Below, piece by piece: positions 1-64,000 of a stretch of 64,000 bases of DNA; within the stretch, counting starts at the first letter, position 1; every line of letters begins with the position of its first letter. The notes beneath the pieces are model-generated. The model searched no databases and was not told where the DNA came from. It saw only the letters and a list, made by a program, of their open reading frames with translations. Made by a program: the position numbers and the translations under genes. The stretch comes from Halobaculum marinum. Lineage in GTDB: Archaea; Halobacteriota; Halobacteria; Halobacteriales; Haloferacaceae. The DNA lies in NCBI RefSeq assembly GCF_029338555.1, contig NZ_CP119989.1, positions 2,480,001-2,544,000 on the forward strand, in the 5' to 3' direction.

Positions 1-798
1 GGCGACGAGGACGACCAGACCGTGGTGCTGCTCCACGGCATCAACGCCGCCGGGTCGGCGGGCGAGTGGCGCGAGGTGTTCGCCGCACTCTCGAAGGAGT
101 ACCACGTCGTCGCGCCGGACCTGCCCGGCTTCGGGCGCTCGGACCGACCGCCGCTGCGCTACTCGGCGGCGCTGTACGAGGACTTCGTCCGCTACTTCCT
201 CGGGGAGTTCCCCGGCGCGCGCGTCGTCGCCTCCTCGCTGACGAGCGCGTACGTCGTCGGCGTCGCCGACGGACTCGACGTCGCCGACCTGACGCTCGTG
301 TGCCCGACCGCCGTCGCGGGGCCGGAGCCGCCGAAGACCGCCGTCCGAGAGCTGATCCGGACACCGGTCGTCGGCGACGCCGTGTTCGGCCTCATCACCT
401 CGAAGCCCTCCATCGACTACTTCAACGCCGACCACGGCTACTGGGACCCGGAGAAGGCCGGCGAGGACTGGCCCGACTACGAGTGGCGCACGACCCACCA
501 GAAGGGCGCTCGCTTCGCCCCGGCGTCGTTCGTCTCGGGGTTCCTCAACAGCGACGTGGATCTGGCGAGCGCGCTCGCCGCCGTCGACGTGCCGACGACG
601 CTCGTGTGGGGTCGCGAAGCCGACCTCCCGCCGCTGTCGACAGGGCGGGAGTTGGCCGACGCCGCCGGCTGTGAGTTGGTCGTGTTCGACGACGCGATGC
701 TGCTCCCCCACGTCGAGTTCGGCGACCAGTTCGTCTCGGTCGTCTCGGGTGAGCGACCCGACGAGACCGTGACGGTGGAGCAAGAGACCGAGGAGTGA
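1..798 (+). CDS. alpha/beta hydrolase, 5' truncated by window edge
   Basis: The frame is open from base 1, so the true N-terminus lies outside the window. The visible part starts with a strand leading to the oxyanion loop HGINAAGS and continues with the PDLPGFGRSDRP segment typical of alpha/beta hydrolases of the haloalkane dehalogenase/epoxide hydrolase type. The C-terminal part has VWGREADLPP at the usual position of the catalytic acid and LLPHVEF near the usual His. The nucleophile elbow reads VVASSLTSAY instead of a clean GxSxG, so the active site may be atypical. The substrate cannot be named. The gene ends in a run of acidic residues. A Tat cupin gene follows on the same strand. Confidence 0.8.
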   Translation, partial: GDEDDQTVVLLHGINAAGSAGEWREVFAALSKEYHVVAPDLPGFGRSDRPPLRYSAALYEDFVRYFLGEFPGARVVASSLTSAYVVGVADGLDVADLTLVCPTAVAGPEPPKTAVRELIRTPVVGDAVFGLITSKPSIDYFNADHGYWDPEKAGEDWPDYEWRTTHQKGARFAPASFVSGFLNSDVDLASALAAVDVPTTLVWGREADLPPLSTGRELADAAGCELVVFDDAMLLPHVEFGDQFVSVVSGERPDETVTVEQETEE

Positions 799-955
799 GG
801 GACTGCGGCGGCGTCGCCCCGACAGCGCTCCCGCGGACGACCTGATGTGAGACGGAAGCTGCCGATAGTGCTACCTCCGTTCGTGTCGACGTTATGACGG
901 GTCTACGTCCGCTCGTTCGGACGGCGCCGGACGACCGGAATCGACCCCCAGAGCC

Positions 956-1597
956 ATGACAACCGACGAGAACCGCGTTCGCGCGGACGATTCGGTGGCG
1001 GATAGAATCCCCCTGCTCCCCGTCGGGGCGTCGCGCCGACGGGTGCTCGCCTCGACGGCGGGCGTCGGGGCGGTCGCACTCGCCGGCGTGCCGTACGCCG
1101 CCGTCGCGAGCGAGCACGAGGGCGAGAACGGCAACGGCGAGGACGACGGTGAGAACGGCGGCGACGGCGGCGGTGAGGTCGACGCCCCGGAGGGCTTCGA
1201 GGTCGAGGTGCTGGCGCCGCACGCGTCGTTCGTGGGAGACGTGGCGGCGGCGTTCTCCGTGTGGTACGACGACGGCGAGACGGAACTCGGGCTGGTGAAG
1301 GACGCCTCGACCGTCCTGGTCGCGAGGGTGACCATTGCGCCGAACGGCACCTCCGGCTGGCACGTCCACCCGGGCCCGGTGCTGGTGAGCGTCGTCGAGG
1401 GCACAATCGACATCACGATCGACGAGGACTGCCGGACTCGGACGTTCGGGACGGGGGAGGCGTACCTCGACACCGGCACCCACGCCGAGGTCGCGACCAA
1501 CCCCAGCGAGACGGACCCTGCCGTCCTCTACGCCGTCTTCCTCGGCGTGCCGGACGGCGAGTCCCCGACGAACTGGGTGGAGCCGCGCGACTGCTGA
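956..1597 (+). CDS. Tat-exported cupin-domain protein
   Basis: A 213-residue protein. Residues about 24-50 form a Tat signal (SRRRVLASTAG followed by an Ala/Gly-rich hydrophobic stretch ending near AVAS). An acidic Glu/Gly/Asn linker (about 51-75) follows, then a single cupin barrel. The first cupin motif is visible as GWHVHPGPVLVSVVEG, which carries the HxH pair and a later Glu; a further His lies in GTHAEV. These are the usual metal ligands of the family. The fold is clear but the substrate or role is not. A GEAYLDTGTHAEV-type second motif supports a metal-binding cupin rather than a degenerate one. It stands alone between the hydrolase and a convergent thiolase operon. Confidence 0.8.
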   Translation: MTTDENRVRADDSVADRIPLLPVGASRRRVLASTAGVGAVALAGVPYAAVASEHEGENGNGEDDGENGGDGGGEVDAPEGFEVEVLAPHASFVGDVAAAFSVWYDDGETELGLVKDASTVLVARVTIAPNGTSGWHVHPGPVLVSVVEGTIDITIDEDCRTRTFGTGEAYLDTGTHAEVATNPSETDPAVLYAVFLGVPDGESPTNWVEPRDC

Positions 1598-1648
1598 GGC
1601 GAGCCCGACGGCGCGGTCGGGGCCGACCCCGACCGCCCGATTAGGCGC

Positions 1649-2044
1649 TCAGGCCGGCCGGAACACGATCAGCCGGTTCCCAGTCGCGCCGTTCGTCTCC
1701 ACGTCCGGGCGCATCGGGTCGCCGATGGCGACCTCGTCGCCCGCGACGTCGCGAACGATACCCGTGATCCGCACGGGGCCGAAGTCGACGACCGCCGTGA
1801 CGTACGGCGGTTCGACGCCGAACCCCGAGGGGGCGACGTGGATCTCCGAGAACGTTGCGACCGTGCCCGTCTCGGGGAGCGTCGCCTCCGAGAGGTCGGT
1901 GCTGCCGCACTCAGGACAGACGCGCCGCGGCGGGAGACTCCCGTGGCCGTTCGCGCACTCGACGTAGTACCCGTCGTCCGCGAGCGCGTCCGCCCACTCG
2001 TCGTACCCCGTGTTCGCGGGCACGTCGGGGTCGGACTCGCTCAT
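1649..2044 (-). CDS. Zn-ribbon/OB-fold DUF35 protein, thiolase partner
   Basis: A 131-residue protein with an N-terminal rubredoxin-like zinc ribbon (ECANGHGSLPPRRVCPECG; the CPECG knuckle and an upstream Cys are visible) followed by a small OB-fold (about residues 60-130). This is the DUF35 family, whose members form complexes with thiolases or HMG-CoA synthase and are thought to bind the acyl-CoA nucleotide. Its ATG overlaps the TGA of the upstream thiolase by ATGA, so the two are translationally coupled and almost certainly make one complex. The exact acyl-CoA substrate is not visible. Confidence 0.87.
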   Translation of the reverse strand: MSESDPDVPANTGYDEWADALADDGYYVECANGHGSLPPRRVCPECGSTDLSEATLPETGTVATFSEIHVAPSGFGVEPPYVTAVVDFGPVRITGIVRDVAGDEVAIGDPMRPDVETNGATGNRLIVFRPA

Positions 2045-3207
2045 TCTGCCACCTCCAGCACGTGGACGACGGCACTCGCGACCGTCCCGCCCGCGTTGTG
2101 GGCGAGGCCGACCGTCGCGTCGGCCACGGCGTCGCTGTTCGGGTGGTCACCACGCAACAGGCGGGTCAACTCTGCGATCTGAGAGCCGCCGGTCGCGCCG
2201 ACGGGGTGGCCCTTCGCCTTCAGGCCGCCCGAGAGGTTCACCGGAAGGTCGCCGTCGCGAGTGGTGTCGCCGCGGCGGGCGGCACCGATCCCCTCGCCCG
2301 GTTCGAAGAAGCCGAGCGCCTCCAACGCCATGACCTCCGCGATGGTGAAGCAGTCGTGGACTTCCGCGACCTCCACGTCGTCGCTGGTGACGCCGGCGTC
2401 GGCGTACGCCTCCTCGGCGGCGTCAGTGGCCGCAGGGGTGCGGGCCATGTCCGCGCGGTCCTGGAGCGCGGCGCGGTCGCCACCCTGCCCGGTGCCGGTG
2501 ATCGCGACCGACGCGTCCAGGTCGTGCTCGGCGGCGAACTCCTCGGAGACGAGCACGAGCGCGCTCGCCCCGTCAGTGATCGGACACGCGTCGAACAAGT
2601 GCAGCGGCGAGGCGACCTCGGGGGAGTCGAGCGCCTGCTCGACGCTGATCTCGCGCTGGTACTGTGCGTACTCGTTGGGCACCGCGTTGGCGTGGTTCTT
2701 CACCGCGACGTGGGCGAGATCCTCGCGGCCCCCGCCGTACTCGTCGAAGTAGGCCCGGGCCATCAGCGCGTACGCCCCGGGGAAGGTGACGCCCGCGCGC
2801 ACCTCGAACAGTTCGTCGGCGGCGACCGCCAGCGACTCGGTCACCTCGGCGGTCGAGAGGTTCGTCATGCGCTCCATCCCGCCGGCGAGCATCACGTCGT
2901 TCTCGCCCGAGCGGATGGCACGGACGGCCTCGCGGACGGCGACGCCCGCGGAGGCGCACGCCTCCTCGTAGCGCGTGCCCGCACACCGCAGCCCCGCCGC
3001 CTCCGTCATCACGGGCGCCTGGTGGCCCTGTCGCTCGGCGAGCGCGCCCATGAAGTTCCCGTAGTTGAGGTGTTCAACGTCGTCGCCGTCGACGCCAGCG
3101 TCGTCGAGCGCGGCCAGCGCCGCCTCCGCGAACAGGTCGCGACCCGTCCGACCATCGTGCGCCCCGAATCGGGTGAGGCCGACGCCCGCGACTCGTACTC
3201 CAGTCAT
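2041..3207 (-). CDS. SCP2-type thiolase (acetyl-CoA acetyltransferase family)
   Basis: A 388-residue thiolase-fold protein. The nucleophilic Cys is C84 in EEACASAG. The catalytic His motifs are EVAEVHDCFTIAE and, near the C-terminus, GGLKAKGHPVGATG. The second Cys motif of classical biosynthetic thiolases is absent, which places it with the SCP2-like archaeal thiolases. Known relatives condense or cleave acyl-CoA (acetoacetyl-CoA in the mevalonate route, or fatty acid/isoprenoid degradation) and require a DUF35 partner, encoded immediately downstream with a 4-base overlap. Its role in the mevalonate route versus degradation cannot be decided here. Confidence 0.88.
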   Translation of the reverse strand: MTGVRVAGVGLTRFGAHDGRTGRDLFAEAALAALDDAGVDGDDVEHLNYGNFMGALAERQGHQAPVMTEAAGLRCAGTRYEEACASAGVAVREAVRAIRSGENDVMLAGGMERMTNLSTAEVTESLAVAADELFEVRAGVTFPGAYALMARAYFDEYGGGREDLAHVAVKNHANAVPNEYAQYQREISVEQALDSPEVASPLHLFDACPITDGASALVLVSEEFAAEHDLDASVAITGTGQGGDRAALQDRADMARTPAATDAAEEAYADAGVTSDDVEVAEVHDCFTIAEVMALEALGFFEPGEGIGAARRGDTTRDGDLPVNLSGGLKAKGHPVGATGGSQIAELTRLLRGDHPNSDAVADATVGLAHNAGGTVASAVVHVLEVAE

Positions 3208-3396
3208 CGTGGATCGGTGCTCGCCGGGCGGGGAAATGCCTGCCGGAGTTTCGCGTCGTGGCCGCCGCTGTCGTGCGAATTTACTCGATAGCGTGTTCAG
3301 ACCCGGTGGGCCCGCGCGGCCAATTGGCGACGGCGGCGCCGCTGGAGCGTGTGAAAACGGAAGGAAGTCCCGGACCGTCCGGGCGTCGCGACCGGA

Positions 3397-3927
3397 TTAC
3401 CGGACGAGCAGGTCCTCGCCCTTCTCCACGACGACGCGGAACGGCGGGGACATCTTGTTGTAGGCGCGGCGGTACGCCTCCTTGACGGCGTCGGCCTGGT
3501 CGACGTCGACGTAGGCGGTGAACACGGTGTCGCCCTTGTGCATGCGGGCGGCGGTGCCCACGGGCTTGCCGAACGCCTGGCGCATCCCGTCGGAGACACG
3601 GTCGGCGCCCGCCCCGGTCGCCTGCTTGTTCTCGCGCAGGATCTGGTGCGGGAACTTGCGCAGGACCATCTTGTAGTTGCCCTCGCCGAGTTCGCGGATG
3701 AGGTGGCGGTTGGCCGACAGGCGCGCGCTCTCGAGCGAGCCGTGGCGGATCTGGACGTCCTCCTCGGTGACCAGCGAGATGTGGACGGGGAAGTCCTCGG
3801 GGTCTTTGGTCAGGTCGCCCATGTTGTGCTGTGCGATCTTCGAGCCAGGGATACCGGTGACGTAGTCCCGTCGCGTGTACGACGGCTTGTCGATCTCCCG
3901 GTACATGGAGGCCGGTTTGTCGGACAT
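3397..3927 (-). CDS. rpl10e: 50S ribosomal protein L10e (uL16)
   Basis: A 176-residue protein, the normal length for archaeal L10e. It shows the N-terminal [21 protein letters not shown] segment and the conserved core [16 protein letters not shown] and [22 protein letters not shown]. It is the uL16-family protein of the large subunit, located near the peptidyl transferase centre and A-site tRNA elbow. The ATG start is preceded by a TATA-like GTTTAAC about 36 bases upstream, so the leader is very short. It is transcribed alone, away from the major ribosomal operons. Confidence 0.97.
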
Positions 3928-3959
3928 GGTTACTTGTCCGAGTCGACGGCGGTCCCGGG

Positions 3960-3966
3960 GTTAAAC
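3960..3966 (-). promoter_or_regulatory. TATA box of rpl10e
   Basis: GTTTAAC on the minus strand, in otherwise GC-rich DNA, about 36 bases upstream of the rpl10e ATG. This spacing predicts a transcript with a leader of fewer than 10 bases. Confidence 0.45.
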
Positions 3967-4048
3967 CCTACGTTTCGCCGCCCCGACGTGGGGCGCGTCC
4001 ACACGACCCGCCCCGACGCGTTCCGAACCCCCGCATCTAGCGCGCCGG

Positions 4049-4789
4049 TCACTCGTCGTCGCTCGCGGCCGGGTCGACGGCGACGTGTTCGAGTTCTTCC
4101 TCCGCGAGCAGGTCGCGCGCCCGGTCGGTGACCGACGGCGCCACCAGCACTCCACGAACCTCGGTGCCGTCCGGCTCCTCACGTTCGATAGCGTTCACGT
4201 ACCGAGCCAACTGGCCCGCCGCGTCAGGGCCGACGCGGCGGCGCTTCAGTTCCACTACGACCGGACGACCCTCGGCGTCGCGCCCGAACACGTCGATGTG
4301 GCCGGCCTCGGACTCGCGCTCGGTCGCCAGCGGCTCGAACCCCGCCTCGACGAGGCTGGGGTCGGCGACGATGCGCTCCTTCAGGTCGGCCTCGCTCCCG
4401 ACCACCTCGACGTCTCGGCCGCCGGTGACGCCGTAGGCCGCGAGGTGGTCGACGGCGGAGAACCGCACGTCGAGCGTCTCCGCGGGCGTGGTGCGGACGC
4501 TCCGGACGCGCAGTCGCCCGTCGCGGACCGCCGCGCGGTGCTCGCTGCCGGGGGGTTGCCAGTTCACCGGCGTGCGGCCCTCGTCGGTGTGGACGAGCGC
4601 CGACCCGTCGGGCTTGAGCACGAGCAGTCGCGCGCCCGGCCCCAACGACGACGCGGCGCGACCGTCGTACTCGACCGTGCAGGTGCCGAACAGCGTCACC
4701 ACGTCGCCGCGCTCGAACGCGGCCTCCAGTTCCCACAGCGCCTCGCGGTGCGACGGCTCGTGGAGCGTCGTCGCCGTCACCGCGACCAC
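4049..4789 (-). CDS. nucS: NucS/EndoMS mismatch-specific endonuclease
   Basis: A 246-residue protein of the NucS/EndoMS family, which cuts double-stranded DNA at mismatches and works with the sliding clamp PCNA. The N-terminal DNA-binding/dimerisation half carries W77 in NWQPPGS, equivalent to the base-stacking Trp of the family. The C-terminal restriction-like nuclease domain shows the catalytic set D166 (GHIDVFG), E180 and K182 (VVELKRR). The start codon is GTG; a second GTG three codons in is possible. The tail is acidic, ending ASDDE; no clear PCNA box is seen. MutL is encoded in the same window, so two mismatch-repair routes coexist. Confidence 0.94.
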   Translation of the reverse strand: MVAVTATTLHEPSHREALWELEAAFERGDVVTLFGTCTVEYDGRAASSLGPGARLLVLKPDGSALVHTDEGRTPVNWQPPGSEHRAAVRDGRLRVRSVRTTPAETLDVRFSAVDHLAAYGVTGGRDVEVVGSEADLKERIVADPSLVEAGFEPLATERESEAGHIDVFGRDAEGRPVVVELKRRRVGPDAAGQLARYVNAIEREEPDGTEVRGVLVAPSVTDRARDLLAEEELEHVAVDPAASDDE

Positions 4790-4969
4790 CCGCCGACCGT
4801 ATTCACGGCAGGCGATTCGGTGGCGACGTGAATAAGCACCGCGACGACCGGAGGCGGTGCCGGCGCCGCCGCTCGCGAGCGACCGTGCCGGCCCGTGACC
4901 GAGACGGCTGTCGCTCGTCGGTGTGAAAAATGTGGAAAACTGCGGGTACGGCGCGGTGCCGTCGGAACC

Positions 4970-5164
4970 TTACAGGCGCTGCAGGTTCTTCGCGCGGGGG
5001 CCCTTCTCGGCCTCCTCGATATCGAACTCGACCTCCTGACCCTCCTCCAGGTCGGGGCCGCCGACGTCCTCCATGTGGAAGAACACGTCCTCGTCCGCGT
5101 CGTCAGTCTCGATGAATCCGTAGCCGCCGGTGTCGTTGAAGAAGTCGACCTTCCCAGTTGCCAT
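4970..5164 (-). CDS. cspA: cold-shock domain protein (CspA family)
   Basis: A 64-residue single cold-shock domain. RNP1 is visible as GGYGFIET and RNP2 as DVFFHMEDV, the aromatic patches that bind single-stranded RNA or DNA. It begins MATGKVDFFNDTG and ends in the usual GPRAKNL segment. The surface is very acidic, as expected of a haloarchaeal version. A TATA-like GGTTATC lies 28 bases before the ATG, so the mRNA is probably leaderless. The role is presumed to be RNA chaperone; this follows from the family, not from anything specific here. Confidence 0.94.
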   Translation of the reverse strand: MATGKVDFFNDTGGYGFIETDDADEDVFFHMEDVGGPDLEEGQEVEFDIEEAEKGPRAKNLQRL

Positions 5165-5188
5165 ACACGACACGAGCGGAGGGCGACG

Positions 5189-5195
5189 GATAACC
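5189..5195 (-). promoter_or_regulatory. TATA box of cspA
   Basis: Minus-strand GGTTATC centred 28 bases upstream of the cspA ATG. The spacing fits transcription starting at the start codon itself. Confidence 0.45.
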
Positions 5196-5340
5196 CTTCC
5201 GAGTCGCCGACGCCATGCCAACGACCCACTCGACCCGGGAGATCCGTGGGCGTTCCCCCGACTTCGCGTCGGTTCTGCCCTGAATCGCCCCCAGAAGCTC
5301 CGGGGGACGGCCAGTCTCGCGCGACTCGGTCCGGGTGGCG

Positions 5341-5655
5341 CTACTCGACGACGACGTGCTCGTCGAGCACGACGCGCTCGGCGGCGTCCATCTCGGCGAA
5401 CGACTCGGCGTCGGCGGTCACCTTGCGACCGAGGTCGGAGCCGAACGCCTCGGCCATCGTCTCGGCGTCCGGGAACCACAGTTCCGCGAGCGCGTCGTAG
5501 CTCGCCGACTCGGGGTCGTCCGGGAACGAGACGGTGTATCGCTCCAGTCCCGGCAGGTCCGCCGCCAGCGGCGCGTGCTCCTCGCGGTAGTAGCGCTGGA
5601 ACCCCTCGAACGACGTTCCCTCCGCTCGACTGAGTGTGATCGCGAGTTTCGTCAT
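5341..5655 (-). CDS. EthD-domain dimeric alpha-beta barrel protein
   Basis: A 104-residue protein, MTKLAITLSRAEG, with the EthD-type pattern FEGFQRYYREEHAPLAADLPGL, in which the Tyr/His/Pro positions line the pocket of ferredoxin-like dimers. The C-terminal half (DALAELWFPDAETMAEAFGSD) is also typical. Family members include small accessory or degradative proteins of unclear chemistry, so only the fold is called. A TATA-like CTTTATG lies about 29 bases upstream of the ATG. It is a monocistronic unit, divergent from the deacetylase gene pair. Confidence 0.85.
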   Translation of the reverse strand: MTKLAITLSRAEGTSFEGFQRYYREEHAPLAADLPGLERYTVSFPDDPESASYDALAELWFPDAETMAEAFGSDLGRKVTADAESFAEMDAAERVVLDEHVVVE

Positions 5656-5767
5656 CGGTCGCCCAATCGACCACGGGTGGCATAAAGCGCCCGGGGCGCT
5701 CGAGTGGCCCTCACTCTCGGCAGTAGGCAGTAAATATCGGCTCGAACGCCCACATCCTCTCAGCGAG

Positions 5768-5783
5768 CCTCCTCCCGAGGAGG
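5768..5783 (+). promoter_or_regulatory. inverted repeat covering the Shine-Dalgarno of the deacetylase gene
   Basis: Perfect arms CCTCCTC (5768-5774) and GAGGAGG (5777-5783). The right arm is the Shine-Dalgarno-like GGAGG just four bases before the ATG at 5788. If transcribed, the arms CCTCC/GGAGG would form a stem with a six-base loop and hide the ribosome-binding site; alternatively the DNA dyad may be an operator. Clear Shine-Dalgarno sequences are uncommon in this genome, which makes this one notable. Confidence 0.4.
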
Positions 5784-5787
5784 GTGT

Positions 5788-6849
5788 ATGCGGAGGATAC
5801 GCGTCAGTACGAGCGTCGTACCAAATACCACGCAGTCTGTATGCCCGTCCGTCTTGACTGTCCACGATCCCGCGTCGCGACGCTCCCGGACCTCCGGTGC
5901 GACCGACGACGCCGACCCCGCGACGCTCACGCTCAGCATCGAGATCGAACTGGGGTGGGGTGTCCACGACCTCCCGGGCCACCCCCACCTCTCGCCGAAC
6001 GGCGAGCAGGAGCGGCGCTACCTGCGGAAACTGCTCCGCGCCGCCGACGAACACGGCGTCCCCATCTCGTTCGACATCGTGGGGCACCTGCTCCTCGACG
6101 AGTGCGACGGTGACCACCCGGGGCCGTACCGCCCCGGGTGGTTCGACGCCGACCCGGGGACCGACCTCGCGACGGACCCGCTGTTCTACGCGCCCGACGT
6201 GGGGCGCGCCGTACTCGACGCCGACGTCGACCACGAACTGTGCACGCACACGTTCTCACACGTGCTGTGCGGACACGAACCCCGCTCCGTCGTCGAGCAC
6301 GAACTGGAGGCGTCGCTCGCGCTCCACGACGACCTCGGCGTGACCGTGCGCTCCATCGTGCCGCCGCGCCACTCGCGACCGCCCAACGACCTCCTCGCCG
6401 AGCACGGAATCCAGGTCGCCAGGTACGCTATTCCGACGAGCGGCGGGAGCCGGATCAGTCGGCTCCGTGAACTCACCGTCGGGCCACACCCCCTGTGGAA
6501 CGCGCAGGAGGTCGACGGCGTCGTCGAGACGTACTGCACGACCTACCCCTCGCTGACGGCATCGTCGCTCCCGTCGGGCCAGAGCCCGACGCCCTCGCTG
6601 TTCCGGCCGCTCCCGTTACGCGCCCGCAAGCGTATCCACGGTCGCTACCTCCGGCGGAGCACCGAGCGAGCGATGGAGACTGGGAAGCCGCTCCACCTGT
6701 GGTGTCACCTCTACGACCTCAGCAACGAGCACCAGTGGGCGGTTGTCGAGGACTACCTGGCGTACCTCGGCTCGCTCCCCGAGGAGGCGTTGACCGTCCG
6801 GACGATGGAAGAACTCGCGTCACCGACCTCGCCACTCGTCGCACGATGA
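5788..6849 (+). CDS. polysaccharide deacetylase-family protein
   Basis: A 353-residue protein. After a roughly 45-residue poorly conserved N-terminal part, the NodB-like barrel begins at LTLSIEIELGWG, where the usual metal-binding Asp pair is replaced by a Glu-containing strand as in some archaeal family members. The HTFSHVLC motif gives the two metal His (HxxxH), and IVPPRHSRP supplies the catalytic-site Arg/Pro segment. LHLWCHLYDL near the C-terminus carries the late His motif. Known relatives remove acetyl or formyl groups from sugars. The stop overlaps the next ATG (ATGA), pairing it with a formyltransferase-like gene. The start at 5788 follows a GGAGG; a later start is possible. Confidence 0.72.
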   Translation: MRRIRVSTSVVPNTTQSVCPSVLTVHDPASRRSRTSGATDDADPATLTLSIEIELGWGVHDLPGHPHLSPNGEQERRYLRKLLRAADEHGVPISFDIVGHLLLDECDGDHPGPYRPGWFDADPGTDLATDPLFYAPDVGRAVLDADVDHELCTHTFSHVLCGHEPRSVVEHELEASLALHDDLGVTVRSIVPPRHSRPPNDLLAEHGIQVARYAIPTSGGSRISRLRELTVGPHPLWNAQEVDGVVETYCTTYPSLTASSLPSGQSPTPSLFRPLPLRARKRIHGRYLRRSTERAMETGKPLHLWCHLYDLSNEHQWAVVEDYLAYLGSLPEEALTVRTMEELASPTSPLVAR

Positions 6850-7637
6850 GGGTCTGTCTGCTCGCCCCCGGCGACACGCTGCCACGCTGGCAGGCGGACG
6901 CGCTCACACATCTCTTGGTGAACACCGACGCGGAGGTGACGAGCGTGGTGTACGATGAGTACGAGGCGGACCGCACGACCGTCGAGGCGATCAAACGGGG
7001 CGTGGAGCTTCGCGAGTGGGCAGTCGTCGCCACGCTCAGCGACGCGCTCGCCGGTCCGATGCCCGAACGCGACCGCGTCCCACTCGCCGACGTGGTCGAC
7101 CTCGAAGCGGTCCCCACGTGGTCGGTCGAGCCACGGATCGTCGACGGGTGGAAACGTGAGATCCCAGCAGCAGTCGCCGAGGCGGTGGCCGACAAGTCCG
7201 ACATCGGCCTCCGGTACGCGTTCGGCTTCCTCGTCGGGCCAATCTTGACTGCGCTGGAGCACGGGATACTCAGCTTCCACCACGGCGACCTCCGCGAGTA
7301 CCGCGGTCAGCCGATGGGGTTCTGGGAGTTCGTCAACGGCGACGACGAGGTCGGGATCACCGTCCAACTGATCGACGAGACGCTCGACGCCGGTCGCGTC
7401 GCCGCCCTCAAGCGGGTGCCGATCGGCGACCTCCACACGTGGGAGACGGTCAAACGGCGACTCCTCTCGGAGTCGGAGGACATGCTCACGCGGTCGGTGC
7501 GGGCGGTCGAGGCCGGCACGATCCGGGAACCGGACTCGTTAGGCAACCTGTACACGCACCCGAAGGGGCGACCGGTCGCGACGTTCGCCGCGCGCAACGC
7601 GATCGGGCGTGTGCGCGAAGTCGTCGGCGCAGACTGA
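6846..7637 (+). CDS. formyltransferase-family protein
   Basis: A 263-residue protein starting MRVCLLAPGD. It contains the formyl-transferase core: ILSFHHGDLREYRGQPMGFWEF corresponds to the folate-enzyme HxSxLPxYRG motif followed by the WA/WE loop, and GITVQLIDETLDAG matches the conserved GxT/D segment. Family enzymes move a formyl group from 10-formyl-tetrahydrofolate to tRNA, purine precursors or amino sugars. It lacks a recognisable C-terminal tRNA-binding domain, and it is translationally coupled to a polysaccharide-deacetylase-like gene. I therefore infer a sugar-modifying role, as in the ArnA/ArnD logic of bacteria, rather than tRNA-Met formylation. Confidence 0.75.
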   Translation: MRVCLLAPGDTLPRWQADALTHLLVNTDAEVTSVVYDEYEADRTTVEAIKRGVELREWAVVATLSDALAGPMPERDRVPLADVVDLEAVPTWSVEPRIVDGWKREIPAAVAEAVADKSDIGLRYAFGFLVGPILTALEHGILSFHHGDLREYRGQPMGFWEFVNGDDEVGITVQLIDETLDAGRVAALKRVPIGDLHTWETVKRRLLSESEDMLTRSVRAVEAGTIREPDSLGNLYTHPKGRPVATFAARNAIGRVREVVGAD

Positions 7638-7648
7638 CACCCGCCACC

Positions 7649-8098
7649 TCACTCGTCGTCGGGCATCGGCGTCGTGTACCACCACGCCCACGCCGCGAGC
7701 ACGGCCTGTAGCGGGAGTCGTGCCCACAGTGCGGCGTCCGGCACGTCGTCGACGGCGTCGAGGTCGAGGTCGCGCACGGCCATGTTCACGTTTGCGGGGA
7801 AGACGGCGAGCAGCAGCACGACGAGTCCCTTCGCGGCGGCGGTCCGCGTCCGCGGGATCAACACGCCGACGCCGAGGGCGACCTCGGCGACGCCCGACAG
7901 GTACACTAGGAGGCGCGGGCGCGGGAGTTCCCGCGGCACGATCCGCTCGAACGGCGCCGGTCGCAGCAGGTGGAGGACGCCCGCGAGGACGTACGCGGCG
8001 CTCATCAGGTACAGTAGCGGGCGTTTGAGTCGGGCGAGGCGAGCGGACAAGGGGCCAGTAGCGGTCCCCGTCTCGGAGTCGAGTGAGTCCACGGTCAC
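7649..8098 (-). CDS. DoxX-like membrane protein
   Basis: A 149-residue integral membrane protein with about four hydrophobic segments (LLYLMSAAYVLAGVLHLL, YLSGVAEVALGVGVLI, LVVLLLAVFPANVNMAV and a C-terminal ARLPLQAVLAAWAWWY). The arrangement and the AGVLHLLRP and EVALGVGVL segments match the DoxX/YphA family. Its biochemical role is poorly known; relatives are linked to redox chemistry or quinone-associated membrane complexes. The GTG start at 8098 opens a 30-residue polar N-terminus. Its gene is convergent with the formyltransferase gene, leaving only 11 bases between stops. Confidence 0.78.
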   Translation of the reverse strand: MTVDSLDSETGTATGPLSARLARLKRPLLYLMSAAYVLAGVLHLLRPAPFERIVPRELPRPRLLVYLSGVAEVALGVGVLIPRTRTAAAKGLVVLLLAVFPANVNMAVRDLDLDAVDDVPDAALWARLPLQAVLAAWAWWYTTPMPDDE

Positions 8099-8175
8099 AT
8101 CTCGGCCCCGACCGTCACGTATCTATCGCCGACCCGTGAGAGGCCACGACTGGCTGGGTCGACGACGACGCCCCG

Positions 8176-8472
8176 TCAGCCCTCGATCTTCTCGACGATC
8201 TTCCGGGCCTGTTCGCGCGCCTTCGACTCACCGACGGTCTTCTTCACGAGGACGCTCTGGACGACCCAGTCGCCCTCCTCGCGCCGCCTGCCGGTTCGGA
8301 CCTCGCTCCCCGCCGACACCGAGCGGGCGACGTCTGCCGCCCAGTCCGGGGTGCGGATCTCGTCGAACTCGTCGGGGTCGCGAAACCTGACGTGGACGAA
8401 CTCCTCGCCGACGTCGGTCGTCTCGATCTCGGGGATGGTCGCCATACCGGCGTGTACGACAGGTTCGTCCAT
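8176..8472 (-). CDS. conserved haloarchaeal hypothetical protein
   Basis: A 98-residue acidic soluble protein without a family I can name. The sequence has an N-terminal beta-rich part (FVHVRFRDPDEFDEIRTPDW) and a C-terminal part (VQSVLVKKTVGESKAREQARKIVEKIEG) predicted to be helical. There are no Cys, signal or membrane segments. The ATG at 8472 is used; MATIPEIETTD beginning at 8445 is a plausible alternative start. The codon use matches surrounding genes. It lies alone next to tRNA-Phe. Confidence 0.65.
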   Translation of the reverse strand: MDEPVVHAGMATIPEIETTDVGEEFVHVRFRDPDEFDEIRTPDWAADVARSVSAGSEVRTGRRREEGDWVVQSVLVKKTVGESKAREQARKIVEKIEG

Positions 8473-8583
8473 AGGAGTCCTTCTCGTTCCTGGCCGGTCG
8501 GAACTCGCCGGGTGTCAGTGGGTTCCGGGTGCGCCGAGTCGCGGTCGCTCACGCTGCTCGGTCACGGTGTCGGCGAGAGAATA

Positions 8584-8657
8584 TGCCGCCTCCCCGATTT
8601 GAACGGGGGACAGCTCGATCTTCAGTCGAGTGCTCTCCCAGTCTGAGCTAAGGCGGC
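8584..8657 (-). tRNA. tRNA-Phe (anticodon GAA)
   Basis: Read on the minus strand, the sequence folds as a full cloverleaf. The acceptor stem GCCGCCU pairs with AGGCGGC and the discriminator base is A. The D arm contains UUAGCUCAGACUGGGAGAGC. The anticodon stem CUCGA/UCGAG holds the loop CUGAAGA (anticodon GAA). The T arm is CCCCG-UUCAAAU-CGGGG. CCA is not encoded. No intron is visible. Confidence 0.97.
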
Positions 8658-8717
8658 CTATCTCGACGAATCGCCGCAGTACGAAAAAGCGTTTCGAATC
8701 GCCACGCGGGCGGGCGG

Positions 8718-9299
8718 TCAGCGGACGTCGCGCCGCTCTCTGAACGTGATCGTCACGTCGTCCGACTCGATGGTGGTGACGATCGTGATCCAGCCGTCGG
8801 CCTGCTGGACCTGGTACGCCTCCGAGAACGACAGCTCTACGCGGCTCGTCTCGGTCGTGGAGCCGCCGGCGTCCATCGCGCCCACGTCGCGTTTCCCCTC
8901 CCACACCATATCGCCCTGGTCGGTCGAGTTACCTGCGTAGATACGCGTGAACACGCTGACGCCGGTCGCCGTCTCGTTTCGGTTGTTGTCGAGGCGGACG
9001 GTCACGTCCCGACACGTCTGACCGCACTGCTCGATGGACTGGACGGCGAACGTGTACGGCGGCAGGGAGTTCGTGTCGTCGTCGCCGGCCGACGCGCTGT
9101 CGGCAGCCGCGTCGCCAGACCCGTCCGCCCCGGCGTCGTCGTAGACGGTCCCGGTCGACTGCGGGGTTTCGGTGACCGTGTCCGAGCCGCCGCCGCCGAG
9201 GTCGCCCAGCGGACCGATGCCCGCGACGAACGCGGCGGCGCCGCCCACCGCGACGACGCCGACGATGGCGAGCACGGCGAGTATCCCTTTCGTGCTCAT
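8718..9299 (-). CDS. membrane-anchored or secreted FxLYD-like protein
   Basis: A 193-residue protein. Residues 5-35 form one hydrophobic N-terminal segment (ILAVLAIVGVVAVGGAAAF), a signal anchor without a lipobox. A low-complexity Gly/Asp/Thr/Ser linker (about 36-80) follows, then a beta-sandwich-like domain with a Cys pair in EQCGQTCRDVTVRLDNN and the pattern ETATGVSVFTRIYAGN...VWEGKRDVGAMDAGG, which resembles haloarchaeal FxLYD domains. It ends in a beta strand (ITIVTTIESDDVTITF). Probably an extracellular domain tethered to the membrane; function unknown. It lies between two tRNA genes on the same strand. Confidence 0.7.
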   Translation of the reverse strand: MSTKGILAVLAIVGVVAVGGAAAFVAGIGPLGDLGGGGSDTVTETPQSTGTVYDDAGADGSGDAAADSASAGDDDTNSLPPYTFAVQSIEQCGQTCRDVTVRLDNNRNETATGVSVFTRIYAGNSTDQGDMVWEGKRDVGAMDAGGSTTETSRVELSFSEAYQVQQADGWITIVTTIESDDVTITFRERRDVR

Positions 9300-9601
9300 C
9301 TCGGATCCCCTCTGGAGGCGGACTGGTGCATCGTCCCGTTCGTGGGGTGTCGCAGGTAAAAGGTGGCACGGCCGTTCAGGTGACTATAGGCGAATTAACC
9401 GAAAGACAGCGGAGGGTACGTGGATTCTTCGGCACAGTGATCTGCACGCGACCTGTCCGCGACCTGCAAGCGACGGATACGTGCGTCACGTGGTCGTCGA
9501 GGTAGCCGGACGGGTGCGCTCGCGGGAGGGGTAGGCCGACGTAGGCCACGCTGTCGCCGAGGCGCGACAGCGCGCAGAACGCGGGGGTGCGACGGGAGGG
9601 A
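9300..9601. other. intergenic region without a gene
   Basis: Between the start of the anchored FxLYD-like gene and tRNA-Val. I see no credible reading frame. It has a slightly AT-richer patch (9378-9410, including GAATTAACCG) that could hold the promoter for the leftward gene, and short repeated GCGACCTG words near 9449-9474, but nothing that I can name. Confidence 0.5.
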
Positions 9602-9674
9602 TGGGCTCGGGCGGATTTGAACCACCGGTCTCTTCCTTGTAAGGGAAGCGTCATAACCACTAGACCACGAGCCC
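9602..9674 (-). tRNA. tRNA-Val (anticodon UAC)
   Basis: Minus-strand cloverleaf. The acceptor stem GGGCUCG pairs with CGAGCCC and the discriminator base is A. The D arm is GGUCUAGUGGUUAUGAC. The anticodon stem CUUCC/GGAAG holds the loop CUUACAA (anticodon UAC). The T arm is CGGUGG-UUCAAAU-CCGCC. CCA is not encoded. A TATA-like GTTATTC lies about 29 bases upstream. Confidence 0.97.
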
Positions 9675-9782
9675 GTACCACCACGAACCGGCTGATAGCG
9701 AATAACGCTTCTGTTCCCGGGTCCCGCGTCCCGAACCGATCCCCCCGACACGCTTTCCCGAGCGGCCCACGTGCTCGATAGT

Positions 9783-10277
9783 ATGTCCGTTCGTCGCCTC
9801 CGCTCGGTCGTCCTCCTCGCGTTCCTCGTCGCGCTGGCCGGGTGCACTGGCGCGGTGACGAGCGTCACGAACGACGGCGAGTACGACCGCACGACCGTCA
9901 CCGTCGTCGACGAGGACGGCACCGACCTCGGCACGGTCGAGGTGCGCGTCGCCGACACCTTCGACAAGCGCTACACCGGCCTCTCCGACACCGAGTCGCT
10001 CGGGCCGAACGAAGGGATGCTGTTCGTCCACGGCAGCGAGGGCCAGCACGCGTACGTGATGCGCGACATGGCGTTCCCCATCGACATCGTGTTCGTCGCC
10101 GCGAACGGGAGCGTCACCCGCATCCACCACGCCGAACTGCCCCCCGAGGGGACGAGCGGCGGCGACCTGACGCGCTACCGCGGCACCGGGAAGTACGTCC
10201 TCGAAGTCCCGTACGGGTGGACGAACCGCACCGGCGTGAGCGTCGGCGACAGCGTCGAGATAGCCGGCGACTACTGA
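9783..10277 (+). CDS. DUF192 lipoprotein
   Basis: A 164-residue protein starting MSVRRLRSVVLL. The N-terminal signal ends at a lipobox LAGC (Cys about residue 21), so it is probably a lipid-anchored extracellular protein. The rest is a DUF192 domain: VRVADTFDKRYTGLSDTESLGPNEGMLFVH, VMRDMAFPIDIVFV and the closing GKYVLEVPYGWTNRTGVSVGDSVEI are all characteristic. The biochemical role of DUF192 is unknown. The ATG at 9783 is preferred to one at 9771, because it puts the Arg pair directly before the hydrophobic core. Confidence 0.9.
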   Translation: MSVRRLRSVVLLAFLVALAGCTGAVTSVTNDGEYDRTTVTVVDEDGTDLGTVEVRVADTFDKRYTGLSDTESLGPNEGMLFVHGSEGQHAYVMRDMAFPIDIVFVAANGSVTRIHHAELPPEGTSGGDLTRYRGTGKYVLEVPYGWTNRTGVSVGDSVEIAGDY

Positions 10278-10374
10278 GCGTCGGCGATCTGGATCGCCGG
10301 CGCCGATCTGTCGATAGCGGGTGTTTCGATTCGAAGCGAACCGTTTAGGGTGCTGCTATCATTCAGGAGAACTA

Positions 10375-12312
10375 ATGAGTCACCCCTCGGACGAGGACGA
10401 CCCCTTCGAGGACATCCGCGAGAAGACGGACAACCCGATGAAACGGTTGTTCGCCGAGTATGGGGCGAAGAACACCCGCTACTTCGGCCTCGGCTTCTTC
10501 GGGAGTCTCGCCGCGCGGATCCTCGATCTCCTCCCACCGCTGTTGCTCGGGCTGGCGATCGACGCGATCTTCCTCCAGAACTCGCAGTTCGATCTCCCGC
10601 TGGTCCCGGACAGTCTGATCCCCGCTGGACAGCAGGACCAACTGCTGTTCAGCGTCGGGATCATCGCGTTCGCGTTCTTCGGCGGGTCGATCTTCCACTG
10701 GATCCGGAACTACGGCTGGAACTCCTTCGCGCAGAACATCCAGCACGACATCCGGACGGACACGTACGACAAGATGCAGCGGCTGAACATGGACTTCTTC
10801 GCCGAGAAGCAGACCGGCGAGATGATGTCCGTGCTGTCGAACGACGTGAACCGCCTCGAACGGTTCCTCAACGACGGGATGAACTCCGCGTTCCGCCTGT
10901 CGGTGATGGTGATCGGCATCGCGGGGATCATGTTCTGGATGAACCCCCGCCTCGCGCTCATCTCGCTCGTCCCCGTGCCGATCATCGCGGTGACGACGTG
11001 GAAGTTCATCGACGTCATCCAGCCGAAGTACGCCGACGTCCGCTCGACGGTCGGCCACCTCAACTCCCGGCTCGAGAACAACCTCGGCGGCATCAAGGTG
11101 ATCAAGACGTTCAACACCGAGGGGTTCGAGTCCGAGCGCGTCGACGACGTCTCCTACGACTACTACGACGCCAATTGGGACGCCATCACCACGCGGATCA
11201 AGTTCTTCCCCGCGTTGCGGGTCATCGCCGGAGTCGGCTTCGTCATCACCTTCGCGGTCGGCGGCTTCTGGGTGCTGGGGCTGGCCCCCCTGTGGCTCAC
11301 CGGCGGCGCCGAACTGCGCCCCGGGACGTTCGCGACGTTCATCCTCTACACCCAGCGGTTCATCTGGCCGATGGCGCAGTTCGGCTCCATCATCAACATG
11401 TACCAGCGCGCCCGCGCGTCCAGCGCCCGGCTGTTCGGCCTGATGGACACCCCCTCGCGCATCGTCGAGGACCCCGCCGCCGAGGACCTGGTCGTCTCCG
11501 ACGGCGAGGTCGTGTACGACGACGTGTCGTTCGGCTACGACGAGGAGGAGGTCATCGTCGACGACATCTCCTTCGACGTCGACGGCGGCGAGACACTCGC
11601 GCTCGTCGGCCCGACCGGTGCCGGGAAGTCGACCGTCCTGAAGCTCCTGCTCCGGATGTACGACGTCGACGAGGGGAGCATCGAGATCGACGGGCAGGAC
11701 ATCCGCGACGTGACGATCCCGAGCCTCCGGCAGTCGCTCGGCTACGTCAGTCAGGACACGTTCATGTTCTACGGGACGGTCCGCGACAACATCGCCTACG
11801 GTACGTTCGACGCCGACGAAGACGAGATCGTCGAGGCCGCGAAGGCGGCGGAGGCGCACGACTTCATCCAGAACCTCCCCGAGGGTTACGACACCGAGAT
11901 CGGTGAGCGCGGCGTAAAGCTCTCTGGCGGCCAGCGCCAGCGGCTCTCTATCGCCCGAGCGATCCTGAAGGACCCCGACATCCTCGTGCTCGACGAGGCG
12001 ACCTCCGACGTGGACACGGAGACGGAGATGCTCATCCAGCGCTCCATCGACCGCCTCACCGAAGACCGCACCACCTTCGCCATCGCCCACCGCCTCTCGA
12101 CGATCAAAGACGCCGACCAGATCGTCGTGCTTGAGGACGGCCGGATCGCCGAGCGCGGCACCCACGACGAACTGCTCGGCGACGACGGACTGTACGCCCA
12201 CCTCTGGGGCGTGCAGGCGGGCGAAATCGACGAACTCCCCGAGGAGTTCATCGAGCGTGCGGCGCGACGCGCCTCGCGCACGGATGCGGAAGCGGAAGCG
12301 AGCGACGACTGA
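10375..12312 (+). CDS. ABC transporter, fused permease and ATPase (exporter type)
   Basis: A 645-residue half-transporter. The first about 350 residues contain six hydrophobic helices of the ABC exporter permease fold, with the conserved coupling segment QTGEMMSVLSNDVNRLERF. The ATPase domain (about 370-610) has Walker A GPTGAGKST, Q-loop YVSQDTFMF, signature LSGGQRQRLSIARA, Walker B DILVLDEATSDVD and the H-loop FAIAHRLSTI. It should act as a homo- or heterodimer exporting lipids, drugs or peptides; the substrate is not visible. A Shine-Dalgarno-like AGGAG precedes the ATG at 10375. The C-terminus is acidic. Confidence 0.95.
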   Translation: MSHPSDEDDPFEDIREKTDNPMKRLFAEYGAKNTRYFGLGFFGSLAARILDLLPPLLLGLAIDAIFLQNSQFDLPLVPDSLIPAGQQDQLLFSVGIIAFAFFGGSIFHWIRNYGWNSFAQNIQHDIRTDTYDKMQRLNMDFFAEKQTGEMMSVLSNDVNRLERFLNDGMNSAFRLSVMVIGIAGIMFWMNPRLALISLVPVPIIAVTTWKFIDVIQPKYADVRSTVGHLNSRLENNLGGIKVIKTFNTEGFESERVDDVSYDYYDANWDAITTRIKFFPALRVIAGVGFVITFAVGGFWVLGLAPLWLTGGAELRPGTFATFILYTQRFIWPMAQFGSIINMYQRARASSARLFGLMDTPSRIVEDPAAEDLVVSDGEVVYDDVSFGYDEEEVIVDDISFDVDGGETLALVGPTGAGKSTVLKLLLRMYDVDEGSIEIDGQDIRDVTIPSLRQSLGYVSQDTFMFYGTVRDNIAYGTFDADEDEIVEAAKAAEAHDFIQNLPEGYDTEIGERGVKLSGGQRQRLSIARAILKDPDILVLDEATSDVDTETEMLIQRSIDRLTEDRTTFAIAHRLSTIKDADQIVVLEDGRIAERGTHDELLGDDGLYAHLWGVQAGEIDELPEEFIERAARRASRTDAEAEASDD

Positions 12313-12381
12313 GGCCGAGGACGCGGCCGAGCAGGGAACCGGAGACGAAGGTTCTTGTCGGCGGTCGGAGACGTCCCGACG

Positions 12382-12789
12382 ATGCCCTCCAGACGTGCGT
12401 TCGCCGCCGGTGCCGCATCGGCCGGTCTCGCCGGCATCTCCGGGTGTCTGTGGCGAACTGGCCTGTTTCGGGACACGCCGACCGTGTACGTGAACAACTA
12501 CGACGACGTCGACCACGAGGTGGCACTGTCCGTCGTCGCCGCCGACGGCGCCGAGGCGTACCGCGACACCATCTCGATGCCGGCAGACACCCGCTACGAG
12601 CGCGACGGGCCGACGCTCACCGTCGGTCGCTACACCGTCACCGGGACGCTCGACGGCGACCTCGTCGACGAGTACCGCATGGCGCCGCTCGACACCCCGG
12701 TCTGGGGCACCCGCCTCCCGGACCTGATCCTCGAAGTTGACGGCGAGTTGGGTCGCTTCGCCGTCCTCGGGTCCGGCGGGACGCCGTGA
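12382..12789 (+). CDS. Tat lipoprotein of unknown function
   Basis: A 135-residue protein starting MPSRRAFAAGAASAG. It has twin Arg followed by a short hydrophobic stretch and a lipobox-like ISGC, typical of haloarchaeal Tat lipoproteins. The mature part is a small beta-rich domain (TVYVNNYDDVDHEVALSVV ... YEVDG-type strands) that looks Ig-like. Its pattern of strands, with a polar start VYVNNYDD, resembles other haloarchaeal surface proteins without a named function. It follows the ABC exporter by about 70 bases and may be cotranscribed with it. Confidence 0.7.
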   Translation: MPSRRAFAAGAASAGLAGISGCLWRTGLFRDTPTVYVNNYDDVDHEVALSVVAADGAEAYRDTISMPADTRYERDGPTLTVGRYTVTGTLDGDLVDEYRMAPLDTPVWGTRLPDLILEVDGELGRFAVLGSGGTP

Positions 12790-12852
12790 CCGTTCCGGGG
12801 CGTCGCCGTCGGTCATCACCACCTAAGTAGCGGACGCCCGAGCCACGACGTG

Positions 12853-14079
12853 ATGAGCAGCTTCCGCACCCTCGACGACCTGCCCGCCGAGCAGCGCGTC
12901 CTCGTCCGCCTCGACCTCAACTCCCCGGTCGAGGACGGCGTCGTGCAGGACAACCGCCGCTTCTCCAGACACGCCGAAACCGTCGCAGAGTTGGCCGAGT
13001 CGGGCCACCGCGTCGCGCTCATGGCCCACCAAGGCCGCCCCGGGCGAGACACGTTCGTCTCGCTGGAGCAGCACGCCGACATCCTCGCCGAGCACGCCGG
13101 CGTCGACGTCGACTTCGTCGCCGACACGTTCGGCGACGACGCGCTCGCGGCGGTCCGCGACCTCGACGCGGGCGACGTGCTCCTGCTGGAGAACACCCGG
13201 ATGACCGACGACGAGTTGCCCGAGAAAGCGCCCGAGGAGCACGCCGCCAGCGACTTCGTCCAGACGCTCGCGCCGGAGTTCGACGCGTACGTCAACGACG
13301 CGTACTCGGCGGCCCACCGCAAGCACGCGTCGCTCGTCGGCTTCCCGCTGAAGCTCCCGAGTTACGCGGGGCGCGTGATGGAGACGGAGTACGAGGCGAA
13401 CACCGCCATTGCCGAGCGCGAGTTCGACGGCGACGTGACGATGGTCGTCGGCGGGACGAAAGCCACCGACGTCATCGGCGTGATGGAGGCGCTCGACGAG
13501 AAGGTCGACCAGTTCCTGCTCGGCGGCGTCGCCGGCGAGTTGTTCCTCCGCGCGGCGGGCTACCCCGTCGGCGAGGACGTGGACACCGAACTGTTCGACG
13601 AGCAGTGGAGCGCGAACGAGGAGACCATCCGCTCGGTGCTGGAAGAGCGACGCGACCAGGTGACGCTCGCGTCGGACCTGGCGTACGAGGACGCCGACGG
13701 CGAGCGCGGCGAGGTCGCCGTCGAGGACATCGTGGAGAAGACGCAGTCGTTCCTCGACGTCGGCTCCGACACGGTCGCCGACTACGAGCCGGTGATCCGC
13801 GACTCCGAGGCCGTGTTCGTGAAGGGCGCCCTCGGCGTGTTCGAGGACGAGCGCTTCAGCGTCGGCACCGTCGGCGTTTTGGAGGCCATCGCCGACACCG
13901 ACTGTTTCTCGGTCGTCGGCGGCGGCGACACCTCCCGCGCCATCACGATGTACGGAATGTCGGAGGACGACTTCTCGCACGTCTCCATCGCCGGCGGCGC
14001 GTACATCCGCGCGCTCACCGGCGAGCCGCTGCCGGCCGTGGAGCTGTTGGTCCAGAGCGCAGCCGAGGACGCCGCGTAA
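12853..14079 (+). CDS. pgk: phosphoglycerate kinase
   Basis: A 408-residue cytosolic enzyme that interconverts 1,3-bisphosphoglycerate + ADP and 3-phosphoglycerate + ATP. The N-terminal substrate-binding motif is RLDLNSPVEDG, followed by MAHQGRPGRD and ENTRMTDDE. The C-terminal nucleotide domain has VVGGTKATD and ends with VVGGGDTSRAITMYG. Length and motifs fit archaeal PGK. The ATG at 12853 is preceded in frame by a GTG at 12850; the TATA-like CTAAGTAG about 27 bases upstream of the ATG favours a leaderless mRNA from the ATG. The next-but-one gene encodes GAPDH, the preceding step. Confidence 0.96.
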   Translation: MSSFRTLDDLPAEQRVLVRLDLNSPVEDGVVQDNRRFSRHAETVAELAESGHRVALMAHQGRPGRDTFVSLEQHADILAEHAGVDVDFVADTFGDDALAAVRDLDAGDVLLLENTRMTDDELPEKAPEEHAASDFVQTLAPEFDAYVNDAYSAAHRKHASLVGFPLKLPSYAGRVMETEYEANTAIAEREFDGDVTMVVGGTKATDVIGVMEALDEKVDQFLLGGVAGELFLRAAGYPVGEDVDTELFDEQWSANEETIRSVLEERRDQVTLASDLAYEDADGERGEVAVEDIVEKTQSFLDVGSDTVADYEPVIRDSEAVFVKGALGVFEDERFSVGTVGVLEAIADTDCFSVVGGGDTSRAITMYGMSEDDFSHVSIAGGAYIRALTGEPLPAVELLVQSAAEDAA

Positions 14080-14131
14080 CCGGCCCGCTCGGGGGCCGGG
14101 ATTCAAGCGAGTCGGCGACGAGGGTCGACCC

Positions 14132-14623
14132 ATGTTGGTCGGCGTCGTCTCCGACACCCACGACAACGCACAGTACGTCGACAGGGCGGTCGACGTGTTC
14201 ACCGAGGCCGGCGTCGACGCGGTGCTCCACTGCGGCGACGTGGTCGCCCCCTTCTCCGCGACGCCGTTCGACGGCGAGTGGGACTTCCACGCCGTCCGCG
14301 GCAACAACGACGGTGAGTGGGCGCTCGCGGACACGGTCCGCGAGTTCGGCACCTACCACGGCGAGTTCGCGGCGCTGACCCTCGACGGGACCGACTTCGC
14401 CGTCTACCACGGCACCAGCGAACCCATCGTCGACGCCCTGCTCGCGAGCGGCGACTACGACTACGTCTGCCGCGGCCACACCCACGAGCGCGTCCACGAG
14501 GAGCGCGGCGGGACGACCCACCTCAATCCCGGCGGCGTTCCGATCCCCGGTCGGGAGGAGGCCCCCGCGGCGCTGGTGGTCGACATTGCGTCGGGCGAGG
14601 TCACCGCTCACGAGTTGGGCTGA
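14132..14623 (+). CDS. MJ0936/YfcE-type metallophosphoesterase
   Basis: A 163-residue calcineurin-like phosphoesterase. The five metal-binding motifs are visible in order: GVVSDTHDN (DxH), HCGDVVAP (GD), RGNNDGEW (GNxD), VYHGTSE (GH-like) and RGHTHERVH (GHTH). Length and order match the YfcE/MJ0936 phosphodiesterase group, which use two divalent metals; the biological substrate is unknown. An AT-rich GATTCAAG lies 28 bases before the ATG, so the transcript may be leaderless. It lies between pgk and the convergent gap gene but is not obviously linked to glycolysis. Confidence 0.92.
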   Translation: MLVGVVSDTHDNAQYVDRAVDVFTEAGVDAVLHCGDVVAPFSATPFDGEWDFHAVRGNNDGEWALADTVREFGTYHGEFAALTLDGTDFAVYHGTSEPIVDALLASGDYDYVCRGHTHERVHEERGGTTHLNPGGVPIPGREEAPAALVVDIASGEVTAHELG

Positions 14624-14643
14624 CGGTCGACTGCAGAACAACC

Positions 14644-14742
14644 GAGGCCGTTGTCGCTCCCGGCAGTCGCGTTGGACTGGGCGGCTCGGCCCACGGACCT
14701 CGCCGCCGCCCGTCCGAGGTCGTTGTCGCTCCCGTCGGTCGC
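14644..14742. repeat. imperfect direct repeat pair, 27 bp
   Basis: Two copies related to GAGGYCGTTGTCGCTCCCG (14644-14670 and 14716-14742), with three mismatches over 27 bases and a 72-bp period. They lie between the 3' ends of the convergent phosphoesterase and gap genes. They may be remnants of a local duplication; no function is evident. Confidence 0.6.
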
Positions 14743-14757
14743 TCCAGCGGCCTCGCC

Positions 14758-15834
14758 TCAGTCGTCGCTGTTGCTCTTCGGCACCACGCGCTGGCGCTGC
14801 CCGTCGAACAGCGACTCCAGTCCGACGCCGAGCGTCTCGTCGGTCGTCGCCATACTCGTCTCCTGGTCCTCCCAGTCGAGCAGGGCACGGATCGCGTCGA
14901 TGTTCTCCGGGATTACGTCCGACTCCTGGTGGATCGACTGGAACAGGTACAGATCCGAGCCCTCCATCGAGATGGAGTCCTCCCAGATGCAGTTCTCCCA
15001 GAGGTCGCCGCGCGGGCGCCCGGTGTCCATGGCGAACTCCTTCAGCTTCCCCGTGCCGTCGATGCCCGTCTCCTCGGGGACGAGGAACAGTCGCGACTCC
15101 GCGCCGAGCAACTCGCGCACCTCGGCGGCGGTCGGTTCGTCGTCGAGCGTGACGTTCACCGAGTGGAGGTGCATCAGCGTCGCGGGCACCTTCACACCGA
15201 GCGTGTCGATGTCCACGTCCGGGATGATCGTGTTCACGTCCGGGCCGTGGTGGGAGGGGACCGTCACCGGGTCCGGCAGGATGTCGTTGATCGGGCCGCG
15301 AGAGGTCTGCCCGGGGTCGCCGCCGCGACGGACGAGCGTGACGCGCGCCTTCTCGACGCCGTACTCCTCGATGAGCGGCGCGAGCAGTCGGGAGAGCCCG
15401 GTCGTGTTGCAGGAGACGACGCGCGCGATGTCGACGTCGTCGGCGCGCGCCAGGTCGTAGTTTGCGCGGGCGTTGAAGCTCACGTCCGCCACGTCGGCGC
15501 CCTCGCCGCCCTGGAGGATGGCGGGCGTGTCGTAGCGCTCGTACAGTTCGCAGTTGTCCGCCCCGATGCCGGAGGGCGTCGTGTCGACGATGACGTCGGC
15601 GGTCATCACCATATCTTCGGCCTCCCCCGCGAGGTCGATGCCGGCGTCGCGGAACTGGTCGGCCCGCTCCGGGATCGCGGCGTACAGCGGGTACCCCTTC
15701 CTGACTGCCGCTTCGGCCTCGAAGTTCGGGCGTGTCTTCGCGACGCCGATCAGTTTCATATCGGGCTGTGCGGCCACCGCGTCGGCGACGCGCTTGCCGA
15801 TGGTGCCGTAGCCGTTGACGCCCACCTGTATCAT
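14758..15834 (-). CDS. gap: type II glyceraldehyde-3-phosphate dehydrogenase
   Basis: A 358-residue archaeal GAPDH. The Rossmann start is [20 protein letters not shown]. The catalytic Cys is C142 in [11 protein letters not shown], and the catalytic-site His is within the following strand set ([10 protein letters not shown]). This phosphorylating, NAD(P)-dependent enzyme works with PGK in glycolysis/gluconeogenesis. In haloarchaea the archaeal-type enzyme is usually the gluconeogenic one; I infer this. The C-terminal roughly 30 residues ([23 protein letters not shown]) extend beyond the usual archaeal length of about 340. The ATG has a real Shine-Dalgarno (GGAGG at 15843-15847) at a good distance, indicating a leadered mRNA. 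Confidence 0.94.
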
Positions 15835-16137
15835 TGTCGAATCCTCCTTCGGCACGGGGGTTAATCGTTACGACACCGTTAATCGGAAAACAACTACAGA
15901 CCGAGTAATACCTCCGAATTCGGTCGATGCGGGATCTCGGACACTGCCGGTTCGGCGGCGACGAGAGGCGTGGACGGGGAACGTCGACCCGTGGACCGAC
16001 TGGGAAACTGATTCACTGGCCGACGGGGCGGCTGATCCACCGGCTGAGGACTGACCGGCTGAGGAGCCGACTGGCCGACTCGCCGAGGGGCCGACTGCTC
16101 CCGACAGGTCCAAACCGGCTGAGGGCACAGCGACGGT
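15835..16137. other. divergent intergenic region with repeats and gap promoter
   Basis: The left part holds the gap leader: the Shine-Dalgarno at 15843-15847 and two copies of minus-strand CGATTAAC (15860-15867 and 15878-15885), 18 bases apart; the distal one is the likelier TATA box, given the leader. From about 15990 to 16120 lies a degenerate array of roughly 10-12-base words such as CCGACTGG, CGGCTGA and GGCCGAC. I see no gene here. Confidence 0.5.
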
Positions 16138-17091
16138 ATGGACGACGACCTCCGTGCGGCCGCGGAAACGGCGATCCACCAGTGTCTCGAGTTGGGCGGC
16201 GACGAGTCGCTCGCGGTCGTCACCGACGACAAACGCGAGGCGATCGGCGAGGCGCTGTACGCGGTCGCCAGCGAGGTGACCGACGACGCGTCGGTCGTCC
16301 GCTACCCGCCCGCGGCCCAGCACGGCGAGGAACCGCCCGCCCCCGTCGCCGCCGCGATGCGCGAGGCCGACGCCTTCCTCGCGCCGACGACCAAGAGCCT
16401 GAGCCACACCCGCGCTCGCGGCGCCGCCTGCGACGCCGGCGCGCGCGGCGCGACCCTGCCGGGCATCACCCGCGAGGTGTTCGTCACCGGCCTCGACGCC
16501 GACTACGACGCCATCGCCAGCCACTGTGACGACGTGCTCGCGCAGGTCGGCGACGCCGACGAGATTCGCGTCACGACCGAGGCGGGCACCGACATCACGT
16601 TCGAACCGGGCGACCGCGAGTTCCTCGCGGACACCGGCGACGTGAGCAAGGCGGGGTCGTTCTCGAACCTCCCCGCCGGCGAGGTGTTCGTCAGCCCCGA
16701 AGACGCCAACGGCACGTACGTCGTCGACGGGACGATGATGCCGTACGGCCTGTTGGATGGGCGCGAACTCCGCTTCGAGGTGACCGACGGCTTCGTCACC
16801 GACATCTCCGACGACGAAGTGCGCGCGCAGGTCGAGGCCGCCGCCGAGGAGGTCGGTCGCGACGCGTACAACCTCGCCGAGTTGGGCATCGGGACGAACG
16901 TCGGCGTCACCGACCTCGTCGGCTCGGTGCTCCTCGACGAGAAGGCCGCCGGAACCGTCCACATCGCCATCGGCGACGACGCCGGCATCGGCGGCGACAC
17001 CGACGCGCCGCTCCACCTCGACGGCATCGTGAAAGAGCCGACCGTCTACGCGGACGGGGAGGTCGTAGACCTCCCGACGGTCGAGCGGTGA
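16138..17091 (+). CDS. M29-like aminopeptidase
   Basis: A 317-residue protein whose C-terminal half carries the M29/AmpS-like metal site: NLAELGIGTNVGVTDLVGSVLLDEKAAGTVHIAIGDD (Glu, His and acidic ligands; shown here only in part as motif ELGIGTN and DEKAAGTVHIAIGD), followed by GGDTDAPLHLDGIV with another His. The N-terminal half is less conserved and shorter than in bacterial AmpS, as in many archaeal relatives. It probably cleaves N-terminal residues from peptides in the cytosol. The ATG at 16138 is followed by MDDDLRAAAETA with no signal peptide. It is monocistronic. Confidence 0.8.
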   Translation: MDDDLRAAAETAIHQCLELGGDESLAVVTDDKREAIGEALYAVASEVTDDASVVRYPPAAQHGEEPPAPVAAAMREADAFLAPTTKSLSHTRARGAACDAGARGATLPGITREVFVTGLDADYDAIASHCDDVLAQVGDADEIRVTTEAGTDITFEPGDREFLADTGDVSKAGSFSNLPAGEVFVSPEDANGTYVVDGTMMPYGLLDGRELRFEVTDGFVTDISDDEVRAQVEAAAEEVGRDAYNLAELGIGTNVGVTDLVGSVLLDEKAAGTVHIAIGDDAGIGGDTDAPLHLDGIVKEPTVYADGEVVDLPTVER

Positions 17092-17147
17092 CACCGCGAG
17101 ACGGAGACGAAGTCGTCCTGCCAGAGCCGTAGGCCAGCGAACTACGC

Positions 17148-17597
17148 TCAGTTCTCGGTCGACAGATCGGCCGACCACCGTCGCTCCAACCCCCACACGA
17201 ACGCCAGCTTCAGTGCCATCGACGCCGCGCCGGCGAGGATTGCTCGAACCGGTCGCCGGCGGTACGCCGCGTAAAGGGCGTACGCCGTCACCGGCCCGGA
17301 CACCGTGTTCAGTCGGTGCCACGCGCCCGGCGACGTCTCGTCGCGGAGCCACGCCCGCTCGGCGTCGACGACGCGGGTCATCCACGCGGGGTCGACCTCG
17401 GGGCCGCGCTCGACGCGCGGGAAGGCGACGGGGTTGACGACGGTCCACCCGAGTGCGACCGCGAGCACCCGCCTGTCCCGGGTGTACGCCGCCAACAGGA
17501 GGAGTGGGACCGCCAGGAACCGCGACCACCCGCTCTTGGGGTTGGCGTGGCGCTCCCAGAACACGTCGAGGTCGGCGAAGCGTCGTTTCGCGTCCAT
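17148..17597 (-). CDS. DUF6653-like membrane protein
   Basis: A 149-residue protein starting MDAKRRFADLDVFWERHANPKSGWSRF. The WERHANPxSGW pattern, two hydrophobic segments after it (LAVPLLLLAAYTRDRRVLAVALGWTVVNPVAF) and a further C-terminal hydrophobic region (TAYALYAAYRRRPVRAILAGAASMALKLAFVWGL) match a haloarchaeal/bacterial family known only as an uncharacterised domain (DUF6653, my recollection). Probably an integral membrane protein; function unknown. The ATG at 17597 fits the conserved start of the family better than the upstream GTG options. Confidence 0.72.
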   Translation of the reverse strand: MDAKRRFADLDVFWERHANPKSGWSRFLAVPLLLLAAYTRDRRVLAVALGWTVVNPVAFPRVERGPEVDPAWMTRVVDAERAWLRDETSPGAWHRLNTVSGPVTAYALYAAYRRRPVRAILAGAASMALKLAFVWGLERRWSADLSTEN

Positions 17598-17679
17598 ACG
17601 CACCGCGACGAGGACGGCTGTGAAAAGTGTACGTTCGTCGATCAGACGCGGCGCGGCCCGGCGACGCGCTCGTCGCCGC

Positions 17680-18312
17680 TCACCCGATGTGGCGGACGGC
17701 GTCGAACAGCCCCTGCACCGTCGAGACGGTGCGGTCGTCGTGGGCCTTCGGGTCGATGTAGAACTGTGCGCGGGCGCCGACGCGGTGGACACCCGCGACC
17801 AGCGTGTGCAGGAAGCGGTACGCCTCCCGCAGGTCGACGTACTGCAGCAGTGCGGTCACCGAGTCGAACGTGACGAAGAGGGTGCCGTGGTTGCGCGCCT
17901 CCTCGAGCGCGTCCTGCCACTTCATGCACAGGCCGGTGAGGTCCTGCGGGTGGGCGCCCTCGACGGCGAACGACCCGCCGTCGGCGGCGACGCGAGGCCC
18001 GGGAATCTCGCCGGTACCCGAGGCGTCGACGACCATGTGACACGGCGGTGACCCCACGTCGGCGCGCCACCGCTCGTGGAGCGCGAGCGGGTCGGTGTCG
18101 TAGGTGAACTCGACGACCGTCGGGTGGTCGACGTAGCTCCCCACCGCCTGCCGCTTCAGCATCGTCCGCCGCTCGGCGCCCGGCGGCGTCAGCACCAACT
18201 CGGCTTTCGACGACACGGCGCGCTCGGTCGACGCGGTCTCCTCGGATCCGACCGCCGACTCGCTCGCCGCGCGGCGGGGCCCCACTCCCTCGTTCGCCCG
18301 ACTCCCACTCAT
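17680..18312 (-). CDS. RecA/KaiC-like fold protein lacking Walker A (DUF7504-like)
   Basis: A 210-residue haloarchaeal protein. After about 40 polar residues, the core begins with AELVLTPPGAERRTMLKRQ where a RecA-fold ATPase would have a GxxxxGKT P-loop; no GKT is present. Later segments, FVTFDSVTALLQYVDLREAYRFLHTLVAGVHRVGARAQFYIDP, match the Walker B and following helix of KaiC-like proteins. Such proteins are often labelled HTR-like or DUF7504 and occur near signalling genes. Probably a non-ATP-hydrolysing regulator; target unknown. Confidence 0.7.
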   Translation of the reverse strand: MSGSRANEGVGPRRAASESAVGSEETASTERAVSSKAELVLTPPGAERRTMLKRQAVGSYVDHPTVVEFTYDTDPLALHERWRADVGSPPCHMVVDASGTGEIPGPRVAADGGSFAVEGAHPQDLTGLCMKWQDALEEARNHGTLFVTFDSVTALLQYVDLREAYRFLHTLVAGVHRVGARAQFYIDPKAHDDRTVSTVQGLFDAVRHIG

Positions 18313-18495
18313 CTGTCTACCTCTCGAAAACGCCGATCCGCACTTAATACAAACTCCCCGGTTCTCACAGCCGGTAACCGACTAGACGCCCCGTGACACC
18401 CGTTACCGCACGATCCAGCGATCCAGCCGATCCGTCGAACCATCGACCCGAGCGGTCTGCTCAGGCCTCGCGACACCGTCGCCGACGGCCGTCGG

Positions 18496-18573
18496 TCACG
18501 CCGCGAGGACTCCCGCGACCACCGCGAGCGTGAGGAAGCCGACCGCGCGAACACGGGATTCATACTCCGGCAC
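18496..18573 (-). CDS. possible 25-residue membrane microprotein
   Basis: A GTG-initiated frame beginning MPEYESRVRAVGFLTLAV. Eight polar residues are followed by a single hydrophobic helix (AVGFLTLAVVAGVLAA) and a TGA. It lies only 15 bases from the divergent mutL start. The frame is part of a very long GC-driven open frame antisense to mutL, so coding is not proven; only the hydrophobic helix at the right place argues for it. No TATA box or Shine-Dalgarno is apparent. Confidence 0.2.
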   Translation of the reverse strand: MPEYESRVRAVGFLTLAVVAGVLAA

Positions 18574-18588
18574 CGCTACCTGCCGACG

Positions 18589-20913
18589 ATGACCGGCGAG
18601 ATACGCGCGCTCGACGACCGGACCGTCCGCGAGATTGCCGCGGGCGAGGTGGTCGAGCGCCCCGCCTCCGTCGTGAAGGAACTCGTCGAGAACGCCCTCG
18701 ACGCCGGCGCCTCGCGCGTCGCCGTCGCCGTCGAGAACGGCGGCATCGACGGGATCCGCGTCCGCGACGACGGCGAGGGTATCCCGCCCGAGCAGATCCC
18801 GAAGGCCGTCGCGAAACACGCGACGAGCAAACTCGACGGGATGGCCGACCTCGACGCCGGCGTCGCCACCCTCGGCTTCCGCGGCGAGGCGCTCCACTCG
18901 GTGGGCGCGGTCGCCGAGTTGACGGTGCGGTCGCGCACGCCCGACGCCGACACCGGGTCGGAACTGGTCGTCGACCACGGCGACGAGACGGACGTGCGAG
19001 CGGCGGGCTGTCCGGTCGGCACGACCGTCGAAGTGCGCGACCTCTTCGGGCGCACGCCCGCCCGGCGGAAGTTCCTCAAGACGCCCGCGACGGAGTTCGA
19101 CCGCGTCAACGGCGTCGTGTCGGCGTACGCGCTCGCCAATCCCGACGTGGCTGTCTCGCTGGAGCACGACGGGCGCGAGGTGTTCGCCTCCCCGGGCGAC
19201 GGCGACCGCCGGTCGGCGGTGCTGGCCGTGTACGGGCGCGAAGTCGCCGAGTCGATGGTCGACGTCGAGTTCGCGTCCGAGTCGGGCGCCGTCGAGGTCC
19301 ACGGCCTCGTCTCGCACCCGGAGACGACTCGCGCGGGCCGGGAGTACCTCACGACGTACGTGAACGACCGCTGGGTGCGCGACGGCGACCTCCGCGGCGC
19401 CGTGGTCGACGCCTACGGCGGCCAGTTGGCGACCGACCGGTACCCGTTCGCCGTGCTGTTCGTGGACGTGCCCGCTACGGCGGTCGACGTGAACGTCCAC
19501 CCGCGCAAGACCGAGGTCAGGTTCGACGAGGACGCGGCAGTGATGGAGACGGTGCGGGAGGCCGTCCGCGAGGCGTTGCTGTCCCACGGCCTCCTGCGCT
19601 CGTCGGCGCCACGAGGACGCTCGGCGCCCGACGAGGCCGCCATCGACCCGGAGGTGGTCGGCGGCGCCGGCACCGACCACGAGCGCGCCGCCGCCGACCG
19701 CCGGGGGGCGGAGAACGACTCCGGCGACAGCGCCGAAAGTCCCGGCGCGGACACCACCTCGTCGGTGTTGGACGCGTGGGGGGGATCCGACGCCGCGACC
19801 CCAGACGACCCGAAGGACGCGCCGTCGGACGAGGGTTCGGTGCCGGTGGCGACCGACGAGCGAGCGGGGGGTGACGAAGCGGAGGGAGACACCGAAGACG
19901 CGACGACGCCGGACGAGGCAGCCCCCGTCGGCGTCGACTCCGACGGGGCCGACGCTGCCGGCGGCGACGACGCCTGGCGCGTCGACGTGAGCGCGAGCGA
20001 CGCCAGCAGGCCGACGGATCACCCCGCACGCGGGCGGACCGACGCGACCGCGGGCGACGCCCCCACGCCCCGCGCGTGGCAGACGGACACCGCAGGGGAC
20101 GCCTCCGGCAACGCCGAGGGGGACGACGACGCCGACGATGCCGACGACGCCGACAACGCCGCCGACGCAACCGGCGGCACGTCGTCCGCGAGTGAGCGGC
20201 GAGACGAGGGGAGTCGCTCGTGGGGGGCGCCCTCGCAGTCCACCCTCGCGGGCGGCACCACCGACGAACGGACCGAGCACGACCGCCTCCCGGCGATGCG
20301 GGTGCTCGGCCAGTACGACGACACCTACGTCGTCTGCGAGACGGACGCGGGGCTGGTGCTCGTCGACCAGCACGCCGCCGACGAGCGCGTGAACTACGAA
20401 CGGCTCCAGCGGGCCGTCGGCGACGGTGCGCCGACGCAGACGCTCGCGGCACCCGTCACGCTGGAGTTGACCGCGCGCGAGTCGGAACTGTTCGAGACGT
20501 TCCGCGAGGCGCTCGGTGAGATCGGGTTCCGTGCCGAGCGCGCGGCGGCGGACGCCGACGACACCCACGCGGTCGCGGTGACGGCGGTGCCGGCGGTGTT
20601 CGACGCGACGCTCGACCCGGACCTCCTGCGCGACGTGCTCGCGGCGTTCGCCGACGAGGTGACCGCCGCCGACCGGCCCGTCTCGGAGGTCGCGGACGCG
20701 CTCCTTGCGGATCTGGCGTGCTACCCGTCGGTGACGGGCAACACCTCGCTCACCGAGGGGAGCGTCGCCGACCTGCTCGACGCGCTCGACGACTGCGAGA
20801 ACCCCTACGCCTGTCCCCACGGGCGTCCCGTGCTGGTGGAGTTCGGGGCCGAAGAGATCGAAGACCGGTTCGAGCGCGACTACCCCGGCCACGGCGGGCG
20901 ACGGGCGGAGTAG
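18589..20913 (+). CDS. mutL: DNA mismatch repair endonuclease MutL
   Basis: A 774-residue MutL. The N-terminal GHKL ATPase shows ELVENALDAG (with the catalytic Glu/Asn helix), DDGEGIP, KHATSK and GFRGEALHS within residues 30-105. The C-terminal dimerisation/endonuclease domain has the metal-binding DQHA(X)2E(X)4E motif at about 593-604 (DQHAADERVNYE) and CPHGRP near 742. It nicks the strand to be repaired after MutS recognition. Between the domains (about 340-575) lies an unusually long, disordered Asp/Ala/Gly-rich linker. mutS is not in the window. Confidence 0.96.
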   Translation: MTGEIRALDDRTVREIAAGEVVERPASVVKELVENALDAGASRVAVAVENGGIDGIRVRDDGEGIPPEQIPKAVAKHATSKLDGMADLDAGVATLGFRGEALHSVGAVAELTVRSRTPDADTGSELVVDHGDETDVRAAGCPVGTTVEVRDLFGRTPARRKFLKTPATEFDRVNGVVSAYALANPDVAVSLEHDGREVFASPGDGDRRSAVLAVYGREVAESMVDVEFASESGAVEVHGLVSHPETTRAGREYLTTYVNDRWVRDGDLRGAVVDAYGGQLATDRYPFAVLFVDVPATAVDVNVHPRKTEVRFDEDAAVMETVREAVREALLSHGLLRSSAPRGRSAPDEAAIDPEVVGGAGTDHERAAADRRGAENDSGDSAESPGADTTSSVLDAWGGSDAATPDDPKDAPSDEGSVPVATDERAGGDEAEGDTEDATTPDEAAPVGVDSDGADAAGGDDAWRVDVSASDASRPTDHPARGRTDATAGDAPTPRAWQTDTAGDASGNAEGDDDADDADDADNAADATGGTSSASERRDEGSRSWGAPSQSTLAGGTTDERTEHDRLPAMRVLGQYDDTYVVCETDAGLVLVDQHAADERVNYERLQRAVGDGAPTQTLAAPVTLELTARESELFETFREALGEIGFRAERAAADADDTHAVAVTAVPAVFDATLDPDLLRDVLAAFADEVTAADRPVSEVADALLADLACYPSVTGNTSLTEGSVADLLDALDDCENPYACPHGRPVLVEFGAEEIEDRFERDYPGHGGRRAE

Positions 20914-21015
20914 CCGCGCCGCCACATCCGAATCCGCCGCCGACGATGCGGCCCGCACCGTTCGCGTCGGCGGGCTTCCAGACCCTTCTTGTGGGCCGAC
21001 CCCGTCGGCCCGCGC

Positions 21016-21975
21016 ATGACAGACCTCGTCACGTTCGGGGAGACGATGCTTCGTCTCTCCCCGCCGGAGGGGACCCGACTGGAGACGACCGAGCAGTTCG
21101 ACGTGCGCATCGGCGGCGCCGAGAGCAACGTCGCCGTCGCGGGCGCCTCGCTGGGTCTCGACGCCGCGTGGCTCTCGAAACTCCCATCGTCTCCGCTCGG
21201 GCGACGCGTCGTCCGCGAGTTGCGCTCCCACGGCGTCCGCACCGGCGTCGCGTGGGCCGACGCCGACGACACCCGACTCGGGACGTACTACCTCGAACAC
21301 GGCGGCGAACCGCGCGGCACGAACGTCATCTACGACCGCGCCGACGCGGCGGTGACCACCGTCGCACCCGAGGAACTCCCGCTGGGCGTCCTCGACGAGG
21401 CGACGACGTTCCACACGACCGGCATCACGCCGGCGCTGTCCGAACACGCCCGCGCGACGACGGCCACGCTGTTGGAGCGTGCGAGTGCCGCCGGCGCGAC
21501 TACCACCTTCGACCTCAACTACCGGAGCAAACTGTGGAGCCACGCGGAGGCGCGCGGCACACTCCGCGACCTGTTCGAGCACGTCGACACGCTGTTCGTC
21601 GCCCGACGCGACGCCGAGGCGGTGCTCGACCGCGAGGGCGAGGTCGTCGAGGTGGCCCACGGCCTCGCGACTGACCACGACTTCGAGACGGTCGTGATCA
21701 CCCGCGGCGACCACGGCGCGCTCGCGCTCCACGAGGGTGAGGTGTACGAACAGCCGGTGTACGAGGCCGACACCCTCGACGCCATCGGGACGGGCGACGC
21801 CTTCGTCGGCGGCTTCCTCGCCCAGCGAGCCATCGGCGGCGACATCGACGCCGCGCTGGAGTGGGGTGCCGCGACCGCGTCGCTCAAGCGAACCATCTCG
21901 GGCGACCTCGCGGTCGTCACGCGCGAAGAGGTCGAGCGCGTGGTCGAAGAGGGCGACGGCGGCATCTCGCGGTAG
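21016..21975 (+). CDS. kdgK: 2-keto-3-deoxygluconate kinase (PfkB family)
   Basis: A 319-residue ribokinase-fold enzyme starting [19 protein letters not shown]. The N-terminal substrate part [17 protein letters not shown] and the ATP/catalytic motif [13 protein letters not shown] (GxGD base Asp) are clear. The start and the MLRLSPP segment match haloarchaeal KDG kinase, which phosphorylates 2-keto-3-deoxygluconate in the semi-phosphorylative Entner-Doudoroff pathway. Another PfkB sugar substrate cannot be excluded without a tree. Its location shortly after pgk/gap is consistent with sugar catabolism but is not an operon. Confidence 0.85.
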
Positions 21976-21986
21976 AACGTCGCCGT

Positions 21987-22655
21987 TCAGGCCCGGCCGC
22001 GACCGCGGACGCCGTCTGCGTCCGACGACGACTCGGCGTGGTCTAAGGCGGTCGCGTACGCTTCGCGCACCTCGGTGAACGCCTCGCGACTCCCGCCCTG
22101 GTCCGGGTGAGTCTCTTTCACCTTCTCGCGGTAGGCGCGCTCGACGCTGTCCTCGTCGGCGGTCGAGGGGAGCCCGAGCGTGTCGAACGCGGAGACGACG
22201 GGGGTCGTCCCCGCCGCCCCGGCGCGCGCTCCCCGGTCGGGCCCGACCCCGATCTCCGGCACCTCGAACGGGAGGCGCCGCCCGAGGTGCCACCCGGGCA
22301 TCTCGTACTCACAGAGGATCACGTGGACGTCGCGCTCGTCGTCGTCGCGGAGCGCGAAGTAGGCGTGCACGTCGAAGGTGAGCGCGACTCGCCGCTCGGG
22401 GAGATAGAACGCGACCCGCGTGCCGTCGAGGTCGACGTCCTCGACGAACCGCTCGTCGATGCGGCGGAGGTAGTCTCGGATCTCGGCCGCCCGGCGGAGC
22501 GACCCCTGGTCGGGCCCGCCTCGCCGCGTGGGCGGGTCGGGGAACCAGCGGTTGGCCGCAAGGAAGACGGCCGCGACTCCGACAGAGGCGACGAGGCCGA
22601 ACACGACCCCCCAGACGAGCCACCCGGGGAGCGCGGCGATCCACTCACCGAACAC
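21987..22655 (-). CDS. membrane-anchored J-domain protein
   Basis: A 222-residue protein from a GTG start. One N-terminal transmembrane helix (LVWGVVFGLVASVGVAAVFLAA, about 13-34) is followed by a conserved central domain (about 50-140) and a C-terminal J domain with the HPD motif at about 183-185 (KETHPDQGG). The J domain should stimulate DnaK ATPase, here at the cytoplasmic membrane face. The combination of anchor and C-terminal J domain is a haloarchaeal architecture; the central domain has no name I know. Confidence 0.85.
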   Translation of the reverse strand: MFGEWIAALPGWLVWGVVFGLVASVGVAAVFLAANRWFPDPPTRRGGPDQGSLRRAAEIRDYLRRIDERFVEDVDLDGTRVAFYLPERRVALTFDVHAYFALRDDDERDVHVILCEYEMPGWHLGRRLPFEVPEIGVGPDRGARAGAAGTTPVVSAFDTLGLPSTADEDSVERAYREKVKETHPDQGGSREAFTEVREAYATALDHAESSSDADGVRGRGRA

Positions 22656-22820
22656 ACCCGCGATTGGCGTCGACCGTTCTTGAACCCCTCGCCGGGTGCG
22701 GTCGTCGCCACACTACCCCTCGGTCGTCCAGTGCCGATCATCCGCTTCGAGGAGGCAGCCACCGACGACCTGACCGCCGCCGCCGACAGCGGCGCGGCGA
22801 CTGACGATGTGCAGCCCCGG

Positions 22821-23288
22821 TCACCCGACCGACTGGACGTACTCGACCCGCTTCGGCCGGAAGCCCGCATCCGTGTAGAACCGGCGCGCACCCTCGTTGT
22901 CCCACTCACAGCCCACCTTCAGGAAGTCGCAGCCGCGCTCGCGGGCCAGTTCTCGAACACGGTCGAGGACGGTCGCGCCGTGGCCGCGGTTCCGGTGTGG
23001 TTCGTCGATGGCGAGGTTCACCACGCGGAGGTATTGGTCGTGGGACCGTGAGGGATGGGTCCCCTCGCGGAGCGTGAGGAAGCCAATCGTCTCGCCCGCG
23101 TGGACGAGGAGGTAGTCGGTGGTGTCGTCGTCGTCGAGGTGGGCGCGGAAGCCGTCGTCCGGGACTGCGTCACGGTCCGGGTAGGCGAGTTCGTTCAGGT
23201 CGTCGTGCGTCTCCATCGCCGTCGCCAGATCGTACCACCGGTCGACGAGCGCGTCGAGGTCCGAAGTGGTGGCAGGACGGAGTTTCAT
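22821..23288 (-). CDS. GNAT-family N-acetyltransferase
   Basis: A 155-residue acetyltransferase starting MKLRPATTSDLDALVDRWYD. The acetyl-CoA site is visible as NLAIDEPHRNRGHGATVLDRV (motif A, R/QxxGxG/A type) followed by KVGCEWDNEGARRFYTDAGF (motif B). Acceptor unknown. An in-frame GTG/ATG 60 bases upstream exists, but the MKLRPAT start is family-typical. Monocistronic, convergent toward the J-domain gene. Confidence 0.88.
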   Translation of the reverse strand: MKLRPATTSDLDALVDRWYDLATAMETHDDLNELAYPDRDAVPDDGFRAHLDDDDTTDYLLVHAGETIGFLTLREGTHPSRSHDQYLRVVNLAIDEPHRNRGHGATVLDRVRELARERGCDFLKVGCEWDNEGARRFYTDAGFRPKRVEYVQSVG

Positions 23289-23413
23289 GCGTCGACGCTC
23301 GGGCGAGCGTACTTGAACATCGCTCCGCCGTGGCAAGTCGTCCCGCACGGACAGCAGTCGCTGACGGGTAGAAAACGAAGGAGGGACCGATCAGTGTGGT
23401 GTGGTCGCCGCGT

Positions 23414-23674
23414 TCAGAGCATCCCGTTGTCCTTCAGCCCCTGCATGACGTCGTCGACGAGGGAGTCGACGTCGTCGTACGGGAAGTCCTGGCTGGAGCC
23501 GAGTTTCGCGGCCAGCTCCATCGCCGTGAAGGAGACGTCGCCGGACTCGAACTTCGTGCCCGGCCCCTTCGGGAGCGCCGGCACGAGGTCCATCTGGCTG
23601 GACACGGGGAAGTCGGCGCCCGAGAATGCCTCTTCGAACTGCGCGCGGAGGTCGGCTTCGACGTCGTCGGACAT
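23414..23674 (-). CDS. MTH865-family protein
   Basis: An 86-residue helical protein, MSDDVEADLRAQFEEAFSGA, of the MTH865-like family. The family signature here is the FSGADFPVSSQMDLVPALPKGPGTKFESGDVSFTAMELA region (visible as FPVSSQMDLVPALP and GTKFESGD), followed by DDVMQGLKDNGML. The family has an EF-hand-like fold; function unknown. An upstream in-frame GTG is possible, but the ATG at 23674 matches the family. A TATA-like CTTTTTG lies 29 bases upstream. Confidence 0.87.
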   Translation of the reverse strand: MSDDVEADLRAQFEEAFSGADFPVSSQMDLVPALPKGPGTKFESGDVSFTAMELAAKLGSSQDFPYDDVDSLVDDVMQGLKDNGML

Positions 23675-23802
23675 ACGCACCCAACGCGGGGGAGCGGCCC
23701 AAAAAGCGTTCCGGAACCACGGTGAACTCCGGGAGAGTTTCTACAGGCGGCCGTCCGGGCCGGAACCCTCGCGGTTAATCGGGGGGCGACCCAAGCGCCG
23801 GT

Positions 23803-24855
23803 ATGGCGTTCGACTTCGACTTCGACCTGCTGCGCGAGTTGACCGAGACGAGCGGTGTCCCCGGCTACGAGGACCGTGTCCGCGACCACGTCCGCGCCGT
23901 CTTCGACGAGGCCGTCGACGAGGTGCGAACCGACTCGATGGGCAACGTGATCGGGACGATCGAGGGGAGCGGCGACTACGAGGTGGCCGTCGCCGCCCAC
24001 ATGGACGAGATCGGCTTCATGGTGAAACACGTCACCGACGACGGCTTCCTCAAGGTGGACGCTCTCGGCGGCTGGGACGCCCGCGTCCTGCGCGCTCAAC
24101 GCGTGCGCGTCCACACCCAACAGGGCGACCTCACGGGCGTCATCGGGTCGGTGCCGCCGCACACGCTCTCGAAGGAGGACCGCGAGAAGGAGGACGCCGT
24201 CGAGGACGTCGTCATCGACCTCGGTCGCGAGGGCGAGGAGGTGGCGGACCTCGTCTCCGTCGGCGACCTCGTCACGATGGAGCAGACGACCGTCGAGATG
24301 GGCGACACGGTGACCGGGAAGGCGCTCGACGACCGCGTCTGCCTGTTCGCGATGCTGGAGTCCGCTCGCGAACTGGAAGACCCGGAGGCGACGGTTCACT
24401 TCTGCGCGACCGTCCAGGAGGAGGTCGGTCTCCGCGGCGCGCAGGCGCTCGGCGTCGACGTCGACCCGGACCTGGCCATCGCGCTGGACGTGACCATCGC
24501 CTCCGACATCGACGGCGTCGAGGAGGACAAGCAGGTGACCCGTCTCGGCGACGGCGCCGCGGTGAAGCTGAAGGACGGCTCGGTGATCACGAACCCGAAG
24601 GTGACGCGCCGCCTGCGCGACGTGGCGGAGGCCGAGGACATCGACTACCAACTGGAGGTGCTCCCCGCCGGCGGCACCGACACCGCCGCGTTCCAGAAGG
24701 CCAACGGCGCCAAGCCGGTCGGCGCCCTCTCGATCCCGACGCGCTACCTCCACACCGTCACCGAGACGGCCCACGGCGACGACATCCGCGCCACCATCGA
24801 CCTGCTCACCGCGTTCCTCGCGAGCGAGGACGGCGGGAACGACTACTCACTGTAG
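23803..24855 (+). CDS. M42-family metallopeptidase
   Basis: A 350-residue cobalt/zinc-activated aminopeptidase of the M42 (TET/YsdC) family. Metal and catalytic residues are visible: H66 and D68 in AAHMDEIGF, the Asp of KALDDRVC, E206/E207 in TVQEEVGLRG, and the His of RYLHTVTE. Members form dodecameric cages that remove N-terminal residues from peptides produced by the proteasome. An AT-rich GGTTAATC lies 27 bases upstream of the ATG, which fits a leaderless mRNA. It stands alone. Confidence 0.92.
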   Translation: MAFDFDFDLLRELTETSGVPGYEDRVRDHVRAVFDEAVDEVRTDSMGNVIGTIEGSGDYEVAVAAHMDEIGFMVKHVTDDGFLKVDALGGWDARVLRAQRVRVHTQQGDLTGVIGSVPPHTLSKEDREKEDAVEDVVIDLGREGEEVADLVSVGDLVTMEQTTVEMGDTVTGKALDDRVCLFAMLESARELEDPEATVHFCATVQEEVGLRGAQALGVDVDPDLAIALDVTIASDIDGVEEDKQVTRLGDGAAVKLKDGSVITNPKVTRRLRDVAEAEDIDYQLEVLPAGGTDTAAFQKANGAKPVGALSIPTRYLHTVTETAHGDDIRATIDLLTAFLASEDGGNDYSL

Positions 24856-25168
24856 ACAGACGGAAGAACGGGCCGCGGGTCAGCGGGTTCCGCTCGGGGC
24901 CCGACTGCGCGGACCCCGACTGCAGTGGGAGCGACGGCCATCGTGTGCCTCTGACATCCCCATGTGGCTCCCCGGCTACGAGTCCTCGGTAGGATGGTTT
25001 GAACGTGTCGAAGAACGGATATAAGTTACCAGTTCGATTCACTGTGTGTTCGTGATGCGTTCGCATCGGCCTGCTACCCGGCGATCTCCACACACCGACC
25101 GGTCGAAGCGGTCTGCTGAAACCAGCGCCTTCGCTGACAAGTGATCTGTCTACCTCGCGTCTGGCTGG
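24856..25168. other. 313-bp intergenic region, no gene; possible structured RNA
   Basis: This region is lower in GC than its surroundings. It has an AT-rich GGATATAAG at 25017-25025 that could be a rightward TATA box. Downstream are a hairpin GATGC-GTTC-GCATC (25054-25067), enclosed by TGTGTG (25043-25048) and CACACA (25089-25094), and a CGACCGGTCG dyad (25096-25105). This might be a small RNA, but no coding frame or known RNA family was recognised. Confidence 0.35.
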
Positions 25169-26128
25169 CTACTCGCCAGCGCGCGCGTCTTCCATCGCCG
25201 ACAGGACCGCGCCCCACGCGACGGGTGGGGCTTCCTCGTCGACCGCGCGGTCGAACGCGGCCAGTCGGTCGTCGAAGCGGTCGCGCCAGGCGTCCCGCTC
25301 GGCGTAGGTGAGCGTCGCCGCGACGGCGTCGAGGCGGTCGTCGAGGTCCTCGAGGTCCGAGGCGAGCGTCGAGCGCGACGGCTCCACGTCCTCGGGGTCG
25401 ATGTCGGCCCGCTCGTCGAGCGTCACGACGTCTGCGAGCTCCGCCCGCAGGTCGGCCACCTGCAGCGCCAGCACGCGGCGGCGGAGCCGACAGTCGAACC
25501 ACGTGTCGGCGTCAGCGTCGGCGTCGCCGAGTGCGCTCGCGTCCGACTCCACCCGCTCGACCGCGGCGGTGAGTTCACGAACGTCGCCGTCGAGTTCGTC
25601 GTGACGCGCACGCGCGGACGACACCCACCGCTCGAACGCATCGGCGTCCATCCCGAGTTCGTCGGCGGCGGCCTGGAGTTCGTTGGCCTCCGCGCCGAGT
25701 TGGTCCGCCTCGCGCGCGAGGTCGTACACCGCCGCGCCGTCGAGGTCGTCTGCACGCGAGACGAGCGCCTGAAGGTCCGCATCGAGGTCCGACACCGCCG
25801 CTTCGATGCGCGACAGGCGGGCGTCGAAGTCGTCCAGGCGGTCGGCGACCGTCGGGACGTCCCGCAGGCCGTCGGCGGCCTCGCGCGCGTCGTCGACGTC
25901 GAGGCCGGCGAACTCCGCGCGCGTGGCCGGCGTCGACACGACCTTGGCGAGGTGGGCCAACGCCCCCTGGACGCCGTCGGCGGTGACGACGCCGTCCTCT
26001 GCGACCGTCGAGAGCGTCGCGCGGGCGGTGTCGGCGTCGACGGCGCGGCGCTGTGTGACGACCGCTGCCGCCTCGTCCACCGACCGTCCGATGATCCCAT
26101 CGGCGTCCGCGTCGTCGGAGTCAGGCAT
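25169..26128 (-). CDS. haloarchaeal coiled-coil protein of unknown function
   Basis: A 319-residue very acidic protein. Residues about 95-260 are heptad-rich (LDDFDARLSRIEAAVSDLDADLQALVSRADDLD and following), predicting a long coiled coil resembling a methyl-accepting transducer but without a membrane anchor or signal domain; similar haloarchaeal proteins have been labelled 'halo transducer'. It ends AVLSAMEDARAGE. Cytosolic; the function is not known. It is divergent from the pst operon. Confidence 0.72.
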   Translation of the reverse strand: MPDSDDADADGIIGRSVDEAAAVVTQRRAVDADTARATLSTVAEDGVVTADGVQGALAHLAKVVSTPATRAEFAGLDVDDAREAADGLRDVPTVADRLDDFDARLSRIEAAVSDLDADLQALVSRADDLDGAAVYDLAREADQLGAEANELQAAADELGMDADAFERWVSSARARHDELDGDVRELTAAVERVESDASALGDADADADTWFDCRLRRRVLALQVADLRAELADVVTLDERADIDPEDVEPSRSTLASDLEDLDDRLDAVAATLTYAERDAWRDRFDDRLAAFDRAVDEEAPPVAWGAVLSAMEDARAGE

Positions 26129-26297
26129 ACGAACGGGGGAAGCGCACGCCGCAGGATATAGCTTCGGTCACGAGGAGGCGATTCACGACGCTCCGGGGCG
26201 CTGCGGACCGATACCCACACCCCACGACTATATAGCACAATCCAGCACTAGGGACGCTATGTACAACACACGTTGCCACGGAGGGCTACCCCATCTC

Positions 26298-26320
26298 GCG
26301 GTACATCTCATATAAACCGC
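26298..26320 (+). promoter_or_regulatory. pstS TATA box inside a GCGGT/ACCGC inverted repeat
   Basis: CATATAAA (26309-26316) lies 30-40 bases before the pstS start codons, so the leader would be short. It is framed by GCGGT (26298-26302) and ACCGC (26316-26320), symmetric around the TATA box. A regulator bound here would block or adjust TBP access, a plausible phosphate-control site. Confidence 0.45.
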
Positions 26321-26349
26321 TTTTTAGGTAAGGTGGCTTCGTACAGGTG

Positions 26350-27540
26350 ATGACGCAGGATGCTGCGGACACCGAGCGCGTTTCGCGGAGAAAGTTCCTC
26401 GTCGCCTCCGGAGCCGCCGGCGCCGCCGGCCTCGCCGGCTGTGCGGGCTCCTCTGACGGCGGCAACTCGGGCGGCTCCGGAGACAGCGGCGGTAGCTCCG
26501 GAGACAGCTCCGGAGGCTCGGGTGACAGCGGCTCGGGGATGGACACCTCGATGCTGACGGCCGAGGGCTCCTCGACCGTCTACCCCATCGCCAACAAGGG
26601 TAGCTCCTACTGGAACTCCAACCCGCCGGCGTCCGACGGCGAGTACTGGGGCACCAACGAGGAGGAAGGTAACACCGTCCCCGGCTGGGAGGAACTCGCC
26701 AGCAACGGCGCGGAGGGCACGCGTCTCGCAGACTACTTCGCCAGCCTCTACGGCTTCGAGCCGTCGGGCGAGCAGGCCACGCCGCCGTTCGCGACGTCCA
26801 TCGGTCTGAGCCACTCGGGCACCGGGTGTAAGTCCGTCGTCGACGGGCTCGTCGACATCGGGAATTCCTCGGGCCCCATCACGGCAGAGCTGGGCTGGAG
26901 CCAGGAGGAGGCCGACGAGCGCGTCGTCGACCACGTCCTCGGGCGTGACGGCCAGCCGGTCGTCGTCTCCTCGGACATCTACGAGGCGGGCGTCACGGAA
27001 CTGACCGCCGAAGAGATTCGCGGCATCTACCAAGACGAGATCACCAACTGGAGCGAAGTCGGCGGCCCGGACCAGGACATCTACGTCATCGGGCGCTCGG
27101 AGGGGTCGGGGACCGACACCGCGTTCCGTCTGAACATGTTGGGCGCCGCAGACGCGGAGATGAGCGTCGACACCCGCTTCGGGCAGAACCAGCAGGTCGC
27201 GCAGTCCGTCCAGCAGAACGAGGGTGCCATCGCGTACATGGCGCTGGCGTTCACCGGCGACGGCGTCCAGCCGATCGGTGTCGAGTTCGAGGGCACGCTG
27301 TACGAGCCCGACCGCGACGCCGAGAACACGATCTTCGACTCGGCGTACCCGCTCAACCGTGACCTGCACCAGTACACGCTAATCGAGGACGGGCAGGGCA
27401 CGGACATGCGCGAGGCTGCGTTCCTCAACATGTTCCTCACCGACTTCGGCCAGCAGGTGTTCGTCGAGGACAACAACTACATCCCGCTGCCGACGGCCGA
27501 CATCGAGAGCGAGTTCGAGAAGCTGCCGGACCAGGCGTAA
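26350..27540 (+). CDS. pstS: phosphate-binding protein PstS (Tat lipoprotein)
   Basis: A 396-residue protein (GTG at 26347 is an alternative start). The N-terminus has a Tat motif SRRKFLVASG and lipobox LAGC, followed by a Gly/Ser-rich disordered linker (about 33-63). The mature domain is PstS-like: LTAEGSSTVYPIA carries the phosphate-contacting Ser/Thr, followed by TSIGLSHSGTGCKSVVDGLVDIGNSSGP (visible as HSGTGCK and IGNSSGP) and IGRSEGSGTDTAFR. It captures phosphate outside the cell for PstCAB. It leads the pst cluster, and its promoter contains a candidate operator. Confidence 0.95.
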   Translation: MTQDAADTERVSRRKFLVASGAAGAAGLAGCAGSSDGGNSGGSGDSGGSSGDSSGGSGDSGSGMDTSMLTAEGSSTVYPIANKGSSYWNSNPPASDGEYWGTNEEEGNTVPGWEELASNGAEGTRLADYFASLYGFEPSGEQATPPFATSIGLSHSGTGCKSVVDGLVDIGNSSGPITAELGWSQEEADERVVDHVLGRDGQPVVVSSDIYEAGVTELTAEEIRGIYQDEITNWSEVGGPDQDIYVIGRSEGSGTDTAFRLNMLGAADAEMSVDTRFGQNQQVAQSVQQNEGAIAYMALAFTGDGVQPIGVEFEGTLYEPDRDAENTIFDSAYPLNRDLHQYTLIEDGQGTDMREAAFLNMFLTDFGQQVFVEDNNYIPLPTADIESEFEKLPDQA

Positions 27541-27584
27541 GCCGACCTGTCAGCTCGGTCCTCGTATCGTCGCAATCCCACGCC

Positions 27585-27592
27585 GTTTATTT
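27585..27592 (+). promoter_or_regulatory. TATA box before pstC
   Basis: GTTTATTT centred 37 bases before the pstC ATG, in the 85-bp gap after pstS. It suggests that pstCAB also has its own promoter, so PstS can be made in excess. Confidence 0.4.
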
Positions 27593-27625
27593 CCATACGT
27601 CCGAATCACCCTGTACACACGCACG

Positions 27626-28756
27626 ATGGCACAAGTAACCAATAGAGCCGAGATGGGGGTCGAGAAGGCGGCCCGCGTTCTCAGGGGCGTCCGGGACTCC
27701 CTCGAGGACGAGGAGCCGGCTGCCGTCGCGACCGTCGGCGTCATGGCGAGCGCACTGTTGCTCTCGCTGGTCGGCTTCCTCCTCGTCTCGTCGTTGACGA
27801 TCGTCCCGTTCGGGATCTTCGTCGTCACCGCCACGTACGGCTGGCTCCGTCACCAGGAGCTGACGGCCAAGACGCTCGCGTTGGCGATGACCATCTCGAC
27901 GATCCTGATACTGTTGCTGATCACGGCGTTCATCTTCCGGGAGGCGGTGCCCGTGATTCAGTACGAGAGCATGACCGTGTTCGGCGTGTCGGTGCCGGGA
28001 ATCCGCCTGTTCCTCCAGCCGACGTGGGAGGCCGTCACCCCGCCGGTCCGCTTCTCGATGGTCCCGATGATCCACGGCACGGTGCTCGTGACGATCATCG
28101 CGACTGCCGTCGCCGCGCCGCTCGGCATCGCGGCGGCGCTGTTCATCTCGGAGATCGCACCCGCACCCGTCCGCGAGGCGGTCAAGCCGGGCGTCGAGAT
28201 CCTCGCCGGGATCCCGTCTATCGTGTACGGGTTCATCGGCTTCACCATCCTCAGCCCGTGGGCCTCCGACCAGTTCCAGATCCTCGGGCAGGGGACGTAC
28301 CTGTTCGTCGGGATCGTCGTCGGCCTGATGGCGCTCCCGACGGTCGTCTCCGTCGCGGAGGACGCGCTGTCGAGCGTCCCGGAGTCGATGAAGTCCGGGT
28401 CGCTGGCAATGGGGACGACCGACTGGCAGACGATGACCTCCATCACGCTGCCGGCGGCGTTCTCCGGCGTCTCTGCGGCGGTCCTCCTCGGCGTCGGTCG
28501 TGCCATCGGCGAGACGATGGCCGCGACGGTGATGCTCCGCGGCGTCCCCAAGCTCACCGAGCCGCTGTACAACGCGTTCTACGGACAGGAGACGCTCACG
28601 TCGCTCATCGCCCGCAACTACGGCGAGGCGGAGGGGCTCCAGATGAGCGCGCTGTTCGTCGCCGGCGTCATCCTGTTCGTCACGGTGTTGTTCCTCTCCA
28701 TCGGCTCGCAGTACATCGAAGCACGCATGCGAAGCAAGCTCGGAGGTGAGCAGTGA
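27626..28756 (+). CDS. pstC: phosphate ABC transporter permease PstC
   Basis: A 376-residue membrane protein. Besides the six-helix permease core (the EAA-type loop SVAEDALSSVPESMKSGSLAMGTTDWQT is visible in part as SVPESMKSGSLAMG), it has about 100 N-terminal residues with two or three further hydrophobic segments. With PstA it forms the phosphate channel. Its TGA overlaps the pstA ATG. It follows pstS by 85 bases. Confidence 0.94.
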   Translation: MAQVTNRAEMGVEKAARVLRGVRDSLEDEEPAAVATVGVMASALLLSLVGFLLVSSLTIVPFGIFVVTATYGWLRHQELTAKTLALAMTISTILILLLITAFIFREAVPVIQYESMTVFGVSVPGIRLFLQPTWEAVTPPVRFSMVPMIHGTVLVTIIATAVAAPLGIAAALFISEIAPAPVREAVKPGVEILAGIPSIVYGFIGFTILSPWASDQFQILGQGTYLFVGIVVGLMALPTVVSVAEDALSSVPESMKSGSLAMGTTDWQTMTSITLPAAFSGVSAAVLLGVGRAIGETMAATVMLRGVPKLTEPLYNAFYGQETLTSLIARNYGEAEGLQMSALFVAGVILFVTVLFLSIGSQYIEARMRSKLGGEQ

Positions 28757-30393
28757 TGGCGGCTGAAACCAACACGCGGAACGCGCTCGTGCGCGACGAC
28801 GCCAGCGGCACCGGCATCGTCGCCGTCGGTGCCGTCGCGCTCGCCGCCGTGCTGTTCGCCGCCTCGATGGCGGTGTTGTTCCAAGTCGTCGACCTGACCA
28901 CCCCCGTCGCGGGCGTCTCGCTCGCGACGATTCTCGGGGGCGGACTCGTGCTCCTCGGGGGCGCGACCGTCTCCTTCGGCGTCGGCTCGCGGCTCGAACT
29001 CGTCGAGACGGAACCGCAGGCGACCGCGGGGATGCTCGCCGGCGTCGTCTTCGCCGGCATCTGGTTCGTGGTCGCCGGACTCGTGGCCTCCCAGACGCTC
29101 GGGCTCGGCACGTTCGGGTGGGTCGCCACGTCCGTCGTCGTCGGTGTCGGTGTGTTCGCCGTGACCGTCGGCACACGCGAGGACATCGGCTCGACCGTCC
29201 CCGCGGGACTGCTCGCGGTTGCGGCGGGCCTCGTGTTCCTCACTGGTCTCATCGGCCCCGAGTGGGTGTGGGACCTCGGCTTCGAGCAGAAGGCGTCGTT
29301 CACGGGCGGGTTCACCATCCCGACGGTGACGCTGTTCTGTGCGCTAGTGGCCGGCTGGGCGTCAGCGAAGGCCTACGGTGGCTTCGGCGCCCGCGGTCGC
29401 CACACCGGCGCGTACACGCTCGTGTACCTCAACGCCGGCTCCATCGTCGGCGTCCTGTTCATCCTCGTCGCGTTCACCGTGTTCAAGGGGACCAGCGGCG
29501 TCGTCAACGGCTTCGCCCTCGGGCCGGGCGTCGGCCCCGAGTCGACTATCGTCCTGTTCGGGCAGTCGATTTCGTGGGAGTGGCCGTTCTACCTCCCGTT
29601 CGTGATGAACGGCGTCGGTCTCACCAACGACTTCAACGGCGTCCTACCGGCCATCGTCGGGACGATCTGGCTGGTCGTCGGCGCCGTCGTGTTCGCGGTC
29701 CCGCTCGGCGTCGGTGCGGCGGTGTTCCTCACCGAGTACGCCGAGCGCGGGCGCTTCACGCAGGTCGTCGAGGTCGCGACCAACGGCCTGTGGAGCACCC
29801 CCAGCATCGTCTTCGGCCTGTTCGGCTTCGCGTTCCTCATCCCACGATTCGGGAACGGGAAGTCGCTGCTGGCGGGGATGCTCACGCTCGGGTTCATGCT
29901 CCTGCCGCTGGTGGTCATCACGAGCCGCGAGGCGATGCTGTCGGTGCCCGACGAGTACCGGGACGCCAGCGCCGCCCTCGGCGTGACCAAGTGGCAGACG
30001 ATCCGTAGCGTCGTCCTGCCAGCGGCGCTCCCCGGCGTCGTGACGGGGATCATCCTCGGCGTCGGCCGGATCGCCGGCGAGACGGCGCCGATCCTGCTGA
30101 CGATGGCGGGCGGCGTGTTCGTCCCCGGCAGCCAGACGCCGGACGTGATCGGTGGCTTCGAGTTCACCTCGTCGCCGCCGTTCGTCGACAACCCGGTGCT
30201 GCTCGACGCCGCCTCGGCGCTCCCGTACCAGCTGTACGCCCTCATCACCGCGGGCGTCGGCGCGTCCGGGAACGTCGCCAACCCCGACGAGTTCAAGTGG
30301 GCGACGGCGCTCGTACTGCTCATCGTCGTGTTGTCGTTCTACGCGATCGGCATCGCGGCGAGGTACTACTTCCGGAGGGAACTCAACCAATGA
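28756..30393 (+). CDS. pstA: phosphate ABC transporter permease PstA, N-terminally extended
   Basis: A 545-residue protein, far longer than the usual roughly 290. The C-terminal about 260 residues are a canonical PstA permease, with [15 protein letters not shown] and the coupling loop [20 protein letters not shown]. The first about 280 residues contain some six to seven hydrophobic segments, with little resemblance to the permease core. A longer membrane domain of this kind is found in haloarchaeal PstA, but its job is unknown. The GTG at 28753 is an alternative start. The stop overlaps the pstB ATG by ATGA. Confidence 0.93.
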
Positions 30394-31325
30394 GCGAAAC
30401 CACACAGACATCCACCGACAACCAGCAGAGCACGGCCAGCAACCCCGACACGAGGACCGACGAGCCGGAGACGACCGCCGGCGAGACCGAAGAGCAGGTC
30501 CGCGAAGAGTGGCGCGAGTACGAGTTCGCGGGCGACGCGAAGCTGTCGGTCGAGGACCTCGACGTCTACTACGGGAACGACCACGCCCTGAAGGGCGTCT
30601 CGATGGACATCCCCGAGAACAGCGTCACCGCGCTCATCGGCCCCTCGGGCTGTGGCAAGTCGACGTTCCTCCGGTGTCTCAACCGGATGAACGACCGCGT
30701 CAAGTCGGCGCGCATCGACGGCTCCGTCGAACTCGACGGCCAGGAGATCTACCAGGAGGGCGTCAACCTCGTCGAACTCCGCAAGCGCGTCGGGATGGTG
30801 TTCCAGTCGCCGAACCCGTTCCCGAAGTCGATCGCCGAGAACATCTCCTACGGACCGCGCAAGCACGGTGACATCGAGACAGGCCTGCTCGCGCGCCTGC
30901 TCGGCCGCTCCAACGAGGACGAGCGCGACGAACTCGTCGAACGGTGTCTGCGCGACGCCGCGCTGTGGGACGAGGTGTCCGACCGCCTCGACGACAACGC
31001 GCTCGGCCTCTCCGGCGGGCAACAGCAGCGCCTCTGTATCGCTCGCTGTCTCTCGGTCGACCCCGAGGTCATCCTGATGGACGAGCCGGCGTCCGCGCTG
31101 GACCCCATCGCGACCGCGAAGATCGAGGACCTGATCGACGACCTCTCCGAGCACTACACGGTCGTCATCGTCACCCACAACATGCAGCAGGCGGCGCGTA
31201 TCTCCGACCAGACGGCGGTGTTCCTCACCGGCGGCGAGTTGGTCGAGTACGACGACACCGAGAAGATCTTCGAGCAGCCGGAGTCGCAGCGCGTCGAGGA
31301 GTACATCAGCGGGAAGTTCGGGTAA
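30390..31325 (+). CDS. pstB: phosphate ABC transporter ATPase PstB
   Basis: A 311-residue ATPase powering phosphate import. After an acidic disordered N-terminal tail (about 50 residues) come Walker [10 protein letters not shown] (about 84-92), Q-loop [15 protein letters not shown], signature [14 protein letters not shown], Walker [14 protein letters not shown] and the H-loop [13 protein letters not shown]. The PNPFPKSI sequence after the Q-loop is typical of PstB. It is the last gene of pstSCAB; phoU, often next, is absent here. Confidence 0.96.
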
Positions 31326-31521
31326 CCTCCGGCACGCGCGACGACGGCGGTGGAGTTCCCTTTTCGACTGGGTCTGGTCCGTGAGTGGTCACCTCACGAG
31401 TGCCGTCGGCGAGTCGTGGAACGGCGACCGCGACTGGCGCCGTGGTGCCGCGCCCGCGACACCGGTGGCGCCGTCGCTCGACGAGTAGTGAAGCGCGGAC
31501 AGAAGCGACCGGGAGCGAGCG

Positions 31522-32088
31522 TTACTCCTCGGGCGGTTCGTAGTCGCCGCCGTACTTCGTGAAGAAGAACGCGAGGCCGAGCGTCGCGACCATCGCGATG
31601 AAGGAGGCGACGCCGAGACTCTTGGCCGAGTCCGGCACCTCTGGCGGGCCCGCGGGCGTCGCCGTCGGCGTCGGAAGTTGTTCGACGACCTCGATGGTGC
31701 CGACCATGCCGAGCGACTTGTGCGGGTCGCAGTAGTACTCGTACACGCCCGTCGTCTCGAACGTGAACTCGTGGCTGAAGCCCGTGTCCTCGAGCGGTTC
31801 GTGGCCGCCCCAGGAGGCGCCATCGGGCTGGCTGTCGACGACGATGTTGTGGCCGTCCGTGACCCAGTCGAACGTGACCGTCGTGCCGGGCGTCACGTAC
31901 AGCGGCTCGCTGGTGCCGGGTGTGTACGCGAGTCCGTCGCTGCCGGCGCCGACCTCGACGGTACCGGAGCCGTCGGCGGTAGCCTGTGCGGCGGCGCTTC
32001 CCGACCCCGCGGCGACCGCGCCCGCGGTGGCGGCCGTGCCCGCCGCCCCCCGGAGGAAGTTCCGGCGGCTGAGCGTGTCGTCTTCCAT
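31522..32088 (-). CDS. hcp: halocyanin (blue copper protein)
   Basis: A 188-residue Tat-exported cupredoxin. The signal is SRRNFLRGAAGTAAT. The copper ligands are H80 (DGHNIV), C120 and H123 (YYCDPH) and M128 (LGMVG), the type 1 set. The C-terminus has one transmembrane helix (GVASFIAMVATLGLAFFF) plus an acidic tail, so the domain is tethered on the outside. Halocyanins carry electrons in the respiratory chain. A TATA-like GATATAC lies 31 bases upstream of the ATG. Confidence 0.94.
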   Translation of the reverse strand: MEDDTLSRRNFLRGAAGTAATAGAVAAGSGSAAAQATADGSGTVEVGAGSDGLAYTPGTSEPLYVTPGTTVTFDWVTDGHNIVVDSQPDGASWGGHEPLEDTGFSHEFTFETTGVYEYYCDPHKSLGMVGTIEVVEQLPTPTATPAGPPEVPDSAKSLGVASFIAMVATLGLAFFFTKYGGDYEPPEE

Positions 32089-32169
32089 GCGCGTCGCTTG
32101 GCCTGTCCCGAACGTATATCCGTCGATTGAATCCGGGCCGAACGTGCGGCGGGCGCGGTCGGTGGCGAC

Positions 32170-32230
32170 GCGGGAGCGGTGGCGGTGCGGGAGCGGTGGC
32201 AGTGCTGTGCGGGAGCGGTGGCAGTGCTGT
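32170..32230. repeat. 22-bp tandem repeat with a partial copy
   Basis: Two perfect, adjacent 22-base units (32187-32208 and 32209-32230; GCGGGAGCGGTGGCAGTGCT is their first 20 bases) are preceded by a 17-base variant (32170-32186). The period is close to two helical turns. It lies between halocyanin and glycosyltransferase genes, upstream of the halocyanin promoter. Confidence 0.85.
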
Positions 32231-32358
32231 GCGGAGCCACCGGCGACAGAACCGCGAGCGAGCCCGGAGGGCGAGTGAGCGGCCTTTTGATCATGAACGG
32301 GTTTTGGCGGGGGTCGAGCGCGCCGGCGGCGCGCGAGGCCCCCGTGAAAAGCGGTTCG

Positions 32359-33420
32359 TCAGAACCAGCCGTAGTCGTCGACGACCGCCTCGTAGCAGTC
32401 GACCCACTCCGAGTGGACGTCGTCGTGGTCGAACCCCGCGAACCCATCGTTCGTCTCCCACTCGGGGAGCGTGCCGCAGGCGACAATCTCGTCTGCCAAC
32501 TCCTGCGGGGTCGTCACCAGCCGACCGCGGTCGAGTCCCTCGACGAGTTCGTGTGCCGACGAACCGGCCTGGTACTCGACGATGCCGACGCACCCGCACG
32601 CCAGCGCCCACAGCAGTTCGGTCGCGAACGGTTCGTAGGTGGCCGTCTGGGCGAACACGTGCGAGCCCTTGAGCACGGGGACGAACTCCGCTGGGGTGAG
32701 GTCGCCGAGGAACGTCACGCGGTCGTCGATCCGCAGGTCGGCGGCCATGCGCTCGGCGTCGGCGCGGGCGGGGCCGTCGCCGACCACGGCGGCGGTCCAG
32801 TCGCGGTCGCGCAACTCCGCCAGTGCCAGCAGGAACTCCCCGACGTTGGCGTCGCCGTCAAGGTCGCGGGCCCACACCGCGTCGAAGCGGTCGTCGACGC
32901 CCGCCGAGCGCACCAACTCGAAGTCGATGCTCTCGGGGATCACCTGCACGTCGGCGTCGCCGGCGCCGTGTTCGCGGACCGCCGTCCGAACCGTCTCGGA
33001 GGGGGTGAGCACGCGGTCGGCGCGGCTCGCGGCCTTGCGGTACTGGCGGTCGGACCCGCGTTCGGGGTCGCGCTCCCACCAGTCGAGCACTACCGGGACG
33101 CGAAGCACCTTCGCGGCGGTCTGGGCGGTCGTCACGTGGCCCGGCGGGACCGAGACGGCGTGCACCACGTCCGGGGAGAGCGACCGGAGCGCGAACGGGA
33201 GCTTCGAGCGGAACGACCCCGCCGCCTGGCCGTCGGTGACGGCGTGGTACTCGACGCCCTCGTCTTCGAACTGGTCGAGGTCGCCGCCCCACCACTGGGC
33301 GCACAGACAGTGAACCTCGTGCCCGCGGGCGGCGAGCCCGCGGGCGACGCGTCGCGTCCGGCGGGTCGCGGGACGGTCCCGCGTCCACACCGTGTCCATC
33401 GAGACGACCGCGACACGCAT
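32359..33420 (-). CDS. GT4-family glycosyltransferase
   Basis: A 353-residue GT-B enzyme starting MRVAVVSMDTVWTRDRPATRRTRR. The N-terminal Rossmann has LAARGHEVHCLCAQWW and VVHAVSVPPGH. The C-terminal donor domain has AVVGDGPARADAERMA and the acidic E-x7-E region ATYEPFATELLWALACG, which holds the nucleotide-sugar. It probably transfers a sugar to a surface glycan, lipid or protein; the donor and acceptor are not visible. It is monocistronic, divergent from the S9 peptidase. Confidence 0.9.
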   Translation of the reverse strand: MRVAVVSMDTVWTRDRPATRRTRRVARGLAARGHEVHCLCAQWWGGDLDQFEDEGVEYHAVTDGQAAGSFRSKLPFALRSLSPDVVHAVSVPPGHVTTAQTAAKVLRVPVVLDWWERDPERGSDRQYRKAASRADRVLTPSETVRTAVREHGAGDADVQVIPESIDFELVRSAGVDDRFDAVWARDLDGDANVGEFLLALAELRDRDWTAAVVGDGPARADAERMAADLRIDDRVTFLGDLTPAEFVPVLKGSHVFAQTATYEPFATELLWALACGCVGIVEYQAGSSAHELVEGLDRGRLVTTPQELADEIVACGTLPEWETNDGFAGFDHDDVHSEWVDCYEAVVDDYGWF

Positions 33421-33623
33421 CGTGCGCTCACCTACCCGTGGGGGAACAAAAAGGGAGGCGATAGCGCCGCGCCCACCGATTCACGGCGTTGTCGGTCCGC
33501 GCGTCCGCCGAGCGCACCCGAGCGACGCCCGCCGGGGGCAGCCAGCAGCGGTCCCGCCCGGGCGGGCGCTCGGCCACCTCGGTGACCCGAACGCTTTCGG
33601 TTCGAGGCGGGGACAGTACCGGT

Positions 33624-35459
33624 ATGACCGACCCGACGTACGACATCGAGCGGTACCTCAACGTCCGCGCGGCCCACAGCGCGGCGTTCGCCGAGGACGG
33701 CACCCTCGCGTTCCTGATGGACACCACCGGCACGCCACAGGTGTGGAGCCTCGGCGAGGCCGGCGAGTGGCCCGAACAGCACACCTTCTTCGAAGAGCGC
33801 GTCACCTTCGTCGACTGGTCGCCCGAGCGGCGCGAACTCGCCTTCGGGATGGACGAGGGCGGCAACGAGCGGATGCAGTTGTTCCGCCTCGACCCGGACT
33901 CGGGTGTCGTCACCGAGTTGACGGCGATGCCCGACGCGAAACACCGCTGGGGCGGCTGGTCGCACGACGGCGAGCGGTTCGCGTTCGCCTCGAACCGGCG
34001 TGACGAGTCCGTGTTCGACGTGTACGTGCAGGGGCGCGACGAGACGGGTGACGACGCGACGATGGTCCACGAGGGCGACGGCTGGCTCTCGGTCGGCGGG
34101 TGGTCGCCCGACGACACACGCCTGCTCGTCCACGAGGCGCACGCGAGCTTCGAGCACGACCTGTACGTCCTCGACGTCGAGACGGGCGAGATGACGCACC
34201 TCACCCCACACACGAACGAGGCACGGTTCCAGAGCCCCGAGTGGGCGCCCGACGGCGACGGGGTGTACGTCTGCACCGACCACGCCTCCGACACCCTCCG
34301 GCTCGAACGGATCGCCCTCGGCGCGGACGCCGGCGGCGACCCGGACGATGCGACCGGCGACCTCACCGTCGTCGAGGACGGCGACGGCTGGAACGTCGAC
34401 GGCGTCGTCGTCGACGCCGACACGAATCGGGTCGCCTACTCGCGCAACGTCGAGGGGCACACCGAGATCACCGTCGGCGAGTTCACCGCGCCCGAGCGGA
34501 TCGACGCGTTCGCCGAACCCGACCTCCCGCAGTGCGTCGCGGGCGGCTTCTCGTTCGGCCCCGACGCCGACCGCGCGGCGATCACCGTCACGGGAAGCAC
34601 GGTGAACACGAACGTGTACGTGATCGACGTGAAGTCCGGCGAGACGGAGCGGTGGACGTACGCCGCGACCGCCGGCATCCCGCCGGAGACGTTCGTCGAA
34701 CCGGAGTTGGTGCGCTACCCCACCTTCGACGGCCGCGAGATTCCGGCGTTCTTCTCCACGCCGGACGACGCCGGCGAGCGCGACACGCCGGTCATCGTCG
34801 ACATCCACGGCGGGCCGGAGAGCCAGCGCCGCCCCTCGTTCAACGCCGTCAAGCAGTACTTCCTCAACAACGGCTACGCCGTGTTCGAGCCGAACGTCCG
34901 CGGCTCCTCGGGGTACGGGAAGGCGTACTCGCACCTCGACGACGTGGAGAAGCGCATGGACTCGGTCGCGGACATCGAAGCGGCCGTCGAGTGGCTCCAC
35001 GACCACCCCGTCGTCGACCCCGAGCGCATCGTCGCGATGGGCGGCAGCTACGGCGGCTTCATGGTGCTGTCTGCGATGACAGAGTACCCGGACCTGTGGG
35101 CCGCCGGCGTCGACATCGTCGGCATCGCGAGCTTCGTGACGTTCCTCGAGAACACCGGCGACTGGCGCCGCGAGTTGCGGGAAGCCGAGTACGGGTCGCT
35201 GGCGGACGACCGCGAGTTCCTCGAGTCGGTGTCGCCGATCAACCACGCCCACGAAATCGCCGCACCGCTGTTCGTGCTCCACGGCGCCAACGACCCGCGG
35301 GTTCCCGTGGGCGAAGCCGAGCAGATCGTCGAGGAGGCCAGCGAGCACGTCCCCACACGGAAACTGATCTTCGAGGACGAGGGGCACGGCTTCTCGAAGC
35401 TCGACAACCGGATCGAGGCGTACCGAGCGATCGTGGAGTTCCTGAACGAACACGTCTGA
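33624..35459 (+). CDS. S9 prolyl-oligopeptidase-family peptidase
   Basis: A 611-residue enzyme. The N-terminal about 350 residues form WD40-like beta-propeller blades (repeated GGWSHDGERFAFASNR, SPEWAPDGDGVYVCTD). The C-terminal alpha/beta hydrolase has the catalytic triad S475 (MGGSYGGF), D557 (GANDPRV) and H588 (DEGHGF), plus the oxyanion region DIHGGPESQ. It resembles acylaminoacyl-peptidases, which process short or N-acylated peptides in the cytosol. There is no signal peptide. Confidence 0.94.
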   Translation: MTDPTYDIERYLNVRAAHSAAFAEDGTLAFLMDTTGTPQVWSLGEAGEWPEQHTFFEERVTFVDWSPERRELAFGMDEGGNERMQLFRLDPDSGVVTELTAMPDAKHRWGGWSHDGERFAFASNRRDESVFDVYVQGRDETGDDATMVHEGDGWLSVGGWSPDDTRLLVHEAHASFEHDLYVLDVETGEMTHLTPHTNEARFQSPEWAPDGDGVYVCTDHASDTLRLERIALGADAGGDPDDATGDLTVVEDGDGWNVDGVVVDADTNRVAYSRNVEGHTEITVGEFTAPERIDAFAEPDLPQCVAGGFSFGPDADRAAITVTGSTVNTNVYVIDVKSGETERWTYAATAGIPPETFVEPELVRYPTFDGREIPAFFSTPDDAGERDTPVIVDIHGGPESQRRPSFNAVKQYFLNNGYAVFEPNVRGSSGYGKAYSHLDDVEKRMDSVADIEAAVEWLHDHPVVDPERIVAMGGSYGGFMVLSAMTEYPDLWAAGVDIVGIASFVTFLENTGDWRRELREAEYGSLADDREFLESVSPINHAHEIAAPLFVLHGANDPRVPVGEAEQIVEEASEHVPTRKLIFEDEGHGFSKLDNRIEAYRAIVEFLNEHV

Positions 35460-35571
35460 GCGCCCACGCGGATCGCTCCGGGCACTGTCAGTCCACCGGT
35501 CCGATTCTCAATCGCTGGATCTGTGAGCGAATGAATTATACCTGATCGAACCCTCGTTTGCAACCGTCTAT

Positions 35572-36759
35572 ATGCCGTCCTCCCGCGATCCCCGCGTTCT
35601 GGTAGCGGAGCCAGCAGGAGTCGACGGGTCGGACGGCGCCGCAGTCGTCGCCGAGATCAAACAACGGTCTGGGTTCACGGCGCTGTTGAAGCGCGAGACG
35701 GTGGCGACGGAGTACCTCCGCGAACTCGGGCCGACGATAGACTGCGTCGTCTGTGTCTCACTGCCTGGCGAGCGGGTGGAGGCGCTCACCGCGGCCGCCG
35801 GCGAGGTGCCGGTGATCGTGTACGGCGACGAGATACCGCCGGTGCCAGTCGACGAAGTGGTCGCCAACGACGGGGGGATGGACGTGCTCGTCGAGCGGAT
35901 CACCGAGCGGATCGAGCGCCGCCGCGAGCGGGACGCGCTCGCGGAGGCCAACGCGAAGCTGTCGGCGCTCAACGAGTACACCCGCGAGCTGACCGGCTGT
36001 CGGTCCGTCGACGACGTGAGCGACACCGCCGTCGACGCCGTCACCAACGCGCTCGGCCACGGACGAGTCGTGCTCGCGATGCTCGACGGAGACGTGTTCT
36101 ACCCGTACGGGCACACGCTCCCGAGCGAACCGGAGGTGAAGATCGACATCGACGAGGGGATCGTGGGGCGGACGTTCGAGACCGGCGAGACGCAGATCAT
36201 CGACGACTACGACGACGACCCCGACAAGGTCCGCGACGTGCCGGCGGTCGGCTCCGCGGTGAGCGTGCCGCTCGGCGACCACGGTGTCCTCCAAGTGACC
36301 GCAGACCGGAAGCACGCCTTCGACCGACAGGACGCGGAGTTCCTCGAAATCGTCGCCTCCCACGCCGCAGAGGCGCTGTCGCGGCTCGAACGCGAGACGG
36401 ACCTGCGCGTCGAGCGCGACCGACTCCACGCCTTCTTCGAGGGGCTCGGTGCCCCGGCGGTGTACGTCGAGTCGTCCGACGGCGAGGAGCCGGTGTTGCT
36501 GGAGGCGAACTCGGCGTACCGAGAGACGTTCGGCGACGAGCACGTCGGGGAGCCCGTCAGCGACGCCTTCCCGACGGAGACGGAGCGGACGCTGTTCGCC
36601 GAACACCTCGTCGACGGGGACATCGTCCGTGAGCCGATCTGTCGGGAGACCGCCGACGGGCGGGTCGTCGACCTCGAGGTCGGGATGGTTCCGGTGCCGA
36701 CCACGGGGCTGGACGCGGCCGCCTTCGGGCTGTACGTCGTCGACGTGGAGTTGCCGTAG
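35572..36759 (+). CDS. GAF/PAS sensor protein with receiver-like N-terminus and no output domain
   Basis: A 395-residue soluble protein. Residues about 8-110 have the fold pattern of a response receiver, but the phospho-acceptor Asp is missing (IDCVVCVSLPG). A short coiled coil (ERIERRRERDALAEANAKLSAL) leads into a GAF domain (about 150-275) and then a PAS-like domain (about 285-395). No histidine kinase, HTH or diguanylate domain follows. It probably senses a ligand or redox signal and acts on a partner; no partner gene is adjacent. Confidence 0.78.
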   Translation: MPSSRDPRVLVAEPAGVDGSDGAAVVAEIKQRSGFTALLKRETVATEYLRELGPTIDCVVCVSLPGERVEALTAAAGEVPVIVYGDEIPPVPVDEVVANDGGMDVLVERITERIERRRERDALAEANAKLSALNEYTRELTGCRSVDDVSDTAVDAVTNALGHGRVVLAMLDGDVFYPYGHTLPSEPEVKIDIDEGIVGRTFETGETQIIDDYDDDPDKVRDVPAVGSAVSVPLGDHGVLQVTADRKHAFDRQDAEFLEIVASHAAEALSRLERETDLRVERDRLHAFFEGLGAPAVYVESSDGEEPVLLEANSAYRETFGDEHVGEPVSDAFPTETERTLFAEHLVDGDIVREPICRETADGRVVDLEVGMVPVPTTGLDAAAFGLYVVDVELP

Positions 36760-36869
36760 CCTGCGGCGTCGCCATCGCGGTCGCGGTCGACGCTCCCGCC
36801 GTCCGGCGTCCACCACGGGCCTTCACGGTCGTCCGTTAAAGTCAACACCGGCGGCGTCCAACGCGACCC

Positions 36870-37295
36870 ATGAGCACACAGGAGCGCGAGGAGGGCCGGC
36901 AGATCCGCTGCCTCATCGCCAAGGTGGGACTCGACGGCCACGACCGCGGCGCACACGTCATCTCGCGGGCGTTCCGCGACGCCGGCTTCGAGGTCATCTA
37001 CTCCGGGCTCCATCGCGCGCCCGACGAGATCGTGCAGGCGGCCGTCCAGGAGGACGTCGACGTCCTCGGCATCTCCATCCTCTCGGGGGCGCACAACACG
37101 CTCGTCCCCAAGATCGTCACCGGCCTGGAGGAGTACGACGCCTTCGAGGACACCCTGATCCTCGTGGGCGGGATCATCCCCGACGACGACCGCGAGGACC
37201 TCCTCGACATGGGCGTCGCCGCCGTGTTCGGCCCGGGCACGCCGATGGAGGACACCATCGAGTTCGTCCGCGAGAACGTCCACGACCGCGAGTGA
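36870..37295 (+). CDS. mcmA2: methylmalonyl-CoA mutase, B12-binding subunit
   Basis: A 141-residue cobalamin-binding domain. The signature D22-x-H24-x-x-G27 is in VGLDGHDRGAH, where the His is the lower cobalt ligand. SILSGAHNTL and LVGGIIPDDD complete the B12 site. It works with a separate large mutase subunit (not in this window) to convert methylmalonyl-CoA and succinyl-CoA, linking propionate and odd-chain metabolism to the TCA cycle. Its TGA overlaps the meaB ATG by one base, so they form an operon. Confidence 0.94.
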   Translation: MSTQEREEGRQIRCLIAKVGLDGHDRGAHVISRAFRDAGFEVIYSGLHRAPDEIVQAAVQEDVDVLGISILSGAHNTLVPKIVTGLEEYDAFEDTLILVGGIIPDDDREDLLDMGVAAVFGPGTPMEDTIEFVRENVHDRE

Positions 37296-38362
37296 TGACG
37301 GCCGCAGAGTCGACGGAGTCGGACCTGGTCGCAGAGCTGTTGGACGGCAAACATCGGGCGCTGGCGCGGGTGATCACGAAGATCGAGAACCGCTCGACGG
37401 GCTACCGCGACATCGTCTCGCAACTCCACACCCACACGGGCCACGCCGACGTGATCGGGATCACAGGGAGCCCCGGCGCAGGCAAGTCGACGCTCGTCGA
37501 CAAACTGGCGAAGACGTACCGCGACCGCGGCGACACCGTCGGCGTCATCGCTGTCGACCCCTCCTCGCCGTACACGGGCGGGGCGGTGCTGGGTGACCGC
37601 ATTCGGATGGCCTCGAACGTCGGCGACATGGACGTGTTCTTCCGGTCGATGAGCGCCCGCGGCACCCTCGGCGGGCTGTCGACAGCCACGTCGGACGCCG
37701 TGAAGGCGCTCGACGCGTTCGGCAAGGACAAGGTGATCATCGAGACGGTCGGCGCCGGCCAAAACGAGGTCGACATCGTCCGCACCGCCGACACCGTCTG
37801 CGTGCTCGTCCAGCCCGGGTCGGGCGACGACGTGCAAATGCTGAAGGCGGGCATCCTCGAAATCGGCGACGTGTTCGTCGTCAACAAAGCCGACATGGAC
37901 GGCGCCGAGCGCACCGTCGCCGAGTTGGAGGAGATGATCCACATGCGCCAGAACCCCGCGGCGGGGCTCGACACCGGTCACCATGGCCCCGTCGACGAGG
38001 CGGAGATGGCGCAGGTCGCCATCGACGACCCCGACGAGGAGGCGTGGGACCCCGAGGTCGTCCAGACGGTCGCGACAGGCGGCGAGGGCGTCGACGAGTT
38101 GATCGACACGCTCGCGGCGCACGCCGAGTGGCTCCACGAGACGGGGCACATCGAGGACAAAGCGCGCGGGCGCTACGCCGAGGAGATCCGACAGCTGATC
38201 CGCTCGGACACCGCGGCACTGCTGGAAGACGTGATCGACGCTCGCGGCGGCATCGACGCCCTCGCCGACGACGTGCTCGCGAAGGAGACGGACCCGTACA
38301 CGGTCGCCGACGAGTTGGTCGGCCCCGTTCGCGACTGCGTCGACGAGGAGTTGACGCGGTGA
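37295..38362 (+). CDS. meaB: MeaB/ArgK-type GTPase, methylmalonyl-CoA mutase chaperone
   Basis: A 355-residue G3E GTPase. The P-loop is GSPGAGKST (about 58-66). The switch and Walker B parts are VIAVDPSSPYTGGAVLGDRIRM and IIETVGAGQNEVDI, with the guanine motif VVNKAD. MeaB protects and reloads methylmalonyl-CoA mutase with adenosylcobalamin. It is translationally coupled to mcmA2. The family was once called ArgK; the neighbour makes the mutase role clear. Confidence 0.94.
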   Translation: MTAAESTESDLVAELLDGKHRALARVITKIENRSTGYRDIVSQLHTHTGHADVIGITGSPGAGKSTLVDKLAKTYRDRGDTVGVIAVDPSSPYTGGAVLGDRIRMASNVGDMDVFFRSMSARGTLGGLSTATSDAVKALDAFGKDKVIIETVGAGQNEVDIVRTADTVCVLVQPGSGDDVQMLKAGILEIGDVFVVNKADMDGAERTVAELEEMIHMRQNPAAGLDTGHHGPVDEAEMAQVAIDDPDEEAWDPEVVQTVATGGEGVDELIDTLAAHAEWLHETGHIEDKARGRYAEEIRQLIRSDTAALLEDVIDARGGIDALADDVLAKETDPYTVADELVGPVRDCVDEELTR

Positions 38363-38571
38363 GGTCGGCCCGGCGCTCCGACGCCCGTTCGAAGCGCTGA
38401 GGAGCCGGGCACGCCGCGAAACGGTCGATTATTCCGTTCTGTCCCGCGGTCGCGACGAGACGGCGAGCGTGAGCTTCCGCAGACGTAGGCTGCGCGATAC
38501 GGCACGCAGGGGCGTCGTACCCAGAGTACGCGCCCGGTAGAAATACGCGGGCCGTGTGAACGTGCGGGGGC

Positions 38572-39561
38572 ATGGCGACAGACAACGACGGCGACGCAGA
38601 AACCGACGGATCGACTGACGAAGGCGGGCTGATCCCGGCGTCCTCGCGGCGACGGCTGTTGAAGATCGGCGGTGCCGGCGCCGTGGCGGCGGCGTTCGGG
38701 GGTGCGGGGATGGCGGCGGCCCAGCAGGAAGACGACGATGAGGACGACGGGGAGGGTGACGACGGCGAGGAGGACGACGGCGCCACCGGCGGCGGGAGCG
38801 AGTCGGTGTTGGACGACCTCGTCGACCCCACGTTCGGCTACCCGCTCGCCGCCGACGAGTCGGACGGCGTCTCCGTCGAGCGCGTCGTCGACGTGACCGA
38901 GACGGACGGAGAGGGAGCACACGCCGACTTCCCGTCGGAGCCGTCCGGCGAGGCGCCGGGCGCGTTCGAGGAGGTGCCCGCCGAGTTCTACTTCGACCCG
39001 GTCGGACTGGCGGTCGAACCGGGCACACTCGTCCAGTTCCGCGTGCTGGAGGGGCTCCACACGGTGACCGCGTTCACCGAACTCGCCGAGCCGGCGCTCG
39101 GACTCCCGCGCCGTGTTCCCGAGGACTCGCCGCCGTTCACCTCGCCCCCGTTGACCCCCGACCAGTCGTGGGTGTACCAGTTCGAGGAGTCGGGCGTGTA
39201 CGACTACTTCTGTTTCCCCCACCTCGGACTGGGGATGGTGGCCCGGATCGTCGTGTACGACCCGGAGGACGACGACCTCGCCGACGACGCGTTCGCAGTC
39301 GAGGCGGACGACTCGCTGTTCCCCAACGACCGGCGGGTGCTCGCGAGCGAGGAACTGGTCCCCGAGAACGTCGTCGACGCCGGCGAGGTCGCCTGGGCGG
39401 ACCTGACCATCGAGGGGGCCGAGGAGTCGGGGACGCCCGACGAAGCCGAGGCGGAGACGGAGACTGGGGAAGCGGAAACCGAGGAAGCGGAGACGGAGAC
39501 TGGGGAAGCGGAGACGGAGACCGATGAATCGGAGACGGAGACCGAGCCGGAGGAGTCGTAG
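38572..39561 (+). CDS. Tat-exported cupredoxin with Glu/Thr-rich tail
   Basis: A 329-residue protein. Tat signal SRRRLLKIGG at about 25-50; an acidic linker of Glu/Asp (52-78). The single cupredoxin domain (about 80-230) has all type 1 copper ligands: H163 (GLHTVTAF), C214 and H217 (YFCFPH) and M222 (LGMVARI). Unlike the halocyanin in this window it has no transmembrane helix; instead the last about 40 residues are a repetitive ETETGEAETE tail. Electron carrier is the likely role; its redox partner is unknown. A TATA-like GAAATAC lies 28 bases before the ATG. Confidence 0.82.
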   Translation: MATDNDGDAETDGSTDEGGLIPASSRRRLLKIGGAGAVAAAFGGAGMAAAQQEDDDEDDGEGDDGEEDDGATGGGSESVLDDLVDPTFGYPLAADESDGVSVERVVDVTETDGEGAHADFPSEPSGEAPGAFEEVPAEFYFDPVGLAVEPGTLVQFRVLEGLHTVTAFTELAEPALGLPRRVPEDSPPFTSPPLTPDQSWVYQFEESGVYDYFCFPHLGLGMVARIVVYDPEDDDLADDAFAVEADDSLFPNDRRVLASEELVPENVVDAGEVAWADLTIEGAEESGTPDEAEAETETGEAETEEAETETGEAETETDESETETEPEES

Positions 39562-39597
39562 GTCGCTACGGGGCACGCCCTGAGCGCGGCGACGCGC

Positions 39598-40530
39598 TCA
39601 GACGTACGTGAACCACTCCTCGTGGTCGTCGGTGCGACGCTCCACGAGGTCAAAGAACGCGGTCTGGAGTTCCTCGGTGATCGGGCCGCGCGAGCCGTTG
39701 CCGATTTCGACGTTGTCCACCTGCCGGATCGGCGTGACCTCCGCGGCCGAGCCGGTGAAGAACAGTTCGTCGGCGGTGTTCAACTCGCCGCGCGAGATGC
39801 TCACGTTGTCGTGGACGGTGTAGCCGCGCTCGCGCGCCAGTTCGATCACGGTGTTGCGCGTGATGCCGTCGAGGATGGACTCCGAGAGCCCGGGCGTGAA
39901 CAGTTCGCCGTCGCGCACGAGGAAGATGTTCTCGCCGGGGCCTTCCGCGACGTTGCCCTCCTTGTTGAGGACGATCGCCTCTTTGTAGCCGTTGCGCCGC
40001 GCCTCCTCGCCCGCCAGCAGGGAGTTGACGTACAGCCCCGTCGTCTTCGCGTTCGTCGGAATCTGCGAGGAGGAGTGCTTGCGCCACGAGGAGACCATCG
40101 CCTTGATGCCGTTCTCCAGTGCGTCGTCGCCGAGGTACGCGCCCCACGGCCACGCCGCGATGGCGACGTCGGTCGGGCAGTCGCCCGGCGACACGCCGAG
40201 GCTGTTGTAGCCGTAGTAGGCGATGGGGCGCACGTACGCGCTGTCGAGGTCGTTGCGGCGGATGACCTCCATCGTCGCCTCGGTGATCTCCTCGCGCGTG
40301 TACGGGATCTCCATGTCGTACGGCTTCGTCGACTCGTAGAAGCGGTCGAGGTGCTCCTCCCAGCGGAACACCGCCGTCCCTTCCTCGGTGTCGTACGCGC
40401 GAACGCCCTCGAAGACGCCCGTGCCGTAGTGCAGTCCGTGTGTGAGGACGTGAGTCGTCGCGTCCTCCCAGTCGACGTACTCGCCGTTGTGCCAGATGGT
40501 GTCGACGTCCATCTCCGCGAAGCCAGCCAT
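39598..40530 (-). CDS. ilvE: branched-chain amino acid aminotransferase
   Basis: A 310-residue fold-type IV PLP enzyme that transaminates Leu, Ile and Val with 2-oxoglutarate. The PLP Lys is in IPTNAKTTGLYVNS. EGPGENIFLVRDGELFTP and the phosphate-binding GITRNTVIELARE follow; SAAEVTPIRQVDN is also conserved. The start MAGFAEMDVDTIWHNG (ATG at 40530) is supported by a TATA-like TTTATTG exactly 27 bases upstream. Confidence 0.95.
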   Translation of the reverse strand: MAGFAEMDVDTIWHNGEYVDWEDATTHVLTHGLHYGTGVFEGVRAYDTEEGTAVFRWEEHLDRFYESTKPYDMEIPYTREEITEATMEVIRRNDLDSAYVRPIAYYGYNSLGVSPGDCPTDVAIAAWPWGAYLGDDALENGIKAMVSSWRKHSSSQIPTNAKTTGLYVNSLLAGEEARRNGYKEAIVLNKEGNVAEGPGENIFLVRDGELFTPGLSESILDGITRNTVIELARERGYTVHDNVSISRGELNTADELFFTGSAAEVTPIRQVDNVEIGNGSRGPITEELQTAFFDLVERRTDDHEEWFTYV

Positions 40531-40553
40531 ACGCGGTCGCAGGAATTGCCGGA

Positions 40554-40560
40554 CAATAAA
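40554..40560 (-). promoter_or_regulatory. TATA box of ilvE
   Basis: Minus-strand TTTATTG, centred 27 bases before the ilvE ATG, consistent with a leaderless mRNA. Confidence 0.5.
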
Positions 40561-40693
40561 GACCCCAGAAAAAGCCCGGGGGCGCGACGGCGACTCGGCG
40601 GGGTGGGGCGAAGCCGACGGTCTGCGACCGTCCGCTCCGCGTCGTGCCAAGTCGCTGACCAACATCGACGACCGTGAATAATATAGTCGCTCC

Positions 40694-40702
40694 GTTTAAT
40701 TA
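40694..40702 (+). promoter_or_regulatory. TATA box of nhaC
   Basis: GTTTAATTA centred about 28 bases before the nhaC ATG. A second AT-rich box, ATAATATAG (40678-40686), lies 16 bases further upstream and may give a longer transcript. Confidence 0.45.
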
Positions 40703-40725
40703 CCTTCAGAAATTACGACCGGCAG

Positions 40726-42168
40726 ATGACCACGGAAACCCCTCGGACGTATGACGACTTCGAGGCGGACCGGCTGCCGAGCGCGTGGGAGGCGCTCGTC
40801 CCCATGCTCGCGGTGGTCCTGTCGCTCGGGGTCGGCTCCGGCCTGCTCGGATTGGCGCCGCACGCCCCGTTGGTGTGGAGTATCGCCTTCGTCGGACTGT
40901 TCGCGCGGTACCGCCTCGGCTACGACTGGGAGGCCGTGTACGACGCCGCGGAGGGTGGCCTCCGGATGGGGATCCAGGCGATCTTGATCCTGTTCGTCAT
41001 CTACGGACTGATCTCGACGTGGACCGCCGCCGGCACCATCCCCGGGCTGATGTACTACGGACTCGGCCTGCTCTCGCCGGTGGTGTTCCTCCCGGTGACG
41101 GCGGTGCTCGCGGCGGTCGTCGCGTTCGCCATCGGCTCGTCGTGGACGACCGTCGGGACGCTGGGCGTCGCGTTCATCGGCATCGGGAACGGCCTCGGCG
41201 TCGCCGCACCGATGACCGCCGGCGCCATCGTCTCGGGTGCCTACGCGGGCGACAAGCAGAGCCCCCTGTCTGACACGACGAACCTCGCGGCCGCCGTCAC
41301 CGGCACCGACCTGTACGACCACATCCGCGCGATGCGCCTCGGCACCGCGATCGCCATCGGGCTGTCGATCCTCGGGTACGCTGTCCTCGGACTGTTCGCG
41401 GTGACAGGGACCGGCGGAGACACCTCGGCGATCACGGCGCCGCTGGCGTCGACGTACGCGATCACCCCGCTCGTGTTCCTCCCCCTGCTGGTCACGTTCG
41501 GGCTGTCGATCCGCGGCTACCCCGCCCTGCCGTCGCTGCTGGCCGGCGTGTTCGCCGGCGCTGGCACCGCCGTGTTCGTCCAGGGGACGGCGTTCACGGC
41601 GACGTGGGACGCCTTCCTCAACGGCACCGCCCCCGAGACGGGGAGCGAACTGGTGAATGGCCTGCTCGCGACCGGCGGCGTCGCCGGCTCCGGCTGGACC
41701 ATCGCGACCGTCGTCGCGGCGCTCGCGCTCGGCGGGCTGTTGGAGGGGACGGGCGTGCTCGCGACGCTGGCGAACCGGCTCGCCGACGTGGTGTGGTCCC
41801 GGCGCTCGCTCGTCGCCGGCACCGGCGTCGCCGCGCTCGCGACGAACGGGTTCACCGCGCAGCAGTACATGAGCATCGTCCTCCCCGGGGTGAGCCTCCG
41901 GACGCTGTACGACGACTACGATCTCGACTCGAGCGACCTCTCACGGGCGGTCGAGGCGGCTGGCACCCCGTCGAGTCCGCTGTTCCCGTGGAACGCCGGC
42001 GCCGTGTTCATGGCCGGCGTGCTCGGGTTCGGCACCTCCTGGGACTTCGTGCTGTACTACTTCTTCGGCCCGCTGTCGATCCTCGTGCTGTTCGCGCTGA
42101 CGCTGTCGGGGCGTGCGGCGTCGCCGGCCGCGGGGCCGTCCGCCGACGCCGCCCCCGCCGACGACTGA
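40726..42168 (+). CDS. nhaC: NhaC-family Na+/H+ antiporter
   Basis: A 480-residue integral membrane protein with about ten to twelve transmembrane helices. Family motifs include GSSWTTVGTLGVAFIGIGN, the SGAYAGDKQSPLSDTTNLAA segment (visible as AGDKQSPLSDTTN), and the later FTAQQYMSIVLPG and WNAGAVFMAGVLG. It should export Na+ in exchange for protons, useful for pH and salt homeostasis in a halophile. Some NhaC relatives transport amino acids or malate/lactate; the DKQSPLSDTTN motif favours NhaC. Confidence 0.9.
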   Translation: MTTETPRTYDDFEADRLPSAWEALVPMLAVVLSLGVGSGLLGLAPHAPLVWSIAFVGLFARYRLGYDWEAVYDAAEGGLRMGIQAILILFVIYGLISTWTAAGTIPGLMYYGLGLLSPVVFLPVTAVLAAVVAFAIGSSWTTVGTLGVAFIGIGNGLGVAAPMTAGAIVSGAYAGDKQSPLSDTTNLAAAVTGTDLYDHIRAMRLGTAIAIGLSILGYAVLGLFAVTGTGGDTSAITAPLASTYAITPLVFLPLLVTFGLSIRGYPALPSLLAGVFAGAGTAVFVQGTAFTATWDAFLNGTAPETGSELVNGLLATGGVAGSGWTIATVVAALALGGLLEGTGVLATLANRLADVVWSRRSLVAGTGVAALATNGFTAQQYMSIVLPGVSLRTLYDDYDLDSSDLSRAVEAAGTPSSPLFPWNAGAVFMAGVLGFGTSWDFVLYYFFGPLSILVLFALTLSGRAASPAAGPSADAAPADD

Positions 42169-42210
42169 CGCGCACCGCCGGCGGCGGGACCGACTCGACT
42201 GACGGCCCAC

Positions 42211-43017
42211 TCACTCGGCCGCCAGCCACTCGTCGAACCGCCGTTTCCCGAGTGCGACGTACTCGTAGTCGAAGCCGAACACCTCGTGCGTGCAGGTGCC
42301 CGACCAGTCCGTCTCGCGCATCGCCGCGGCGAGGTCGTCGAACGGGTGGCCGCCGATGCCGATCGGGAGGTGTTCGTCGGCCCGCGACTCCCCGCGCCGG
42401 GTGTTGAGGTGGACGTGGTCGATCCGGTCGCCGTGCTCGCGAAGGAGCGCCGCCTGCCACGCGAGGTCGTAGCCGGCGACCATCGCGTGGCCGGTGTCGA
42501 GACACGCCGCGGCGTCGGTCTCCGCGAACAGCGCCGGGAAGTCGCCGGCGTCGAAGAACGGCCCCTTCACGTTCTCGACGACCAGCGAGAATCCCCGGTC
42601 GCTCGCGTACTCGTCGACGCGCCGGACCGACTCGAAGATTCGGTCCCGGATCTCCGGGCCGTCGAACTTCGCCGCGTTCGCCCGCGAGGTGGCGTGCATC
42701 ACGCCCCGCTCGGCGCCGAACTCGAGCGCGGTGTCGATGGACGCCTCCAGTTCGCGGCACGCCCCCTCGCGAACGCCGGCGTGGACGCTCCCCGGGTCGA
42801 CGCGGTACGGCAGGTGGACGAGCGGGTCGACGGGCGCGTCGGCGAACGCCGCCCGCACGTCGCCGGCGTCGACGTGCGAGCGCTCGAACGCGGCGTCCAT
42901 GTTCAGTTCGACGTAGTCGAACCCCGAGTCGGCGGCGAACGACAACGCCGCATCGAGGTCGTGACCGGTCTCGACGGTGAAGCCTTGGCGGAGGGACACG
43001 ACTGCCGCGTCGCCCAC
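42211..43017 (-). CDS. TIM-barrel sugar-phosphate isomerase/epimerase
   Basis: A 268-residue xylose-isomerase-like/AP endonuclease 2 barrel: DYVELNMDAAF, VVENVKGPFF, CLDTGHAMVAG and DHVHLNTRRGESRADEHLPIG hold the Glu, Asp and His metal ligands. It could be a sugar isomerase or epimerase; the substrate is unknown. The annotated GTG at 43017 adds six residues, but a TATA-like CTTTTC (43025-43030) lies 28 bases upstream of another in-frame GTG at 42999 (VSLRQGF), which is probably the true start of a leaderless mRNA. Confidence 0.82.
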   Translation of the reverse strand: MGDAAVVSLRQGFTVETGHDLDAALSFAADSGFDYVELNMDAAFERSHVDAGDVRAAFADAPVDPLVHLPYRVDPGSVHAGVREGACRELEASIDTALEFGAERGVMHATSRANAAKFDGPEIRDRIFESVRRVDEYASDRGFSLVVENVKGPFFDAGDFPALFAETDAAACLDTGHAMVAGYDLAWQAALLREHGDRIDHVHLNTRRGESRADEHLPIGIGGHPFDDLAAAMRETDWSGTCTHEVFGFDYEYVALGKRRFDEWLAAE

Positions 43018-43043
43018 AGCCGAAGAAAAGCTGTCGCCGCGCC

Positions 43044-43718
43044 CTACCGCAGCGCCGCGACGAGGTCCTCCCCCTCGACGTACGGGAGGCCGTTGCGCCG
43101 CGCGTACTCTCGGGCCGCGTCGGTCGACAGCGCGCGACCCGTCTCGTCGTCGAGCATCTCACAGACGACGACAGCGGGCGCCTGCTCCGTCTCGGCGGCC
43201 ATCGCGAGGCCGAGTTCGGTGTGGCCGAGGCGGTCGTCCAAGCCGCCGGGCGCGCCGCGGAGCACGTGGACGTGGCCGGGTGCGCGGAACTCCGCGGCGA
43301 AGTCGTCGGCGTCGTAGTCGACGCCGGCGTCGACGGTGGAGGCCATCGACGCCAACTCGGTGATCGTTCGCGCGCGGTCGTCGTCGGTGATGCCCGTGAA
43401 CGTGTCGCGGTGGTTCACCGGCAGCGAGAACGACGAGCGGTCGTCGTACCCGAGGTCGTGACTCGCAGCGGCGGGGTGGTCGATCTGTGCTTCGAGGAAC
43501 GGGAGGCCGACCGCGTCCGCGACGGCGTCGGAGACGGCGACACAGATCAAGCCGCCCGCGTCGTTGCGGAGGTGGGCGACCGCCTCCGGGGTGACCGCGC
43601 TCGCGGGGTAGACGATGTCCGTCTCCCCCTCGCGGTCGTCGAAGTCGTGCACCAACACCGGCTCGCCGGCGCGGAAGGCCGCGAGCGCGCGGTCGAGCCG
43701 CCCGGCCTGTCGACTCAC
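43044..43718 (-). CDS. ribB: 3,4-dihydroxy-2-butanone 4-phosphate synthase
   Basis: A 224-residue enzyme that converts ribulose 5-phosphate into the four-carbon precursor of riboflavin. Active-site motifs: [18 protein letters not shown] (acidic metal site), the [15 protein letters not shown] strand, and [23 protein letters not shown] with the catalytic His. The GTG start overlaps the stop of rbkR (GTGA), so it is cotranscribed with the riboflavin kinase/regulator. ORF-level start choice is fixed by this overlap. Confidence 0.93.
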
Positions 43719-44470
43719 GCCGACCCCCCCGGACCCGTCGCCTCGACGGGTTGTGCCGGCTCGTCGGCGCGCTCGGCGTCGGTGACCCGCACCGTGATGT
43801 CGTCGCCGTCGTCGAGCGCCAACTCCTCGCGGAGCTTCGCGGGCGCGATGAGTTCGAGTTGGTCCTCGTCGTGGTGGGTGCGTTCGGGGACGATGACGTG
43901 GACCGGCTCGAACGTCGCACCGTCGACGTCGACGACGGCGGCGTAGCACGTCGCCGGCCCGAACGTCCGCTCCTCGTCCTCCCAGCCGTCGATGGGGACG
44001 CCCTCGACGGAGTCGAGACCGGCGCGGGCGCGGACAGCCGCCTCGGTGAGCGAGACGTTCAGCGTGCCCGGGAACGGCTCGTAGCCGAGGCGCTCGACGA
44101 ACTGCTCGTGGTAGCCCGACAGCTGGATGTAGTGGCGGCCCTCGCCCATCCCGGAGGTGACCGTCCCCGCGAGCGTGAGGCCCGCCTCTCCCTCGAACAG
44201 CCGTCGGTAGTCGGCGTACTCGGCGCGCAGGCGGCGCTCGCCGGGACCGGTGACGGTCACCCACTGGCCGTCGCCGACGACGTCGCGGTCGAGCAGGCCC
44301 GCCGCTTCGAGCCGCTGGAGGCGTCGCGAGGCGGTCTGGCTGGAGGCGTCGAGCCGCTCGCCGAGCGTCGAACAGGAGACCTTGACGGGTTCGCGCAGCC
44401 CGCCCTGGAGCGCGACCGTCTTCAACGCGGCCACCTCGTCGTGGCCGACGGCCGTCGTGTGAGAACTCAT
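43715..44470 (-). CDS. rbkR: RbkR: CTP-dependent riboflavin kinase with HTH regulator domain
   Basis: A 251-residue fusion. The N-terminal winged helix (about 12-85; [27 protein letters not shown]) is followed by an archaeal riboflavin kinase (about 95-225; [26 protein letters not shown], and the CTP/flavin part [18 protein letters not shown]). In characterised archaea this protein makes FMN using CTP and represses riboflavin genes. It is the first gene of the rbkR-ribB operon. A palindrome ATACGGTAT at 44509-44517 near its promoter is a candidate self-operator. ATG start at 44470. Confidence 0.94.
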
Positions 44471-44508
44471 TATCTGGACTCCGTGTCCGCGACCCAAAAG
44501 CGTACCGA

Positions 44509-44517
44509 ATACGGTAT
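44509..44517. promoter_or_regulatory. candidate RbkR operator palindrome
   Basis: ATAC-G-GTAT, a perfect odd-length palindrome in an AT-richer stretch 38-47 bases before the rbkR ATG, just upstream of a TATA-like CTTTTGG. Its position would place a repressor over the promoter. RbkR is known to bind DNA palindromes upstream of riboflavin genes; the match to its true motif is not checked. Confidence 0.4.
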
Positions 44518-44592
44518 GCGTATCAGAAACGTGATGGTGTGTCACGCTGGCGTGACAGCTACCGTATCTGTGGCGCGAGCGCACCAAAAGGC

Positions 44593-44640
44593 GTCGGTCC
44601 CGGCGCGGTCAGCCGGTCCGTCGGTCCCAGCGCGGTCGGC
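44593..44640. repeat. 21-bp imperfect direct repeat upstream of argS
   Basis: GTCGGTCCCGGCGCGGTCAGC (44593-44613; 21 bases, copy shown in motif form as GTCGGTCCC...GCGGTC) is repeated at 44620-44640 with two mismatches, 27-base period. No function seen; upstream of the argS promoter by about 65 bases. Confidence 0.6.
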
Positions 44641-44705
44641 GGTCGACCGGCGGGACCGGCCTGATGGCGACCACGGCGACCCGAGGCGGGACGGTTCGGA
44701 AACCC

Positions 44706-44712
44706 ATTTATC
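44706..44712 (+). promoter_or_regulatory. TATA box of argS
   Basis: ATTTATC centred 26 bases before the argS ATG (44735); a leaderless transcript is predicted. Confidence 0.5.
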
Positions 44713-44734
44713 GGCGGCGGCGGAAGCGACGCGC

Positions 44735-46498
44735 ATGTTCAGACAGTTCCGGTCGGCCGTGGCGGCGGCGCTGGAAGACGCGCTCGCCGACCTCGGCTAC
44801 CCGACCGACGACCTCGGCATCGAGGACCCGCCCGACGGCGTCGACGCGACGCTCGCCTCCAGCGTCGCCTTCCGACTCGCGGGCGAGGCGGGTGCCCCGC
44901 CGCCGCAGGTCGCCGGCGAGGTCGTCGACGCGGTCGACGTCGAGACGACCGAGTACCTCGCGCGCGTCGCCGCGAACGGCCCGTACGTGAACTTCTTCGT
45001 CGACGACGCCTACCTCGCGGACACGCTCGACGCCGCCCGCGACACGGAGTTTGGAAACCTCCCGCCCAACGGGGAGTCGGTCGTCGTCGAGCACACCTCC
45101 GCGAACCCGACCGGTCCCGTCCACGTCGGTCGCGCGCGCAACCCGATCATCGGCGACGCCGTCGCCAACGCCATCGAGTACGCCGGCTACGACGTCGACC
45201 GTCACTACTACGTCAACGACGCAGGGCGCCAGATGGCCGTGTTCACGTGGGCCTACGAGACGTTCGACGAGGCCGACCTGCCCGAGCCAGAGCGCGACAC
45301 GCCCGACTACGACCTCGTCCGCTACTACCGCAAGGGGAACGCGTTCCTCGAAGACGGCGACGAAACCGAGGTCGAGGCCGCGGAGGCCGAGATCCAGTCG
45401 ATCATGCAGGGGCTGGAGGAGGGTGACGAGGACACCTACGAGCGCGTCAGCGAAGTCGTCGACACGGTGCTGGAGGGGATGCGCGCCACCCTCGCGCGCC
45501 TCCCCGCCGAGTTCGACGAGTTCGTCAAGGAGACGCGGTTCATGCGCGACGGCTCCGCCGACGAGGTCGTCGAGCGCCTGCGCGAGTTGGACGAGTCCGT
45601 CTACGAGGAGGACGCCTGGCAGTTGGACCTCTCCGAGTTCGGCATCGACAAACTGCTCGTGTTCCTGCGGTCGGACGGGACGACGCTGTACACGACCCGC
45701 GACCTCGCGCACCACGAGTGGAAGTTCGACAACTACGACCGCGCGGTGACGGTCATCGGCGAGGACCACAAGCTGGCGTTCGACCAACTCCGGTACGCGC
45801 TTGAGTTGCTCGACAACGACACCGAGCAGCTCGAACAGCTGTTCTACTCGTGGGTGAACCTCCCCGGCGGCGAGGGGATGAGCACCCGCGCTGGCACCGG
45901 CATCGACCTCGACGACCTGCTCGACGAGGCGGTCGACCGCGCCCGCGAGGAGGTCGAACGCCGCATGGACGACCGCATCCGCAACGACGACCTCACCGAG
46001 GAGGACGTCGAGCGTATCGCCCGGCAGGTCGGCATCGGGGCGGTACGCTACGACATCGTGAGCAAGCAGCCCACGAAGTCGATCACCTTCGAGTGGGACC
46101 GCGCGCTCGACTTCGAGGCGCAGTCGGCGCCGTACGTCCAGTACGTCCACGCGCGCTGTTGCGGCATCGTCGCCGAGGCCGGCGACGAGGGGCTGGCGCC
46201 CGACGCGACGGTCGACCCCGCCGCGCTGTCGACGCCCGAGGAGGCCGCCTTGCTCCGTGTGATCGCCCGCTTCCCCGCGGTCGTCGAGGAGGCCGCCGAG
46301 GACCTGGAGCCCCACCGCGTCGCCACCTACACCCGCGAGTTCGCCGAGACGTTCAACGCCTTCTACCGCGAGTGCCCGGTGCTCACCGCCGACGACGAGG
46401 CGACCCGCGAGGCCCGCCTCGCGCTCGTGGCCGCCGCGCGCAACACGATCGCGAACGCGCTCGACGTGCTCGGGGTCGAAGCCCCCGAGTCGATGTAA
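44735..46498 (+). CDS. argS: arginyl-tRNA synthetase
   Basis: A 587-residue class I enzyme that charges tRNA-Arg. The N-terminal Add1 domain (about 1-110) precedes the HIGH-like motif HVGRARN at about 129. The KMSKS equivalent appears as [11 protein letters not shown], the usual degenerate form for ArgRS. The C-terminal helical anticodon-binding DALR domain follows (about 460-587), ending [15 protein letters not shown]. The start at MFRQFRSAV is supported by the TATA box 26 bases upstream, not the much longer open frame. Confidence 0.96.
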
Positions 46499-46528
46499 GC
46501 GCGGGCGAAACACACATCTTCGACGGGT

Positions 46529-46548
46529 GACACACCGGCTGGTGTGTC
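46529..46548. terminator. inverted repeat after argS, overlapping a downstream start codon
   Basis: A perfect 8-bp hairpin GACACACC-GGCT-GGTGTGTC, 31 bases after the argS stop. No U-tract follows. It could end argS transcripts, or act on the small ORF whose GTG (46544) lies in the right arm. Confidence 0.4.
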
Positions 46549-46753
46549 CCACATCGACGAGGAGCCCTCCGACACAGCGACCGCCGCAGCAGAGCCACTC
46601 GCCGTGATCACGATCTGGGTCGTCGTCTTTCTCGCGGCGGAGCTTCTCGTGCCCACGGGACTGCCCGACCTCGTGGTCGCGGGTCCCGTCGGCGGCGTCG
46701 CGTTCGTCGTCTCGCGGCGCTATCTCGCGGCGAGACGGGAGAACGAGTCGTGA
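46544..46753 (+). CDS. small two-helix membrane protein
   Basis: A 69-residue protein with a polar N-terminus and two hydrophobic helices (AVITIWVVVFLAAELLVP, VVAGPVGGVAFVVSRRYLA), ending in a basic tail RRYLAARRENES, the positive-inside rule for a cytosolic C-terminus. The GTG start at 46544 is inside a hairpin. Function unknown; the lack of a better start keeps confidence moderate. Confidence 0.5.
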   Translation: MSHIDEEPSDTATAAAEPLAVITIWVVVFLAAELLVPTGLPDLVVAGPVGGVAFVVSRRYLAARRENES

Positions 46754-46810
46754 GTCGTTTGTCTGAGGTGGTTTGTCGTCGGTTCGTCGTGGCCCGCGTG
46801 GTCGCCGTCG

Positions 46811-46957
46811 TTACGCCGCCAGCGGCACCAGCACGCCCGCGGGGGTGATCAGACTGCCGCCGACCGACAGCACGGCGATGGCGCCCAGTCCGAGCGCGAG
46901 GACGATGAAGACGAGAATCCACCAGATCGGCACGGAGTCGTTGCCTGCTTCGCTCAT
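46811..46957 (-). CDS. 48-residue single-helix membrane microprotein
   Basis: Too short for the usual cut-offs. ATG at 46957 encodes MSEAGNDSVPIWWILVFIVL, continuing with one hydrophobic helix (to about residue 34) and ending GVLVPLAA. An acidic/polar N-terminus before IWW at the membrane interface is typical of small haloarchaeal membrane proteins. It is divergent from nothing obvious and convergent with the preceding small ORF. The codon choice (strong G/C third positions) supports coding. Confidence 0.55.
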   Translation of the reverse strand: MSEAGNDSVPIWWILVFIVLALGLGAIAVLSVGGSLITPAGVLVPLAA

Positions 46958-47004
46958 ACTCGGGTGAGGCGCGGGCGGAGAAAAGAAACTCCCGATCCGT
47001 GCGC

Positions 47005-48333
47005 CTACCGGAACAGCCGACCGAGGAAGCCGCCCTCGTCGGCGTCGCCGTCGCCGTCGCCGTCGTCGTCCTCGCTCGACTGCTTGCGCTTCGCCTCCTC
47101 GGTGCGCTCCTTGCTCTGCTGGGCGAACGGGATCACGTCCTCACCGATCTCGGCGGACTCACCCGACTCCGCGTCCTCGACCGTCGGTGCGTCGCCCCGG
47201 TACTCGTCGTACTCGTCGCCTTCGAGGACGGTGCTCCGTGCCGCCGCCGCCGCCTCGTCCTCGGAACCGTCGTCCGCGTCGTCGTCGTCGAGGATGACCG
47301 CGTCGTCAGTCTCCGGGTCCGCCGCCGCGTCCTCGGTGGGTACGTCGCCGTCGGCAGCCTCTTCGTCAGCTTCCTCCTCGCCGTCGCCGTCCTCGCCGTC
47401 TGCACCGACGGCCGCCGCGACGTCGTCGTCGCTGGAGTCGGCGTTGTCGTCGGGGTCGGCGACCTCGTCGAGGTCGTCTGCGTCCGCTTCTCCGTCTGTG
47501 TCGGCTTCTCCGTCGACTGCCGCATCCGAGTCTGCGTCCGCGTCCACGTCGTCGACCGTCGCCTCGTCGGGACCGGCGTCGGCGGCGGCGGCGTACTCGG
47601 GGTCGTCCGGGGTCGCCTCGCTGTGCTCGGGCGTCGGCGCCGCGCGGATCGGTTCGCCGGTGAGCGAGGAGGCGAGCGACCGGTAGGCCGCCGCGGCGTC
47701 GCTGTCGGGAGCCAGCGCAGAGAGGGGGACACCCTCGGCCTGCGACCTGGCGACCAGCGGGTCGTCCGGAATGGCGCCCAACACCGGTACGTCGACGTCG
47801 CCGGTGTCCTCGTCGCCGTCGGCCTCGTTGAGCGCGATCCCGACGACCGCACCGCCGAGTTTCTCGGTGAGGTCCTGCGTCTTGCGCGTGTTCGCGAGGC
47901 CGTCGCGCGTGGGCGTCGACACGAGCAACACGCCGTCGGCGACCGACAGCGGGAGGGCCGTCTGGTGGGTGAGGCCGGCGCCGGTGTCGACGATCACGTA
48001 GTCGGCCGCCGTGATCGCCTCCAGCACGTCGACGATCTCTCCCGGGTCTGCCTTGCGGAAGTGTTCGAGCGTCCCCCCGCCCGGGAGGACCGCGAGTCCG
48101 TGTGGTCCCTCGCGCAGCGCCTCCTGCGGGTCGGCTTCTCCCGCGAGCACGTCGTGGAGCGTCACACCGTCGGGGTCGACGCCGAGCGACGGGCCGAGAC
48201 TGGCCGACCCGAGGTCCGCGTCGACCGCGACCGTGTCGTACCCCGCGGCCGCGAGCGTTGCCGCGAGGTTCGCGGCGGTGGTCGTCTTCCCGACCCCCCC
48301 TTTCACGCTCGCGACTGCGTAGATCGTCGGCAT
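47005..48333 (-). CDS. MinD-family ATPase with long acidic C-terminal tail (MinD4-like)
   Basis: A 442-residue protein. The N-terminal about 240 residues are a deviant-Walker ATPase: ASVKGGVGKTTTAANLA (residues 9-18 P-loop with signature Lys), VDADLGSASLG, YVIVDTGAGL. The remaining about 200 residues are an Asp/Glu/Ala-rich disordered tail that ends in GGFLGRLFR, a short conserved-looking membrane- or partner-binding tip. In Haloferax, MinD4 has such a tail and positions chemosensory arrays and archaella at poles; I recall that it lies near the atp cluster there, as here. Orthology is my inference. Confidence 0.87.
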   Translation of the reverse strand: MPTIYAVASVKGGVGKTTTAANLAATLAAAGYDTVAVDADLGSASLGPSLGVDPDGVTLHDVLAGEADPQEALREGPHGLAVLPGGGTLEHFRKADPGEIVDVLEAITAADYVIVDTGAGLTHQTALPLSVADGVLLVSTPTRDGLANTRKTQDLTEKLGGAVVGIALNEADGDEDTGDVDVPVLGAIPDDPLVARSQAEGVPLSALAPDSDAAAAYRSLASSLTGEPIRAAPTPEHSEATPDDPEYAAAADAGPDEATVDDVDADADSDAAVDGEADTDGEADADDLDEVADPDDNADSSDDDVAAAVGADGEDGDGEEEADEEAADGDVPTEDAAADPETDDAVILDDDDADDGSEDEAAAAARSTVLEGDEYDEYRGDAPTVEDAESGESAEIGEDVIPFAQQSKERTEEAKRKQSSEDDDGDGDGDADEGGFLGRLFR

Positions 48334-48359
48334 TTACCGTGGCTACGGCGTCCCCCCAT

Positions 48360-48366
48360 GATAAAG
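48360..48366 (-). promoter_or_regulatory. TATA box of the minD-like gene
   Basis: Minus-strand CTTTATC centred 30 bases before the ATG; predicts a near-leaderless mRNA. Confidence 0.5.
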
Positions 48367-48577
48367 GTGGTTCCCGACGTGTCGGCTCGCCGTCTGACGG
48401 ACGCCGGTGGGAGTCGAGTCCGAAGCGACGGCGGGTGATGGCGGGTGACGACGGGCGACAGTGAGCGGCAATGGCGGACGGCAGTGCAGGGTGCTGCAGG
48501 GCGATTCGGCGGGCGAGTCGGTGTCTCGTTCCAGTATTCAACAGGTACTTACCCCGTCGCCGGCGAACTATGCCGTA

Positions 48578-49843
48578 ATGAGTAGCGACGCGCAGGAGGA
48601 GCAGGCGAGCGAGGACAGACGGAAGTACGAGTTCCGGAAAGTCCTCGACGAGCTCGACGACTTCGAGGGCTCGGGCACCCAACTCGTCACGATCTACATC
48701 CCCGACGACAAGCAGATTTCCGACGTGGTCGCCCACGTCACCCAGGAGCACAGCGAGGCGTCCAACATCAAGTCCAAGCAGACGCGGACCGCGGTGCAGG
48801 ACGCGCTCACCAGCATCAAAGACCGCCTCCGCTACTACGACGTGTACCCGCCGGACAACGGCATCGTCATCTTCTCGGGCGCGGTCAACACCGGCGGCGG
48901 CCAGACGGACATGGTGACGAAGGTGCTGGAGTCGCCGCCGGAGCCGATCCAGTCGTTCCGCTACCACTGCGACTCCAACTTCCTCACCGGCCCGCTTGAG
49001 GACATGATGACGGACAAGGGCCTGTTCGGGCTCATCGTCCTCGACCGCCGCGAGGCGAACGTCGGCTGGCTCAAGGGCAAGCGCGTCGAGCCCGTCAAGT
49101 CAGCGTCCTCGCTCGTCCCCGGCAAGCAGCGGAAAGGTGGCCAGTCCGCACAGCGGTTCGCCCGCCTGCGCCTGGAGGCCATCGACAACTTCTACCAGGA
49201 GGTCGCGGGGATGGCCGACGACCTGATGGTGGACAAGCGCCACGACATCGAGGGCATCCTCGTGGGCGGTCCCTCCCCCACGAAAGACGAGTTCCTCGAC
49301 GGCGACTACCTCCACCACGAACTCCAGGATCTGGTCCTCGGGAAGTTCGACGTGGCTTACACCGACGAGTCCGGCCTGTACGACCTCGTCGACGCCGCCA
49401 GCGACGTGCTCGCCGACCAAGAGGTCGTCAAGGACAAACGCCAGATGGAGGAGTTCTTCGAGAAGCTCCACACCGGCGGCGAGGCCACGTACGGCTTCGA
49501 GCAGACCCGACGCAACCTCATCATGGGGTCGGTCGAGCGCCTCCTCCTCTCCGAGGACCTCCACGACGACGTGATCACCTACGAGTGCTCGAACGGGCAC
49601 GAGGAACGCGAGGTCGTCGAACGCCGTCACTCCACGCCGGACCACGAGTGCGAGGAGTGTGGCGAGGTCGTCGACGCGAGCGAGGCCGGCGAGCGCGAGG
49701 ACGTCGTCGAACACCTCATGAACATCGCCGACCAGCGCGGCACCGAGACGAAGTTCATCTCCACGGACTTCGAGAAGGGCGAACAGCTCATGGACGCCTT
49801 CGGCGGCGTCGCCGGCATCCTCCGCTACTCGACCGGCGTCTAA
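48578..49843 (+). CDS. prf1: peptide chain release factor aRF1
   Basis: A 421-residue class I release factor of the archaeal/eukaryotic type, acting on all three stop codons. NIKS (ASNIKSKQTR, about 63-66) reads the stop codon and GGQ (RKGGQSAQRF, about 187-189) triggers peptidyl-tRNA hydrolysis. The C-terminal domain has two Cys pairs (YECSNGH, HECEECGE) forming a zinc ribbon. The ATG at 48578 gives the standard length; a longer open frame upstream is GC-driven. Confidence 0.96.
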   Translation: MSSDAQEEQASEDRRKYEFRKVLDELDDFEGSGTQLVTIYIPDDKQISDVVAHVTQEHSEASNIKSKQTRTAVQDALTSIKDRLRYYDVYPPDNGIVIFSGAVNTGGGQTDMVTKVLESPPEPIQSFRYHCDSNFLTGPLEDMMTDKGLFGLIVLDRREANVGWLKGKRVEPVKSASSLVPGKQRKGGQSAQRFARLRLEAIDNFYQEVAGMADDLMVDKRHDIEGILVGGPSPTKDEFLDGDYLHHELQDLVLGKFDVAYTDESGLYDLVDAASDVLADQEVVKDKRQMEEFFEKLHTGGEATYGFEQTRRNLIMGSVERLLLSEDLHDDVITYECSNGHEEREVVERRHSTPDHECEECGEVVDASEAGEREDVVEHLMNIADQRGTETKFISTDFEKGEQLMDAFGGVAGILRYSTGV

Positions 49844-49918
49844 ACACCCCGCTCCTCCTGCGCGTCGCTTCGCCCGTGCCGACACGGTATCCGTCGGCGT
49901 TCACGACGGCTTCTGGGC

Positions 49919-50842
49919 TCACTCGGCGGTCGTCTGCACGAGCACCACGCCGACGACGACGAGCACGCCGCCCGCGACCATCGTCGGCGTCACCGGCTCC
50001 GAGAGCACGACCGCTCCGAGCGCGACCGCGACGGTCGGCTCGGCGGTCGACAGTACGCCCGCGCGGCCGGCGCCGACGCGCGCGAGTCCGGCGAAGAACG
50101 CGAAGATGGCGAACGCCGTCGCGAGCACCCCGAGTGCCACGACGGCCCCCCAGCCGGCAGCGGTCGTCGGCACCGTCACGGCGTCGGTGACGAGCGCGAC
50201 GACCGCCAGCGACACCGCCGCCGCGGGCGCGACGTAGGCGGTGAGCACGCGTTCGTCCGCCGTCTCTAGCGTCGCTCGCGAGACGACGATGTAGGCGGCG
50301 TACATCGCGGCGGCGCCGAGCGTCGCCAGCGCCCCCACCGTGTCGAACGCCGCCGCGCCGGTCCACGAGATGAGCACGACACCCGCCAGCGACAGCCCCG
50401 CCGCCGCGACGGTCCTGACGCCGACGGACTCGTCGAGGAACGCCGACGCCAGCGCGACGACGAACAGCGGGTACGTGTAGAGGATCACCGCCGCGAGGCC
50501 GGCGCTCATCCGCTGGACGCCGACGAAGAACCCGTAGCTGACGCCGGCGTAGCCGACCGCACCCAGCGCGACCGCCGTCAGCGTCTCCCTGCGCGGTAAG
50601 GCGAGGTCGGGCGCGGCGTCGCCGCCCACCGCCCGTCCGACGAGCAGGCCCGCCCACACGACGGCGGTGCCGACGGCGAATCGGAGCGCGAGCGCCGACG
50701 GCACCGTCAGCCCCTCGCGGAACGCCACCTCGCCGAGGACGCCGAGCGTCCCGAAGGCGGCAGCCGACGAGAGGACGAGCAGCGTCCCCACCGTGTCGCG
50801 GTCCATCGGTTCGTATCCGGGTCGGACGCCGAGCGACGCCAT
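49919..50842 (-). CDS. EamA/DMT-superfamily transporter
   Basis: A 307-residue membrane protein with about ten helices arranged as two EamA repeats (the first around LVLSSAAAFGTLGVLGEVA, the second around TLGAAAMYAAYIVVSRATLE). YTYPLFVVALASAFLDESV is the usual helix 4 region, and ALGAVVLSEPVTPTM the equivalent in repeat two. It probably exports metabolites or drugs; substrate unknown. Monocistronic and facing the prf1 stop. Confidence 0.9.
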   Translation of the reverse strand: MASLGVRPGYEPMDRDTVGTLLVLSSAAAFGTLGVLGEVAFREGLTVPSALALRFAVGTAVVWAGLLVGRAVGGDAAPDLALPRRETLTAVALGAVGYAGVSYGFFVGVQRMSAGLAAVILYTYPLFVVALASAFLDESVGVRTVAAAGLSLAGVVLISWTGAAAFDTVGALATLGAAAMYAAYIVVSRATLETADERVLTAYVAPAAAVSLAVVALVTDAVTVPTTAAGWGAVVALGVLATAFAIFAFFAGLARVGAGRAGVLSTAEPTVAVALGAVVLSEPVTPTMVAGGVLVVVGVVLVQTTAE

Positions 50843-50904
50843 ACGTGTGGCGCTTCGGCGGCGACGGGGTACGGCGGGCCCCGGCGGGCCGCGGCGAGCC
50901 GCGG

Positions 50905-51312
50905 TCAGCCGTCCAACAGCGAGTCGAGTTGGTGCACGCGGCGCTGGAGGTCGAACTCCGGGACGACATCCGCCGCGCGGACGGCCTCGACCAGGCGGTC
51001 GAACGCGAGCGCCGTGTCCACGCCGTCTTGTTCGGCACGCGCACGGGTGGCGCGCGCCGCGTCCTTGTTCAACGCGATCGATGGCAGTGTCCCCACGAGC
51101 AGCGCGAACGCGGCGCCGCCGTCGCCGGTGGGGAACGACTCGTGGACGCGGTCGAACGCGGGGTCGTCTGCGGGCGCTGTGTCGGGCGCCGCCGCGACCG
51201 CCAGGCAGTGCGGGCAGACGCTCGCGACCGCCGCGCCGTCGGGTGCGTACTCGTGCAGTCCCTCGGGGACGGAGAACGCGACCGTCTCGGTGTCACAGGT
51301 TGGACAGTTCAT
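50905..51312 (-). CDS. zinc-ribbon protein (DUF6276-like)
   Basis: A 135-residue haloarchaeal protein starting MNCPTCDTETVAFSVPEGL. CPTC (3-6) and VCPHCLAV (about 33-38) form one zinc ribbon. The rest is helical (PIALN-type and DLQRRVHQLDSLLDG). I recall this as DUF6276; function unknown. It is upstream of and on the same strand as the EamA gene, with 62 bases between, so the pair may be cotranscribed. Confidence 0.72.
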   Translation of the reverse strand: MNCPTCDTETVAFSVPEGLHEYAPDGAAVASVCPHCLAVAAAPDTAPADDPAFDRVHESFPTGDGGAAFALLVGTLPSIALNKDAARATRARAEQDGVDTALAFDRLVEAVRAADVVPEFDLQRRVHQLDSLLDG

Positions 51313-51467
51313 ACCCGGCGTGACGACCGGGAGGTGATAAACGTCGGGGACGGGCGACCGTCGTCACCGACCGGGAGCGGCGTCGTGAGAACGGTGTGGT
51401 GTCGGAGTCGGCGAGACGAGAACGGGTCCCTTCGCCGGGTCGGTGGGTGCGGGTGCGGCGGAGGTCG

Positions 51468-52175
51468 TCAGTCGTCGCTCTCGGCGACGCCCGCTTCCAG
51501 CGCCGCTGCCTCGGCCTCTGCGGCGGCCTCACGCTCTTCGGCCTTCTCCTCTTCTTCCTTCTTCGCCTTGATCTTCTTGAGCCGGAAGATTTCCTCGCGC
51601 TCTTGCTCCTCGAGCTTCTGCTCGATGTACTCTTTGTTCTCGTTGAGTTCGGGCAGGAGCTTGAACTCCAGCGCGTTGACGCGGCGCTTCGTCGTCTCGA
51701 TCTCTTCGAGCATCTTCTTCATCGCCGTCTCCACCTCGGCGGCGAGGATGATCGACTCGATCAGCTCCTCGTAGGCGTCCGCCGCCTCGTCGATGCGGGC
51801 GGAGGAGCCGAGCACGCCGTAGCCGCGCTCGTCGAGGTTCTTCTTCACCTTCGACGACTCGATCTGCGGGACGACCACGCCCATGATGTTCTTCGACTGG
51901 GTCGTGATCTCGGGGTGCTCTTTCAGCGCGGCTGCGGCGCCGCGGACGGCGACGTCGCCCTCCATCGCGCGAGCCTTGTTGATCTTCGTCTGGGCCGTCT
52001 CGTAGTCGGCCTCCAGCTGGTCGCGGACGTCCTGCGCCTGGTCGAGGATGTCCATGAACTCCATGATGAGGCCGTCGCGCTTCTGCTCGAGCGTGTCGTG
52101 GCCCCGCTCCGAGAGGTCGATGCGGTCCTCGATCTCCATGAGGTTCTTCCGGGTCGGCTTGACGTCCTCCGCCAT
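51468..52175 (-). CDS. atpD: A-type ATP synthase subunit D
   Basis: A 235-residue central-stalk subunit. The family start is visible: [36 protein letters not shown]. Long N- and C-terminal helices form the coiled-coil rotor that turns inside the A3B3 head. The C-terminal about 40 residues are a charged helix ending [13 protein letters not shown]. It is separated from atpB by 4 kb, and has its own TATA-like GATTAAC (52206-52212) about 34 bases upstream, overlapping the stop of the preceding gene. Confidence 0.94.
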
Positions 52176-52205
52176 AGTCTTGGAGGGAAGTTGCGGGGCG
52201 AGGGT

Positions 52206-52212
52206 GTTAATC
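52206..52212 (-). promoter_or_regulatory. TATA box of atpD
   Basis: Minus-strand GATTAAC centred 34 bases before the atpD ATG, overlapping the TAA of the upstream surface-protein gene. It would let atpD be expressed without its neighbours. Confidence 0.4.
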
Positions 52213-52968
52213 CTTGTTAGTCGCCCGCCGGCGAACCGCGAGCAGTACCGCACCCGCGAGCGCCGTGACCAACACTCCGGGGAGCGGTGTCGGGGCCGAT
52301 GTCGCTGTGCCGTCTGCCGAGTCACCGTCCGCGTCGGCCGCGGATGCTGCTGGGGCGAACGTCGCCGAGAACCCCTCAAGCGACGCCCCGCCCGACCACG
52401 CTGCAGCCCTGCCATCGACGGCGTCGGGCGTCGGGTTCGCCTCGTCGAACGTGTACCCCGTAGGCCCGCGAACCACGAACGCTCGGTCCGGCTCGAACCC
52501 GCTCGCGAACGGAGCGCCGACCGTCAGCCGGTCCCCTTCGACCACCGCGAGGTTCGTCCACGTCGCTGCGATTGTGACGACGCCGGTGGCCCCACCGTCG
52601 TCTGTCGATACGTGGACCGTCGCATTCCGAACAGCCATCGAACGACCCGTCCGCTCGCCAGCCTGCGACGCGACTCGGTCGATGCGCTCGGCGAACCTGC
52701 GCGAGACGTTCTCGCGGTCGTCGTCGACCGCCTCGAACGCACGTCGCTCGCCGTCGGACGACAGGTCGAACGTCAGCCGGAGCGCCACGGTCGCGTCACC
52801 TTGCTCGGTCACGTTCACGACGAACGCCTCCGTGGCGCCGGTCGTCAAGTCGGTCGACGCGGTCTCCGTCGCCGCGGCGGGACCGACCGCTGTCGTGGCT
52901 GCGACAGCCACCGTCAGCGCAAGCAGGAGACGAACTGTCCTGTTCGACCCACGGCTCGTTCCGACCAT
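52207..52968 (-). CDS. membrane-anchored surface protein (DUF7345-like)
   Basis: A 253-residue protein (ATG at 52968; GTG at 52971 possible). N-terminal Sec signal ([21 protein letters not shown]), an extracellular domain of about 170 residues, and a C-terminal single helix ([20 protein letters not shown]). The ectodomain has [26 protein letters not shown] and a [16 protein letters not shown] segment that align with the winged-helix-containing protein encoded at 55028-56182 (FQASFEQNKSERLDRFSGRIDGV; VDGDRVVAGDVFGSGF). The two are therefore paralogues of a haloarchaeal surface domain family. Function unknown. Confidence 0.8.
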
Positions 52969-53020
52969 CACCGCCGACCTCGACCGGCGTCAACTCGTCG
53001 GCTGGTCCGTCCCTGGTTGT

Positions 53021-54832
53021 TCATCGATCGTCCTCCTCGGCGTCATCCGCTTCTTCGTCCTCCTCCTCTTCCTCCTCTTCCTCTTCATCCTCTTCATCCT
53101 CCTCCTCCTCGTCTGCTTCCTCTTCTTCCTCCGCGTCGTCGGCCTCGTCTCTATCGTCGTCCGCTTCGTCGTCCGCGTCGTCAGCGTCGTCGTCCGCGTC
53201 CTCCGCGTCGTCAACGTCGTCTTCCTCCTCAGCACCCTCGCTGTCCTCGGCATCGTCCTCCACGTCGACGTCGGCGAGCGAGAGCCCACCAGCTGCCGAC
53301 TCGAACTCGAAGGCTGCCCGGAACTGCCCCTTCGTCACGACGACCTCGAGCTCGTCAGTTGCGTCGGTTGGGAACGTCAGCCGCCCGTCGGCGTCGGTCG
53401 TCCCGACGACACCGTCGTCCGCGACGACGGTCGCCCCGGAGACGGGCGACCCGTCGAACGTCACGCGGACGGTCGCGCTGCCGTTGGCGACGGTGGCGGT
53501 GGCGTCGAGCGACCCACCGAAGGCCGACTCGGCGGCGTCCGACCGGTCGCGGAACTCGTACTCCAGTTCGGCCTCCACGTCACCGTGCTCGGCTTCGACC
53601 TCCACCGAGTCGGCATCTGGGAGCGTTACCGTCAGCCGCCCGTCGGCATCCGTGGTGCCGACCGACTGGCCGTTCACCTCGACGGCGACGTCCGCCGCCG
53701 GGTCGCCGCCCGACAGCACCAGCAGCGTCACGGTCGCGTTCGGCGCGGGGGTACCGTCAGCGACGAGGATGGCGAGTTCGTCCTGCTCGTCCTCGTCGCG
53801 GTCCTCGCCCTCGTCGTCAGCATCGCCGCGGTCGTCGTCACCGTCGCCGTCGTCCACGTCATCCTCGTCTCGGTGTTCCGTCTCCTCCTCCAGTCGGTAG
53901 ACGACGCCAGACGACGCGTCGACGCGAACCTTCGCCTCGCCCGTCAGGTTCTGCGTGCCGCTGAGCGCGAACTCGAACTCGTAGGCCCCCTCGTACTCGC
54001 GGACTTTCGTCGCGGTGAGCGTCCACGACCCCTCGGGCGGAGACGCGAGCGCCGCACGAGCGGTGTCGAGCGCGTCCGCCTGCGAGACGGTGAAGTTCGT
54101 GTCGTCGTCGCGGGGGCGCTCGATCTCCCGCGAGCGCTCGCCGTCCTCGCCCTCCGCTTCGATCTGGAGCCCGTCGCCGGTCTCGATCCGCAGTTCACCG
54201 GTCGTCTCGCCGGTGAAGCGGCGCAGTAGTGCCGACGCACCGACGCCAGAGACGTTCTCGACGTCGCCAAGTGCGCCTGCGACGGCTTCCTCGCGGTACC
54301 CGGCGACGCGGAGGTCGAGCGCCGAAACGTTCTCGGCCCGCCGCTCTAGGCGAACGGCGGCCTCGGTCACGGACTCCGCGCGGGCGTTGAGCGTCGCGAT
54401 CCGTTGGCCGTACGCCGACGCGTCGATGTCACCGGATTCGTACGCCTCGGTGGCTGCACGGTAGTCTTCGGCGATGCTCGCCGCGCGCTCACGGAGCGTC
54501 GCCGCGCGCTCGGCGACGACGGCTGCCCGGACGGAGTCGTTCTCTGCGCGCTCGAACTCGTAGCGGAACGACCCCTCCGCGAACTCGCTCTCCACTTCGG
54601 TGTCGGTGACCGCGAGCACCGTCGAGAGTTGCCCCCCGACCGTGACGTTCACCGACTCGTTGGCGGTGTCGTTCTGCGTCGTCTGCTGCTGTACGGCTCC
54701 GTCGTCCGGCGCGGCCACGGCAGCCGCGTCGGCGCCGTCGGTCACCCCGGGAGACGCCACCGCCGCCGCGGGGACACTCCCCACGACGAGCAATAGCGCC
54801 AGGGCGACGGCGATCAGGTTCTTGGCGGTCAT
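53021..54832 (-). CDS. secreted protein with two Ig-like domains and a long acidic tail
   Basis: A 603-residue protein. Sec signal at the N-terminus (NLIAVALALLLVVGSVPAAAVA), helical N-terminal half rich in Glu/Ala (about 60-230), then a PepSY-like region (SQADALDTARAALAS, KVRVDASSGVVYRLE), followed by two Ig-like/carboxypeptidase-regulatory domains with matching endings (VGTTDADGRLTVTLPD and VGTTDADGRLTFPTD). The last about 100 residues are almost only Asp, Glu and Ala. No membrane anchor. Probably an extracellular, highly charged protein; the role is unknown. Confidence 0.82.
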   Translation of the reverse strand: MTAKNLIAVALALLLVVGSVPAAAVASPGVTDGADAAAVAAPDDGAVQQQTTQNDTANESVNVTVGGQLSTVLAVTDTEVESEFAEGSFRYEFERAENDSVRAAVVAERAATLRERAASIAEDYRAATEAYESGDIDASAYGQRIATLNARAESVTEAAVRLERRAENVSALDLRVAGYREEAVAGALGDVENVSGVGASALLRRFTGETTGELRIETGDGLQIEAEGEDGERSREIERPRDDDTNFTVSQADALDTARAALASPPEGSWTLTATKVREYEGAYEFEFALSGTQNLTGEAKVRVDASSGVVYRLEEETEHRDEDDVDDGDGDDDRGDADDEGEDRDEDEQDELAILVADGTPAPNATVTLLVLSGGDPAADVAVEVNGQSVGTTDADGRLTVTLPDADSVEVEAEHGDVEAELEYEFRDRSDAAESAFGGSLDATATVANGSATVRVTFDGSPVSGATVVADDGVVGTTDADGRLTFPTDATDELEVVVTKGQFRAAFEFESAAGGLSLADVDVEDDAEDSEGAEEEDDVDDAEDADDDADDADDEADDDRDEADDAEEEEEADEEEEDEEDEEEEEEEEEDEEADDAEEDDR

Positions 54833-54860
54833 CGTCGACCACACCACGCTCCCTCGACCC

Positions 54861-54867
54861 CATAAAC
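54861..54867 (-). promoter_or_regulatory. TATA box of the acidic-tail secreted protein gene
   Basis: Minus-strand GTTTATG centred 32 bases before the ATG at 54832. Confidence 0.45.
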
Positions 54868-54906
54868 TGGAATCACCTCCCCGACGACTCCCGTCGAATC
54901 CCGACC

Positions 54907-54954
54907 GTTCCCGGGGTCGAGCGGCTCGTTCCCGCCGGTTCCCGGTCGTTCCCG
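54907..54954. promoter_or_regulatory. four phased GTTCCCG boxes in a divergent promoter
   Basis: Copies at 54907-54913, 54928-54934, 54938-54944 and 54948-54954; start-to-start spacing is 21, 10 and 10 bases, so all face the same side of the helix. They lie between the TATA boxes of the leftward acidic-tail gene and the rightward winged-helix membrane protein gene. This is the layout of a cooperative operator, and the winged-helix protein is the obvious candidate binder. Confidence 0.5.
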
Positions 54955-54990
54955 CCGGGTGTCGCCGACGAGCGGATGGGAGCGACCGCG

Positions 54991-55000
54991 ATATTTTAGG
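54991..55000 (+). promoter_or_regulatory. TATA box of the winged-helix membrane protein gene
   Basis: ATATTTTAGG, centred about 32 bases before the ATG at 55028; the leader would be only a few bases. Confidence 0.45.
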
Positions 55001-55027
55001 CCACCTAGGGGGGTTGTCTGACCAGAG

Positions 55028-56182
55028 ATGGTCGGGGGACGGCGGACGGTCGCGCTCGTGCTCGCGGTGCTGTTGCTCACAGCGTCGCTGCCAGCCGCGG
55101 CAATCGGGGCTGCACAGACGGCCGACCCGGACGCCGACAACACGGTCACGCGGATCGAACTCGCGGCCGACGGGTCGGCCACGTGGATAGTCCGCGTGCG
55201 CACGCGATTGGAGACCGAGGCGGACGTCCAAGAGTTCGAGCGCTTCCAAGCGTCCTTCGAGCAGAACAAAAGCGAGCGCCTCGACCGGTTCAGCGGACGA
55301 ATCGACGGCGTCGTCCGGAACGCGGTCGACGCGACCGGCCGTGAGATGACAGCCGAGAACTTCTCGCAGTCCACGTCAATCCAGGAGCTTCCGCGTCGGT
55401 GGGGAGTCGTCACCTACCGGTTCCGGTGGCGTGGCTTCGCACGTGTCGACGGCGACCGCGTCGTTGCCGGCGACGTGTTCGGGAGCGGGTTCTACATCGA
55501 CGAGAGCGACAGCCTCGAAGTGGTCGCACCGCCGGGGTACGCGCTGCAGTCCGTCGCCCCCGACCCGGCCAGTCGAGACGGCAGGACCGTGACGTGGGTC
55601 GGACCCGAGAGCTTCGCAGACGGCCGGCCACTGGTGCGTGCCGCACCAAGCGCGACCCCGACCTCGTCGCTGGAGACGACCCCCGCCGACAGCGCCGGCG
55701 AGGAGAGCCGTCCGCTCGACCTCGCCACGGCCCCGTACCTCCTCGGGACGGTCGCCGTCGGAGCGGTCGCCGTCCTGGCGCTGCTGTTCACCCGTCGGCG
55801 CTCGGGGGCGCCCCACAGCGTCGCCGACACAGACCGCTCGCCGTCCGGTGGCGGTGCAGGTCCACCGCGAATTGGTGGTGGTGATAGCGACGCCGGCCCC
55901 ACGAGCGCGGACGGGACCGCCTTGACTTCCGCGACCACCGACGCTCGCACGCCGTCAGGCGAGGACACGCTCCTCACCGACGAGGACCGCGTGCTCGCGC
56001 TGTTGGAGGAGCACGGCGGGCGAGTCAAGCAGGCGACCGTCGGCGACCAGTTGGAGTGGTCGTCGTCCAAGACGTCGCGCGTCGTCGGGCGGATGGCGGA
56101 CGAGGGGACGGTCGAGAAACTCCGCATCGGTCGAGAGAACGTCCTCCAGACACCGGCGTCGGACGACGAAACAGAGCGGTAG
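55028..56182 (+). CDS. membrane-tethered winged-helix regulator with surface domain
   Basis: A 384-residue protein in three parts. An N-terminal Sec signal (TVALVLAVLLLTASLPAAAIG) precedes an extracellular domain (about 30-220) paralogous to the protein at 52207-52968. One transmembrane helix (LLGTVAVGAVAVLALLFTRRR, about 240-260) is followed by a disordered linker and a C-terminal winged helix of the DUF7343 type (about 315-380; DRVLALLEEHGGRVKQATVGDQLEWSSSKTSRVVGRM, visible as WSSSKTSRVVGRMADEG). This is a one-component, signal-across-membrane architecture. It is divergent from the acidic-tail gene and likely controls that promoter and its own. Confidence 0.83.
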   Translation: MVGGRRTVALVLAVLLLTASLPAAAIGAAQTADPDADNTVTRIELAADGSATWIVRVRTRLETEADVQEFERFQASFEQNKSERLDRFSGRIDGVVRNAVDATGREMTAENFSQSTSIQELPRRWGVVTYRFRWRGFARVDGDRVVAGDVFGSGFYIDESDSLEVVAPPGYALQSVAPDPASRDGRTVTWVGPESFADGRPLVRAAPSATPTSSLETTPADSAGEESRPLDLATAPYLLGTVAVGAVAVLALLFTRRRSGAPHSVADTDRSPSGGGAGPPRIGGGDSDAGPTSADGTALTSATTDARTPSGEDTLLTDEDRVLALLEEHGGRVKQATVGDQLEWSSSKTSRVVGRMADEGTVEKLRIGRENVLQTPASDDETER

Positions 56183-56252
56183 CGGCGGCGACGCTGTCGC
56201 TGGGGGCAGCGAAGCGGTCGAAAGAATCGGTCGGACGAGTGTGCGTGGAGCC

Positions 56253-57683
56253 TTAGTCCGCGGAGACTTCCTCGGCCTCGTCGTCGGCGGCCGTGGGGTC
56301 CTCGCGGTAGTGCTCCTCGATGAGGTCCTCGTCGACGCGGTTGAGCTCCGTCTTCGGGAGCGTCGACAGCAGGTCCCACCCGAGCTCGATCGTCTCGTCG
56401 ATCGTGCGGTCGGTGTCGAACCCTTGCTCGACGAACTGCGTCTCGAACGCGTCCGCGAAGTCGAGGTACTTGTTGTCACGCTCGGACAGCGCCTCGCGAC
56501 CGACGATGTTCACGAGGTCGCGCAGGTCCTCACCCTCCGCGTACGCCGCGTACATCTGGTCGGACACGTCGGCGTGGTCGGCGCGGGTCAGGCCCTCGCC
56601 GATCCCGTCGTCCATCAGGCGCGACAGGCTGGGCAGCACGTTCACCGGCGGCTGGATACCCTGGCTGTGCAGCGGGCGGTCCATCATGATCTGCCCCTCC
56701 GTGATGTACCCCGTCAGGTCGGGGATCGGGTGCGTGTCGTCGTCGCCGGGCATCGTGAGGATCGGGATCTGCGTCACCGAGCCCTCGCGGTCCTTGAGGC
56801 GACCGGCGCGCTCGTACAGCTGCGCCAGGTCGGTGTACATGTACCCGGGGTAGCCACGCCGACCGGGCACCTCCTCGCGGGCCGCACCGATCTCACGGAG
56901 CGCCTCACAGTAGTTCGTCATGTCCGTCAGGACGACGAGCACGTGGTACCCCTTGTCGAACGCGAGGTACTCGGCGGTGGTGAGCGCGAGGCGCGGCGTG
57001 ACCGTCCGCTCGACTGCGGGGTCGTCCGCGAGGTTCATGAAGACGACCGAGCGCTCCAGCGCGCCCGTCCGCTCGAAGTCGTCCATGAACTCGTTGGCCT
57101 CCTCCTGCGTGATGCCCATCGCGCCGAAGATCACTGCGAACTCCGACTCGTCGTCGTCGCCCTCGCCCGCCTCCTCCGGCACGGTCGCCTGCCGGGCAAT
57201 CTGGAGTGCGAGGTCGTTGTGCGGCAGGCCAGAGCCCGAGAAGATCGGGAGCTTCTGGCCGCGCACGAGCGTGTTCATCCCGTCGATGGCCGAGACACCC
57301 GTCTGGATGAAGTCCTCGGGGTACTCGCGGCTGTACGGGTTGATCGCGGCGCCGACGATGTCGCGGCGCTCGTCCGGAACGATCTCCGGGCCGCCGTCGA
57401 TCGGGTTACCGGAGCCGTCGAGCACGCGACCGAGCAGATCCTCGGTCACGGGCATCTTCAGCGTCTCGCCCAGGAACCGGACCGAGGCGTTGCGGTCGAT
57501 GCCGGTGGTGCCCTCGAACACCTGGATGGCGACGAGGCCCTCCTCGGATTCGAGGACCTGCCCGCGCTTCGTCTCGCCGCTCGGCGTCTCGATCTCGACG
57601 ATCTCGTCGTAGCCGATTGGCTCGTCGACCTCGGCGAACACCAGCGGGCCGCTGACTTCCGTGATGGTTTGATACTCTTTCAT
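56253..57683 (-). CDS. atpB: A-type ATP synthase subunit B
   Basis: A 476-residue regulatory, non-catalytic subunit of the A3B3 head. It starts [27 protein letters not shown]. The Walker A is absent, as in all B subunits ([16 protein letters not shown] instead). Other conserved parts are [20 protein letters not shown], the P(G)[19 protein letters not shown] (visible as [17 protein letters not shown]) and [17 protein letters not shown]. It follows atpA by 3 bases. Its 3' end lies 70 bases from the convergent winged-helix gene. Confidence 0.97.
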
Positions 57684-57686
57684 GGT

Positions 57687-59450
57687 TCAGTAGAGCGAGC
57701 GCAGCTGCTCGGTGAGTTCCTCTTTGAGCTCCTCGACGAACGCCTCCCAGTCCTCCTGGGTGGCGATCCGGTTGAGCTTGGGCGCCGCGTCGATGGCCGT
57801 GATGTCCTCGATGGGCACACCGGCGTCGAGCGCGTCGAACGCCTCGTCGTTGTACGTCTGGATGGTCTCGAGGATCGCGTACGTCTTCTCGGGCGGACAG
57901 TACATGTCCACGTCGATGAACGCGTTCTGCTGGAGGTAGCCCTCACGCAGGTAGCGCGCGACCTCGAGGGTCAGCTGCTGGTCCTCGGGCAGGGCGTCCT
58001 TCCCGACGAGCTGAACGATCTCCTGCAGTTCGCCCTCCTCGTCGAGAGTGTCGACGGCCCACTGCCGCCGCTCGGACCAGTCCTCCGCGACGTTCTCCTG
58101 GAACCAGGGGTCGAGCTGCTCTTGGTACAGCGAGTACGACTCGTTCCAGTTGATCGCCGGGAAGTGGCGACGCTCGGCCAGGTCGGCGTCGAGCGCCCAG
58201 AACGTCTTCACGATACGCAGCGTGTTCTGGGTGACCGGCTCGGAGAAGTCGCCACCGGGGGGCGACACCGCGCCGATCGCCGAGACGGAGCCCTCGGTCC
58301 CGTTGAGGTTCTCGAAGTAGCCGGCGCGCTCGTAGAACTCCGCGAGGCGCGCGGCGAGGTACGCGGGGTACCCCTCCTCGCCGGGCATCTCCTCCAGGCG
58401 CGAGGAGATCTCGCGCATCGCCTCTGCCCACCGCGAGGTGGAGTCGGCCATGAGGGCCACGTCGTACCCCATGTCGCGGTAGTACTCTGCGATGGTGATG
58501 CCGGTGTACACGCACGACTCGCGCGCGGCCACGGGCATGTTCGAGGTGTTCGCGATGAGCGAGGTACGGGCCATCAGCGAGTTCCCGTTCTTCGGGTCTT
58601 CCAGTTCGGGGAAGTCCTCGATGACCTCGGTCATCTCGTTGCCGCGCTCACCACAGCCGACGTACACGACGATGTCGGCGTCGGCGAACTTGGCGAGGCT
58701 GTGCTGGGTGACGGTCTTCCCGGAGCCGAACGGCCCCGGAATGGCGGCCGTCCCGCCCTTCGCGATGGGGAACAGGCCGTCGAGGATGCGCTGGCCCGAC
58801 ACGAGCGGCTCGCGGGGCGTCCGCTTCTCGACGGTCGGCCGCTTCTCGCGGACCGGCCACTCCTGACGCATCGTCACTTCCTCGCCGTTCTCGAGCGTGA
58901 CGACGGCCTCTTCGACGTTGAAGGAGCCCTCTTCGACGCTCTCGACGACGCCGCCCTCGTAGTCCGGCGGCACCATGACCTTGTGGTCGATGGTGACCGT
59001 CTCGGGCACGACGCCGACGACGTCACCGGGTTCGACGCTGTCGCCAGCCTCGACCTCGGGAGTGAACTCCCACTCCTTCTCCAGGTCGATGCCGGGCGCG
59101 TCGACCCCGCGGTCGAGGAACGCGCTGTTCATCTTCTCTTCGAGCACGTCGAGCGGGCGCTGGACGCCGTCGTAGATGGCGTCCAGCATGCCGGGGCCCA
59201 GGTCGACGGTGAGGGGTTCGCCCGTGTTCTCGACGGGCTCTCGGGGGGCGACCCCGGAGGTCTCCTCGTACACCTGAATGGTCGTGACGTCGCCTTCGAT
59301 CTCGATGACCTCGCCCATCAGCCCTTCGTCGCCTACGTAGACGACGTCGTTCATGCGGGCGTCGAGGTCGACGGCTTTCACGACCGGGCCGCTCACGCTC
59401 TTGATGCGTCCGGTTCCTTCGGTCGTCTCGGTTTCGGTTGCCTGACTCAT
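57687..59450 (-). CDS. atpA: A-type ATP synthase subunit A (catalytic)
   Basis: A 587-residue catalytic subunit. The P-loop is [11 protein letters not shown] (about 237-247). The non-homologous insertion (about 110-220) of archaeal/vacuolar A subunits is present. [31 protein letters not shown] (visible as [15 protein letters not shown]) is conserved. It makes ATP from the proton or sodium gradient. No intein is present. It follows atpF by 4 bases and precedes atpB. Confidence 0.97.
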
Positions 59451-59454
59451 GTGT

Positions 59455-59778
59455 TCACTCGTCCTCGTCCATCAGGTCGATCCCGATGGCTCTCTTGATC
59501 TGTTCGCGTAGGCCGCTCCCGGCGCCGCCGCCGAGCGTGACCAGTACCGGTTCCACGGAGCCCTCGACGTCCCGGCGGACCGTCCGCGAGAGGTGGTCGA
59601 GGTCCTCGTCGAGCATCACGACGATGCCGACGTTCTCGTCCGACAGCGCGTCCTCGACGGCGTCGTCGAGGCGGTCGTCCTTCTCCTCGTCGGGGACGTT
59701 CGCGCACTTGCGGACGCCAGCGAGGCGGAACCCGGTGGTGAACTCGGGGCTGCCGATGACGGCTATCTCCTGACTCAT
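59455..59778 (-). CDS. atpF: A-type ATP synthase subunit F
   Basis: A 107-residue rotor/regulatory subunit: [21 protein letters not shown] and the [21 protein letters not shown] strand-helix unit are characteristic, as is the C-terminal [21 protein letters not shown]. The ATG overlaps the atpC stop by ATGA. Confidence 0.95.
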
Positions 59779-60827
59779 AGGATCACCAGCTCGTCTTCGA
59801 TCTCTTCGGGGTCGAGGCCGGCCTCCTTCCCGCGGGCGATGGCGCGGATGTTGTCGACCTCGCGCTCTTTCGCCAGCACGTACGACACGACGGGGGTCAC
59901 CGACAGCGGGTGGATCAGCCCCAGCGAGTCCGCGTACTCCAACAGCGCCGCCTCGAGCGCGTGCTCGAAGGCGATGAGGCTCTCTGCCTCCTCCAGTTCG
60001 GTCAGCGCGTCGGAGAGGCGGTCGCCGTAGCGCGACTCGCGGATCCGGCCGATCAGTTCGCCCGTGTTGGACGAGAGCTGGGTCAGCTCGGCGGGCGAGA
60101 ACAGCACGCCACCGTCGATGTAGTACTCGGCGGGGTCGAGGTCCGCGCCCGAGCGGGCCAGCCGCAGCGCGTTGATCGCGTTCCGGAAGTCGATCTCGGC
60201 CTCCAGGAACTCGCGGTACTCGGCCAGCGCCTCGCCGGAGAGGTCGTCCGTGCGCAGCAGTTCGTAGTACGCGCGGTCGACTGCGTTCTCCAGCGGCACC
60301 AGCACGCCCGTCGACTCGTAGTCGTCGAGCGCGTCGGCGAGTGTGTCGCCGAACACGGTGTTCGAGAGCATCTCGACGGCCTCGTCGATCGCGCCCGCGT
60401 CGAGCAGGCGGTCGAGGAGCTTGTCGTCGAACTCGCCGGCCCGGATGAGGTCGTCGGCGACCGCCTCGCGCTCGGTGTCGGCGTAGATGCCGCGGAGCAC
60501 GGTCTTGACGTTCCACGCGTCGAACTTCCGGAGGTAGCGGGCGACGTGCCCGTACAGCTTACCCTCACACCAGCGGAGGATGTCCTCGAAGTCCTCGGCG
60601 AGGCTCGCGTTCAGTGCGTACTCGATGAGGTCGACGCCCGAGAACCGCGACCCGAGGGCGTTGATCTCGTCTTCGTACGCCGGCGACTCCTCCATGAACC
60701 GGGCGATCTCCGCCGGGCTCATACGGACCAGTTTCCGGTAGTCGTCCTCCTCGTACAGCCCAGCGCGCCGCGATCGGACGCGGGCGTTGACGTACTCGGG
60801 GTTCGACGTGCCGGCGCTCTTACTCAT
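59775..60827 (-). CDS. atpC: A-type ATP synthase subunit C
   Basis: A 350-residue V-type subunit d-like protein that couples the central stalk to the membrane ring. It is mainly helical with internal three-fold repeats (MSPAEIARFMEE..., ALNASLAEDFEDILRWCEGKLYGHVARYL, AINALRLARSGADLDPAEYYIDGG). It overlaps atpE by 8 bases upstream and atpF by 4 bases downstream. Confidence 0.95.
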   Translation of the reverse strand: MSKSAGTSNPEYVNARVRSRRAGLYEEDDYRKLVRMSPAEIARFMEESPAYEDEINALGSRFSGVDLIEYALNASLAEDFEDILRWCEGKLYGHVARYLRKFDAWNVKTVLRGIYADTEREAVADDLIRAGEFDDKLLDRLLDAGAIDEAVEMLSNTVFGDTLADALDDYESTGVLVPLENAVDRAYYELLRTDDLSGEALAEYREFLEAEIDFRNAINALRLARSGADLDPAEYYIDGGVLFSPAELTQLSSNTGELIGRIRESRYGDRLSDALTELEEAESLIAFEHALEAALLEYADSLGLIHPLSVTPVVSYVLAKEREVDNIRAIARGKEAGLDPEEIEDELVIL

Positions 60828-61404
60828 CTTCGAAGAGTCGGTCGCTCAGCTCCTTGAGGTTGTCCTCCCAGACCTCCTCGAGGAGCGAGTCGAACGTGTT
60901 GTTCACACGGACGCGCGACTCCTCGCTCTCGACGACGACGCCGCCGAGGCAGTCGCGCTCGCCGGCGAACGACCAGCCCTCGTAGTCCGCGAGGATGTCG
61001 GTCAGCAGCTCCTCGTCGTCGGCCCGACCGTGGACCGCGACGGCCTCGTCGTCCTCGAACTCCGGCGCCGCGGCGTCGAGCAGCGACCGGGTCAGCTCCT
61101 CGCGGTCCTCGCCGTCGAGGGCCACGATGGCCGCCTCGGTCTTTTCGCGCACGTCGCCGAGCACGTCGCGGCGTGCTTCGAGGCGCTGCTGCTTGGCCTC
61201 CAGCTTGGCCGCCGAGAGCGTCTGTTCGCGCTCCTGTTCGATCTGTCGCTCGACCTGCTGTTCTCGTTCCTCGACGATCCGGTCTGCCTCCTCCTCAGCC
61301 TCGGCGACGATCTCGGCCGCGCGGTCCTCGCCCTCTTCGCGGATTTCCTCCGCACGCGCGATGGCCTCGGCCTCAATGTCGTCGACGACTGTCTCTAAAC
61401 TCAT
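60820..61404 (-). CDS. atpE: A-type ATP synthase subunit E
   Basis: A 194-residue peripheral-stalk subunit. The N-terminal half is a long Glu/Arg-rich coiled coil (IEAEAIARAEEIREEGEDRAAEIVAEAEEEADRIVEE), followed by a globular C-terminal domain ending LKELSDRLFEDE. It pairs with subunit H (beyond the window) to form the stator. Its last 8 bases overlap atpC. Confidence 0.95.
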   Translation of the reverse strand: MSLETVVDDIEAEAIARAEEIREEGEDRAAEIVAEAEEEADRIVEEREQQVERQIEQEREQTLSAAKLEAKQQRLEARRDVLGDVREKTEAAIVALDGEDREELTRSLLDAAAPEFEDDEAVAVHGRADDEELLTDILADYEGWSFAGERDCLGGVVVESEESRVRVNNTFDSLLEEVWEDNLKELSDRLFEDE

Positions 61405-61425
61405 GATGAAACGGGAGGAGTCGGT

Positions 61426-61680
61426 TTACTGGACCAGGAAGATGGCGACCAGCGCGAGAATGACGAGCGTCTCCGGAAGGACGGTGAAGATCAGTCCCTG
61501 CGTGAACAGATCCTCGTCCTCGGCGACGGCGCCGATCGCGGCCGAGCCGATACCGCGCTCCGCGTAGCCCGCGCCGAAGGCCGCGAGGCCGACACCGAGA
61601 GCGGCGGCGGACAGCGGCGGGATGGCGGGAGCGCTTTCCTGCAGTACGACACTAGCGAGTTGGGGTGCGATTTCGAGCAT
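61426..61680 (-). CDS. atpK: A-type ATP synthase subunit K (membrane rotor ring)
   Basis: An 84-residue proteolipid with two transmembrane helices, a single hairpin. The first is AALGVGLAAFGAGYAERGIGSAAIG and the second FTVLPETLVILALVAIFLV, where PET holds the ion-binding Glu. GAVAEDEDLFTQG is the usual polar loop. ATG at 61680. The 5' region holds a TATA-like box and a hairpin, suggesting separate control of this high-copy subunit. Confidence 0.95.
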   Translation of the reverse strand: MLEIAPQLASVVLQESAPAIPPLSAAALGVGLAAFGAGYAERGIGSAAIGAVAEDEDLFTQGLIFTVLPETLVILALVAIFLVQ

Positions 61681-61689
61681 GGTAGTTGG

Positions 61690-61703
61690 TAGGCGGATGC
61701 CTA
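61690..61703 (-). promoter_or_regulatory. hairpin in the atpK 5' leader
   Basis: TAGGC-ATCC-GCCTA on the minus strand, 9 bases before the atpK ATG. In the mRNA it forms a 5-bp stem with a tetraloop. It could modulate translation or stabilise the transcript. Confidence 0.35.
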
Positions 61704-61737
61704 ACTTCGGACAGGTCGTGGTTGGACCCAGAGAGTG

Positions 61738-61744
61738 CATAAAG
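61738..61744 (-). promoter_or_regulatory. internal TATA box upstream of atpK
   Basis: Minus-strand CTTTATG centred 61 bases before the atpK ATG, in the 199-bp gap after atpI. It predicts a start near 61714 and a leader of about 34 bases. Confidence 0.4.
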
Positions 61745-61879
61745 CTTCCCAAAACGAGCGACGAGACGGCGGAATTCGGTCGCTACGGGCGGTGCTGCGT
61801 GTGTCACAAACCCCCAATCGAGGGTGCGAGGATCGCGAACGCGACCGACCGCACAGCGGCCGGTCGCTCCAACGCCGAC

Positions 61880-64000
61880 TTACTCGTCGGCGGTGTACCG
61901 CCGCTCGCGACCGAACGGCGTGTACTCCGAGCCGTTTCCGTCGAAGAACTTCGAGAAGAACTCGTAGTACTCCAGACGGACGCCCTGAAGGCCGGCAGAG
62001 GTCACCCCGAGTACGAGCACCAGCAGGTGCCCGAGCACGAGGACGACCAGCCCGCCGACGAGCGAGGCGGCGCCACCGTGCATCAGCCCGGGGAACATGA
62101 TCGACGACGCGCCGTACTCGTTGATCGCCCACTCCGGCCCGTGTTCGAGCAGGAAGTGGAACTCGCCGTCGTGGGTGTACGCCCCGAAGAACAGGAGGTT
62201 GACGACGAACGCCATCCCCGCCTTCGCGAGCAGCACCGCGGCGAGCCGTGTGTAGCTCAGCACGTTCACCAGCACGTCGAAGATCTCGATGATCTCCGCG
62301 GGCGCGCCGACGAACAGCAGCACCGCGCCGACCAGGAACATCCCGAACCCGAGCCACCCGATGACCGGCGAGAAGCCGTTGAACCCGAGCGCGACGACCG
62401 CGTGGGCGAACTCGCCGGACGCCTCCGGCGCGGCGCCGGAGCCGTCGAAGACGGTGAAGATGAAGTTCGGCTTGTAGTTCTGGTACACGCGACTGAAGAT
62501 GAACAGCCAGAGGCCGTTCATCCCGATCAGCCACGAGCCCTTCTCGGTGAGCGCGGCCTTGAAGCCGTGGAACTCGAGTTCCTCGTAGAAGCCGAACACG
62601 TAGCCGACGTTGAGGTGGATCAACGCGACGACGGTGGACACGAGGAGCCACGCCTGCGCCCAACTGATCTCGGCGGGCTGGAGCCCCTTGTGGAGCGGGG
62701 CGCTGTGGAGGCCGACGACGCCCTCCCAGAAGTACGTCGCGATGACGTGCAGCCCGAAGAGTTCGCCGTAGAGCACGCCGAAGACCGCGGTGAAGATACC
62801 GGCGGTCATCGTGACCCCGCCCATCGACTTGAAGCCGGGCGAGTCGAAGTTCGAGTACAGGTAGTAGCCGATGAGGCCGTAGAGGATACCGTACCCGAGG
62901 TCACCGATCATGAACCCGAAGAACGCCGGGAACGTGAGGAACAGGACGACCGTCGGGTCGAACTCGCGGTAGTTCGGGCGTCCGACCGCCTGCACGAGCA
63001 CCTCGAACGGCGACGACAGCGAGCCGTTGCTCTGGACGACCGGCGGGTCGTCGTTGCGCATCACGACGTTGCCGCCGCCGTCTGCGACCGCCCGCTGGCG
63101 CTCCGGTTCGTCGTCCGCCTCGAGATCGGTCTCGGGACCGGCCTCCTCGACGGACGGCGGAACGTCCTCGCGGACCTGCAGGTCGCCGTCGGAGCCGAAC
63201 TCGGCGCGTTCGATCTCCTCGACCTCGGCGTGGCCGCCGACGGTGTCTTTCATCGTCGACTTGAACGACGTGACGCGGTCGGTCGGGATCCACCCCTCGG
63301 CGACGAACGCGTTGCGCGTCGTCGCGAACGACAGCGGTGCCTCGGCCTTCTGCACCTCGATGGCGAGCGTCTCCTCTGCCTCGAGCAGGAAGTCGGCGGC
63401 GTCGGCGGCGACGTCTTCGAGCGTCGACTCGACGTTGTCGAGTTCCGACTCGACCGAGCGCTGCTCGGACTCCAACGAGGCGACGTACTCCTCGGGGGAG
63501 ACGTCGTCCTCTTCGATCTCCGGCACCGACAGCGCGGCGAACTCGGCGCTCACCAGCGCGTCGGCCAGCACGCCCTCGTCGTCACCCTCGGTGCGGGCGA
63601 AGACGGCGAGCACGTCGTCGCCGAAGATCTCGTAGCTCGCGACCGCGGACGCGTCGACGACCGCGCGCTCGACGGTGTCGCGGTCGCCCTCACCGACGGC
63701 GACCTGCAGGGAGTCGTACCCTTGGAGCAGGTCGAGGTCGATACCGAGGTCGGCGAACGGCTCGACGGCCTCGATGCGCTCTTCGATCGACCGGAGCCGT
63801 GACTGGAGGTCGTTGCGGCGGTCCTCCAGCCCGTTGACCTCCTCGCGGAGGTCGTCGAGTTCCGCCGCGAGCTCCTCGTCGTCGATGACGACGTTCGAGC
63901 GCCCTGGCGTGGCGTCGTCGTCGGTGACACCGAGGATGGACTTCAGCGAACGGACGGTGACCAGCTTGTCGGCCGCGTCCTCCGCCTCAGCCTGCGGGTT
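61880..64000 (-). CDS. atpI: A-type ATP synthase subunit I, N-terminus beyond window
   Basis: The frame stays open to the window edge, so the gene continues past base 64000; the visible 706 residues are nearly the whole protein. The N-terminal cytoplasmic part has coiled coils (EELAAELDDLREEVNGLEDRRNDLQSRL and further), joining the stator. The C-terminal half has about seven transmembrane helices, including GDLGYGILYGLIGYYLY and the ion-pathway Arg region NVLSYTRLAAVLLAKAGMAF. It is the first visible gene of the atp operon. Confidence 0.95.
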   Translation of the reverse strand, partial: NPQAEAEDAADKLVTVRSLKSILGVTDDDATPGRSNVVIDDEELAAELDDLREEVNGLEDRRNDLQSRLRSIEERIEAVEPFADLGIDLDLLQGYDSLQVAVGEGDRDTVERAVVDASAVASYEIFGDDVLAVFARTEGDDEGVLADALVSAEFAALSVPEIEEDDVSPEEYVASLESEQRSVESELDNVESTLEDVAADAADFLLEAEETLAIEVQKAEAPLSFATTRNAFVAEGWIPTDRVTSFKSTMKDTVGGHAEVEEIERAEFGSDGDLQVREDVPPSVEEAGPETDLEADDEPERQRAVADGGGNVVMRNDDPPVVQSNGSLSSPFEVLVQAVGRPNYREFDPTVVLFLTFPAFFGFMIGDLGYGILYGLIGYYLYSNFDSPGFKSMGGVTMTAGIFTAVFGVLYGELFGLHVIATYFWEGVVGLHSAPLHKGLQPAEISWAQAWLLVSTVVALIHLNVGYVFGFYEELEFHGFKAALTEKGSWLIGMNGLWLFIFSRVYQNYKPNFIFTVFDGSGAAPEASGEFAHAVVALGFNGFSPVIGWLGFGMFLVGAVLLFVGAPAEIIEIFDVLVNVLSYTRLAAVLLAKAGMAFVVNLLFFGAYTHDGEFHFLLEHGPEWAINEYGASSIMFPGLMHGGAASLVGGLVVLVLGHLLVLVLGVTSAGLQGVRLEYYEFFSKFFDGNGSEYTPFGRERRYTADE

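Follow-up and report, generated by a model that had tools for sequence, protein, structure and literature searches.

The ATP synthase genes atpB and atpD of Halobaculum marinum are separated by three genes which, judged from their arrangement across genomes, are a real module that moves between genomic sites: a gene for a winged-helix (wHTH) protein with a DUF7345 ectodomain (P0003), a DUF7096 gene (P0001) and a second DUF7345 gene (P0002). The intergenic region between P0003 and P0001 contains direct repeats at the phase of one DNA turn, located just upstream of a TATA-like motif of P0001, a position that suggests activation. We consider it fairly likely that the three genes form a self-contained, mobile surface-signalling module, in which putative binding of P0003 to the array switches P0001; the likely task of membrane-anchored P0003 is to sense the cell surface and, via the repeats, to control its secreted partner.

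Gene layout and predicted products

The window, i.e. the whole analysed stretch of 64,000 nucleotides, holds the genes in the map order atpD (-), P0002 (-), P0001 (-), P0003 (+) and atpB (-), and the trio is not one operon, because the P0003 gene opposes the atp genes and points away from P0001 (Table 1). The first-pass annotation had read in this interval two paralogous ectodomain proteins anchored in the membrane, one of them joined to a winged helix, and a secreted protein whose tail is acidic, and this content is confirmed; its split ATP synthase cluster is indeed interrupted on the map, but expression is probably uninterrupted, since atpD has a promoter-like element of its own.

Table 1. 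Features of the atpB-atpD interval (window coordinates).
Feature	Position	Strand	Basis or remark
atpD, insertion flank	51468..52175	-	AtpD 95% identical to Halobaculum AtpD
atpD promoter-like element, TTAA at 52207-52210	52201..52219	-	common to empty Halobaculum sites
P0002, DUF7345 ectodomain protein, C-terminal hydrophobic anchor	52207..52968	-	sequence and Pfam
P0001, DUF7096 protein, predicted exported	53021..54832	-	sequence, Pfam, model
TATA-like motif of P0001, TTTATG on - strand	54861..54866	-	consensus match only
Array block 1: ACTCCCG, AATCCCG, GTTCCCG, 10 bp apart	54887..54913	.	
Array block 2: GTTCCCG x3, 10 bp apart	54928..54954	.	41 bp from block 1
TATA-like motif of P0003, ATATTTTA	54991..54998	+	sequence reading
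P0003, DUF7345-TM-DUF7343 winged-helix protein	55028..56182	+	sequence, Pfam, model
P0003 DUF7345 ectodomain	55139-55648	+	Pfam and model
P0003 predicted membrane helix	55730-55801	+	model
P0003 DUF7343 MarR-like winged helix	55979-56155	+	Pfam and fold
atpB, insertion flank opposite atpD	56253..57683	-	

Both domains of P0003 lie above the Pfam cut-offs (DUF7345, E 2.6e-32, 112.2 vs 27.5 bits; DUF7343, E 1.6e-26, 92.3 vs 27.6 bits), and the structure model has a confident ectodomain (residues 38-207), and further a helix (235-258) and a winged helix (318-376); in the model, the helix is positioned between the two domains, is hydrophobic and is followed by the basic residues RRR, and it is taken as the predicted membrane segment. 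P0002 (DUF7345, E 3.2e-21) is a paralogue of the ectodomain of P0003, with which it shares 35% identity (E 2.2e-18). The search of the P0003 sequence against the PDB returned no match, NCBIfam gave nothing above cut-off for P0001-P0003, and histidine kinase and receiver domains are absent from the three proteins by Pfam and NCBIfam, which argues against a two-component system. The first-pass annotation had called the combination of ectodomain and winged helix unusual, a description that does not hold, as P0003-like proteins occur in 242 of the 243 genomes of the host's order; the two domains stay together in orthologues, being fused in a 30-row alignment and, by Pfam, in three orthologues. Foldseek ranked FMO chains as the top 16 matches of the ectodomain (best E 1.5e-7, rmsd 13.8, TM 0.17), VIA-align superposed it on FMO over 132-141 residues (Z ~9, rmsd ~6), and a profile search gave a weak FMO match (E 0.2); at this Foldseek rmsd and TM, kinship with the bacteriochlorophyll-binding FMO protein was rejected and is kept as a lead only.

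P0001 reads as a protein with a hydrophobic stretch at its N-terminus and a long Asp/Glu tail, and matches DUF7096 (E 4e-12) and Ig-like families in Pfam. Its model is composed of a three-helix part, a PepSY-like domain, two Ig/macroglobulin-like domains and the acidic tail. The resemblances to macroglobulin (MG) and YpeB PepSY domains are single-domain fold matches only: residues 440-505 with MG1 of E. coli alpha-2-macroglobulin (Z 9.8, rmsd 2.0, 65 aligned), residues 350-429 with complement C3b (Z 9.3, rmsd 2.6, 80 aligned) and residues 202-424 with PepSY-domain YpeB (Z 9.0, rmsd 4.4, 119 aligned). Foldseek returned no match of the model at E < 0.001, Pfam gave no PepSY match, and the Pfam MG4 match falls under the cut-off (E 0.0084, 16.8 vs 24.7 bits), which leaves P0001 outside the alpha-2-macroglobulin family.

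Recurrence of the three genes

The first-pass annotation had proposed that the three genes act as a unit, and their co-occurrence supports it: at 20 fetched P0001-homologue loci from 19 other genomes, a wHTH homologue is the divergent neighbour at 17, while a P0002 homologue is also present, on the P0001 strand, at 10 and missing beside P0001 at the other 10. The trio could alternatively be linked cargo without shared function, recombined jointly into tolerant sites; this would suit the frequent absence of P0002, the one genus in which P0001 is found alone, and the many unrelated genes that the atpB-atpD interval accepts (PMC7755889, in excerpt). We regard this reading as improbable: the order and orientation of the cassette stay constant at many sites with unrelated flanks, type-B loci present a second arrangement of the same three families (profile match E 1.2e-21), and the shared promoter region is under constraint.

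The phased repeat array

The array, absent from the first-pass annotation, is the strongest functional clue at this locus. Within its own genome, three GTTNC words at period 10 have a single match, block 2 of the array, and a strict search for three TTGCR words found three places in 16 genomes, all within cassettes. Across 21 divergent regions, 226 repeats occur at lag 10 (27.9±8.5 in shuffles), with 136 at lag 20 and 80 at lag 30, though the z-scores overstate independence, because the regions are related by descent; four of the 21 fail to exceed all their own shuffles. Type-B loci are also phased upstream of the DUF7096-like gene (58 repeats vs 7.9±6.4 at other lags), with a repeat word that differs from that of type A; the recognition helices of the wHTH domains differ too, a contrast that amounts to essentially one evolutionary split.

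Repeats of this kind need not be a wHTH operator: they might bend DNA, place archaeal histones or serve another regulator of the P0001 promoter. TT steps at a phase of ~10 bp generally act as a signal for bending and for histones, and the array also accompanies P0001-like genes without an adjacent wHTH gene, both the orphans in L102, L103 and L106, where a three-unit array is retained by eye, and type-B loci L120, L121 and L124-L126. We nevertheless judge a non-operator role unlikely, as whole words are repeated beyond the TT steps (TTGCAG in 12 of the 21 regions, 0.8 expected), each of the two wHTH clades has a word of its own, and such phase is absent from 540 other intergenic regions, none of 20,000 draws from which matched the repeat density of the array. 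A third paralogue in the same genome (L131) lacks the array, and no array lies upstream of the type-B wHTH genes either; autoregulation through the array is thus not general, and the array as a trait of all DUF7345-DUF7343 regulators was ruled out.

The atpB-atpD insertion site

The atpB-atpD interval is a known insertion hotspot, usually for bop genes, according to the excerpted PMC7755889, and its presentation as a new discovery was dropped. The first-pass annotation had named a gene at this site in Haloferax and suggested that insertion here may recur; insertion is indeed recurrent, and in Haloferax a bat-like gene occupies the site in 9 of 9 loci. The bop/bat/crtY/blh insertions in the excerpt share the site with our cassette and are likewise strain-variable; the cargo here differs in being a signalling cassette. 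For Halorubrum sp. WN019, the only addition next to bop that the same excerpt names is a hypothetical gene; our locus L084 is from H. salipaludis strain WN019.

A role for the cassette in regulating or monitoring the ATP synthase or light-driven energy conversion would agree with its position between atpB and atpD here and in L027, L084, L101, L105 and L110, and next to atpD in L064, the orientation being the same in every case, and with its abutting bat-bop in L084 and crtY-blh in L027. The cassette may have landed at the atp site several times independently: the best tree separates the window copy from the six others at this site, but an AU test does not reject a single clade (p 0.15). The genome encodes three rhodopsin-family genes, none within the window. 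A regulating or monitoring role of this kind is very improbable and was set aside as the main reading: for 14 of the 17 divergent cassettes from the other fetched genomes, the 16-kb stretch contains no atp match, and participation in ATP synthesis finds no support because atpD keeps its own promoter-like element, which precedes it in 69 of 78 loci and whose sequence here also encodes the end of P0002, with its final codons and stop. In Haloquadratum walsbyi, atpD is monocistronic, as stated in an excerpt of PMC5496347. Insertion just before an independent atpD promoter offers a simple reason for repeated insertions, and atpB-atpD would be merely a tolerant landing place for the signalling module.

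Proposed mechanism and comparison with known regulators

In the mechanism that we propose, P0003 would sit in the membrane with its DUF7345 ectodomain outside, while its winged helices would align along a single side of the DNA, each on its own 10-bp unit; P0003 would thereby switch P0001, probably together with P0002, as well as its own gene, and exported P0001, P0002 or an envelope ligand may feed back on its ectodomain.

The bacterial regulators ToxR and CadC have an N-terminal cytoplasmic winged helix of the OmpR/PhoB type, a membrane helix and an outside domain, and bind direct repeats. The predicted layout of P0003 is similar, with an outside domain, one membrane helix, an inside winged helix and direct repeats at the promoter, but its order is reversed: the ectodomain is N-terminal and the winged helix C-terminal, the latter is MarR-like rather than OmpR-like by Pfam and fold, and the promoter is archaeal. 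ArnR/ArnR1 of Sulfolobus is an archaeal membrane-bound one-component regulator with its HTH in the N-terminal region (PMC13286277, in excerpt), unlike P0003, where the HTH lies C-terminal, behind the DUF7345 ectodomain. P0003 has the same domains in the same order as the haloarchaeal DUF7345-DUF7343 proteins of Pfam (PF24036, PF24034), a family with no recorded function; clades that are linked to DUF7096 and have a phased array make up only part of it. The literature searched mentions none of the names DUF7343, DUF7345 and DUF7096.

A bolder version, which we hold to be rather doubtful, is that of a new archaeal one-component system, where membrane-tethered MarR-like winged helices would tile the 10-bp repeat ladder and draw the promoter to the membrane, the ectodomain would read the module's own exported macroglobulin/PepSY-like product as a report of proteolysis or envelope damage, and the whole loop would travel as one module.

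P0003-like DUF7345-DUF7343 proteins are widespread in haloarchaea; the phased array is a first testable DNA target for them, and an entry to how archaea read the cell surface without histidine kinases.

Genes and domains of the cassette

The window (2,480,001-2,544,000 of contig C1, from a genome of 3.5 Mb) encodes AtpD and AtpB proteins sharing 95-97% identity with their counterparts in Halobaculum species, which very probably places the genome in that genus, and the three genes of the cassette are located between atpB and atpD, as listed in the table: the winged-helix protein P0003, the acidic-tailed protein P0001 and the second DUF7345 protein, P0002. The structure model of P0003 is confident at the ectodomain (residues 38-207) and at the winged helix (318-376); it also shows a helix spanning 235-258, and the linker is modelled with low confidence. 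The fold of the winged helix resembles those of MarR-type and related proteins (Z 9 to 10, about 60-75 residues). The model of P0001, covering residues 1-505, consists of a three-helix part, a PepSY-like part that matches YpeB, and two Ig/macroglobulin-like domains.

Features of the cassette and of related loci
Feature	Position	Strand	Description
P0003	55028-56182	+	between atpB and atpD; Pfam DUF7345 + DUF7343
P0003 ectodomain	55139-55648		Fenna-Matthews-Olson chains are the top Foldseek matches of the P0003 model (E 1.5e-7); superposition poor
P0001	53021-54832	-	between atpB and atpD; Pfam DUF7096 + Ig-like matches
P0002	52207-52968	-	between atpB and atpD; Pfam DUF7345
Array block 1			ACTCCCG, AATCCCG, GTTCCCG; units 10 bp apart
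Array block 2			GTTCCCG, three times; units 10 bp apart; 41 bp from block 1
L005 (Halobaculum litoreum)	8653-9966		metallophosphoesterase/5'-nucleotidase-like gene in the atpB-atpD interval; relative there in L022
L084 (Halorubrum salipaludis)	3723-9827		wHTH-P0001-bat-bop within one atpB-atpD interval
L027 (Halobellus rarus)	3500-9964		full cassette-crtY-blh within one atpB-atpD interval

Distribution of the module

P0003-like proteins occur in 242 of the 243 genomes of the order (E 0.001 or better), and therefore the architecture, which the first-pass annotation had considered unusual, is ordinary for haloarchaea; close homologues of P0001 (E below 1e-60) are found in 20 of the 243, our own genome counted. 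The proposal that the three genes form a unit is supported by 20 P0001 loci from 19 other genomes (two are from G002, the second of which matches P0001 less strongly): a divergent P0003 homologue adjoins P0001 in 17 loci (type A; this count includes L109, where an extra reading frame separates the two genes), and a P0002 homologue lies downstream of P0001 on the same strand in 10. The flanks of the cassettes outside the atp site differ from locus to locus, as expected of a mobile module. P0001 occurs without an adjacent P0003 homologue in L102, L103 and L106, which share a genus code and a conserved neighbourhood; three GTTT/GTTC units at 10-bp spacing are seen by eye upstream of these P0001-like genes.

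A phased array between P0001 and P0003

The intergenic region between P0001 and P0003, 195 bp long, contains two blocks of three repeat units each. The comparison of 21 oriented divergent regions (the window, the 17 type A loci, L027, L084 and L064 of Haloparvum sedimenti; the regions over 330 bp, L109, L110 and L113, were trimmed to 260 bp), where 6-mers recurring with at most one mismatch were counted against 60 dinucleotide shuffles, has revealed 226 repeats at lag 10 (27.9±8.5 in shuffles); the counts are 136 and 80 at lags 20 and 30. Elevated values are seen at lags 31, 40 and 41 as well, and all remaining lags from 5 to 44 are within z ±1.8. As the 21 regions share descent, the z-scores of the whole comparison overstate independence. 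The density of 51.2 per kb was unmatched in 20,000 random sets of 21 (maximum 32.9), drawn from a background of 540 intergenic regions, each 100-330 bp long. Single regions give a weaker signal than the pooled set: in 17 of the 21, the count is higher than in any of the 30 shuffles of that region, and 16/21 cassettes attain a lag 10+20 score of 10, versus 29/543 background regions. The repeat word varies between cassettes (GTTTGCA, GTTTCG, GTTCT, GTTCCCG), while the spacing is constant.

In an automatic scan, 14/21 regions have a TATA-like motif at a distance of 22-29 nt from the start of P0001, and in 10/21 the first array core is 51-56 nt away from that start; in the window, the scan picked up the second block only (96 nt), and the first unit is located by eye at 54 nt. 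The array thus immediately precedes the P0001 promoter, a position that we infer to be activator-like.

A strict pattern of two TTGCR units followed by TTGC, at period 10, occurs at three places in 16 cassette genomes, all within cassettes, and its reversed control at four; a looser pattern occurs at 26 places, 8 of them inside cassettes of 8 genomes by coordinates (reversed control, 30), and three GTTNC units occur once in our own genome, in the cassette (reversed control, also one). Judged by these pattern counts, the array seems to serve this module specifically, not a wide regulon; at the third P0003 paralogue of our own genome, no array was found.

The co-stranded arrangement

A second survey comprised 20 loci, 18 chosen from good P0002/P0003 matches plus two other own-genome P0003 paralogues. 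In nine (L114-L119, L123, L127 and L132; type B), a P0003 homologue, a short DUF7096-like gene and a P0002 homologue are co-stranded, with one additional gene in between in L123; our own genome carries the first two of this trio at L130. Profile comparison matches the short protein to P0001 (probability 99.4%, E 1.2e-21), with Pfam DUF7096 under the cut-off or giving no score, and the tree splits type B from type A (97/97), the long-branched own-genome paralogue L131 being labelled B. Several type B trios (among L114-L118) are located directly upstream of the argininosuccinate synthase and lyase genes.

Phasing is present upstream of the type B DUF7096-like gene (10 regions; lag 10, 58 versus 7.9±6.4 at other lags) and was not found upstream of the type B winged-helix gene (11 regions; 17 versus 19.6±9.8), which would make the DUF7096 gene the target common to both arrangements. 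The type B repeat word is TTAATC-like, and the type B recognition helices are mostly WTxAKTS(Q/K), not WSxSKTSR; that of L130 is WSAARTSQ.

The best reading of the module is that of a membrane-tethered winged-helix regulator, P0003, with putative binding to the phased array, where it is predicted to control the exported partner, P0001. In the mainly open-access literature searched, no paper names DUF7345, DUF7343 or DUF7096, and no such module was found among the listed papers on membrane one-component regulators and phased repeats, nor in passages of PMC13286277 and PMC6085418.

The atpB-atpD insertion site

Our atpD survey consists of 80 named loci, the best 80 of 306, with genes called by a purpose-made codon-based caller and intervals labelled from clusters with Pfam-scanned members. 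Both atp genes are present in 69, and 11 are without atpB in the stretch. Of the 69 intervals, 32 are empty, 28 hold phototrophy genes (bat, bop, crtY and blh, in varying sets), two hold phototrophy and cassette genes, and seven are longer, with other or no called genes. Insertion at this site is recurrent, as had been suggested from a Haloferax gene between atpB and atpD, and a bat-like gene stands alone in 9/9 Haloferax loci. In two Halolamina species (L045, L062), a common block of other genes precedes atpD, with atpB absent from the 10 kb upstream.

Three of the 20 P0001 loci (L101, L105, L110) are located between atpB and atpD; among the best 80 of 306 atpD loci, L027 carries the full cassette and L084 carries P0003 and P0001. 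The full cassette of L064 adjoins atpD, with no atpB within the fetched stretch, and the atpD locus L078 retains a short winged-helix match; the orientation relative to atpD is identical in all these loci. Other Halobaculum loci are empty at this site (L006, L007) or hold a different gene (L005).

A TTAA/TTAT motif is present between -45 and -25 relative to atpD in 69/78 loci, versus 1/78 in a more distal upstream control. The insertion in the window has left this promoter-like element intact: it matches the empty H. gomorrense site (L006) up to the last P0002 codons, and supplies the P0002 stop codon. The atpD gene of Haloquadratum walsbyi is described as monocistronic (PMC5496347). That bop, together with accessory genes, lies in the interval separating the B and D genes is already published (PMC7755889), making this a known hotspot; what we would add is a proposed reason for it, namely that atpD carries its own promoter-like motif.

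Follow-up and report, generated by a model that had tools for sequence, protein, structure and literature searches.

A stretch of 64,000 nucleotides from Halobaculum marinum, hereafter called the window, was found to carry a six-site array of phased direct repeats between two divergent genes, and related phased arrays, several of them with the same 3+3 layout, lie upstream of DUF7096 genes in many other haloarchaea. In the reading that we consider likely, this is an upstream operator array for the DUF7096–DUF7345 operon, which would be activating and would be read head-to-tail by the neighbouring DUF7345-TM-DUF7343 membrane protein. Very little is known about the binding targets of haloarchaeal membrane-anchored winged-helix regulators. 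One such winged-helix family is now tied to a precise, conserved, single-locus target, and its binding, cooperativity and specificity drift become directly testable. The loci also vary naturally in repeat layout and core, and could serve in studies of direct-repeat recognition in archaea.

The phased array between the divergent genes

The initial annotation had reported four copies of GTTCCCG within 48 bp, and their positions were confirmed exactly on the forward strand (54907, 54928, 54938 and 54948, with start-to-start distances of 21, 10 and 10 bp). The four heptamers were real, but the number of sites was revised: the core common to the array is TCCCG, which occurs in six exact copies with steps of 10, 10, 21, 10 and 10 bp, a 3+3 layout. 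The array was flanked by TATA-like elements of both divergent promoters, each located 32-33 bp from the start codon of its own gene, in agreement with the arrangement first described. The features are as follows.

54889–54913, + strand: triplet 1, TCCCG at 54889, 54899 and 54909 in 10-bp steps, the last unit inside the GTTCCCG at 54907
54930–54954, + strand: triplet 2, TCCCG at 54930, 54940 and 54950, corresponding to the last three GTTCCCG copies, 21 bp after triplet 1
54879–54883, + strand: doubtful, imperfect seventh unit CCCCG (one mismatch), 10 bp before triplet 1
54861–54866, − strand: for the leftward (DUF7096) promoter, a TATA-like element that reads CATAAA on the + strand, with CATAAAC or CATATAC at the same place in orthologs
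54992–54998, + strand: for the rightward promoter, that of the winged-helix gene, a TATA-like element TATTTTA, read from the sequence
53021–54832, − strand: P0001, an exported DUF7096 protein that has an acidic tail and Fn3_arc-like domains; its gene is probably what the array mainly controls
52207–52971, − strand: wing-less DUF7345 ectodomain protein, encoded second in the leftward operon
55028–56182, + strand: P0002, candidate membrane one-component regulator with signal peptide, ectodomain, TM helix, linker and winged helix

The clustering was compared with simulated 64-kb sequences generated at Markov orders 1, 3 and 5 (60 sequences each). At least four non-overlapping copies of any 7-mer per 48 bp were observed in 0 of the 180 sequences, and the window array is not due to chance, in line with the initial annotation. 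The only other four-copy cluster of a 7-mer within 48 bp in the real window was a low-complexity CGTCGTC tract in the region coding for an acidic tail. The tail of the DUF7096 protein (53046-53225) is a long poly-Glu/Asp segment of low complexity encoded by simple repeats, and the tails of its orthologs vary. Exact TCCCG triplets at 10-bp steps occurred twice in the 3.5-Mb genome, both times at the array. A second genome match of the intergenic region (L002) was dismissed as a chance similarity inside an acyl-CoA synthetase-like gene. Within the array, the cores were identical and the 5-bp spacers shared only 32% identity. This combination indicated that the units did not arise by recent tandem duplication, and it argues for selection on the core.

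Conservation of the array and its probable target promoter

Orthologs of P0002, about 41-48% identical over the alignment, were scattered over many haloarchaeal genera, and their genes adjoined a DUF7096 gene in nearly all ortholog loci. Direct repeats of TTKCR phased at 10 bp, in forms such as GTTTCA, GTTGCA and GTTTGCA, were observed upstream of the DUF7096 gene in almost every ortholog locus; once redundancy was removed, these amounted to about 40 promoters, drawn from many haloarchaeal genera. Across 41 non-redundant promoters, 71 TTKCR pairs lay 10 bp apart, compared with 0.4 in shuffles; further distance peaks were found only near 20/21, 30/31 and 40/41 bp, and 143 sites were on the preferred strand versus 23 on the other. 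In many ortholog promoters there were two triplets 20-21 bp apart, and the series began about 55 bp before the DUF7096 ATG. The complete 10-10-21-10-10 layout was present in L108 and L112 and, with one weak unit, in L064, L059, L063 and L060, and its distance from the DUF7096 ATG was roughly that seen in the window. When the core is set one base to the left, the window sites are located at 55, 65, 75, 96, 106 and 116, which equals L112 and partly the L064 group; the offset of triplet 1 from the DUF7096 start is the same as that in Halorubrum loci such as these two. The upstream region of DUF7096 in one ortholog pair (L053/L116) contained no clear array.

The window therefore shares two features with this family of loci: phased direct repeats on the upstream side of the DUF7096 TATA box, and an adjacent ortholog of the membrane winged-helix gene. 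The core differs: the TCCCG/GTTCCCG units have diverged from TTKCR while the layout was retained, and they scored poorly on a profile trained on the exact TTKCR units of other species. Since that profile misses the window units, layout and position are the basis on which homology is claimed. Judged by this comparison of sequences, the window layout is homologous to the arrays of its relatives, and the GTTCCCG core is a diverged, lineage-specific version. The initial annotation had proposed a search for the heptamer and its spacing in orthologous promoters; the exact heptamer was not conserved there, but the phased architecture and the related TTKCR core were.

In seven rearranged loci (L104, L117, L110, L130, L111, L065 and L068), the array had stayed in front of DUF7096-type genes, and the winged-helix gene had no phased pair upstream of it. 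The array thus follows the DUF7096 gene, which makes the DUF7096 promoter its constant partner. Its general function is probably the control of the DUF7096 operon, and autoregulation of the winged-helix gene may at most be an extra, possible only in divergent loci such as the window. The proposal of an operator array for auto- and cross-regulation consequently held as far as a conserved, phased regulatory array is concerned and did not hold for autoregulation as a general feature, given the rearranged loci. A second, short DUF7096-like gene was observed beside the locus in L025 (656-1423), L104, L110, L117, L065 and L068, and L025 had additional, weaker phased repeats upstream of it.

The specificity of the array was examined by pattern matching. 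In 24 ortholog genomes, 13 of the 16 exact TTKCR triplets were at the DUF7096 locus; 12 places were in genomes with both genes adjacent or near. In 167 family genomes, 77 triplet matches were tallied by hand. The DUF7096 locus accounted for 13 of them and the region upstream of a PadR gene in a single genus for 4; the remainder, about 60, was close to the 53 matches of a reversed-pattern control. One of the 13 locus triplets in this wider search, in G043, was outside the selected orthologs; the pattern led to it, and its neighbours were the same gene pair. The 69 paralog loci of the winged-helix family showed no excess of phased arrays, in a comparison where the lag-10 autocorrelation was too noisy to decide single loci. 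Taken together, the idea that the array is a dedicated, one-target cis-regulatory element is well supported by these sequence comparisons. A separate phased triplet, TTTCG/TTGCA/TTTCA, was observed in G103 (L231, 1501-1525) upstream of an exported-protein gene unrelated to the DUF7096 locus.

Candidate regulator and proposed mechanism

The divergent gene had been described as encoding a membrane protein with a winged helix, and the predictions bore this out. P0002 comprises a DUF7345 ectodomain (38-207), a TM helix (235-257), a long linker and a C-terminal DUF7343 MarR-like winged helix (318-374). Its AlphaFold2 model had high confidence for the ectodomain and the winged helix, and Foldseek matched the winged helix to MarR- and ArsR-type domains. 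By prediction, P0002 combines an ectodomain, a TM helix and a DNA-binding domain in one protein, which is the plan of a membrane one-component regulator. A literature search found no paper on DUF7345, DUF7343 or DUF7096, and a search on phased archaeal repeats found nothing relevant. Of the 34 ortholog loci in the named genome collection, 20 had a wing-less DUF7345 gene behind DUF7096; the wing-less protein of the window could be a partner or decoy for the membrane regulator.

We compared the sites with the recognition helix of the neighbouring protein. The base at position −1 of the site was T in 5 of 71 cases where x of the WSxSK motif in this helix was Lys and in 34 of 53 cases where it was not (Fisher p = 7e-12, a value that ignores the relatedness of the sequences). 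Two independent readings of the recognition-helix residues agreed. On the tree, no more than one or two changes account for this covariation, which fits co-evolution but is neither statistically independent nor independent proof. P0002 is itself unusual at residue x (S346), which is one of the few unusual positions in the window protein. The same state was found at one other locus, L131, the upstream region of which includes TTCCCG among other forms. MarR-like domains usually bind palindromes as dimers rather than direct repeats, which counts against a MarR-like binder here, as does a similar phased GTTTCR triplet upstream of a PadR-type gene in four genomes of one other genus, all lacking a close ortholog of the pair; such arrays may thus be read by another protein. 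On balance, the array is probably bound by the neighbouring DUF7345-TM-DUF7343 protein. CsmR (PMC13286277) was considered as a relative and rejected; its motif is a semi-palindrome and did not match.

In the proposed mechanism, P0002 would bind the sites head-to-tail through its cytoplasmic winged helix, and several copies of the regulator would be placed side by side on the array near the membrane. The ectodomain would sense a surface signal, upon which transcription of the DUF7096 operon would rise, and in the divergent arrangement the regulator may also affect its own gene. All sites face the same side of the helix and precede the DUF7096 TATA box by about 20-90 bp; this placement fits an upstream activating array to which several winged helices would bind next to one another. 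Archaeal activators usually bind upstream of the BRE/TATA (PMC5512572). As to the sign of the effect, we lean towards activation of the DUF7096 operon rather than repression. More tentatively, the locus could be a self-contained surface-signalling module in which a tethered MarR-like winged helix sits head-to-tail on a six-site array as its only target. The DNA specificity would then have drifted in concert at all six sites, where GTTTCA/GTTTGCA became GTTCCCG, one recognition-helix residue would have changed along with them, and the operon would encode a wing-less copy of the sensor domain as a possible feedback partner.

Alternative explanations and comparison with known systems

The nearest rival keeps the same binder and differs in the sign: the neighbouring protein would act as a repressor that is released by the surface signal and silences both promoters in divergent loci. 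MarR-like proteins are often repressors, commonly on divergent promoters, and the array occupies the space between both TATA boxes. However, the sites are upstream of the TATA/BRE and not over them, and in rearranged loci the array is kept only upstream of DUF7096-type genes. We regard repression as rather unlikely. It is less likely again that this is a genuine operator array bound by a separately encoded regulator, for example of the PadR type, with the neighbouring winged-helix protein acting on other targets. These genomes contain many PadR paralogs, and in G079, G080, G081 and G083, which lack a close ortholog of the pair, a PadR-type gene has a conserved phased GTTTCR triplet upstream of it. 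Against such a regulator, the array is essentially confined to the DUF7096 locus where the pair exists, it accompanies this winged-helix clade and not its paralogs, and base −1 of the site tracks the recognition-helix residue.

Two further explanations dispense with a sequence-specific regulator. Phased TT steps might curve the DNA or position chromatin, and this role would suit the periodicity of 10 bp and the TT step that most units contain. Curvature alone, however, is not expected to produce the observed strand bias; the phase is retained in the window although two of the six units have no TT step, and the arrays are not general in these genomes. A purely structural role is accordingly very improbable. 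A functionless minisatellite formed by slippage is scarcely credible: Tandem Repeats Finder did report two short 10-bp arrays at the site, but the cores are identical where the spacers have diverged, and the conservation of layout and position across genera contradicts slippage.

The nearest described layout was found at the archaellum (fla) promoter of Methanococcus maripaludis. EarA, the regulator of the archaellum, comes from a different protein family and is not known to have a sensor ectodomain. It is a winged-helix activator with four 6-bp sites immediately upstream of the BRE/TATA of the fla promoter (PMC5512572). The window array likewise consists of short sites in a row just upstream of the BRE/TATA, but it has six of them instead of four, in phase and strictly arranged as 3+3. 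P0002 matched DUF7345, DUF7343 and MarR, not EarA, and so falls outside the EarA family.

Among membrane-anchored proteins, P0002 resembles ArnR/ArnR1 of Sulfolobus acidocaldarius in being, by prediction, an archaeal one-component regulator of the HTH kind. These surface-structure regulators act on promoter boxes and have their HTH at the N terminus, two TM helices at the C terminus and a putative HAMP domain (PMC6396743), whereas P0002 has an N-terminal ectodomain, one TM helix and a C-terminal winged helix. With CadC/ToxR-type activators (PMC5430869), P0002 shares a membrane-tethered winged helix, a disordered linker and multiple adjacent sites. The ToxR/CadC family is defined by an OmpR-type winged helix at the N terminus, a single TM helix and a sensor at the C terminus; P0002 has the opposite order, and its C-terminal winged helix is MarR-like (DUF7343). 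P0002 is therefore not a member of the ArnR/ArnR1 or CadC family, since both domain order and winged-helix family differ. OmpR and PhoB bind direct repeats about one turn apart.

In genus g18 (L224, 1490-1530; L225, L226 and L227), three phased GTTTCR/GTTGCR repeats were observed about 100 bp upstream of a conserved PadR-type gene, in four of the five genomes of this single genus. As in the window, phased repeats precede a winged-helix gene, but no DUF7096 or DUF7345 gene is nearby; this is possibly an independent array of the same kind.
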